Virus record (IMG/VR): IMGVR_UViG_3300042691_027893
Span: 1 to 33,773 of that record
Reading direction: 5' to 3' (one strand)
Source of the DNA: a virus
DNA length: 33,773 nucleotides
A program made the position numbers and the translations under genes. The notes below the pieces were generated by a model. That model saw only the letters and a program-made list of their open reading frames with translations. It did not search any database and was not told the origin of the DNA. Shown in pieces: positions 1 through 33,773 of this stretch. Within the stretch, counting starts at the first letter, position 1; the number at the start of each line of letters is the position of its first letter.

Positions 1-163
1 ATTGCTTAAAGTCTTCAGAGACTTTGAATGTAGACAAGTCAACATTTCCAATTGGAAAAAGCCCAATATCGAAATTCAATTTGTAAAACTCCCGAAGAAT
101 GTTAAAAGAAACATTTCCGAAACTCAGGGAATTAAGTGGAGCTTCTACTATTAGGCTTTTCAT
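1..163 (-). CDS. Probable glycosyltransferase, N-terminal part only
   Basis: This is an open leftward reading frame that starts with ATG at 163 and runs off the left edge without a stop, giving about 54 residues. It begins MKSLIVEAPLNSLSFGN and continues through an LFPIGNVDLS segment. That opening (a hydrophobic strand, then a 'LSFGN' turn, a helix and an 'LFPIG' strand) resembles the first Rossmann unit of GT-B glycosyltransferases that I associate with large tailed phages, but the catalytic domain is outside the window. It follows the SSB stop by 5 nt and is the last visible gene of the leftward operon. The family call is from memory of similar N-termini and is tentative; that it is coding is more secure, given the frame and the tight spacing. 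Confidence 0.5.
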   Translation of the reverse strand, partial: MKSLIVEAPLNSLSFGNVSFNILREFYKLNFDIGLFPIGNVDLSTFKVSEDFKQ

Positions 164-168
164 GTCAA

Positions 169-564
169 TTAAAATGGAATGTCGTCGTCGTCATCTGCCG
201 CAGCAGCCTGTTGTTTTGGAGCGGCTTTAGTTGGAGTTTCTCCATCATCTTTTTTGCCGCCGCCAGTGCTAAGGAACTTAACTTTCGTTCCGCGAATGAA
301 GTTTTTAGTTTTTTCAACTCCATCTTTATCTTTCCATGCGCTGGAACTAAGTTCTCCTTCAAAGTAAATTTGACGACCTTTGACGAGATATTGTTGGCAA
401 GTTTCACCAAGTTTTTCCCAGCACTCCAAGTCGATAAAGCACTTGGTCTTTGAGTTAGAGTCTGAGATACACATCCTCATGCGACAAATAGATTTGCCAC
501 TAGATGTTGATTGAGTGGTGGGGTCAGCCACCAGATGTCCGATTCCTACGATTGTGTTATGCAT
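169..564 (-). CDS. ssb: Single-stranded DNA-binding protein (bacterial SSB type)
   Basis: This 131-residue protein has the features of bacterial SSB: an OB-fold region over about residues 1-100, with a strand pattern starting at NTIVGIGHLVADP and a WKDKDGVEKT hairpin, then a Gly/Lys/Ala/Gln-rich linker and an acidic tip ending DDDDDIPF. In SSBs that tip recruits replication and repair proteins. It would coat single-stranded DNA during phage replication and recombination. I place the start at ATG 564, where homology begins; an upstream in-frame start at 612 would add 16 residues that lie inside the sigma-like gene. The start overlaps the sigma gene's TAA by 8 nt (557-564). No Shine-Dalgarno sequence is visible, so expression probably depends on translational coupling. 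Confidence 0.93.
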   Translation of the reverse strand: MHNTIVGIGHLVADPTTQSTSSGKSICRMRMCISDSNSKTKCFIDLECWEKLGETCQQYLVKGRQIYFEGELSSSAWKDKDGVEKTKNFIRGTKVKFLSTGGGKKDDGETPTKAAPKQQAAAADDDDDIPF

Positions 565-1126
565 TTTGAATAATTTTTTTAATTTTGTTGATGAATTTGT
601 CGTGAATATCAATGCAGCCCTGTATAGACATTTTCAATGATTCCGCGACTTCTTTCCATCCGTGCGGCTTATTGTAAGTCAAACCATAGCGCATGTCAAT
701 AATTTTTTTGATTCTTTGATCTTTTTGTTCATCAGCCATTTTGATGATCATGTCGATTGATTCTTGCGCTTGAATTTCATCCAAGAAAAAAGAGTTATCA
801 GGATTCTGATCAAAGTTTTCATCTAGCGATTCTCTTTGGAATTTCTTTTGTTTATTATAGATATTTAAACAGCGCCAGCGAGTTTCATTAGCTAAATATG
901 TTGAGAACTTGACATTGCGCTCTGGCTCGAATTTTAAAGCAGCTGAATAGATGTAATAATCTTTCTCGTCTAAAATTTCGTTTTTATCAATAAAAAATGC
1001 CGCATTAGCAATTGTCTTGTTGACTGTGTCAATGTAAATACCAGAGTGTTTGTCGATAAGACACTGTAAACTCTCGCTATCGTTTTCTTGTTTGATTTTT
1101 TCAATCAATGAAATGTCTGGGTCCAT
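557..1126 (-). CDS. Phage-encoded sigma-70-family factor
   Basis: This 189-residue protein has the two-domain layout of a minimal sigma factor. Residues about 15-95 look like region 2, with the characteristic FEPERNVKFSTYLANETRWR stretch (about residues 66-85), equivalent to the 'FDP..G.KFSTYA...IR' core that binds RNA polymerase clamp helices and the -10 element. After an acidic linker, residues about 135-186 look like a region 4 helix-turn-helix (DMRYGLT ... WKEVAESLKMS), which would contact a -35-like element or a co-factor. The size fits phage late sigma factors or ECF-like factors. It probably reprograms host polymerase to a class of phage promoters. It lies between the kinase (22-nt overlap) and ssb (8-nt overlap), so it belongs to the leftward operon. 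Which promoters it reads cannot be told from this window. Confidence 0.75.
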   Translation of the reverse strand: MDPDISLIEKIKQENDSESLQCLIDKHSGIYIDTVNKTIANAAFFIDKNEILDEKDYYIYSAALKFEPERNVKFSTYLANETRWRCLNIYNKQKKFQRESLDENFDQNPDNSFFLDEIQAQESIDMIIKMADEQKDQRIKKIIDMRYGLTYNKPHGWKEVAESLKMSIQGCIDIHDKFINKIKKIIQNA

Positions 1127-1707
1127 GATTCAATTTCTTTTTCGCTTACTGTTTTTTGCAGAACCTCAACAGCTACTTGTTTGAGCATTCTTTTATTTTC
1201 CACGCCAACGGTTTGCCATGTTAACTGGAAATCAGATTTTTCTTTCAGAATTGGATTGTTTGTCGCTTCTTCTGGATTTGCTGGAGGAACGATATTGTCT
1301 CCGTCGATTCGATCAATAAAGATGAAGTAGCTTTTATGCTGTCTAAGCCATTCAAGTTCGTTAGGAAATCGAATGTCAGGAACGATATAGACACACTGTT
1401 CAGTCATCTTTTCCGCTGCTTGTTTAATCCAAATATCTGGATCAAGCTTTCGGCGCACATGCGTTCCCCATGTAACCAGTAGTGGTCTGATGATTGTCTT
1501 CTCTTCAGTATTGTCGGTATATACGTCGATGCCAAGAGTTTTATCAACAAAGTCGCGTACTTCATCTTTCAATGAATCAGCAAGATTGATTTTCTTACTT
1601 TTGACATTAATGTCCGCGAGAACTTCTTGAATAAGTTCCGCCATCGTGTCTTTTCCGCAGCGAGCATTGCCGCAGATTCCAATAATTGTTTTAGGTTCAG
1701 TATTCAT
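1105..1707 (-). CDS. Deoxynucleoside monophosphate kinase
   Basis: This 200-residue P-loop kinase has Walker A GNARCGKD at residues 13-20 and a conserved VPDIRFPNE segment in the middle, the pattern of phage dNMP kinases (T4 gene 1 type, adenylate-kinase fold). It phosphorylates dNMPs to dNDPs with ATP, working between dUTPase (which supplies dUMP) and the nucleotide-pool enzymes that feed replication. Its ATG overlaps the dUTPase stop (ATGA, 1704-1707). Its 3' end overlaps the sigma-factor start by 22 nt. The length is slightly below the T4 enzyme. Substrate range (dGMP, dTMP, hydroxymethyl-dCMP) cannot be read from the sequence. Confidence 0.85.
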   Translation of the reverse strand: MNTEPKTIIGICGNARCGKDTMAELIQEVLADINVKSKKINLADSLKDEVRDFVDKTLGIDVYTDNTEEKTIIRPLLVTWGTHVRRKLDPDIWIKQAAEKMTEQCVYIVPDIRFPNELEWLRQHKSYFIFIDRIDGDNIVPPANPEEATNNPILKEKSDFQLTWQTVGVENKRMLKQVAVEVLQKTVSEKEIESWTQTFH

Positions 1708-2198
1708 ACGCCAGTGCTTCCAAAGCCTCCATTTCCTCGCTCTGTTTCGTCCAAAAGACCAATGATAATTTCTCTTGGCTTGATTGTTTTAGTGAAAACA
1801 AGTTGACCAATTCGGTCGCCTTTTTTGTAGATTGTGTTAGGATTTACTTCGCATATCAATTGACTTCCATCAATGACCATGTCGTAAGGTTGAAAAATAT
1901 ATCCAAAACGCAACTTGATTGTTCCACGATAACCATTGTCAATTAATCCGACAGAATTACGCAAAAATAGATTAGTTTTGGAAATTGAGCTGCGAGGCAC
2001 GACAAGAGTATGGTAGCCTTTTTCTGGAGCAATTTGTAGCCCAGTATCGTATTCGATATAGTCGATCTTTTGCCAATATGGACCATAAGCAATCGTGCCA
2101 ACAATATTAGGCTCGCTGGCGGCGATAATGTCATATCCAGCGTCTCCGACTTGCGCTGGAAAATTGATGTAATCAACAGAATTAATTGACAATTTCAT
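1704..2198 (-). CDS. dut: dUTPase (deoxyuridine 5'-triphosphate nucleotidohydrolase)
   Basis: All five motifs of trimeric dUTPases are present in order in this 164-residue protein: DAGYDII (19-25), PRSS (68-71), GLIDNGYRG (84-92), GDRIGQL (127-133) and the P-loop-like RGNGGFGSTG (154-163) at the C-terminus. The enzyme hydrolyses dUTP to dUMP and pyrophosphate, keeping uracil out of phage DNA and supplying dUMP for dTMP synthesis. Length and motif spacing are typical, and the C-terminal motif that closes over the active site is intact, so it should be active. It starts at the TAATG junction with the upstream 99-residue gene (one-base overlap at 2198) and overlaps the kinase gene by 4 nt. Confidence 0.96.
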   Translation of the reverse strand: MKLSINSVDYINFPAQVGDAGYDIIAASEPNIVGTIAYGPYWQKIDYIEYDTGLQIAPEKGYHTLVVPRSSISKTNLFLRNSVGLIDNGYRGTIKLRFGYIFQPYDMVIDGSQLICEVNPNTIYKKGDRIGQLVFTKTIKPREIIIGLLDETERGNGGFGSTGV

Positions 2199-2497
2199 TA
2201 GTTTTGATCTTTATCATCGTTTAGTGGTCCGAGTCTTTCCGCCAAATCTTTAGCAAAGGCATGCATGCCAAGATCCGCTAGGACAAAAGGAGAATAAATG
2301 AATTCCGATGCTTTTTTGTTTAATTTTACAGGAATGACCTCAATAGTCGCTCCAACGGAAAATCCACCCATTGCCAAGTTTACTTGGCGATTTAGGGCGG
2401 CTATAGCCGCCTCCATTGGAGATTCGGCAGATTCGATAAGACAATCCCACTCTGCGCTAGAACAGATATACGATTGTGTTGTTTTTTTGTCTTTCAT
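2198..2497 (-). CDS. Hypothetical protein, first gene of leftward operon
   Basis: I do not recognise this 99-residue protein. It begins MKDKKTTQSYICSSAEWDC, has an alanine-rich helix around residues 26-42 (ESPMEAAIAALNRQ), then an IEVIPV strand and an amphipathic C-terminal helix, with no signal peptide or membrane segment. I choose ATG 2497 over an in-frame GTG at 2515, because a promoter with a TTGACA box (2529-2534) and a TAAATT box (2506-2511) sits upstream with only 8 nt between the -10 box and ATG 2497; the GTG would lie within that promoter. It is the first gene of the dut-kinase-sigma-ssb operon and is joined to dut by TAATG, which suggests a role in nucleotide metabolism or early takeover. 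That role is inferred only from position. Confidence 0.7.
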   Translation of the reverse strand: MKDKKTTQSYICSSAEWDCLIESAESPMEAAIAALNRQVNLAMGGFSVGATIEVIPVKLNKKASEFIYSPFVLADLGMHAFAKDLAERLGPLNDDKDQN

Positions 2498-2505
2498 GTG
2501 AGTGA

Positions 2506-2534
2506 AATTTACCACATATTTGTCACCTTGTCAA
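2506..2534 (-). promoter_or_regulatory. Leaderless-type promoter of the leftward dut operon
   Basis: On the minus strand TTGACA (2529-2534) is followed after 17 bp by TAAATT (2506-2511). The ATG at 2497 begins only 8 nt downstream of the -10 box, so transcription would start at or within a base or two of the start codon. Confidence 0.65.
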
Positions 2535-2632
2535 GAAGTTTGTTGATATTTTTTTAATCAAAAAAGAGAAATTGAACTGTTCTTCTGAACAAAGGGAGTC
2601 TATCTTATTTCGGGCGGTTTAAATTAATTATA

Positions 2633-2675
2633 ACGCTTAGTAATTGCTTTGCGCCAAAGCTTTAGTTCTAAGCGT
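2633..2675. repeat. 43-nt imperfect hairpin
   Basis: The arms pair as ACGCTTAG with CTAAGCGT (8 bp), AATT with AGTT (with one G-T wobble) and GCTTTG with CAAAGC (6 bp). They close on a CGC loop, with a 1-nt bulge on one side and a 3-nt bulge on the other. No T-run follows on either strand, so it is not a simple intrinsic terminator. It could fold as RNA in a leftward leader transcript or be a protein-binding or origin element in DNA. Confidence 0.65.
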
Positions 2676-2679
2676 GAAG

Positions 2680-2761
2680 TTATTGACTAGCGTATACGTA
2701 TAGATAAGCGTAGAGTGGTAACACTATACAATAGTTTATTGATTATCGTATACGTTATAGA
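2680..2761. repeat. Pair of direct repeats centred on CGTATACG
   Basis: Copy one (2680-2704) and copy two (2736-2761) share TTATTGA-Y-TA-K-CGTATACGT-(T)-ATAGA, with two substitutions and one inserted T. They lie 56 bp apart. Each contains the 8-bp palindrome CGTATACG. Two similarly oriented palindromic sites beside divergent promoters suggest a regulator or initiator binding site. The second copy also contains a leftward GATAAT -10-like box. Confidence 0.6.
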
Positions 2762-2769
2762 CTTGACAA
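2742..2769 (-). promoter_or_regulatory. Possible second leftward promoter
   Basis: On the minus strand TTGTCA (2764-2769), 16 bp, then GATAAT (2742-2747). Both boxes are one base from consensus. No gene starts nearby, so a transcript from here would have a leader of about 240 nt before the ATG at 2497. The -10 box lies inside the second direct-repeat copy, so a protein bound there could block it. Confidence 0.4.
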
Positions 2770-2805
2770 AAGCTTTTGTATTAGGTCGCTAAGTACTACG
2801 TACTC

Positions 2806-2833
2806 ATTATAATGATGAAAAATGACTTGTCAA
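2806..2833 (-). promoter_or_regulatory. Full-consensus leftward promoter
   Basis: On the minus strand TTGACA (2828-2833), 16 bp, then TATAAT (2806-2811): both hexamers match the sigma-70 consensus exactly. An A/T-tract that could serve as an UP element lies just upstream. The predicted start is near 2799, about 300 nt before the next leftward start codon (2497), so it would make a long structured leader or a separate small RNA that includes the hairpin at 2633-2675. Confidence 0.6.
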
Positions 2834-2859
2834 GAAAAAAAAATAAAAAATTTTTCTTG
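2831..2859. repeat. A/T-tract inverted repeat between divergent -35 boxes
   Basis: CAAGAAAAA and TTTTTCTTG form the arms of an inverted repeat separated by an A-rich spacer. The element lies between the leftward -35 box (2828-2833) and the rightward -35 box (2860-2865). It is placed as a shared UP element for the divergent promoters; as RNA it could also fold into a weak stem. Confidence 0.5.
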
Positions 2860-2887
2860 TTGACATTGGCGAGATTTTGACGATAGT
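2860..2887 (+). promoter_or_regulatory. Probable nrdB promoter
   Basis: TTGACA (2860-2865), 16 bp, then GATAGT (2882-2887), a 4/6 match to the -10 consensus. The nrdB ATG at 2906 is 18 nt further, predicting a leader of about 10-12 nt with no Shine-Dalgarno sequence. A second TTGAC occurs at 2877. The -10 box is weak, so a phage activator or alternative sigma factor may be needed. Confidence 0.45.
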
Positions 2888-2905
2888 TCGTGTAAACAAT
2901 TTGCT

Positions 2906-3877
2906 ATGATCTTTGAAGAACAAATCTCCCGTAAACCGAATAAATATCCATGGACTGAACAATTTATTGATGCGATGCATCAGGGTTTTTGGACCGACAA
3001 AGAATTCAGCTTTAAGACCGACTTCCATCAGTTCAAAACTATCCTCAATGATAAGGAGCGCGAAATCATCGTGAGGACTTTGTCGGCAATTGGTCAAATT
3101 GAGGTAGCCGTTAAGACATTTTGGGCCAAGTTGGGCGAAAACCTTCCCCACCCCTCACTTTCCGATCTAGGCTTTGTAATGGCGAACGTAGAGGTAATTC
3201 ATAACAACGCCTACGAGCGTCTTTTGCGTGAACTGGACATGGAAGACATATTTGAGCAAAACCTCAAGCTAGAGTGGATTCAAGGGCGCGTGAAGTATCT
3301 CAAGAAATACACTCACCGTTTTTACAAAGACTCGAAAAAACAATATCTTTACGCTTTGATCTTGTTCACGCTATTCGTGGAAAATGTTTCGTTGTTCAGC
3401 CAGTTTTATGTTATCAACTGGTTTGCCAAGAACAAGAATGTCCTCAAAGATACCGATCAACAAGTTCGCTACACACGCAATGAAGAAGCTATTCACGCAA
3501 TGGTTGGCATGAAAATTATCAGCACAATCCGCGAAGAGTATCCTGAACTTTTTGACCAAGAGTTGCAAGATCGTATTGCTCATGAAGCAGAGCAAGCTTT
3601 TATCGCAGAAAGTAAAATTATTGATTGGATGGTTAATGGAATTCAAGAGCCTGGTCTTTCTGCACCTGTATTGAAAGAATTTATTAAAAACAGAATCAAT
3701 GAGTCTTTGTCTGGAATCGGATTTTCTCCAGTTTTTGAGGTTGACAATACGCTATTGGATGATACATTTTGGTTCGACGAGCAAGTTCTCGCACCGAATC
3801 AAACTGACTTTTTCCATTCCAGACCCGTAGAGTATGCGAAAAATTCACAATCCTACGACGAAGACGAACTGTTTTAA
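2906..3877 (+). CDS. nrdB: Class I ribonucleotide reductase, small (radical) subunit
   Basis: This 323-residue ferritin-like protein generates and stores the tyrosyl radical used by NrdA to reduce ribonucleotides. The six metal ligands are visible by alignment with E. coli NrdB: E66, E96, H99, E159, E194 (in NEEAIH) and H197. The radical tyrosine is Y103, four residues after H99. The first ligand is Glu where E. coli has Asp, a substitution also known in other class I subgroups. The C-terminus ends YDEDELF, the kind of acidic tail that docks on NrdA. Length is usual for phage NrdB. It begins the rightward operon and is 3 nt upstream of nrdA. No Shine-Dalgarno sequence is visible. Confidence 0.95.
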   Translation: MIFEEQISRKPNKYPWTEQFIDAMHQGFWTDKEFSFKTDFHQFKTILNDKEREIIVRTLSAIGQIEVAVKTFWAKLGENLPHPSLSDLGFVMANVEVIHNNAYERLLRELDMEDIFEQNLKLEWIQGRVKYLKKYTHRFYKDSKKQYLYALILFTLFVENVSLFSQFYVINWFAKNKNVLKDTDQQVRYTRNEEAIHAMVGMKIISTIREEYPELFDQELQDRIAHEAEQAFIAESKIIDWMVNGIQEPGLSAPVLKEFIKNRINESLSGIGFSPVFEVDNTLLDDTFWFDEQVLAPNQTDFFHSRPVEYAKNSQSYDEDELF

Positions 3878-3880
3878 TTT

Positions 3881-5533
3881 ATGACGAAAGAAAAATACTA
3901 CTGGCTAAATGAAGACTCCATTAAATTTTTGGAGCAGGGTTATCTGAAAGAGGGACAGTCCCCTATTGATAGAATTCAAGAAATTGCTAACACAGCACAA
4001 AAAATCCTTGGCATCGAAGGTTTCGCGGCTAAGTTTATTGATTACATGTCTCGCGGCTTTTACAGCCTGTCCACTCCTGTGTGGATGAATTTCGGCAACG
4101 AGAGAGGTAATCCAATTTCTTGCTTCAATAGCCACATCTCTGATAGCATCGAAGCATTCTTAACGAAACAAGCTGAAGTCGGAATGATGACTAAAGTTGG
4201 CGGTGGCACTTCTGGCTATTTTGGTGACATTCGCCCAAGAGGTTCTAAAATCTCTACTGGTGGCGTTGCAGAAGGAGCAGTTCGCTGCATGGAGCTATTC
4301 GACAACGTAGCTAAGATCATCAGCCAAGGAAGCGCACGTAGAGGTAGTTTCGCGGCATATCTTCCGATTGATCATGGTGACTTTGATGAGTTCATGAAGA
4401 TTCGCTCTGAGGGTCACTCTATTCAAGAAATGTCTATCGGCGTGACTATTCCAGATGGATGGATGCAATCAATGATTGATGGAGATAAAGAAAAAAGACG
4501 CAGATGGGGAGCGGTGATCAAGAAGCGTTCTGAGACTGGTTATCCATACGTTTTCTTTACCGACAACGCAAACAATCAAGCACCTCAAGTCTACAAAGAC
4601 AAAGAATATAAAATCAATGCAAGCAACCTTTGCTCTGAGATTTTTCTCCCCTCTTCTAAAAATGAGTCGTTTGTTTGCTGCCTTTCTTCTTTGAATTTGC
4701 TTTGGTGGGATGAAATTGAAAAGACCGATGCTGTTGAAACAATGGTGATGTTTTTGGATGCCGTCATGACTGAATTTGTCGAAAAGACAAAAGATAGTCG
4801 TCTGATGGAAGCCGCTCATAACTTTGCAAAAAATCACAGAGCTTTAGGCATGGGCGTTCTTGGCTATCATAGCTACCTTCAATCAAAAATGATTGCGTGG
4901 GAAAGCATGGATGCTCATTTCGAAAACATCGCTATCTTTTCAGAAATCCGCAAACGCGCCGATAAAACCTCCGAAGAACTTTCGTTAATGTTTGGCGAGC
5001 CAGAAGTATTGAAGGGTTATGGTCGTCGCAACACAACGACTCTCGCTATTGCACCTACTACAAGCTCTAGCTTTATTTTGGGGCAAGTGAGTCCTAGCAT
5101 TGAGCCTCTCAATAGCAATTACTTCGTTAAGAATCTTGCCAAAGGTCAATTCACTTATCGCAATCCAAAACTCGAAGAAGTATTGGAATCAAAAGAAAAA
5201 AATGACAAAGAAACTTGGAAGAGTATCTTGATTCACGGTGGTAGCGTTCAGCATCTTGACTTCTTCACCGATCATGAAAAGAATGTTTTCAAGACATTTG
5301 CAGAACTTTCTCAAAAAGAAGTTGTGATTCATGCAGCGCAAAGACAACAGTATGTTGATCAAGGGCAATCTCTCAATTTGATGATTCCTGCTGGCACAAA
5401 ACCAAAAGAAATCAACGAATTGATGATGTTTGCATGGGAACAAGGAATCAAATCTTTGTATTATCAAAGAAGCTCGAATCCATCACAAGATTTGGCGCGA
5501 TCAATTTTGACATGTTCTAGTTGCGAAAGTTGA
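3881..5533 (+). CDS. nrdA: Class I ribonucleotide reductase, large (catalytic) subunit, lacking the ATP cone
   Basis: This protein reduces ribonucleotides to deoxyribonucleotides with NrdB. Key residues are present: C81 (in NPISCFNS) and C266 or C267 as the redox pair, the N249-x-C251-x-E253 triad (NLCSE) with the thiyl-radical cysteine, Y527-Y528 for radical transfer, and a C-terminal C545-x2-C548 pair that is re-reduced by thioredoxin or glutaredoxin. At 550 residues it is well below the usual 700-770. The N-terminus starts close to the alpha/beta-barrel lead-in, so the roughly 100-residue ATP cone that senses dATP is absent. It may therefore escape dATP feedback inhibition, as other phage reductases do. 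It follows nrdB by 3 nt and is probably co-transcribed with it. Confidence 0.95.
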   Translation: MTKEKYYWLNEDSIKFLEQGYLKEGQSPIDRIQEIANTAQKILGIEGFAAKFIDYMSRGFYSLSTPVWMNFGNERGNPISCFNSHISDSIEAFLTKQAEVGMMTKVGGGTSGYFGDIRPRGSKISTGGVAEGAVRCMELFDNVAKIISQGSARRGSFAAYLPIDHGDFDEFMKIRSEGHSIQEMSIGVTIPDGWMQSMIDGDKEKRRRWGAVIKKRSETGYPYVFFTDNANNQAPQVYKDKEYKINASNLCSEIFLPSSKNESFVCCLSSLNLLWWDEIEKTDAVETMVMFLDAVMTEFVEKTKDSRLMEAAHNFAKNHRALGMGVLGYHSYLQSKMIAWESMDAHFENIAIFSEIRKRADKTSEELSLMFGEPEVLKGYGRRNTTTLAIAPTTSSSFILGQVSPSIEPLNSNYFVKNLAKGQFTYRNPKLEEVLESKEKNDKETWKSILIHGGSVQHLDFFTDHEKNVFKTFAELSQKEVVIHAAQRQQYVDQGQSLNLMIPAGTKPKEINELMMFAWEQGIKSLYYQRSSNPSQDLARSILTCSSCES

Positions 5534-5558
5534 TTTTTTTATTAAAAAAAAGTGTAAT
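5530..5558 (+). promoter_or_regulatory. Leaderless-type promoter for gene at 5567
   Basis: TTGATT (5530-5535), 17 bp containing T- and A-tracts, then TGTAAT (5553-5558). The ATG at 5567 is 8 nt downstream of the -10 box. It lies in the 33-nt gap after nrdA. Confidence 0.6.
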
Positions 5559-5566
5559 AAGTTCGT

Positions 5567-6541
5567 ATGGAATTGGACTTCTCTTGTCAAATTAAAGACC
5601 TCTTTGAAAATTCAGAAGCGGCAAAAAGATCTGGACCAAAAAGCGGGGCGCAAACCCCCGCTAAACCGTCTGAGCGCAGAAAAGGCTCTGAAAAAAATCC
5701 AGCAGGTTCCGCATCGAAAGATGGCGCAAAGATTGAATTTACGGAAAAGATTGTCAATTCTTTGCAAGAGAAAGTCAAAAACCATAACGAAAAACACAGT
5801 AAAAAAGTCACGCTTTCTCAATTGAAGAAAGTCTATCGTCGCGGCTTGGGCGCGTTTTCTTCGTCTCACAGACCAGGACAGAATAGAAACAGTTGGGCGA
5901 TGGCTCGCGTCAATATGTTTTTGAAGATGCAAGCTGGCGGCAAAGTAAAGAATTCCTATCGCGCTGCCGATCAAGATGTGGCGGCTGGTGAAGAATTGTA
6001 TTACGAGCAAAAGCCAGAAGATGTTTTTTGGGAGTTTGATTCTATTGACTTTGATTTGGCGCGTATTGATCTTTTGAAAGCTAATGTAGACTTGGATGAA
6101 GAAGGAGACATTGATCTCTTTGATATTGATTACAGCGAAGCTGAGAAAAAGACTCTTGGCAAACCATTTCGTCTTCCTAGTGGCTCAAACAAAAAATTCG
6201 GTGTCTATGTCAAAAATGACAAAGGAAACACTGTGATGGTTAAATTTGGCGATCCAAATATGGAGATTCGTAGAGATGATCCTGACCGCAGAAAAAACTT
6301 CCGCGCTCGTCATCAGTGCGATACCAATGTTGGTCCTCGCTGGAAAGCTCGTTATTGGAGCTGCCGATTCTGGAGCAAAAAACCAGTATCCTCTATGGCA
6401 TCAGAAGAATTCCTTTTGAGTGATGATGATGGAATGGATTGGGATTGGGATGATTCTGAATTTGTAGAATACGAAGAATTTATTGCCGAAAATCCAGAGC
6501 TGAAAAATGTAGAAATTCAGATTGAAGAATTTGATCTGTAA
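5567..6541 (+). CDS. Conserved phage protein of unknown function with two motif modules
   Basis: This 324-residue protein has a Lys/Ser/Pro-rich low-complexity segment (about 18-55) and then two modules. The first (about 80-120) has KKVYRRGLGAF and NSWAMARVNMF, a pattern I recall from conserved phage domains of unknown function. The second (about 205-270) has VKFGDPNMEIRRDDPDRR, then FRARHQCD and WKARYWSCRFW, which I recall as a module attached to various phage proteins, including virion-related ones. The C-terminal third is strongly acidic (DDDGMDWDWDDSEF). The basic Cys/His/Trp-containing core might bind nucleic acid or a metal, but no catalytic motif is clear. It has its own leaderless-type promoter and sits between the reductase and glycan genes. 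I assign no function. Confidence 0.7.
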   Translation: MELDFSCQIKDLFENSEAAKRSGPKSGAQTPAKPSERRKGSEKNPAGSASKDGAKIEFTEKIVNSLQEKVKNHNEKHSKKVTLSQLKKVYRRGLGAFSSSHRPGQNRNSWAMARVNMFLKMQAGGKVKNSYRAADQDVAAGEELYYEQKPEDVFWEFDSIDFDLARIDLLKANVDLDEEGDIDLFDIDYSEAEKKTLGKPFRLPSGSNKKFGVYVKNDKGNTVMVKFGDPNMEIRRDDPDRRKNFRARHQCDTNVGPRWKARYWSCRFWSKKPVSSMASEEFLLSDDDGMDWDWDDSEFVEYEEFIAENPELKNVEIQIEEFDL

Positions 6542-6549
6542 GATATAAT
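6522..6549 (+). promoter_or_regulatory. Leaderless-type promoter of the glycosyltransferase cassette
   Basis: TTGAAG (6522-6527), 16 bp, then a perfect TATAAT (6544-6549). The ATG at 6557 is 7 nt downstream. An alternative ATG at 6553 is out of frame. The -35 box lies in the 3' end of the preceding gene. Confidence 0.6.
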
Positions 6550-6556
6550 CTTATGG

Positions 6557-7378
6557 ATGAAGCAAACCGTTTCTGTATTTTGTATTTGGAGAGATGCTGA
6601 AGAGCATATTCACAGAACTCTTAAACAGCTAGAAGATATTGAATCTCTTGGCTGTTATGAGTTCTCTTATTTTTTTTATGAAAACGACTCTGTAGATCGC
6701 ACAGCTGAGATACTTAAACAGTGGCTGAATACACGAAAAGGATCTTTTTTATCTGAAAAATTATCCGCACCAAAATTCGGCAGCACTCCAGCTACAGAAA
6801 GAATGAAATTTTTGTGCGAGTGCAGGAACAAATGCAAAAATTTGGCGGGAGTTAATAATTACGATTACTCTTTGTTGATTGATGGAGATATAGAATTTTC
6901 TTCTGGTAATTTTTTAAACTCAGTTTTTGATTTAAATACTCTTCCCGAAGCGGTCATGGTTACGCCAAATGTTCGTCAAAATATTTCTGACTTGACATTT
7001 AATGCATCGCCAGATTCTTACTATGACGTTTATCCTTTTCGCGATCAACATGGAAATGATGGAGTATATTTTGCAGACTGCCCCTCATTTATTAAAGAGG
7101 ATCAAATGAACTGGAGGCTGGGAATGCCTATTCGATGCTTGTCTGCTTTTGGAGGCTTTGCAGTTGTGAAGCCATCAGCTTTTAATCAAGTCGCTTGGTC
7201 AGCTGATATTCATTGCGATCACGTTAATATGTGTTTTGATTTGGGGCAACATGGATTCATTTATTGCAATCCACGCAATAAAGTTTATACAACAGTAGAC
7301 TTGCAAAGCATTAATTTAGAGGCTTGCAGTGAAATTGCTAAACAACAAAAACAAAAATACGAAACATATTTTGCATGA
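6557..7378 (+). CDS. GT-A-type glycosyltransferase (GT69/CAP59-like)
   Basis: This 273-residue protein opens VSVFCIWRDAEEHI and has a YENDSVDRTAEIL segment typical of nucleotide-sugar-binding GT-A folds. LLIDGDIEF (about residues 110-118) supplies the D-G-D metal site. Later FGGFAVVKPSAF and a CDHVNMC segment resemble the acceptor-side region of the CAP59/GT69 group of mannosyl-type transferases. It would move a sugar from a nucleotide sugar to a glycan acceptor in the cytoplasm. It is the first gene of a cassette that ends in GDP-mannose dehydratase, so a GDP-sugar donor is a reasonable guess, but the substrate is not shown. The next gene overlaps by ATGA. Its DNA is visibly more AT-rich than that of the flanking genes. 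Confidence 0.72.
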   Translation: MKQTVSVFCIWRDAEEHIHRTLKQLEDIESLGCYEFSYFFYENDSVDRTAEILKQWLNTRKGSFLSEKLSAPKFGSTPATERMKFLCECRNKCKNLAGVNNYDYSLLIDGDIEFSSGNFLNSVFDLNTLPEAVMVTPNVRQNISDLTFNASPDSYYDVYPFRDQHGNDGVYFADCPSFIKEDQMNWRLGMPIRCLSAFGGFAVVKPSAFNQVAWSADIHCDHVNMCFDLGQHGFIYCNPRNKVYTTVDLQSINLEACSEIAKQQKQKYETYFA

Positions 7379-8019
7379 AGATTTTATATATTTCAGCATC
7401 AAATGGAGATCATATTCATCTTTCAGATCTAACATTTCCCACAGTTGAGCGGTTTTGTTTGAAAAATGGTTATTCTTTTAGACGATACGATATTCCTCAA
7501 GAATACGATAGACCTGCTTCGTGGTTTAAAATTTCAGCTTTTATTGATCTATTAGATCATCCATGCGAAAATCAAGAATTTGAATACTTTGGGTGGATAG
7601 ATTCAGATGCTGCGATTATTAATAAAGATTTTAATTTAGAAAAAATCTTGGAAACTCAATTCGATATTTTCATATCAAAAGATTTTAATAATTTCAATTG
7701 TGGATCATTCTTGATTAAAAATTGTTCTGAAAATTTAATTCTTTTAAAAGAGATTTATCAAAAAACAGAATATATTGATCACATTTGGTGGGAGCAGGCA
7801 GCTTTTATTGATTTATATGAATCTAATTTTAGAGATTTACAATCGAGAACAAAAATCGTCGATCAATCTATTTTAAACGCCTATGATTATAGATTTTATG
7901 GTAAGGATTTGAATTTTTTGGGTTCTGTAAATCAAGAATCTTTTATTATACATTGTCCATCTTTGCCATTGAAAACAAGGCTAGAAATTTTATCACATTA
8001 CATAGACACTAATGAATAA
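7375..8019 (+). CDS. GT-A glycosyltransferase (GT34/GMA12-MNN10-like)
   Basis: This 214-residue protein begins MKILYISASNGDHIH. It carries WIDSDAAI (about residues 74-81), a D-x-D metal site in the form seen in the galactosyl/mannosyltransferase family GMA12/MNN10 (GT34). It then has NCGSFLIKN, WWEQAAF (the conserved W-x-E-Q segment) and a C-terminal IIHCPSLP, all in the order expected for that family. It should transfer a hexose from a nucleotide sugar. It overlaps the upstream transferase (ATGA, 7375-7378) and the downstream methyltransferase (8 nt), so the three are likely translated together. Composition is very AT-rich: by hand count 11 of 60 bases in 7621-7680 are G or C, against 19 of 60 in 9181-9240 of gmd. 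Confidence 0.75.
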   Translation: MKILYISASNGDHIHLSDLTFPTVERFCLKNGYSFRRYDIPQEYDRPASWFKISAFIDLLDHPCENQEFEYFGWIDSDAAIINKDFNLEKILETQFDIFISKDFNNFNCGSFLIKNCSENLILLKEIYQKTEYIDHIWWEQAAFIDLYESNFRDLQSRTKIVDQSILNAYDYRFYGKDLNFLGSVNQESFIIHCPSLPLKTRLEILSHYIDTNE

Positions 8020-8572
8020 TTCGTTTATTAATAAAGAGTCAGTTAAGATAGATCAAGCTCATGCTGATCTGCTTTATGGCTTAATAGTTTCCTCTAAGCC
8101 AAAAAAAGTCCTAGAATTGGGCGTTGGTGGAGGTAAAAGCGCAGATGCAATTCTTGCTGCTATTCAATACAATAATAATAATTGCGAGTTCACTATTGTT
8201 GATAATTGGTATGATTTCGGATTTAAAATGCCTAATGAGGTTTTTGATCGTTATGGAAAATACGCTAATATAGTATCTTCTAGCGAAAAAGATTTTGTAT
8301 TTTCTTGTCAAGAAAAATTTGATTTCATTTTTAGCGATGCGGATCATTATGCCACCGAGCAGTGGTTTGAGTATGTATATGAAAACTTATTATATAAAGG
8401 CGGAATTCTTATTTATCACGATATAAATCTATTTGAAGAATCTTTTCCAAATCTTAGGCAAATTCTTTTCGATTGCCAAAAACTTAATTTAAATTATTTT
8501 CTTTTTAATCAAAACTCTTTGATAGGCGAGCGCTGTCACAGGGGTTTATTGGTTATTTTTAAAAATCTATGA
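8012..8572 (+). CDS. Class I SAM-dependent methyltransferase
   Basis: The protein has 186 residues. The glycine-rich SAM-binding loop is VLELGVGGGKSADAIL (about 33-48), an acidic end of strand 2 follows (FTIVDNW), and FDFIFSDADH and GGILIYHDI mark strands 4 and 5. This matches the family often annotated as 'class I SAM methyltransferase' in sugar-biosynthesis loci, which methylates small molecules or sugars. Its position between glycosyltransferases and GDP-mannose dehydratase suggests O- or N-methylation of a sugar in the same glycan, but that is inference. It overlaps both neighbours (8 nt upstream; ATGA with gmd downstream) and shares the low-GC composition of the two transferases. Confidence 0.78.
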   Translation: MNNSFINKESVKIDQAHADLLYGLIVSSKPKKVLELGVGGGKSADAILAAIQYNNNNCEFTIVDNWYDFGFKMPNEVFDRYGKYANIVSSSEKDFVFSCQEKFDFIFSDADHYATEQWFEYVYENLLYKGGILIYHDINLFEESFPNLRQILFDCQKLNLNYFLFNQNSLIGERCHRGLLVIFKNL

Positions 8573-9609
8573 AAAAAGTAATCATTACAGGTGTAACAGG
8601 TCAAGATGGCAGTTTCATGGCTGACTATCTTCTCAAGAATACAGATCACACGGTTATCGCTGGTGCGCGAAGACTCAGTGTGACTAATCACAAAAATATT
8701 GAACATCTTAAAAACAATCCGCGATTTAAGCTGATTGATTTGGACATTACTGATAATCAGAATGTCGAAGATGTTATCCGCACGGAAAAGCCAGACTACT
8801 TCATTAACTTTGCCGCAAATTCTTTCGTTGGTAATAGCTGGACAATGCCAGTCAATCACATGAATACGAATTGCATGGCTGTGCTTTATCAGCTTGAAGC
8901 TATTCGTAAATTCTCTCCACAGTGCCGCTATTACAATGCTGGTTCTTCCGAAGAGTTTGGTGACGTTGTTACTGCACCGCAATCTGAGGAACATCCGCTT
9001 CGACCACGCAGTCCCTATGGCGCAGCTAAAGCTGCTGCTAGACACTTGGTCAAAGTCTATCGCGAATCTTACAATCTTTACGCTATTCAAGGGTGGCTCT
9101 TTAATCACGAAGGTACTCGTCGCGGCGAAGAATTTGTTACTCGTAAAATTACCAAAGCTGTTGCTCGTATCAAAAAAGCAATCGACAAAGAAGAAGCTTA
9201 CGATCTTTTGGAACTTGGAAATATTGAATCTAAAAGAGATTGGTCAGACGCTGAAGATTTTGTGATTGGCGTATGGCAAATGCTTAATCAACAAGAACCA
9301 CGCGAATACGTTCTGTCTTCCAATGAAACCCACACAATCCGCGAATTCGTTGAACTCGCATTCGAAGCTGCTGGTATTCATGGCGTATGGAAAGGTTCTG
9401 GCATTAACGAAATCTTCGAACAAAAAGAAACTGGCAGGGTATTGATGGTAATCAATGAAAAATTCTATCGCCCCGCAGAAGTTGAACTTCTTCTTGGTGA
9501 CTCAACTAAGGCTCGCCAAGAGCTGGGATGGGAGCCGAAAACTTCTTTCAAAAATTTAATTGACAAGATGGTTTCTTCAGATATACTCTCTTTGGATGGC
9601 AAAGAGTAA
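8569..9609 (+). CDS. gmd: GDP-mannose 4,6-dehydratase
   Basis: This is a 346-residue extended short-chain dehydrogenase/reductase. It has the N-terminal NAD(P) motif GVTGQDGSFMADYLL, the FAANSFVG segment, a catalytic SSE in NAGSSEEFG, and YGAAK supplying the Tyr-x3-Lys pair. It also has FNHEGTRRGEEFVTRKI, which is highly specific to GDP-mannose 4,6-dehydratases. The product, GDP-4-keto-6-deoxymannose, is the precursor of GDP-fucose, GDP-rhamnose or GDP-perosamine; the enzyme for the next step is not in this window. Length is normal and active-site residues are intact. Its codon use is visibly richer in G and C than the three genes before it, suggesting a separate origin. Its 3' end contains the promoter for the next gene. 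Confidence 0.93.
   Translation: MKKVIITGVTGQDGSFMADYLLKNTDHTVIAGARRLSVTNHKNIEHLKNNPRFKLIDLDITDNQNVEDVIRTEKPDYFINFAANSFVGNSWTMPVNHMNTNCMAVLYQLEAIRKFSPQCRYYNAGSSEEFGDVVTAPQSEEHPLRPRSPYGAAKAAARHLVKVYRESYNLYAIQGWLFNHEGTRRGEEFVTRKITKAVARIKKAIDKEEAYDLLELGNIESKRDWSDAEDFVIGVWQMLNQQEPREYVLSSNETHTIREFVELAFEAAGIHGVWKGSGINEIFEQKETGRVLMVINEKFYRPAEVELLLGDSTKARQELGWEPKTSFKNLIDKMVSSDILSLDGKE
9560..9587 (+). promoter_or_regulatory. Leaderless-type promoter inside gmd, driving the recombination block
   Basis: TTGACA (9560-9565), 16 bp, then TATACT (9582-9587). ATG 9596 follows after 8 nt. The whole promoter lies within the 3' end of gmd, giving the uvsX region its own start. Confidence 0.68.
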
Positions 9610-9940
9610 GATCAACAAAAAGCAAATACTCGCAAGACTCACGCTTGTCCCTACAAAGGATAAGCGTTTGTTTTATATGCGAGAAATGAAGCTACTTAAT
9701 GATTTATGCGAAAGATACTCGCTTGAGTTTATGAATGCCGTTTCTTTTGACAAAAAGTTTGACTCTCTGGCTTATTTGGTCAGCGACAAGCTTCAAGAGA
9801 CAATGGACAAAAAGTTTCGCGCATTCAATTTTAAGGTTGATTTATCCAAGTATCCTAGTTACGATATAGGAGAAAAGGTTGGCGAGGATGCCACAATAGA
9901 CAAAAAAATAAAATCATTAAAAGACTTTTTAGATGGCTAA
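9596..9940 (+). CDS. Conserved small protein preceding the recombinase
   Basis: This is a 114-residue, lysine-rich, mainly helical protein of unknown function. It contains the segments KDKRLFYMREMKLLNDLCER and KKFDSLAYLVSDKLQ, and ends LKDFLDG. I choose ATG 9596 (MAKSKINKKQ) over an in-frame upstream ATG at 9560: a TTGACA/TATACT promoter ends 8 nt before 9596, and a start at 9560 would coincide with the -35 box. The start overlaps gmd by 14 nt and the stop overlaps uvsX by 8 nt. Coupling to the recombinase gene suggests a role as a recombination accessory, for example loading or regulation, but there is no motif to support a specific activity. Confidence 0.7.
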   Translation: MAKSKINKKQILARLTLVPTKDKRLFYMREMKLLNDLCERYSLEFMNAVSFDKKFDSLAYLVSDKLQETMDKKFRAFNFKVDLSKYPSYDIGEKVGEDATIDKKIKSLKDFLDG

Positions 9941-11075
9941 AAATAAACAAGACAAAGATAAAGAGGTAATCAAATCTAGCGCGGTATTGGGTTCGTTCTT
10001 GAAACAGAATTCTGACGATCACTATAACTTTGAAGATGAAATCGACTACAAAGTTTCCAGCGGTTCTCTGCAATTAGATTTGCGACTAGGTGGAGGATTA
10101 GGTCCAGGTTTGCATAGATTTTGTGGAATGAATGAGGGCGGCAAAACAAGTTCCGCTCTCTCGTTCATGAAGAACTTTTTGGCTACAGTTCCCAATTCAA
10201 AAGGCTTCTATATCAAAGCAGAAGGTCGTTTGTCTAAGGAAATGAGAGAAAGATCAGGTATTAAATTCGTATTTAAACCAGAAGAATGGGAAGCTGGAAC
10301 ATGCTTTGTATTTGAAAGCAACATTTACGAAACTGTTGTCGCGGCAATGCGCGAACTCGTTACCAAAAACGAAGAAGACAATCGTTACTATTTCTTGCTT
10401 GATTCTGTCGATGGGTTAATTACCAAAGGCGATCTTGACAAGGACTTCGAAGACTCAAACAAAGTTGCTGGTGGTGCTGTGATTGCAGCTAACTTCATGA
10501 AGCGCTTGTCAATTGCACTCGCCAAGAGAGGTCACATAGCAGTATTTATTAGCCAAGTTCGCGCTGATATTAAACTCGATCCATACTCGAAAGCTCCAGT
10601 GCGTCAGACAACTGCTACTGGCGGTAATGCCCTACTTCACTTTGCGAATTTCATTCTCGAATTTGAGCCAAGATATAAAGGAGATTTAATTCTTAAAAAT
10701 CCATCAGACAAGACAATTGATCCTGTGACGAATCCAATCATTGGTCACTTTGCGAAAGTAACTGTCAAGAAGTCTCCGAATGAGAAGACAAATCTTACGA
10801 TTGCTTATCCAATCAAATATGGTCGCACCAATGGCAACTCCGTATGGATTGAAAAAGAAATCGTTGACCTTCTTTTGTTGTGGGAGTTCCTTACCAAAGG
10901 TGGTGCTTGGTATACGGCCACCGAAGAATTTGAAGAACTGCTCGCTGAAAACTCGCTTCCTGTGTTTGGTAAAGTTCAAGGACTCGACGCTGTATTCAAT
11001 AAGATCGAACAAGACCAACAACTCAGCAAATTCCTCATTGGATATTTCAAGAAAGCAATTTGCAATGAAGTTTAA
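9933..11075 (+). CDS. uvsX: RecA/UvsX-like recombinase
   Basis: This 380-residue RecA-family ATPase promotes strand exchange for recombination-dependent repair and replication. The P-loop is GMNEGGKTS (65-73), not the bacterial GPESSGKT. The KAEGRL segment gives a Glu at residue 97 where RecA has its catalytic Glu96. Walker B is YFLLDS (153-158). The DNA-binding loop-2 region follows FISQVR (205-210) and contains TTATGGNALLHFAN (226-239), close to RecA TTTGGNALKFYAS. The C-terminal 100 residues are less conserved. It overlaps the small upstream gene (8 nt) and the nuclease gene (11 nt). I use the UvsX name by analogy with phage recombinases; it is not an orthology claim. Confidence 0.9.
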   Translation: MAKNKQDKDKEVIKSSAVLGSFLKQNSDDHYNFEDEIDYKVSSGSLQLDLRLGGGLGPGLHRFCGMNEGGKTSSALSFMKNFLATVPNSKGFYIKAEGRLSKEMRERSGIKFVFKPEEWEAGTCFVFESNIYETVVAAMRELVTKNEEDNRYYFLLDSVDGLITKGDLDKDFEDSNKVAGGAVIAANFMKRLSIALAKRGHIAVFISQVRADIKLDPYSKAPVRQTTATGGNALLHFANFILEFEPRYKGDLILKNPSDKTIDPVTNPIIGHFAKVTVKKSPNEKTNLTIAYPIKYGRTNGNSVWIEKEIVDLLLLWEFLTKGGAWYTATEEFEELLAENSLPVFGKVQGLDAVFNKIEQDQQLSKFLIGYFKKAICNEV

Positions 11076-11472
11076 AACAATCAATGGCTCTGTTGCAGAG
11101 CTAAAAAATGCCAAGAGATATTTAATCAAATGGAGAGGCAAGAGCCGCAGCAAGTTTCAACTTTCCGTAAAACAGTTTCTCTTTCCGTATTGGAAGAATG
11201 ATATTGTCTTCGAAGAGTTCAAGCTTGTCGGCACTCGCCTTTCTTTTGATTTCTACAACGCTAACAAAAAAATTGCCGTCGAAGTTCAAGGAGGTCAACA
11301 CACGAAATATGTTGAATTCTTCCACGGCAATCGTTTTCAATATCTCCAGCAATTAAAAAGAGATGAAAAGAAATTACAATTCTGCGAAGTCAATGGAATC
11401 ACTCTCGTCGAAATTTATCCAAAGGATAAAATCTGCGAAGAACTTTTTTCATCATTTGGCGTAATTTTGTAA
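11065..11472 (+). CDS. Small PD-(D/E)XK-type endonuclease
   Basis: This 135-residue protein matches the compact Vsr/DUF559-like nuclease pattern: a strand with D62 in RLSFDFY, then E73 and Q75 in AVEVQGGQH (a D-x10-E-x-Q core), followed by a LKRDEKKLQFC helix and GITLVEIYP. It would make metal-dependent cuts in DNA, plausibly during recombination or repair. The start at 11065 overlaps the uvsX stop by 11 nt; a longer in-frame extension upstream lies in the shadow of uvsX and shows no protein-like sequence. Its stop (11470-11472) directly abuts the -35 box of the dnaB promoter. Restriction-like, Holliday-junction or nicking specificity cannot be decided. Confidence 0.75.
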   Translation: MKFKTINGSVAELKNAKRYLIKWRGKSRSKFQLSVKQFLFPYWKNDIVFEEFKLVGTRLSFDFYNANKKIAVEVQGGQHTKYVEFFHGNRFQYLQQLKRDEKKLQFCEVNGITLVEIYPKDKICEELFSSFGVIL

Positions 11473-11500
11473 TTGACAACGGTAAAAAAAACCTTATCCT
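11473..11500 (+). promoter_or_regulatory. Leaderless-type promoter of dnaB
   Basis: TTGACA (11473-11478), directly after the previous stop codon, then 16 bp and TATCCT (11495-11500). ATG 11509 follows after 8 nt. This argues against translation starting at the in-frame TTG at 11473, which is the -35 box itself. Confidence 0.66.
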
Positions 11501-11508
11501 CAACTCAG

Positions 11509-13017
11509 ATGATCTATAACTTAGAACTAGAAAAACAATTACTAGCAGCACTAATCAAAGAACCCGAAAGCTATTGTGAGATTTCCAATTTCATTAGCCA
11601 CAAGGATTTCTACAGCGAAGATTCGGGGCTGCACAGTTCAATCTTTACAGTAATCAAACAAGCAATCGACGCTGGTGATCAGATTGATGAGGTCATCGTT
11701 GCACAACGAGTATCGTCACTAGGATTATCTTTTGAAGATAGACTCAATCCTGCTGATTACATTCGCTCGCTTGCCATGCGCAAAGTCCCGCACGGCAATC
11801 TAATCAAGACAGCAAAAGAACTCAAGAAGTTCACGATTCGTAGAGAGATATATGAATCCTCTCAAGAGATTGCTCGTAAGATGAAGTCTATTGCTCCAGA
11901 GTCGAGCTATAGTCAAATCATCGGAGCAGCAGACGATTCCTACAATTCGCGCATCAATCTTTATGAGATTGGAAACGATACGCCAGAAAACATCTATGAT
12001 GAAATGGAAGCATTGATTGAAGAGCGAGGCAACAATCCCATTACCGAATTCGGCATGATGGGTCCTCATGAAAAAATCAATGAAATCTATGGATCACTGC
12101 TAAGACCTGGAAATATCACAGTTATCGTTGCTCGATCTGGCGTAGGAAAGACTCAATGGTGCATGGACTACTCAACTAAAGTGTCGATGAAATACGATGT
12201 TCCTGTATTGCACTTCGACAATGGCGAGATGAGCAAAGAAGAGCTTATCATGCGTCAGTGCGCTGCCATTTCGGGCGTTCAAATGCATCTTCTTGAAACA
12301 GGAAACTGGAGAAAAGCTGGACCAGATGTTGTCGCAAAGGTTCGTGCTACTTGGGCAAAAGTAAAAAACCTCAAGTTTTATTACTACAATGTAGGCGGCA
12401 TGGATGTAGATTCAATGATCAAGGTTCTCAAGCGATTCTACTATGGCAAAGTTGGTCGTGGCAATAAAATGATCTTCTCATTTGACTATATCAAAACGAC
12501 TTCAGAATCTGGTGGCGGCAAGAATGAATGGCAAGTAGTTGGCGAGATGGTTGACAAATTCAAGAAGTGTCTTCAGAAAGAAATCCTTCACGAAGGTGAG
12601 CCTATCATTCCTATGATTACATCTGTGCAATCTAACAGAAGTGGTATTACCAATAACCGTCAATCAGCAAACATTGTTGATGATGAAAGTATCGTATCGT
12701 TGTCAGACCGAATCACGCAGTTTTGCTCCCACATGTTTATTCTGCGAAATAAAACTGCCGATGAAATTGAAACAGAAGGTCGCAACTTTGGCACTCACAA
12801 AATCATCAACGTCAAAGCTCGACACCTTGGCAAAGATATTGCTGGCGCTGTTGAACCAGTTCGTATTGGCGATAATTTGCGGAAGAACTTTATTAACCTT
12901 GAGTTTCACAATTTCTGCATTACAGAAAAAGGAGACCTTCGCGACATTGCTCGCGTAATGGAAGGTGGAGCAGACCTAGAAGACGATGAATCAGATGACC
13001 TCCCAGACTTCAATTGA
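11509..13017 (+). CDS. dnaB: Replicative DNA helicase (DnaB family)
   Basis: The protein has 502 residues. An N-terminal helical domain (about 1-150, beginning MIYNLELEKQLLAALI) is typical of DnaB N-domains that contact primase. The RecA-like motor has Walker A ARSGVGKT (208-215) and Walker B ending D326 (MIFSFD). It would form a hexamer that unwinds DNA at the fork. I start it at ATG 11509 because of the promoter just upstream. An acidic C-terminal tail (DDLPDFN) overlaps the primase start by about 30 nt, so helicase and primase are probably made together. Length and motifs are normal, with no frameshift. It is the third of four promoter-headed units in the replication block. Confidence 0.92.
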   Translation: MIYNLELEKQLLAALIKEPESYCEISNFISHKDFYSEDSGLHSSIFTVIKQAIDAGDQIDEVIVAQRVSSLGLSFEDRLNPADYIRSLAMRKVPHGNLIKTAKELKKFTIRREIYESSQEIARKMKSIAPESSYSQIIGAADDSYNSRINLYEIGNDTPENIYDEMEALIEERGNNPITEFGMMGPHEKINEIYGSLLRPGNITVIVARSGVGKTQWCMDYSTKVSMKYDVPVLHFDNGEMSKEELIMRQCAAISGVQMHLLETGNWRKAGPDVVAKVRATWAKVKNLKFYYYNVGGMDVDSMIKVLKRFYYGKVGRGNKMIFSFDYIKTTSESGGGKNEWQVVGEMVDKFKKCLQKEILHEGEPIIPMITSVQSNRSGITNNRQSANIVDDESIVSLSDRITQFCSHMFILRNKTADEIETEGRNFGTHKIINVKARHLGKDIAGAVEPVRIGDNLRKNFINLEFHNFCITEKGDLRDIARVMEGGADLEDDESDDLPDFN

Positions 13018-14056
13018 TCCTGTTCACATCAAGCCTACCCTTGAAAGAATAGGGTATCGCTTGATTGATTGTGGAAACCATTGGCGCACAAAAGCTTTAT
13101 ATCGAGGCGGCGACAATGAAACTGCCATTTGTGTTTACAAAAATACTGGCGTTTGGACAGACTATGCCCAAGGTAGTCAGAAGTTTCCCTTTGAGAGATT
13201 AATCAAATTGACTTTTGGCTCTGACAAACAAGCAATTAAAAACATTCTATCTTCTATCAACAAATCTGAAGAATACGTATACATAGAAAAACAAACAATC
13301 GAAATGGATCAAATCTACCCCGAATCAATTTTAAATAATCTGTTCCCGAATTTCTCCTTCTACAAGAAGAAGGGACTGTCAGATGAAACTCTCAACTTTT
13401 ATAAAACTGGATTCGCTCAATCTGGCAAAATGTATCGCCGCATGGTGTTTCCAATCTATAACGAGTATAAGCAAATCATTGGCTTTAGTGGTAGAAAGAT
13501 AGACGACAGCAATGAAAAAATTCCCAAGTGGAAACATCTCGGCAAAAGAAAGAATTGGATTTATCCTGCTTATGTTCCCGCAGAAGAAACCGTCGATTCG
13601 ATCATTCGTAAAACAGGCGAAGTCGTAATTGTTGAAAGCATAGGAGACAGTATGGCTCTTTTTGAGTCTGGCATCAAAAACAATCTTGTATCTTTTGGAC
13701 TCGGTTGCCAGTCTATCATGCTATCATATCTCAGCTCTTTTCCTGTTAAGAGAATTGTAATCGCTGGCAACAACGACTTAGATGGTGAAAACCATGGCTA
13801 TCTTGGATGCGTTAAAACATTGTTAAATCTTTTGCCGTATTTTGATTTTAATTGTATTGAGATTAATTTGCCGCCAGAATCTCACAATGACTTCTCTGAC
13901 GCATTTACTTCTGGAGTTGATCTGAAAAAATGGTATAATAATCCTGTAGACCGTTCTCAATTCATCAAGGAGTTGATTACTTTTGTAGCCGCAAATAAGC
14001 AGAAATTCAAAGAAAAAGACCTGTCTATGCTAAGAAAAGTATTAAAATCCGCATGA
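12986..14056 (+). CDS. DnaG-like TOPRIM primase with a cysteine-poor N-terminal domain
   Basis: This 356-residue protein carries TOPRIM motifs: VVIVESIGDSMALFESG with E217, and VIAGNNDLDG with D264 and D266. A helical linker and a RRMVFPIYNEYKQIIGFSGR segment (151-170) typical of the DnaG RNA-polymerase core precede them. The N-terminal part (about 15-75) has the fold signature of a CHC2 zinc domain (ALYRGGDNETAICVY, then GVWTDYAQG) but only C29 and C49, so a zinc site is unlikely. It would synthesise primers at the fork with the upstream helicase. Two in-frame ATGs (12986 and 12995) are possible and neither has a Shine-Dalgarno sequence. The 3' end overlaps the next gene by ATGA. Confidence 0.85.
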   Translation: MNQMTSQTSIDPVHIKPTLERIGYRLIDCGNHWRTKALYRGGDNETAICVYKNTGVWTDYAQGSQKFPFERLIKLTFGSDKQAIKNILSSINKSEEYVYIEKQTIEMDQIYPESILNNLFPNFSFYKKKGLSDETLNFYKTGFAQSGKMYRRMVFPIYNEYKQIIGFSGRKIDDSNEKIPKWKHLGKRKNWIYPAYVPAEETVDSIIRKTGEVVIVESIGDSMALFESGIKNNLVSFGLGCQSIMLSYLSSFPVKRIVIAGNNDLDGENHGYLGCVKTLLNLLPYFDFNCIEINLPPESHNDFSDAFTSGVDLKKWYNNPVDRSQFIKELITFVAANKQKFKEKDLSMLRKVLKSA

Positions 14057-15069
14057 GTGAACCAAAAAATTCGCTATCCGCTAGTCGCATCAAAACTCTA
14101 CAGTCTTGTAGCTGGATGTATTATGCCAAGTATGTGTTGGGCATTCCAGACAAATCAAATGACGGCGCTAGCAGGGGAACTGTCTGCCATTTAATTTTTG
14201 AAGTTCTTGGCGAGCCTCGTAGAAAAAAAACCTACGATAAAATCATTAAAAAACAAGATGCTTTCGCGGTGGAGTCAATTAAGAGATTGATATTCAAACA
14301 TGCCAAACGCCTTGCTGTTGATGACGACGACAATATTGAGTTGATTAAAAAAATGACACTCAATGGACTGATGTATGACTTCTTCGGTTTGTCTGCTGGC
14401 AAGCCAGCGCTGGCAGTATCAGAACAAGACTTCGAAATTGTTGTCAATGACGGCAAATTCAAATACAAAATCAAAGGATTCATCGACAAGCTATTTCTCT
14501 ACAAGAAACAAAAGTTCGCTCTCATTCGCGACTTCAAGACTAGCCGCGAAACTTTTAAAGGCAAAGAAGTCAAAGACAACCTGCAAGACTACATGTATAG
14601 CTTGGCAGTCAAGCATCTCTTTCCAGAATACACCAACAGAGCAAGTGAGTTTTTGTTTTTGAAGTTTGAGCTAGACGATTCTAAAAACTCTGGCGTTATC
14701 AAAATGGCTCCCATTACTGACGATGACCTAGAAGGCTTTGAATATCAACTTACAGCAATTCAAGAATACCTAGACAACTTCTCTGAAGAAGATGCCTATT
14801 CCAACTTTGCATCCAAGCAACCTTTTCCCAAAGATAAAACTTTCAGTGGACCACTGCAATGTGGATTTGCCAAATCTCCAGGTCAGCTAAAAATTGACGG
14901 AACTCCCATGTGGGCATGTTCGTGCAAATGGGCTTTCGACTATTTTGTCACGGTAGATGAGAACGGAAAGCAATTAAAATCATATTTTAATGAATCAGAA
15001 ATCCCAGAAGGACAAAAATATGAAAAGCGTCACTATGCTGGTTGTCCTGCACATCAAAAAAAGTCTTGA
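14053..15069 (+). CDS. RecB/Cas4-like PD-(D/E)XK nuclease with C-terminal cysteines
   Basis: This 338-residue protein has the order of motifs of RecB-family nucleases: SASRIKTLQSCSWMYYAKY near the start, RGTVCHLIFE with H46, GFIDKLFLY with D145, LIRDFKTS with D160 and K162, and LQDYMYSLAV with Q178 and Y180. It would degrade or process DNA ends with Mg ions, as an exonuclease in recombination or replication. C19, C270, C289, C291 and C331 recall the one-plus-three cysteine layout of the Fe-S cluster in Cas4 and AddB. Four of them lie in the C-terminal part, so a zinc site is an alternative. It overlaps the primase (ATGA). The stop codon lies inside the -35 box of the next gene's promoter. Confidence 0.82.
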   Translation: MSEPKNSLSASRIKTLQSCSWMYYAKYVLGIPDKSNDGASRGTVCHLIFEVLGEPRRKKTYDKIIKKQDAFAVESIKRLIFKHAKRLAVDDDDNIELIKKMTLNGLMYDFFGLSAGKPALAVSEQDFEIVVNDGKFKYKIKGFIDKLFLYKKQKFALIRDFKTSRETFKGKEVKDNLQDYMYSLAVKHLFPEYTNRASEFLFLKFELDDSKNSGVIKMAPITDDDLEGFEYQLTAIQEYLDNFSEEDAYSNFASKQPFPKDKTFSGPLQCGFAKSPGQLKIDGTPMWACSCKWAFDYFVTVDENGKQLKSYFNESEIPEGQKYEKRHYAGCPAHQKKS

Positions 15070-15094
15070 CATCGTCATGAGGATGTATTATTCT
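15066..15094 (+). promoter_or_regulatory. Leaderless-type promoter of the polymerase III cluster
   Basis: TTGACA (15066-15071), 17 bp, then TATTCT (15089-15094). ATG 15102 follows after 7 nt. The -35 box contains the stop codon of the upstream nuclease gene. Confidence 0.64.
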
Positions 15095-15101
15095 CTTCTT
15101 G

Positions 15102-15869
15102 ATGATTCCTATATTTACATCTCACTTCTCAATAGGGAAGTCAATTCTGACGCTACAGCATCCCGACAAAGAAACTTCGGATGGTTCTGATAGTATCTTT
15201 TCAATCGCCAAAGAAAGCGGTTTGAAACACTTGTTCTTAGTCGAAGAATCAATGACTGGATTCTTTGAGGCTTTTAGAATTTCCAAAGAGTTGGGTATTC
15301 AGTTGCACTTTGGCTACAAGTTTGTATGCTGTAATTCTGATGCCGACTCTAAGTCTAATCACAAGCTTATTGCATTTGCCAAAAATGATGCAGGTTGCAA
15401 GGCTTTGAATCAATTGTATTCATTCATCAATACAGGTCAGAATGGCGCTATTTCCAATGACGATTTAATCTCTCATTGGAGCGATGATTTGATGCTCGCT
15501 GTTCCATTCTACGATTCGTTTATTTTCAATAATCAAATGATTATGGGCAATTGTATTCCAAACATTGCGCCATTAAAGCCAGTGTTTTTTGTGGAATCTA
15601 ATGGGCTACCATTTGATGATCTTATCAAGAAAGCGGTGCATCGTTACGTCTCAGATAGAGCATCTGACTCTTCTATTCAATTAGTGCAATCTATTTTCTA
15701 TAAGCACAAGTCTGATTGCGATGCCTTTCAAACTTACAAGATTCTCAGTGACCGCAAATTCGGTAAACAAGCAACTCTATCTTGCCCCAACTTAGACCAT
15801 TTTGGCAGCGATGAATTTTGCTGGGAAGCATACGAACAGAAACTCGAAAAAATAATGAACCAACCATGA
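15102..15869 (+). CDS. Stand-alone PHP domain of a split DNA polymerase III alpha
   Basis: The protein has 255 residues. The order of segments matches the N-terminal PHP domain of DnaE: IFTSHFSIGKSILTL near the start, SIAKESGLKHLFLVEESMTG, then FRISKELGIQLHFGYKFVCC, and KLIAFAKNDAGCKALNQL. In DnaE these read roughly 'H.HS..S', 'A...G...AvTDHG', 'A...GI.PI.G.E' and 'LA.N..Gy..L'. The metal ligands are mostly lost: T6-S-H8 replaces H-x-H, and E48-E49 replaces Asp-His, so it is probably structural, not catalytic. Its gene ends by ATGA overlap with the exonuclease, which in turn overlaps the polymerase core. I start it at ATG 15102 because the promoter ends 7 nt before it; a TTG at 15099 is also in frame. 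Confidence 0.72.
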   Translation: MIPIFTSHFSIGKSILTLQHPDKETSDGSDSIFSIAKESGLKHLFLVEESMTGFFEAFRISKELGIQLHFGYKFVCCNSDADSKSNHKLIAFAKNDAGCKALNQLYSFINTGQNGAISNDDLISHWSDDLMLAVPFYDSFIFNNQMIMGNCIPNIAPLKPVFFVESNGLPFDDLIKKAVHRYVSDRASDSSIQLVQSIFYKHKSDCDAFQTYKILSDRKFGKQATLSCPNLDHFGSDEFCWEAYEQKLEKIMNQP

Positions 15870-16495
15870 ACGACTTACTCAGATTTAAAAAAGACCAAAA
15901 CTATATAGTTCTGGACACGGAAACAGAAGGATTGAATCTCGTTTCTTCAAGACCATGGCAAGTATCATGGATTGTGTGTCGCGGCAATACGATCATTTCT
16001 AAACATGATCATTTCATTCGCTGGGATAATATCAATGTATCTCCCGATGCTGCCAGAATTACAGGCTTTGATAAAGATCATTACTATTCGAAAGCAGAAG
16101 CACCAATCAAAGTTTTTTATAAGCTTTCCAAGTATCTTTACGATCCATCGTTTTTAGTAATTGGTCAAAATCTTTTGGGGTTTGATGTTTACATGATTAA
16201 CGTGTGGCGCAAGCTCATGGGCATGAAGACTGATCATTTTTATGTGAATAGAATCATTGATACCAAGTCCATATCGACAGCAATATTCAAAAACATTTTA
16301 CCCGACAAAGAAAATTTCTTGTCATGGCAATATAAGATGTTGCATATTCGTGAAAAGGGTTTAAAAACCAGTCAAGCATTCATGCTTAAATACTACGACA
16401 TTCCTCATGACCCTAAAAAACTGCACGATAGTCTCTACGATGTAGAGATGACTTTCGAAATCTTCAAAAAACAAATTTTTAACATTGATCTATGA
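15866..16495 (+). CDS. DEDDh 3'-5' exonuclease (DnaQ/epsilon-like)
   Basis: This 209-residue proofreading-type nuclease has all three Exo motifs: VLDTETEGL with D17 and E19, IGQNLLGFDVYMIN with D107, and LHDSLYDVEMT with H187 and D192 (H-x4-D, the DEDDh form). It should remove mismatched 3' nucleotides, acting as the epsilon-like partner of the polymerase encoded next. It has no clear clamp-binding tail. I choose ATG 15866, which overlaps the PHP gene's TGA; an upstream in-frame ATG at 15818 would sit deep inside the PHP gene. Its stop overlaps the polymerase start (ATGA, 16492-16495), so PHP, exonuclease and polymerase should be made by coupled translation. Confidence 0.9.
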   Translation: MNDLLRFKKDQNYIVLDTETEGLNLVSSRPWQVSWIVCRGNTIISKHDHFIRWDNINVSPDAARITGFDKDHYYSKAEAPIKVFYKLSKYLYDPSFLVIGQNLLGFDVYMINVWRKLMGMKTDHFYVNRIIDTKSISTAIFKNILPDKENFLSWQYKMLHIREKGLKTSQAFMLKYYDIPHDPKKLHDSLYDVEMTFEIFKKQIFNIDL

Positions 16496-19050
16496 TTGAA
16501 CAATTCTCACATTACGAATCTCCATTTCCAGCGGGGGTAAAACTTCCTAAAATCCAAATCGAACAGCGCTACTATCAAGAGCTAGGAATTCCCGATAGCA
16601 TTTCTAACTTTGAATTTTTACGCCGTATTTGTTTTGAAGGTGTGAAAAAACGAGGCATCCTTGAATTTCCAAACAAAGAAAAATACTTTGAGCGCCTCAA
16701 GATGGAACTGTCTATCTTTGAAGATTTGGGCTTTATTGATTATGTTTTATTGAATTGGGATATTATTAATTTCTGTCACGAAACAGGTATTCCAACAGGC
16801 GCAGGTCGTGGTTCAGCTCCTGGAAGTTTAGTGCTATACGCCATTGGTGTAACTAACATTGACCCAATCAAACATGATCTATTCTTCGAACGATTCGTTT
16901 CCAAAAGCCGTGCGCGAAAAATCGAACACAACGGCGAAATCTTTTTGGATGGCTCGCTACTGTGCGATGTTGATAACGACATTAGCTACGACAGACGACA
17001 AGAGGTGCTAGATTATATTAATAAAAAATACGCTGGCAGAACTTCCAAGATTCTTACGCTCAATACTCTAAGCAGCAAACTATGCATCAAAGAATGCGGC
17101 AAGATTGTTGGCGAGATGTCAGAGTCGGAAGTTAATATCATTAGTGATTCAATCCCCAAAAAGTTTGGCAAGGTAGCAAAGCTTGGCGTAGCGTATGAAG
17201 AAAGCGAAGTCTTCAAAGAATTCGCTAACAAAAATCAACGCATCTATCGCATTTCCAAAAAGATCGAAGGTCTTAACAAGAATGTCGGCGTTCATCCATC
17301 TGGTATTGCTATTAGCTACTATCCACTAGAAGAGATTATGCCTGTGCAGAATACTGGTGAAGAAGCATTAGTTTCGGGGTATGATATGAACAATGTAGCG
17401 GAGTTGATGGTCAAGTTCGATATTCTTGGTCTGCGCACACTGTCGGTGGTCAATGACGTTTGCCAACAGATTGGCATCAAAGCTCACGACATTGATGTAG
17501 AGCATCCATCTATTTACGCAGCATTGCAAACACTGCAAGCTCCTAAAGGTCTGTTCCAGATTGAAGCTGATACCAACTTCAAAGTCGCACAGAAAGTCGC
17601 GCCACGCAACCTAGAGCAGCTTTCTGCGGTAGTCGCCATCGCAAGACCTGGAGCATTAGACTTCCTCGATAAGTATGCAGAATATGTAAGAACAGGCGAG
17701 TCTCAATCTATCCATCCGTTCTTCGATGACGTTCTCTCATACACTGGCAACATTCCTTTGTTTCAAGAACAGTTAATGAAGATGGCAGTAAAGGTCGGAT
17801 TCAATCTTGACGAATCAGAACAATTGCGTCGAATTGTTGGCAAGAAAAAAGTCGATAAAATGGCAGAGTGGAAAGATAAGATCGCTCAAAAAATCCAAGA
17901 GAACGGTCTTGATCCTATCATTGGAGATATTCTGTGGAAGGTTGCCGAAGACTCTGCAAATTACTCGTTCAACAAGTCGCACTCTATGGCTTATGCCTAC
18001 CTTGCAGCTACGACTGTGTATCTCAAATTCAACTATCCTCAACAGTTCTTCTTGAGCCTTTTGAAGTTTGCGCAATTCGAGCCAAGTCCTCATGAAGAAA
18101 TCCTAAAGATTTCCCAAGAGCTTTCGTCATTTGGCATTGAGCTTTTGCCTCCTAGCTTGACGAAGTCTGAAATCGACTTCTCAATTGAAGGTAAAGATAT
18201 TCGCTACGGTTTGAATACGATCAAAGGCGTTTCTACAAAGTCCCTAGAAGCATTGCTAGAATTCCGTCAAGGAGCGTTCGACAACAAGTATGAGGTATTT
18301 ATGGCAGCAAAGCAAGCGGGTGTGAATATTGGTCTTATGTCTGGTCTTATTCAAGCAGGTCTACTTGATCACTTTGTAGAAAAAGATCGCTGCCGCTTAG
18401 TATTGGAAGCTCAGACATTCAACGTGCTTACAGACAGAGAAAAGAGAAACCTAATTACTTTGGGCGAAAAGTATAAATTCAATCTTTTGGAAAGTATTAG
18501 TGACAGCGTCAAAACCAAAGCTATGGGCGATGACAATAAACAAATCTTTTCTGATAAACGTTTCGAGACATTCAAAACAAAATATCAACCCTATCGCCAA
18601 ATCTATGATCAAAACAAACAACACATCAAGTATGCAAACTGGTTCTTTGAGAGCAAGCTTCTTGGTTACAGCTATTCACAAAATATTCGCGAAGTATTCA
18701 AAGAAGCTAGTCAGTCTCATTTCGTTTCTTCGCACGATTTATCTTCAGTCGGCAACAATACCACCGTATGTTCTGTCGGTTTTGTCGTGGATTCCATTTC
18801 TAGGACTAGCGCCAATGGAAACAAGTATGCTCGCATTGACATTGCTGATGAGCGTGGCAACATTTCAATGCTACTCATGGACAAAAACAGGGAAGCTAAG
18901 CTAACAAACTTCCTCAACTCTGGTAAAAAAATTCCTAAAAAGGGTGAAGTGGTCATTGGTGTTGGTCAAAAAAATAACGACATTATTATGCTTGACAAAC
19001 TCGTTCTTTTGGAAGATAAAATCTACATGAAGCTCTCAGAGCTGAAATAA
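16492..19050 (+). CDS. dnaE: DNA polymerase III alpha, polymerase core without PHP domain
   Basis: This 852-residue C-family polymerase starts where the palm of DnaE begins. Motifs: GRGSAPGS (105-112), CDVDND with catalytic D159 and D161, and KFDILGL with K308 and D310, the third aspartate. These are followed by GLFQIEAD, VVAIARPGA, IPLFQEQLMKMA, LRRIVGKKK, and FNKSHSMAYAYLAATTVYLK of the fingers. A helix-hairpin-helix (GLNTIKGVS) and a C-terminal OB domain (about 735-850, TTVCSVGFVVDSISR) complete the set. It would replicate phage DNA. Bacterial DnaE is about 1,100-1,200 residues; adding the separate PHP gene (255) gives about that total. No mutation of catalytic residues is seen. Confidence 0.94.
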   Translation: MIEQFSHYESPFPAGVKLPKIQIEQRYYQELGIPDSISNFEFLRRICFEGVKKRGILEFPNKEKYFERLKMELSIFEDLGFIDYVLLNWDIINFCHETGIPTGAGRGSAPGSLVLYAIGVTNIDPIKHDLFFERFVSKSRARKIEHNGEIFLDGSLLCDVDNDISYDRRQEVLDYINKKYAGRTSKILTLNTLSSKLCIKECGKIVGEMSESEVNIISDSIPKKFGKVAKLGVAYEESEVFKEFANKNQRIYRISKKIEGLNKNVGVHPSGIAISYYPLEEIMPVQNTGEEALVSGYDMNNVAELMVKFDILGLRTLSVVNDVCQQIGIKAHDIDVEHPSIYAALQTLQAPKGLFQIEADTNFKVAQKVAPRNLEQLSAVVAIARPGALDFLDKYAEYVRTGESQSIHPFFDDVLSYTGNIPLFQEQLMKMAVKVGFNLDESEQLRRIVGKKKVDKMAEWKDKIAQKIQENGLDPIIGDILWKVAEDSANYSFNKSHSMAYAYLAATTVYLKFNYPQQFFLSLLKFAQFEPSPHEEILKISQELSSFGIELLPPSLTKSEIDFSIEGKDIRYGLNTIKGVSTKSLEALLEFRQGAFDNKYEVFMAAKQAGVNIGLMSGLIQAGLLDHFVEKDRCRLVLEAQTFNVLTDREKRNLITLGEKYKFNLLESISDSVKTKAMGDDNKQIFSDKRFETFKTKYQPYRQIYDQNKQHIKYANWFFESKLLGYSYSQNIREVFKEASQSHFVSSHDLSSVGNNTTVCSVGFVVDSISRTSANGNKYARIDIADERGNISMLLMDKNREAKLTNFLNSGKKIPKKGEVVIGVGQKNNDIIMLDKLVLLEDKIYMKLSELK

Positions 19051-19064
19051 CAGTGTAACTAAAT

Positions 19065-21371
19065 ATGATGGACCTTGACAAAAAAAATTGGACATTCAGT
19101 GCGTTAGAATCGTGGATGTATGTAAGTAAGTTGGCTCAATCAAAAAACCACAAAATGACCAACATCTACCACTTGTTCATTTCTCTGTGGGAGCATAGCA
19201 ATAAACCATTCCTCGAATTCATCGAAAATAGGGGTCTATCTATAAAACCCAAAACAGTTCATACTATTGTAGACAAATTCGCCAAAAAAAATCCTGATTT
19301 ATTTTTCAGTACGCAGATGGAATCTCTCATCGAAAAAGAGATTGAAAATTGTGTGTCTAACGCCACTCTAATCGCCATTAAACACGAAAACTTGTTCATC
19401 GGAATAGAGCATTTTATCTGGGGAGTATTGCAAAGCTCAGAAAAGTTTTGCGATTTCCTACTAGAAAACGGAATCGACACTGAGCATTTCAAAAACTGTA
19501 TTGAAGCGTTTCTTAAAACAGACGCTCTTCAAATGGCGGGAGACGATGAAGATGAAGATGAAGATATGGATTTAGATGATCTGGATAATGCGTCAGAATC
19601 AAAAGAACTTGGTCAATCACAAATCAACAGATTTTGCACATTGCTTAATGAAGTTGTAATGAAGCCAGGTTTTGGCATTATCTCTGGCAGAGAAAAAGAA
19701 ATTGGAAACCTAGAAGAAATTCTTAGCTGCAAAATCAAAAGCAATTGCGTTCTTTTGGGAGAAGCAGGAACAGGAAAAACATCAGTGGTTGAAGGTCTAG
19801 CTCAAAACATTTCATCGCCAAAGTATAATGGACCATTAAAAAACAAAAAAATATATTCTCTTGATGTTGGGTCACTGATCGCTGGTAGCAAATATCGTGG
19901 TCAATTCGAAATGCGCTTTAGCAAGCTTGTCGAAGAGCTAAAAGCTGATGCTAACGCTGTTCTGTTTATTGATGAAATTCACAGCATTATTGGTGCTGGC
20001 AGTGGTCGAGAAGCATCACCCGACTTTGCCAATCTCATTAAACCAGCATTAGCTCGCGGCGAAATCAAATGCATTGGCGCGACAACCTATTCAGAATACA
20101 AAAAATACTTTGAAAAAGATCCAGCACTAACTCGCAGATTCCATGTCTTGGATATTAAAGAACCAGATCTGGAACAAATGAAAGAAATCGTGCTAAAAGC
20201 CGCTCCAGCTTATGAGCGGCATCATGGAATCAAATTCCCGAAAAAAATGCTAAAAATGTCCGTCGATATGTGTGAGACTTATTTGCCGCACAAAAAATTT
20301 ATCGACAAAGCTTTCGATGTGATTGATCGCGCTTTTGCTAAGGCGAAAATCCGCATCTTCAATACAACTAATCAAACGGGAGAAGAACCAATCGCCGTTG
20401 TTACTATCGAAGACTTGCTCAAAGTTGTGTCTGATCTTTCTGGCGTGAATGTAGATACGCTCAGAAACAACATGGACAAAAAATTCTCTGATCTGGCAGA
20501 CAACTTCAAAAAAGAAATCTTCGGTCAAAACAAAGCAATCGACAAAATTTACAATTGCTTAGCATGTGCCAAAGCTGGACTCAATGCGCCAAACAAACCA
20601 CTGTCGAGCTTTCTGTTTGTTGGTCCAACGAGCGTGGGTAAAACTCACACCGCCAAGAAAATCGCAAAAGAATTCTTTGGCAACGATAGTAGCTATCTAC
20701 AACTCAACATGAGTGAATACCAAGAATCAGCTTCTGTATCGCGTCTTCTTGGGGCAAGCGCAGGGTATGTCGGTCACGATGAAGGAGGTATTCTTACAGA
20801 GTTCGTGCGCAATAATCCCAATAGTCTCATCTTGTTTGACGAAATCGAAAAGGGTAGCTTTACTGTTCTTAATCTGTTGCTTCAAATCCTCGATGAAGGA
20901 AAGCTCAAGGATGGATATGGACGCGATATTGACTTCTCTCGCACGATTGTCGTTCTTACGAGTAACATTGGTGCTGTAGAAGCAAGTAAGCCGTCTATGG
21001 GCTTTATGTCTCACGCAGAGGATATTTCGCTATCTTTTGAGTCTTCAATCAAAAAGACTCTATCTCCAGAGATGCTGTCTCGAATTGATGAAGTTATCGT
21101 GTTTGAGAAAATCAACGAAGAATCTCTCTCGCGAATTTTTGAACAGTGCCTTCAAGAACTCAAAGAAAGAGCAGATAAAAAAGGAATAAAAATCAACTGC
21201 CAAATCACTCTGTCGGATCTTGTCGATGATGTTAGCAAGCTACACGCTCGCGAAATCAAAACAATCTTCCGCAACAAAGTTCAAACATCGCTAGCGAAGT
21301 TTATCGCATCTGGTAAAAAAAGTCGCAATTTAACGATAAAAGTTCTTGACAAGTCGGTGGTAATCGCTTAG
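19065..21371 (+). CDS. ClpA/ClpC-like double AAA+ unfoldase
   Basis: This 768-residue protein has an N-domain-like helical region (1-155), a very acidic linker (160-174), AAA+ module 1 (Walker A GEAGTGKT 232-239; Walker B VLFIDE 299-304) and AAA+ module 2 (Walker A GPTSVGKT 520-527; Walker B ILFDE 589-593). There is no long ClpB coiled-coil, so it is of the ClpA/C type, which threads proteins into ClpP. M645-G646-F647 lies where ClpA has its ClpP-docking IGL loop, between the SNIG sensor and the TLSPEMLSRID segment. No phage ClpP is seen in this window, so it may use the host peptidase or remodel replication or virion proteins. Two adjacent ATGs (19065 and 19068) are possible starts. Confidence 0.88.
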   Translation: MMDLDKKNWTFSALESWMYVSKLAQSKNHKMTNIYHLFISLWEHSNKPFLEFIENRGLSIKPKTVHTIVDKFAKKNPDLFFSTQMESLIEKEIENCVSNATLIAIKHENLFIGIEHFIWGVLQSSEKFCDFLLENGIDTEHFKNCIEAFLKTDALQMAGDDEDEDEDMDLDDLDNASESKELGQSQINRFCTLLNEVVMKPGFGIISGREKEIGNLEEILSCKIKSNCVLLGEAGTGKTSVVEGLAQNISSPKYNGPLKNKKIYSLDVGSLIAGSKYRGQFEMRFSKLVEELKADANAVLFIDEIHSIIGAGSGREASPDFANLIKPALARGEIKCIGATTYSEYKKYFEKDPALTRRFHVLDIKEPDLEQMKEIVLKAAPAYERHHGIKFPKKMLKMSVDMCETYLPHKKFIDKAFDVIDRAFAKAKIRIFNTTNQTGEEPIAVVTIEDLLKVVSDLSGVNVDTLRNNMDKKFSDLADNFKKEIFGQNKAIDKIYNCLACAKAGLNAPNKPLSSFLFVGPTSVGKTHTAKKIAKEFFGNDSSYLQLNMSEYQESASVSRLLGASAGYVGHDEGGILTEFVRNNPNSLILFDEIEKGSFTVLNLLLQILDEGKLKDGYGRDIDFSRTIVVLTSNIGAVEASKPSMGFMSHAEDISLSFESSIKKTLSPEMLSRIDEVIVFEKINEESLSRIFEQCLQELKERADKKGIKINCQITLSDLVDDVSKLHAREIKTIFRNKVQTSLAKFIASGKKSRNLTIKVLDKSVVIA

Positions 21372-21374
21372 TAT
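21346..21374 (+). promoter_or_regulatory. Leaderless-type promoter for gene at 21384
   Basis: TTGACA (21346-21351), 17 bp, then TAGTAT (21369-21374). ATG 21384 follows after 9 nt. The promoter overlaps the end of the Clp-like gene. A TATAAC at 21372 would fit the -10 better but at 20-bp spacing. Confidence 0.55.
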
Positions 21375-21383
21375 AACAGCGCA

Positions 21384-21611
21384 ATGAGTAACAAACAAAA
21401 TAAAAAAACATCGGCAGTGGACGCAATGAAACAAGCAAAAGGTCGCTTCTTTGGTCTTTATCTCAAAAACGGAGAAACAATCAATGCTCAGTTTCGTCGC
21501 GAAACTCCGCAGAAAGTGTCGATTTATGATCGCAACAATGGTCGTGAGCGACTGATCAATAAGTCGAGTATTGACCTCGTCTTTACTAATAGCAGAGCGT
21601 ACGCTGCATAA
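21384..21611 (+). CDS. Small basic protein, unknown function
   Basis: The protein has 75 residues: a lysine-rich N-terminus, then RFFGLYLKNGETINAQFRRE, a beta-hairpin-like stretch KVSIYDRNNGRERL, and a serine/leucine tail. The spacing of short strands would suit a small SH3-like or OB-like barrel that binds nucleic acid or protein, but I recognise no family with confidence. It has its own leaderless-type promoter and is followed 22 nt later by a strong intrinsic terminator, so it can be made as a monocistronic mRNA of about 270 nt. That arrangement suggests it is needed at high or separately timed levels. Confidence 0.68.
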   Translation: MSNKQNKKTSAVDAMKQAKGRFFGLYLKNGETINAQFRRETPQKVSIYDRNNGRERLINKSSIDLVFTNSRAYAA

Positions 21612-21633
21612 GTTGGTCGAACATAAAAAACCT

Positions 21634-21661
21634 AAAACCCAGTCGAAAGACTGGGTTTTTT
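21634..21661 (+). terminator. Rho-independent terminator
   Basis: A perfect 11-bp stem (AAAACCCAGTC with GACTGGGTTTT) closes on a GAAA tetraloop, and the 3' arm runs into a T-tract (21656-21661). It ends the transcript of the small gene at 21384 and probably of the whole replication block. Confidence 0.9.
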
Positions 21662-21675
21662 CGTTACAATACAAC

Positions 21676-22734
21676 GTGCAATCTATCACTAACACTAATA
21701 GACCATATTTATTTTCTTTGAATCAAACAGATACGGAGAATGAACTTTTGGCGCAAAATATCTTAAAAAAGATTGGTTTCTCATCTGCTGAAAATGTTAA
21801 ATTTTTGGATTCCCAAATGGATTTCGACTGCTTCAAAGCGGTAATTGAAGGACAAGCTCGTTATTTTAAGTATTCATTTGATGGTGATGGATCTTTTTTT
21901 GCGCATGAATATAATATCCTAAAACAACTCGCACCATTTTCTCCTGTTGCTTATAAGCACGGCAAAACAAAGTATGGAGAATCTGTGCAATATATCGTAA
22001 CATCTTTTGAATCTGCTGATACTGTTGCTGAATTTGGTCTTTCGTCCATCTTTGAACATAACGATTCATTTCTGTATACTTTTGATAAACTGCGCGGCGT
22101 AAAAGTAGATAGAACATTTTCCCATTATCTCAATGATGTATTCGCTCGTTATGATATAGAGCAATTACCAGAACATTCTCTTGCTGCTATCGCTGATCAC
22201 ACCAACATTGACAATCTGCGGTCGATTCTCAAAACTCTCAAGAATGAAGTTGAATATCTTTCGCGGCAAAGTTTCTGTAAGACTTCTGACTTTTGCCACG
22301 GAAAGCTTATTCCAGATAACATTTTAATCAAAAATAATCTATTTAAATTCCAACACCTGCAACATGGTTACATGGGCAATCAGTTGTTTGATTTGTGCAA
22401 TCTTTTTATCAACATGGGAATTCCTTTGGAATATCAAAGGCAATTTGCTATGGACTATAAATCTCTCTTCCCCGACTTTAATGAGCAGCAGTTTATCGAA
22501 GAGTATAACTCTTGTTCCAATTTAATGCTTCGACTGTTTGTTTATGAGACGATTTTCAATTACTTATGCGAAGTATATCTATATGAGAGTTCGCGCCCAG
22601 CAAAGATATTGCAAATGGTAAGCGTATTTTTACGTAATGAAGAGGCGTTGGCAATGATACCAAGCCTCAGTCAATACAATACTTTCTTGATTAGAGATAT
22701 TATGGAGCCACTAATTGGCAATTCAGAACAATAA
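21676..22734 (+). CDS. Phosphotransferase-fold (APH/choline-kinase-like) protein, catalytic aspartates apparently lost
   Basis: The predicted protein has 352 residues. The central FCHGKLIPDNILI segment aligns with the Brenner loop H-x-D-x4-N of aminoglycoside/choline kinases, and LFDLCNLFINMG with the following 'yDLa.l' helix. The catalytic Asp is K210 (H208-G-K210, with N215 kept), and the metal-binding Asp before the DLC helix is H227. The N-lobe has an ARYFKYSF strand and an acidic helix (FFAHEYNIL). So it looks like a pseudokinase or a binding module. The reading frame extends back to an ATG at 21571, but that crosses the terminator, so I place the start at GTG 21676; a TACAAT box ends 5 nt before it. 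Its stop codon abuts the stop of the convergent gene. Confidence 0.6.
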   Translation: MQSITNTNRPYLFSLNQTDTENELLAQNILKKIGFSSAENVKFLDSQMDFDCFKAVIEGQARYFKYSFDGDGSFFAHEYNILKQLAPFSPVAYKHGKTKYGESVQYIVTSFESADTVAEFGLSSIFEHNDSFLYTFDKLRGVKVDRTFSHYLNDVFARYDIEQLPEHSLAAIADHTNIDNLRSILKTLKNEVEYLSRQSFCKTSDFCHGKLIPDNILIKNNLFKFQHLQHGYMGNQLFDLCNLFINMGIPLEYQRQFAMDYKSLFPDFNEQQFIEEYNSCSNLMLRLFVYETIFNYLCEVYLYESSRPAKILQMVSVFLRNEEALAMIPSLSQYNTFLIRDIMEPLIGNSEQ

Positions 22735-23151
22735 TCAAGCTACCTCATCGTCAGGTTCTTCAACAATGACTTCTGGCTCAGGATCTGAAGTAACAATTTC
22801 TTCAATTACTTCTAGTTCTGGCACAATTACCACTGGAGCGGTATAATTAAATGTATTTGTTGTGCTATCAAAACTATAGCCTTCTGGCATGGTAACAGGA
22901 ACCCGACCTTCCCAATCTGTCGCTTCCAGTCTTTCATTGATTGCCATACCAATCGCAGTATTCCCTGAAAATCGCGCCATTGTTTCTGGAACGTCTGAAT
23001 TGATAGAGTCAAGAATTTCTTGCGTTGGTCTGTCCCAAAACTCGTAGTAGCAACTACTTAATACCACTTGTAAATGGATTACTGCCTTGACTGCTTTGCG
23101 GGTCAAATCCTTTTCAAATTCTTCAGTTGTTTGTCCAATATCGAGTTTCAT
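22735..23151 (-). CDS. Conserved tail-fibre-operon protein with acidic C-terminus
   Basis: This 138-residue protein is the last gene of the leftward fibre operon. It opens MKLDIGQTTEEFEKDL, has a helical QVVLSSCYYEFWDRPTQEIL segment, then a VPETMARFSGNTAIGMAINE helix and a VPVTMPEGYSFDS segment. The last third is Pro/Glu/Val-rich and strongly acidic (PEPEVIVEEPDDEVA). The middle resembles a group of small phage proteins I recall from tail-gene regions, function unknown. I prefer ATG 23151, five nt after the LRR-fibre stop, over ATG 23178, which would overlap that gene by 22 nt. It could be an adaptor or chaperone for the fibre upstream, by position only. Confidence 0.68.
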   Translation of the reverse strand: MKLDIGQTTEEFEKDLTRKAVKAVIHLQVVLSSCYYEFWDRPTQEILDSINSDVPETMARFSGNTAIGMAINERLEATDWEGRVPVTMPEGYSFDSTTNTFNYTAPVVIVPELEVIEEIVTSDPEPEVIVEEPDDEVA

Positions 23152-23156
23152 ATCTT

Positions 23157-25631
23157 TTAGTTGTGGTTTACTGTCCATCCCTTTCCTTGGAGGCTAAGAA
23201 CTTCCGCGTTACTAGCTCCTCCCGTGGGGGCTGCATTGGTTCCTCCAGATAAATCCAAAAACCCATCACTTAATCCCGCAGTATCTATATCAATCAGTAT
23301 AGTATCCACGTTGGAGACGGCGCATCCAGAGGCATTCAGAAAAGTCAAAAGAACATTATTGCTCACATCCAGACTGGTAATAGAGCTTGAGTAAGCAACA
23401 TTCATGTGAATCAAGTTCACTAAGGTGTCGGTATTGGGGTTTCCGTTAGCGTTCACCAAATCGTTGCCTGCCCAGTCGCTTAGATGCAAATGCGTCAGAG
23501 CAGTGTTATTCGTAAGGTCAATAGCTATATTAGAATTACTTAAATCCAAATCCAAAAGACCAGTCATACCATCTGTAAGACCACCAGTGGAAGCAAATAA
23601 ACCAATCGCCCCATCTGCACTCAAGTGCGTCACGCTATCAAATACGGTTTGCGTTAAGTCGAATGTCTGCGTAGATGCCACTTCAGCCCCGTCCAAAGTT
23701 AAATGAGTCACAGAAGGGGCAGCGGACAATACTGTGTTACTCCCAAGATAGGAACCAGTCAAGTCCCAATGGGTTAGGGTGGTTGGCAAATTGATCGTAG
23801 ATATAGAATCAATCGAACTAAATTGCATATCTAAATTGGTAGCAATAGTTAAATCCAAGTCGTAGATCGAAAGGATTCCCAATCTGTTCATTGGGTCTTC
23901 GCCGCGCCAAGTCAAACTGCTTAACGAAGTTAGATAAGCAAACGGCAATGTAGACACTCCGTAGCATCTCTCGATATATAATTGTTGGACTGGGTGATAG
24001 CTCTCAACCATTCCATAAAAAGGTAAGTTTGTTACATTCTTAAATGTTATAGATGTAGCGGCAGGAACACTATCCAAGCTAAAAGGGTCTCCCATCGAAT
24101 TGCTAACGCCGTCAACGATTAGATCGCTTAAGTAATCGTATTTCCCCAAATCACCCGTCCCCATATTTAGTGTATCAAAATCAATCGCTGGGCAATTAAT
24201 GATGGTCAATGATGTTAAATTGGTGACTTCTGGAGTTAAAAACAAATTGAGATCACTTAAGTTTTCCAAATGGATCGCAGCGACATCAATATTTGCTGTT
24301 AAATTGATAGTTTCCAAATTGTTAAGATCGTATATCGAAAGCGCTTGTAATAGAGGTAACGTTGAGAAGTTAATAGTGTCTGCGCTAAAATTCGCTGCGT
24401 TAATAACTAAACTGTTACAAATTTGATTGTTTGAGATGTAAACATCGTTAATAGAATTTTTTCTCACGGTCAAAAGTCCTCCGTCAGCCAAAATTGTATT
24501 ATCGAGATTTGAATACCCTTCAATCACTGCAATTGCGGCATTATGCGCGTATTTTTTCCAAACAGCCGAACTCGCAGTATTGTCTCGGCAAATATAACGA
24601 TCACCATTTAGCATGTGCCAACGACTACCAACCACAAACCCTTGAGCTGAGTCATTACTTGAAGTTGGTGGGCTTGTATTAAACAAGCTATCATTCACTA
24701 TTCCACTGCACTCTACTAATACACCGTTTACATTTACAAAAATCTTATTAAGGACTGTGCAGTTATTCAATGTAGACGTGTTAAGGCTCGCATTGTTTAA
24801 TGTCGGTGAAGTGTTGAAGACCAAAGAACCAGTTCCAGTTTCATCAGTCATTGCGTTTATCAACGTTGAGCTGGTTATAGAGCTTGTCGCACTGCTGAAC
24901 AAATCAAACCAACCAGTGTTGGTGCGGACATTAAAAGCATTTGTGGTCGAATTATAAAGCATTAAACCAGAAGCTGGGGAACTAATTGTTCCCCGCTGAG
25001 TAGTTGTCATGCGCGGAGGTAAAAATCCTTTATTGGTGCTGGTTAAGTCAATAATCGCACTGGCATTAGGCGTTGCAGTTCCAAATCCAACGCGACCATC
25101 AGATTCCATGTAGAAGCTATTTGTCGGTGCGTTGTTAGCAAAGGAAAAGGGCGTTGCGCGGATGATTGTTGCTGTGTCATTGAGGCGCTGAATGGAAAAT
25201 CGGTCGCGCTGGGCATTGCTGCCATTGCCGAACCTCATCCATCTCAGATCGGTTGTATTCGATGCCGCGATGACATTAACCCATGATTCGTTCTGACCAT
25301 TCAGCGTGGCATAAGCTCCAAGCGTGCCGCCCGTGGCGTTGATGCTGATTTGAGTGCCGAATGATGCAGTTTCAACTGTAACGGTTTTGCCACTGCCGTC
25401 TTGAAAAGTTGCTATTGTGCCGTTGCCAGAGCATGCAATCGTCGGAGTCGTGATCGTTGGCGATACACCAAACACTAAGTTGCCACTTCCAGTCGTTCCG
25501 CTAACAGCAGATGCTAAATTAGCACTCGTAGCACTACCAAAAAAAGTTCTTAGTGCTGATGATATATTTAACTTAGCTGGTAATATCGTACCATCAAGAA
25601 TTACATTGTTTGATATTTGTGTGATTGCCAT
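23157..25631 (-). CDS. Tail fibre with leucine-rich-repeat tip
   Basis: The protein has 824 residues. The N-terminal half is a fibre shaft with repeats such as GSGNLVFGVSPTITTPTI and GTGSLVFNTSPTLNN (two related units), separated by a GFLPPRMTTTQRGTISSP module seen in fibres and in surface proteins. From about residue 390 to 800 it consists of irregular leucine-rich repeats (L-x2-L-x-L-x2-N-x-L spacing, for example ITSLDVSNNVLLTFLNASG), and it ends NAEVLSLQGKGWTVNHN, a C-cap seen on bacterial LRR surface proteins. The tip would be the receptor-binding domain recognising a host protein or glycan. It lies downstream of another fibre in the same operon, 9 nt apart. No transmembrane segment is seen. 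Confidence 0.8.
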   Translation of the reverse strand: MAITQISNNVILDGTILPAKLNISSALRTFFGSATSANLASAVSGTTGSGNLVFGVSPTITTPTIACSGNGTIATFQDGSGKTVTVETASFGTQISINATGGTLGAYATLNGQNESWVNVIAASNTTDLRWMRFGNGSNAQRDRFSIQRLNDTATIIRATPFSFANNAPTNSFYMESDGRVGFGTATPNASAIIDLTSTNKGFLPPRMTTTQRGTISSPASGLMLYNSTTNAFNVRTNTGWFDLFSSATSSITSSTLINAMTDETGTGSLVFNTSPTLNNASLNTSTLNNCTVLNKIFVNVNGVLVECSGIVNDSLFNTSPPTSSNDSAQGFVVGSRWHMLNGDRYICRDNTASSAVWKKYAHNAAIAVIEGYSNLDNTILADGGLLTVRKNSINDVYISNNQICNSLVINAANFSADTINFSTLPLLQALSIYDLNNLETINLTANIDVAAIHLENLSDLNLFLTPEVTNLTSLTIINCPAIDFDTLNMGTGDLGKYDYLSDLIVDGVSNSMGDPFSLDSVPAATSITFKNVTNLPFYGMVESYHPVQQLYIERCYGVSTLPFAYLTSLSSLTWRGEDPMNRLGILSIYDLDLTIATNLDMQFSSIDSISTINLPTTLTHWDLTGSYLGSNTVLSAAPSVTHLTLDGAEVASTQTFDLTQTVFDSVTHLSADGAIGLFASTGGLTDGMTGLLDLDLSNSNIAIDLTNNTALTHLHLSDWAGNDLVNANGNPNTDTLVNLIHMNVAYSSSITSLDVSNNVLLTFLNASGCAVSNVDTILIDIDTAGLSDGFLDLSGGTNAAPTGGASNAEVLSLQGKGWTVNHN

Positions 25632-25640
25632 TGTGATTAT

Positions 25641-28064
25641 TTAATTAATAACTGATTTAAAAAATGCTTCAGCATACGCTCGCAAATCTGTTTCGCTCAA
25701 CATTCCATATAAGCCCTGTGCTGCCACAAACTCCACTCCGCTGGCAGATCCACCACTACCAGCATTGATTGTCATATCAATGAGAGACTGATTCGCTGTC
25801 ATTGTCACCTCGCTACTCCCTGAAACGATTTCATTATTATGCCATATTGCAGCTCTTTGAACTAAATTATTTCCAGTATAAGCAATACACACAAAATCAG
25901 TCGTAGGGACAACCTTTGATGTTAAAATTTGATAAGTGCCACCTAAAAATCGTGCTTGTAGTAAATTACCAGTTGTATAATTTGGGTCCCAATTGCGATG
26001 TCTAAATATGCCATTATTTGTAGTCTGAGCTATTGGACGTAAAACAACTAAAAGGGTGTATGGTGCTTCGTATGTTGTTGACGGCGATGGGTTATTTATA
26101 TTATTAAATGTATATGAATTACCAGAAGCAATAATTTCACCTCTCGCTCCTTTTGTAAAACTTGCCGATGGTGTTATAGCGGGAGCATTCTGTATTGTTG
26201 TTGTGTTTTTCCATAATCTATTTGTTGTTTGATTGCTAACATTATAAGTATAGAGCGTTGCATACGCATAAAAAACAGGAATAAGTGCCGATACAGAGAC
26301 AATACCAAGTGAAGCACGGTGCGCTGATGCTGCTCCTGCTCCATATGTGTAAGAAGTTGAATTAAAAGTCGTAGACGATGCTAACGTCAAATCGCTAATA
26401 GTCTGACCACCCGCAATCTTAGCACTTGTTACACTGCCATCACTTGGCACGACCTGTCCAGCGATTAGTGAATTACTTGGAGAGATCACAACCGCCTTAC
26501 TACCACTTGGCAATGGACTTGTGAATGTAATTTGTCCACTGTTTACAGTATAGTCAACACTTGGTTCTTGTAACGCACCGTCAATTGCGACAATTAAAGC
26601 GCTTGGATTAATTAGGTTATTTGCTCCACTGATTGCATAACCAGATACTATGCCATTGCCAGTAAGCGTAGTTCGAACTGGGTCAACTGCCGTTGCAAAA
26701 CCGCTAGGATTAGAAGCAGGATAAAAAACGCCAGTTTGCGCCGTGGTAATGAAACTTCCTGTTTCGGATGGTCGCACGACCAAACCAGTTACAAATCCAC
26801 TTGGATTGGAAGTTGGATAAAATACTCCAGTTTGAGAGATTGTAATAAACGAGCCTGTTTCAGAAGGTCTCACAACACTTCCAGTTACATAACCGCTAGG
26901 ATTGGAAATTGGATAAAAAGCGCCAGTCTGAGATGGTCTTACCACATCTCCTGTCACGTAGGCAGATAAATCAACACCCGTGATGAATCCTGAAGGATTG
27001 CTAGCAGCGTAAAACGCTCCCGTTTCTGATGGTCTCACTACTGATCCAGTGACATATCCCGACAACAGACCGCTAACAGTATTGTCGAAATCAATAAGTG
27101 TTCTCACTTGGCTAGCCGTCAAATCCTCTGGATCGCTTGTTCCCGCAGAAATACGACCTTTAATACGCTGAGAAGCCATGTCTGCCAATTTAGTATTGGT
27201 AACAGCGTTTGAGGCAATAATATTGGTTGTCACCGCAAGACTTCCAAGCTTGTCTGTAGTGACGTTAAAGCTTGCAATTTTGGCGGTAGTGATTGCACCG
27301 TCAGCAATCTTGGTATTAGTAACTGCCGAGCTATCTATTGAAAAATTTAAGTTAGTTGGGCTATTGCCAGTGATTGTAATATCGCCACGATCACCTGTTA
27401 AAGCAGCAAAAGAGATAAAATTACCAGTTTCGCTAGGACGAACCACGCTACCAGTAACATAAGCAGAAAGATCAACACCAGTAATAAAACCAGATGGATT
27501 ACTTGCAGGATAAAATGCTCCTGTCTGAGATGGTCTTACCACATCTCCTGTCACGTAGGCAGATAAATCAACGCCTGTGATGAATCCTGAAGGATTGCTA
27601 GCAGCGTAAAAAGCTCCTGTTTGTGATGGAACTATAAAGCCAGACGGATTGCTTCTTGGATAGAATGCGTCCGTCTGAGAAGTGGTGATGAAATTGCCAG
27701 TTTCTGATGGCCTCACTACATCACCTGTCACATACGCCGACAAATCAACTCCAGTAATAAAACCAGAAGGATTATAACTAGGATAAAAAGCACCAGTATC
27801 AGATGGTCGAATGACCGCGCCAGTTACTAAATTAGCATATTGACCTGATGTTAAGTGATAGTAGTTACCTCCAGAGCCACCCTGCAATCCGCCCAAAAGA
27901 TTATGAAGCAGTTCATCGCTTCCACCGCTTTGATGCGTTACTGAGTGATTAATAATGCCTTGATTAAGTGTCAAAGGATTAATGTAAATGTTTTCGCCAG
28001 TATCAGTAACATTGATATTGGTTACTTCAGGCGAAATCACATTAACAACAACAGAATCAGACAT
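25641..28064 (-). CDS. Repeat-rich tail fibre with lectin-like C-terminus
   Basis: The protein has 807 residues. The N-terminus (THQSGGSDELLHNLLGGLQG, about 44-63) is typical of fibre attachment regions. Two blocks of repeats (about 76-218 and 337-462) use units such as VVRPSETG, FYPASNPSGFITG and VDLSAYVTGD. They flank a segment (about 219-336) rich in VTNTKIADGAITTAKI units. Residues about 463-532 include NPSALIVAIDGALQEPSVDY, a module I associate with fibres of T4-like marine phages. The last 240 residues resemble a LamG/concanavalin-type sandwich (YTLLVVLRPIAQ, then FVAAQGLYGMLSETDLRAY), probably the receptor- or glycan-binding end. Repeats differ mostly at synonymous positions, except for one pair. 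Confidence 0.82.
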   Translation of the reverse strand: MSDSVVVNVISPEVTNINVTDTGENIYINPLTLNQGIINHSVTHQSGGSDELLHNLLGGLQGGSGGNYYHLTSGQYANLVTGAVIRPSDTGAFYPSYNPSGFITGVDLSAYVTGDVVRPSETGNFITTSQTDAFYPRSNPSGFIVPSQTGAFYAASNPSGFITGVDLSAYVTGDVVRPSQTGAFYPASNPSGFITGVDLSAYVTGSVVRPSETGNFISFAALTGDRGDITITGNSPTNLNFSIDSSAVTNTKIADGAITTAKIASFNVTTDKLGSLAVTTNIIASNAVTNTKLADMASQRIKGRISAGTSDPEDLTASQVRTLIDFDNTVSGLLSGYVTGSVVRPSETGAFYAASNPSGFITGVDLSAYVTGDVVRPSQTGAFYPISNPSGYVTGSVVRPSETGSFITISQTGVFYPTSNPSGFVTGLVVRPSETGSFITTAQTGVFYPASNPSGFATAVDPVRTTLTGNGIVSGYAISGANNLINPSALIVAIDGALQEPSVDYTVNSGQITFTSPLPSGSKAVVISPSNSLIAGQVVPSDGSVTSAKIAGGQTISDLTLASSTTFNSTSYTYGAGAASAHRASLGIVSVSALIPVFYAYATLYTYNVSNQTTNRLWKNTTTIQNAPAITPSASFTKGARGEIIASGNSYTFNNINNPSPSTTYEAPYTLLVVLRPIAQTTNNGIFRHRNWDPNYTTGNLLQARFLGGTYQILTSKVVPTTDFVCIAYTGNNLVQRAAIWHNNEIVSGSSEVTMTANQSLIDMTINAGSGGSASGVEFVAAQGLYGMLSETDLRAYAEAFFKSVIN
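26926..27020. repeat. 95-bp near-identical direct repeat, copy A
   Basis: This stretch inside the fibre gene matches 27523-27617 at 92 of 95 bases. Other repeat units of the gene have diverged at synonymous positions, so this pair is a younger duplication or is kept alike by gene conversion. Confidence 0.85.
27523..27617. repeat. 95-bp near-identical direct repeat, copy B
   Basis: Second copy of the repeat at 26926-27020, 597 bp (199 codons) away and in the same frame. Recombination between the copies would delete or duplicate 199 residues without a frameshift. Confidence 0.85.
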
Positions 28065-28066
28065 AT

Positions 28067-28399
28067 TTATTTAGTATTGCTTTTTGCTACATAAACAGGC
28101 CCATACAATAACTTGTCTGGACACTCCGACTCTTTATCGACATACAAGTCCCAACTACAAGGAGCTAGATCAATATTTGCCGTGGCTGAGCCATCCAAAC
28201 TGATTTTTACTATACCACTTGGTATGCTAAGTATTTCAGTATGCAACACAGCTTGCAATTCATCATCAAAATCACGACGAATTTGTCCCGTGACGGTTGC
28301 CCCACTAAGGTTGTAAACGCTGCCGTTTTTCTGCAACTGCGCAGTCAAATTAAAACATGCCCTTTGCTCAATATAAATCCCTGTCAATGATGCGCTCAT
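28067..28399 (-). CDS. Small fibre/baseplate-type protein
   Basis: This 110-residue beta-rich protein opens MSASLTGIYIEQRACFNLTA and has GATVTGQIRRDFDDELQAV and ISLDGSATANIDL. It resembles a recurrent phage module (BppU N-terminal-like, or 'DUF' proteins next to fibres) that forms a small beta-sandwich at the baseplate-fibre joint. I choose ATG 28399 over an in-frame TTG at 28405. It ends 2 nt before the 807-residue fibre begins, so it probably attaches or folds with that fibre. The identification relies on fold pattern and context, not on a diagnostic motif. Confidence 0.62.
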   Translation of the reverse strand: MSASLTGIYIEQRACFNLTAQLQKNGSVYNLSGATVTGQIRRDFDDELQAVLHTEILSIPSGIVKISLDGSATANIDLAPCSWDLYVDKESECPDKLLYGPVYVAKSNTK

Positions 28400-28408
28400 T
28401 AACAACTA

Positions 28409-28819
28409 TTACACCCAATCAATCTCGTCTGGAGAATATTTACACGTAAGTTCTTCTCCTATTGCAATTTTTCTGGCGGCATAGTAAATATCACATTGTT
28501 TATCGTGAATTAAATTTGGATCATCAGAGTGATTTACGAAATAAGCCGCGCCAATATCATTAATGTTACAATCAATCCAAAAGCCATATTCATTGTTGTT
28601 ACAAACTTTTTTAATATGGTCTAAAACACCATGCTCAATATCGCCAACCTCAGTCCATCGAATAAAGTGCAAATCTTTTGGCGCGAAAACAACTTCGTTT
28701 TTATGAATTTCAGTAAGAGTTACCACTCCAACTCCCGCCCCGACAATAGAACTTGGCACTAGCTTTACTAATATGCCATTTCGTATTTGATTTGTTAATT
28801 CTTTCTTACTGAGAGACAT
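28409..28819 (-). CDS. SET-domain protein (probable protein-lysine methyltransferase)
   Basis: This 136-residue protein matches a minimal SET domain. SSIVGAGVGVVTLTEI (24-38) is the N-terminal G-x-G-type SAM strand pair, YFVNHSDDPN (93-102) is the NHS-x2-PN motif that forms the SAM pocket and pseudoknot, and AARKIAIGEELTCKY (114-128) is the C-terminal GEELT-x-Y segment whose Tyr normally lines the lysine channel. No pre- or post-SET cysteines are present. It would methylate lysine in a protein, either host or virion. Its start overlaps the upstream 215-residue gene by 14 nt, and it lies in the tail-fibre operon, so a fibre or baseplate protein is a possible substrate. Activity is not proven by sequence. 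Confidence 0.85.
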   Translation of the reverse strand: MSLSKKELTNQIRNGILVKLVPSSIVGAGVGVVTLTEIHKNEVVFAPKDLHFIRWTEVGDIEHGVLDHIKKVCNNNEYGFWIDCNINDIGAAYFVNHSDDPNLIHDKQCDIYYAARKIAIGEELTCKYSPDEIDWV

Positions 28820-29453
28820 CTTTATCTTTTGGTTGGGTGGTGAATTCCGTCATGTAACTGTAATCAGTGAATAGTGTGCGTTTGTTTTCAACACTGTATA
28901 CTGTCAAGTCGATTTTATATCCTGGGTTTTTGTCAATTGGTTTATCCACCCATGCATTGTCATGCCATACAATACGATTGTTCGGGTAAGCATAAAAATT
29001 ACCATTGTCCATCTTGAATACATGAGCGCATTTATGTTCTGGCGTTTCAGAGAAGTTGGTGTCCAAGATACTCTTGTTCTCCCATCCCCAATCAAGAGTG
29101 AACATATACTCTCCCGCTTCTTTGGTATTGGATGGGGTAATCAATAAAGCCCTCAATCCTTTCATTCGTGTGCGAACCTGAACATCAACATAAGGACTAA
29201 AACAATCCCAATACATAGCATGTTCTAGCGGCACTGGATCACAAGGTTTCCAGCAAAACGCTGTAATAGGTCTGCGAGTCCAATTGACTCCATTGGTTAA
29301 GAATGCCTCAAACAAAGGAACTCTCTTTTCAATTGACGCTACAGAATGAACATCACATGGAGTATACTCACCACGTCCTTTTTCGTGATTAAAAAGATAT
29401 TCATTACGCAACAGGCAAGTAATCGTGGGAATATTATGATTTAAATAAGGCAC
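28806..29453 (-). CDS. Conserved phage protein, unknown function
   Basis: The protein has 215 residues. It has a conserved-looking core: TCLLRNEYLFNHEKGRGEYT at the start, HSVASIEKRVPLFEAFL, TAFCWKPCDPVPLEHAMYWD, and TPEHKCAHVFKMDNGNFYAYPNNRIVWHD. The C-x3-C and H-K-C-A-H segments could bind a metal, but the family has no function I can name. I recall relatives of this sequence in other phage genomes as uncharacterised proteins. It is the first gene of the leftward fibre operon, with its start only 17 nt from that of the divergent gene at 29471. Overlap with the SET gene (14 nt) means the two are co-translated and may act together. Confidence 0.72.
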   Translation of the reverse strand: MPYLNHNIPTITCLLRNEYLFNHEKGRGEYTPCDVHSVASIEKRVPLFEAFLTNGVNWTRRPITAFCWKPCDPVPLEHAMYWDCFSPYVDVQVRTRMKGLRALLITPSNTKEAGEYMFTLDWGWENKSILDTNFSETPEHKCAHVFKMDNGNFYAYPNNRIVWHDNAWVDKPIDKNPGYKIDLTVYSVENKRTLFTDYSYMTEFTTQPKDKDVSQ

Positions 29454-29457
29454 ATCT

Positions 29458-29463
29458 TATCTT
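29458..29463 (+). promoter_or_regulatory. Possible -10 box for gene at 29471
   Basis: TATCTT ends 7 nt before ATG 29471, the spacing seen at the leaderless-type promoters of this phage, but no convincing -35 box is present. The divergent intergenic gap is only 17 nt, so each promoter must extend into the other gene. Confidence 0.3.
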
Positions 29464-29470
29464 ACACTTT

Positions 29471-29992
29471 ATGTGGAAAATTTTTACGCACTATTTAAAA
29501 TCAGGTATGATTCAACTCTATAAACCCAATTCAAAATCGAGCGGATGCGCATTCGCTTTCCGTCTTGGCACTACTGGCAAATTCAAAGATCCATGTCTCT
29601 ATGTCAACGCTATTATGCAGCATTCGTGGGATGAAAAAACCAAAAACGGCTCGTTTGCTGAGAATGCAAAAAACCCCGAAAAAACAGTAGTCATTAAACT
29701 AAATGAATTTGAGGTTGGCGGCATTATCAACGCCATTGAAAACTATGCTGAATACAAAGCATTTCATACCCACGAAACAAATAAGACAACCATCTCTTTT
29801 AAACCTTATCAGAAAAATGATGGTACAAAAGCTTTTTCATTTTCCATCACTAAAAATTCAGCTTTGAAATTTGGTATTGGTATCGAGCCTGGTGAGGCTT
29901 ATGCTATTCGTGAGTTTTGCAAAATGATTTTGCACAAACTTTACGAAGCTCGCTCAAACGCTCAAATGCAAAACCGCTCCGATGATCAATAA
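29471..29992 (+). CDS. Conserved phage protein, unknown function
   Basis: This 173-residue protein has SGCAFAFRLGTTGKFKDPCLY, then a long GSFAENAKNPEKTVVIKLNE stretch, a VGGIINAIENYAEYKAFH helix, and KTTISFKPYQKNDGTKAFSF followed by a C-terminal helix. The alternating strand-helix layout might suit a small single-stranded nucleic-acid-binding fold (PC4 or Whirly-like), but that is speculation. It starts the rightward block next to a probable annealing protein gene further on. An alternative start at 29507 (MIQLYKPNSKSSG) would remove 12 residues. No Shine-Dalgarno sequence is visible. Confidence 0.65.
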   Translation: MWKIFTHYLKSGMIQLYKPNSKSSGCAFAFRLGTTGKFKDPCLYVNAIMQHSWDEKTKNGSFAENAKNPEKTVVIKLNEFEVGGIINAIENYAEYKAFHTHETNKTTISFKPYQKNDGTKAFSFSITKNSALKFGIGIEPGEAYAIREFCKMILHKLYEARSNAQMQNRSDDQ

Positions 29993-29997
29993 TTAAA

Positions 29998-31893
29998 ATG
30001 AACTCTCCTAGAAAAAAAAGAGTGTTAGCTCATTCAAATTTCTGCAAAGCCTTTACTGGATTTGGTAAGCACAAAAAGAATATTCTGCGCTATCTGTTTA
30101 ATACAGGAAAGTATGAAATCTTTGAGCTTGCTAATGGCTTGATGAAGCGCTGCCCCGAAACTGATAGCACTCCATGGACTACTTATGGCTCTTTGCCAGA
30201 TGTCCAAAAAATGGCAGAAATCAATCAAGACCAACACAAGCAACGTCAAGCAGCGTATGGCGCTTTTGGTATCGACGATATTATCAATACTGTTCGACCA
30301 GATGTTTATATTGGCATTGAGGATATTTGGGCATTCGATGGGTTTTACGAAAAACCATGGTGGAATAAAGTGAACTCGATGATTTGGACTACGCTTGATA
30401 GCTTGCCTATCCTACAGTCTGCTGTAGATGCTGCGCCCAAAATCAAACACTACTATGTATGGTCTTCTTTCGCGGAGAAAGCGTTTCAAAGAATGGGTTA
30501 TAATCATATTAAAACTCTGAGGGGAAGCTTAGACGTAAATCAATTCTATAGAATGGACGATCATAGACGAGCTGCATTGCGTCAGAAGTTTAATTTGTCT
30601 AATGAATATATTGTGGGCTTTGTGTTTAGAAATCAGCTTAGAAAAAGCGTTCCTAATTTGTTGGATGGTTTCAAAAAATTTAAACAACAAGTTCCTCACG
30701 CTAAACTACTGCTTCACACTCACTGGTCTGAGGGTTGGGACATTCCGACTTTCCTGCAAGAAAAAGGCATCGACAGCAAAGATGTTCTCACGACCTATTT
30801 CTGCAAACAATGCAAGAGCTATTTTATTGCTCCATTTGTAGGACAAGATCGCGACTGCCCAGCATGTGGCGGCAAGAAAACAGTAAGCACAACCAACATT
30901 AATCATGGAGTAAGCGAAGCTCAACTGAACGAAATCTACAACCTAATGGACGTATACTGCCATCCATTTACAAGTGGCGGTCAAGAGATTCCAATTCAAG
31001 AAGCAAAGCTTACGGAACTCATTACGCTCGTCACAAATTATTCTTGCGGCGAAGAGTATTGCACTGAAGAAAGCGGCGGCTTGCCACTCAATTGGGCAGA
31101 GTATAGAGAGCCTGGAACTCAATTCATCAAAGCGTCTACTGATCCTGATCACATTGCCGAACAGTTACTTGCTGTTTATAATATGCCCTCGATTGAACGT
31201 GCAGCGATTGGAATTAAGGCTCGTCAATTCGTAGTAGACTACTGCTCTATTGAAGCAATTGGCAAAGAGCTTGAGTCTCTCATTGACTCTATGCCAGAAG
31301 TTGATTACGACTTTGACAATCCACCTTCTCGCTTTAATGCTGACTATAAGCCTAATTTCGAAGCAGATGAAAAAGACTTTATCATTTCTCTGCACAAGGA
31401 AATGCTTGGTGAATCGGTTGATGAAAACCACACCTCATTCAAGGTATGGAAAAACAAACTACAGCAAGAAATCAATCGCGAACAAATGCACAATCATTTT
31501 CGCAATGTATGTTTTCAGCAGCAACAAAAACCCGTTGAATTCGAAAGCGTTCTCGACAAAGATGATGAAGGCAGACGTATTTGTGTTCTAGCACAAGGAG
31601 GAGAATCTGATATTCTATTGCTCAATAGCTTGATGGAGAACTTGCACAAGCAATATCCACAGCACAATATCTACTTCGCCACACGGCAAGAATATTTCCC
31701 ACTAATCGAGGACAATCCTTTTATTCATAAATGTATCTTATATTCTGAAATGTTAGAGAATTCGTTTATTTTAGAGGGAGCTGGCGCTCATAAAGGCTAT
31801 TTTGATCTAGCGTTTATGCCAACAACAACTACCCAAAAGAACATTTGCTACATTCATAACGGCAAAGATAAAATTCAATTCGATTTACAATGA
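29998..31893 (+). CDS. GT4-like glycosyltransferase with zinc-ribbon insert, fused to the N-half of a GT9-like domain
   Basis: The protein has 631 residues. Residues about 1-435 form a GT-B enzyme: HSNFCKAFTGFGKH near the start, then YIVGFVFRNQLRKSVPNLLDGF. Between the strands sits an insert with C269-x2-C272 and C287-x2-C290, a zinc-ribbon pattern. The donor-site helix is FTSGGQEIPIQEAK, and PGTQFIKASTD follows. After a linker, residues 526-631 begin RRICVLAQGGESDILLLNS and continue through YFATRQEYFPLIEDNP, the first Rossmann unit of GT9 (heptosyltransferase-like) enzymes. The second unit appears at the start of the next gene, which overlaps by ATGA. It probably adds sugars to a phage or host surface glycan. 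The substrate is unknown. Confidence 0.75.
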   Translation: MNSPRKKRVLAHSNFCKAFTGFGKHKKNILRYLFNTGKYEIFELANGLMKRCPETDSTPWTTYGSLPDVQKMAEINQDQHKQRQAAYGAFGIDDIINTVRPDVYIGIEDIWAFDGFYEKPWWNKVNSMIWTTLDSLPILQSAVDAAPKIKHYYVWSSFAEKAFQRMGYNHIKTLRGSLDVNQFYRMDDHRRAALRQKFNLSNEYIVGFVFRNQLRKSVPNLLDGFKKFKQQVPHAKLLLHTHWSEGWDIPTFLQEKGIDSKDVLTTYFCKQCKSYFIAPFVGQDRDCPACGGKKTVSTTNINHGVSEAQLNEIYNLMDVYCHPFTSGGQEIPIQEAKLTELITLVTNYSCGEEYCTEESGGLPLNWAEYREPGTQFIKASTDPDHIAEQLLAVYNMPSIERAAIGIKARQFVVDYCSIEAIGKELESLIDSMPEVDYDFDNPPSRFNADYKPNFEADEKDFIISLHKEMLGESVDENHTSFKVWKNKLQQEINREQMHNHFRNVCFQQQQKPVEFESVLDKDDEGRRICVLAQGGESDILLLNSLMENLHKQYPQHNIYFATRQEYFPLIEDNPFIHKCILYSEMLENSFILEGAGAHKGYFDLAFMPTTTTQKNICYIHNGKDKIQFDLQ

Positions 31894-33053
31894 GTCACCT
31901 AGTAGAAGAATATGCCAAGAATCTTGGCGTGAAAATTGGCAAGCCTGTTTTGGCGGAACATTTCTTTCCAGTCATTCCAGAAAAATATATTACTGTATCG
32001 GTAGAGCCACAAGTTCAGTCAAAGCAGTATAAGTATTTTGATATTGTGTTTGATTCTGTACGCTCGTTTTTGAGCAAGCAGTCGATTAAGATTATTCAAA
32101 TCGGTTCTTCAAAATCACAGAAACTATCGTCAGTAGATGAAATGATCTTTGATCTTGATTTCAAAAAACAAGCGTATATCGTAAAGAATAGCTTGGTGCA
32201 TATTGGCAGCAATGATGCGCTTATGCACTATGCTAGCTCCAACGATATTCCAATTGTGACTTTGTTTGGTGATTCTTATGCCGCTTGTTCTGATGGCTAT
32301 TGGAGTTCTAACAAAACAAATATCGAAGCACCGTGGGCAGTCAAACCAAGTTTCAACGCTGTAGATCAACAAGATTCAATCAACAAAATTTTACCAGAGG
32401 ACATTGCAAATGCGATTATTAAAAAGTTTACGCCCGAAAAATCTATTCCGCTTAAAACTGTTTTCATTGGTGATTTTTACCATCATCCTGTTTTTGAGTT
32501 GGTTCCAGACTTTTTCTCGCAAATGCCAGGAATGCTGGACAAACACTGGTTCATGAGACTCGATTATCTTGACTCGTTTTCGTATGTAGAGTCGTGGTGC
32601 GAGTATTTGCAATCGTTTTCATTTTTCACAGAGAAGATAATTCCACATCAATTTGTTCAGAAAGTTCGCGGCAAGCTCAAGAATATTTCTTTCCTAGTAA
32701 ACGAGGATAGTCTCATTTCTGATGATTACATTAATTATGTCAGTGGTCTAGGGATTAGTGTCAATCTTTTGGTTAAAGATGCCGCTATTCTTCCAGCGGT
32801 GCGTAATAAGTATTTTAATTTTAATGTGCAACTTTATGCGACTGCGGATAAGTCTATTTTAAATGACAAAAAAATTACTTTTAACCAGTCATTTTTTCAC
32901 TCTCAAAAAACCATCGTATCTCGCGGTAAAAAATACCCCAGCACTTACCATTGGAAAAAAGATAAAAATATTCTTGACAAGAACCTCGTCATAGAAGATA
33001 ATGAGTTGCTCCTTAGCGAATTAAATCACTTCTATCTCTATGATACAAAATAA
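31890..33053 (+). CDS. GT9-like C-terminal half plus uncharacterised domain
   Basis: The protein has 387 residues. The first 145 look like the second half of a GT9/heptosyltransferase: YITVSVEP, IKIIQIGSS and LVHIGSNDALMHYASSNDIP followed by TLFGDS (about 102-129), which is the nucleotide-sugar donor site. Residues 1-30 (MSHLVEEYAKNLGV) match the linker that normally follows the first Rossmann unit, which here is the end of the preceding protein. The remaining 240 residues (from about 155, KTVFIGDFYHHP, DKHWFMRLDYLDSF, SFLVNEDSL) form a domain I do not recognise. It starts inside the preceding stop (ATGA, 31890-31893) in the -1 frame relative to that gene, so a coupled two-chain enzyme is likely. 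Confidence 0.6.
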   Translation: MSHLVEEYAKNLGVKIGKPVLAEHFFPVIPEKYITVSVEPQVQSKQYKYFDIVFDSVRSFLSKQSIKIIQIGSSKSQKLSSVDEMIFDLDFKKQAYIVKNSLVHIGSNDALMHYASSNDIPIVTLFGDSYAACSDGYWSSNKTNIEAPWAVKPSFNAVDQQDSINKILPEDIANAIIKKFTPEKSIPLKTVFIGDFYHHPVFELVPDFFSQMPGMLDKHWFMRLDYLDSFSYVESWCEYLQSFSFFTEKIIPHQFVQKVRGKLKNISFLVNEDSLISDDYINYVSGLGISVNLLVKDAAILPAVRNKYFNFNVQLYATADKSILNDKKITFNQSFFHSQKTIVSRGKKYPSTYHWKKDKNILDKNLVIEDNELLLSELNHFYLYDTK

Positions 33054-33773
33054 AATAACAAGAGGTCCTGATGGACTAATCGAAAACAAAGAATACAAGT
33101 TCACTCCAGACGGCTTCGTCGATTGGCGAGCTATGATTGATCCACAGTTTCTTTACCCCAATAAAGATTACTTTGAGATTCGAAAACAACAAGTTCCAAC
33201 ATCTATTGAAGGTCTTGATGACAAACAGCTACTCATTATGCTTGGCGGCATTAAGGAATTGGCTCGCCTTCGAGGATTCAAAAGCGTTCGTTACAACATT
33301 AAGCATGAATCCCCCAATTACGTTACCGCAATCTGTTCTATCGAGTGGATGGGCAACTATGAAACATCAGGAGAAACCGTTCTATTTGAAGACGTTGCCA
33401 ATGCCACGGAAGCAAACACAGACAACTTCTGCTTGAAGTTCCTAGAGACTATTGCGTGTAATCGTGCATTTGTTCGCTGCGTTCGCAACTTCCTTAATAT
33501 CTACATTGTCGGGGCAGATGAAATCGACAAATCGAAAAATAAAGCGGTTGATATTTCCGACCTTGTTCAATCGAGCGTTATCCCCATTACGCCGCAAGGC
33601 GCACTGGAAAAGAATGTTAACGACAAGCTTAAAATCTTTTCGTTTGAAGACTTCAAAGCGTATCTCCGTAATATGTGGACAACTGCGACAGAAGCAAATG
33701 ACGCAACGACTCTTGAACTTCTAGCAGAAGCCAAAAGTTGGAGTGGCTTTACAGACATTCCAGCAAAAACTGC
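33040..33773 (+). CDS. Possible Rad52-like single-strand annealing protein, 3' end missing
   Basis: Open from ATG 33040 to the right edge (244 codons). It begins MIQNKITRGPDGLIENKEYK. It then has KQLLIMLGGIKELARLRGFK, an ICSIEWMGNYE strand, VLFEDVANATEANTDNF, and FLETIACNRAFVRCVRNFLN (about 133-152). That last helix, rich in basic residues and preceded by acidic and polar strands, resembles the 'A..DALKRALRNFG' helix of Rad52-family annealing proteins, but the match is weak and the C-terminus is outside. Such a protein would pair complementary single strands coated by SSB. The start overlaps the preceding gene by 14 nt; a shorter start at 33135 (MIDPQ) would cut off conserved-looking sequence. 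Confidence 0.45.
   Translation, partial: MIQNKITRGPDGLIENKEYKFTPDGFVDWRAMIDPQFLYPNKDYFEIRKQQVPTSIEGLDDKQLLIMLGGIKELARLRGFKSVRYNIKHESPNYVTAICSIEWMGNYETSGETVLFEDVANATEANTDNFCLKFLETIACNRAFVRCVRNFLNIYIVGADEIDKSKNKAVDISDLVQSSVIPITPQGALEKNVNDKLKIFSFEDFKAYLRNMWTTATEANDATTLELLAEAKSWSGFTDIPAKT

Follow-up and report, generated by a model that had tools for sequence, protein, structure and literature searches.

A promoter with a perfect match to the sigma-70 consensus, here named P1, stands in an intergenic region of about 400 nt that separates two operons running apart in a virus record of 33,773 bases (the window, i.e. the whole stretch of DNA that was analysed), the gene content of which is that of a tailed phage. 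The promoter is conserved among relatives, an array of spaced repeat boxes is found in these relatives as well, and the array is located downstream of P1 in both orientations in which the promoter occurs. From this anatomy we infer origin activity: we tentatively propose, at somewhat less than even chances, that the region is a conserved divergent control region in which the boxes and the AT-rich tract constitute a transcribed replication origin, with transcription of the operon as a second role.

The features of the locus are collected in Table 1. The leftward operon comprises, in this order, orf105 and the genes for dUTPase, a deoxynucleoside monophosphate (dNMP) kinase, a sigma-like protein and a single-strand DNA-binding protein (SSB), and the rightward operon comprises nrdB and nrdA; the gap that contains P1 is the longest in the window between open reading frames (ORFs) of at least 60 aa. 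The small orf105 family protein, which heads the leftward operon in the window's lineage, was matched by neither Pfam nor PHROG entries at E 0.001. An alternative GTG start at 2515 is possible for its gene, and this GTG is not found at that place in L001. A feature absent from the earlier note is that the start of nrdB, on the opposite strand, is 72 nt behind P1, and P1 therefore belongs to a divergent promoter pair. The A/T tract between the -35 elements of this pair is presumably UP-element-like.

Table 1. Features of the P1 locus and the flanking operons (positions in the window)
Feature	Position	Strand	Basis or remark
Single-strand DNA-binding protein	169..612	-	Pfam/PHROG scan
Phage sigma-factor-like protein (regions 2 and 4)	557..1126	-	PHROG, RpoD profile, structural matches
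Deoxynucleoside monophosphate kinase	1105..1707	-	Pfam/PHROG scan
dUTPase	1704..2198	-	Pfam/PHROG scan
orf105 family protein	2198..2497	-	99 aa from ATG 2497
P2, gene-proximal promoter-like site TTGACA-17-TAAATT	2506..2534	-	Promoter scan
AT-rich tract TTTAAATTAATTATAA, beyond the last box	2618..2633		Positional match to TTTTATAAATATATTATAAA of sigma-left relatives
Inverted repeat, arms 2633-2640/2668-2675 (ACGCTTAG/CTAAGCGT)	2633..2675	-	Arms are oppositely oriented box sequences
CG-cored boxes at 2634-2635, 2652-2653, 2673-2674, 2691-2692, 2709-2710, 2747-2748, 2753-2754	2634..2754	-	Weak version of the relatives' array
Direct repeat TTATTGAYTAKCGTATACGT	2680-2699 and 2736-2755		Copies 90% identical
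Palindrome AGTAC-GTA-GTACT (minus strand), AGTACGTAGTACT	2792..2804		Centred about 8 nt past the -10 element, at the predicted start
P1: TTGACA (2833-2828), 16 bp, TATAAT (2811-2806)	2806..2833	-	Perfect sigma-70 consensus
A/T tract between back-to-back -35 elements of P1 and the nrdB site	2834..2859		Inverted repeats I2, I12
Promoter-like site of nrdB, TTGACA-16-GATAGT	2860..2887	+	Promoter scan
GTGTAA, AGTGTAA-type instance before nrdB	2890..2895	+	Motif that precedes many genes in five related contigs
nrdB, ribonucleotide reductase small subunit	2906..3877	+	Pfam/PHROG scan
nrdA, ribonucleotide reductase large subunit	3881..5533	+	Pfam/PHROG scan

The earlier note had described P1 as a complete sigma-70 consensus on the minus strand and as the strongest-looking promoter of the window, and both descriptions were borne out. 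The two hexamers (2833-2806) are conserved in relatives and their distance lies within the 16-18 bp of that consensus. Moreover, P1 is the only exact TTGACA/TATAAT match with a spacer of 15-19 bp in the window (the mean over 100 shuffles was 0.05), and it ranks first of 22 promoter-like sites in positions 1-6000. Its predicted start at about 2799 is followed by some 300 nt up to the ATG at 2497, and no minus-strand ORF of at least 20 aa begins between P1 and the leftward gene, as had been stated. The promoter that the earlier note assigned to the operon itself is present too (P2); it is weaker than P1, and its predicted start falls within a few nt of the ATG. The view that P1 transcribes a gene-free stretch, separately from the gene-proximal promoter, was supported.

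Relatives were collected by scans with NrdB, the sigma-like protein and dUTPase, in which the best 80 of 512 NrdB relatives and the best 80 of 287 sigma relatives were kept. The divergent layout represents a minority: a gene of the operon is read away upstream of nrdB in 14 of the 80 kept NrdB loci. Among the sigma loci fetched, nrdB is read away from the operon in 70 of 80. The total of 115 loci comprised 81 that yielded 53 distinct regions, two (L023, L026) in which the genes were too far apart, and 32 (8 distinct regions) that were lost to the automatic choice of gene starts; addition of L001, L004 and L057 by hand resulted in 56 distinct nrdB-divergent intergenic regions, the window included. 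When all sites were counted, a 12/12 match to the consensus was present in 34/56 regions and a match of at least 11/12 in 51/56, against means of 0 and 0.84 and maxima of 0 and 3 in 50 rounds of shuffling with all sites. These counts include gene-start-adjacent sites in L022, L057, L094 and L164. After removal of such sites, the numbers were 33/56 and 47/56, and P1 was directed leftward in 30 and rightward in 3 of the 33 regions with 12/12. Five further regions stood outside these counts: L082 has a 12/12 match, L096, L097 and L100 have 10/12 at the place of P1 and L157 has none. With these five included, 12/12 is reached in 34/61 and at least 11/12 in 48/61 regions.

The same picture emerged from 19 long contigs. 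A 12/12 match falls within this intergenic region in 13 of them (in G007 it adjoins a gene start), and in 10 of those 13 it is the sole 12/12 match of the contig; G005, G009, G016 and G018 have such matches elsewhere only, and G004 and G017 have none. In addition, the window and L004 differ at only two spacer bases from the -35 element through 20 nt past TATAAT, with much of the remainder diverged. A single consensus match does not prove use, and P1 could in principle be an unused match that arose by chance; yet the recurrence of 12/12 away from gene starts in 33/56 regions, the zero count in shuffles with all sites included and the near identity of this stretch in L004 make this hardly credible. 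Judged by its conservation, P1 is real and not a chance match.

The boxes downstream of P1 are less distinct in the window than in its relatives. Five adjacent steps of 18-21 bp separate the boxes of the window, and its five spaced CG pairs compare with 2.0 expected, a number reached by 193/5000 shuffles. As many spaced pairs were found in 105/668 other slices of the window, and in 5/107 of the AT-rich slices, and TRF gave no tandem repeat row on the region. Among 16 non-sigma representatives, CG pairs at a distance of 17-20 bp numbered 44 against 17.6, and 39 against 15.4 with the window left out, values that 0/1000 shuffles attained in either case; the representatives in this spacing test (16 and 16) were hand-chosen.

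The array is clearest in what we term the sigma-left group (34 regions), where P1 is followed by the palindrome, by ACG boxes at 17-19 bp, by TTTTATAAATATATTATAAA or a close form and then by the sigma gene. L159 departs from this box pattern. All of the 30 members (out of 34) in which the search was tried have four ACG boxes that abut the AT-rich tract, with ACG invariant and with a spacing of 17-19 bp that is partly due to selection, since only such steps were accepted. When spacing was counted without this selection, the group had 75 CG pairs at 18 bp, where shuffles gave 11.0. Furthermore, CCGTTTCACGG occurs as a single copy, at this locus, in 12/12 contigs of the group. In G004 and G006 a strict chain of four ACG is present, and nowhere but at this locus; none was found in the window, G001, G002 and G009. 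The period of the boxes varies among lineages and is either 18-19 or 26 bp, TRF units being 19 bp in L158 and 26 bp in L263.

Two elements that characterize an iteron origin can be compared with the locus: an adjacent AT-rich tract, which may unwind, is present, and regular tandem repeats are present in the relatives and weak in the window, as described above. On the scale of 100 bp, the weakest part of the locus belongs to the 0.02-0.8% of six sequences that melt most readily. The locus is the most easily melted site in none of these six, and by 300-bp stretches up to 3% of a sequence is weaker. Cumulative GC skew in five long contigs had no turning point at the locus, a measure that is confounded by gene orientation and affected by uncertain contig completeness. 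An initiator protein was not found among the eight locus-adjacent genes scanned against Pfam and PHROGs. The reading of the AT-rich tract as a T4-type late promoter (TATAAATA) was rejected, as this motif has one copy in the window versus 1.63 in shuffles and no clear enrichment upstream of genes.

The palindrome at the predicted start of P1 is identical in L001, L004 and L082, and at the equivalent place the sigma-left relatives carry CCGT-GAA-ACGG (CCGTGAAACGG or a close form). In a position profile of representatives picked by hand (36 of 60 regions), palindromes with 4 or more of 5 pairs are most frequent at centre 8 with 11/36, the next value being 5. A start-site palindrome as a general rule was nevertheless discarded: most centre-8 cases belong to a single clade, and pairing there, on average 1.83, is unremarkable (1.94 at 9, 1.92 at 5 and 23).

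In nine relatives, oriented by tblastn, P1 is directed toward nrdB. The match is 12/12 in L041, L052, L053, L247, L248, L266 and L269, 11/12 in L263 and 10/12 in L255. Here the repeats are again downstream of P1, and what is constant across both orientations is a P1 that reads into repeats. L253 has the repeats and a hairpin without a clear P1. Between the sigma and nrdB genes of L263 (3635-3714), L255 and L253, the repeats are about 26 bp long and consist of two alternating palindromes, one GGATACGTATCC-like and one ACAGTACTGT-like (TRF on L263 only). After the array, the flipped lineages carry a hairpin with the constant loop TCWCTWCGTTC, the stem of which varies while pairing is kept at most positions (ten sequences); this hairpin does covary, and in some cases a T run lies beyond it. 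The hairpin is a wider element, being shared by contigs that have neither nrdB nor sigma hits (L249, L250, L264, L270, L272). Considering this distribution and the lack of an exact copy in the window, it was dismissed as an explanation of P1.

The flipped relatives bear on the proposal of the earlier note that P1 produces a discrete non-coding RNA of 200-300 nt, which would contain the hairpin at 2633-2675 and end near the T-rich stretch at 2545-2565. We consider this proposal improbable. In its favour are the separation of P1 from the operon's own promoter and the mostly paired, changing stem and occasional T run of the TCWCTWCGTTC hairpin. Against it, a simple pattern scan of the window's minus strand revealed nothing terminator-like between P1 and the operon, and the T-rich stretch is without a terminator-like hairpin on that strand. 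By the same kind of scan, just one of 50 leftward leaders (L140) has a terminator-like site, where the count covers 50 of the 56 regions and the other six are without a leftward P1. The consensus fold of 31 aligned sigma-left leaders contained 8 pairs with 0 compensatory changes, and an Rfam search gave no match at gathering score. As to the hairpin itself, its arms exist as described; a conserved small-RNA structure could not be upheld. Inspection by eye revealed that the outer arms lose 2/8 pairs in L004 and that the inner stem loses one pair in L001 and L082, and three leader folds (z of -0.30, -0.44 and -1.57) were not better than shuffles by a wide margin. Moreover, the leader extends to the sigma gene in the 34 sigma-left regions, and the Shine-Dalgarno-like AAAAAGG or GGAAAAAG is present in the last 80 nt in 17/34. 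On the simple reading, the RNA from P1 would be the 5' leader of the leftward operon; a discrete short RNA is the less likely alternative, with the flipped lineages as a possible exception.

A leader function leads to the main competitor of a transcribed origin, namely that the region serves transcription control only. P1 would then be the strong early promoter of the sigma/replication operon, with a long leader, and the palindrome and boxes would be operators for a repressor or activator, no origin being involved. This is a serious possibility that likewise falls short of an even chance. It agrees with the near absence of terminator-like sites from the leftward leaders, with the sigma factor as the nearest identified left gene in 36/56 regions, with the overlap of the palindrome and the predicted start and with a GC skew that gives no sign of an origin. 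Gene-proximal leftward sites (10/12 or better) were observed in 6/34 sigma-left regions; since none was seen in the other 28/34, operon transcription alone could explain P1 in this group. However, such a gene-proximal site already serves the operon in 13/22 regions outside the group (the window included), and P1 of the flipped lineages reads toward nrdB; therefore, the operon leader would not be the whole role of P1. In addition, one would rather look for operators over the promoter, or upstream of it, than for an array of 70-100 bp on its downstream side.

The proximity of the SSB, dUTPase and reductase genes was counted in favour of an origin, and the missing turning point in skew, the missing initiator, the weak array in the window and the varying box period were counted against it. 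On balance, we rank a transcribed origin slightly above pure transcription control. A broader claim would be that a large group of uncultured phages replicates from one promoter-plus-iteron module, placed between the reductase and sigma-factor operons and driven by a perfect host-sigma promoter that is frequently unique in its contig. Transcription through the array would itself be selected, as the orientation has flipped between lineages with P1 still reading into the repeats. This claim appears rather unlikely at present.

For the transcribed origin, the following course of events can be envisaged. Early in infection, host RNA polymerase with the main sigma factor would initiate at P1, and transcription would run leftward over the boxes and the AT-rich tract into the orf105-dut-dNMP kinase-sigma-SSB operon, the RNA acting mainly as the 5' leader of the mRNA of that operon. 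The start-site palindrome and the boxes would be DNA-level binding sites for a phage protein. Transcription from P1 would aid the opening of the origin formed by the boxes and the AT-rich tract, as in the lambda and T4 origins, and binding at the palindrome would turn P1 off. The start site, the protein binding and the timing in this scheme are predicted from the anatomy of the locus in the same way as origin activity.

Several known systems share part of this anatomy. Iteron plasmids have an inverted half-iteron operator at the rep promoter, and the locus resembles them in its direct repeats and in a palindrome with a similar core at the promoter start site. Unlike in these plasmids, however, gene order and proteins are different, and there is no Rep-like protein among the genes scanned. 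A divergent early promoter region is also known for phage with a sigma factor of their own. The likeness here is the host-type promoter before a phage sigma operon, combined with a different motif (AGTGTAA) at other genes; the difference is the long array between promoter and gene and an orientation that varies by lineage. The phage T4 origins oriF and oriG use an R-loop as primer. In the passages concerned of a published account, oriF and oriG consist of a promoter and a downstream unwinding element (PMC3016281). The transcript of such a promoter enters an AT-rich element, as would be the case here (PMC3016281), whereas P1 has the full host sigma-70 consensus and is followed by repeats, and those passages name no iterons for T4. 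The promoters that T4 uses are MotA-dependent middle promoters. For the phage lambda origin, the relevant part of another account describes iterons, an AT-rich tract and transcriptional activation (PMC7466680). The arrangement of about four direct repeats that adjoin an AT-rich tract, with a strong promoter and replication genes in the vicinity, is similar to what that part reports (PMC7466680). In contrast to lambda, the repeats are intergenic and ACG-cored with a spacing of 18-19 or 26 bp, an O-like initiator was not found, and the origin is a predicted one.

If the region is an origin, the combination, between nrdB and the sigma operon, of P1, start-site palindrome, spaced ACG boxes and AT-rich tract is a signature that could locate origins in many uncultured phage genomes, for tests by read coverage. 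If it is a control region only, it marks a possible early switch to the phage sigma factor, and AGTGTAA becomes a candidate phage promoter motif for genes that the sigma factor may control.

Sequence and fold agree on sigma regions 2 and 4 in the sigma-like protein. It matches a PHROG sigma family (E 3.9e-7) and, with a profile, RpoD (E 0.0015), and its predicted model is two-domain and helical (mean pLDDT 80.6, pTM 0.49). The 50 structural matches listed are without exception sigma factors, or models or complexes of them; three have an E of 0.001 or lower (TM-scores 0.35-0.41), and the scores in the list range from 0.30 to 0.41 over the whole query. The phage record collection contained no match to the window's copy or to that of L136. 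Among the nearest cultured nrdB genes, that of Phosso has co-directional upstream genes and that of Atu_ph07 a divergent hypothetical gene, and neither is accompanied by this operon. Phage-like contigs with the sigma gene (L245, L247, L248) are found in flavobacterial genome bins, possibly by a binning error.

A literature search for GTGTAA as a phage promoter motif found none. When five contigs (G001, G002, G004, G006, G009) and the window were pooled, AGTGTAA was the most enriched 7-mer at 4-35 nt upstream of ORFs (43/573, about 35-fold). AGTGTAA is a candidate phage promoter motif, and it is our guess that the sigma-like protein reads it. The motif type is absent at the start of the window's leftward operon; it is present in many short divergent gaps, and also at 29453-29470 of the window.
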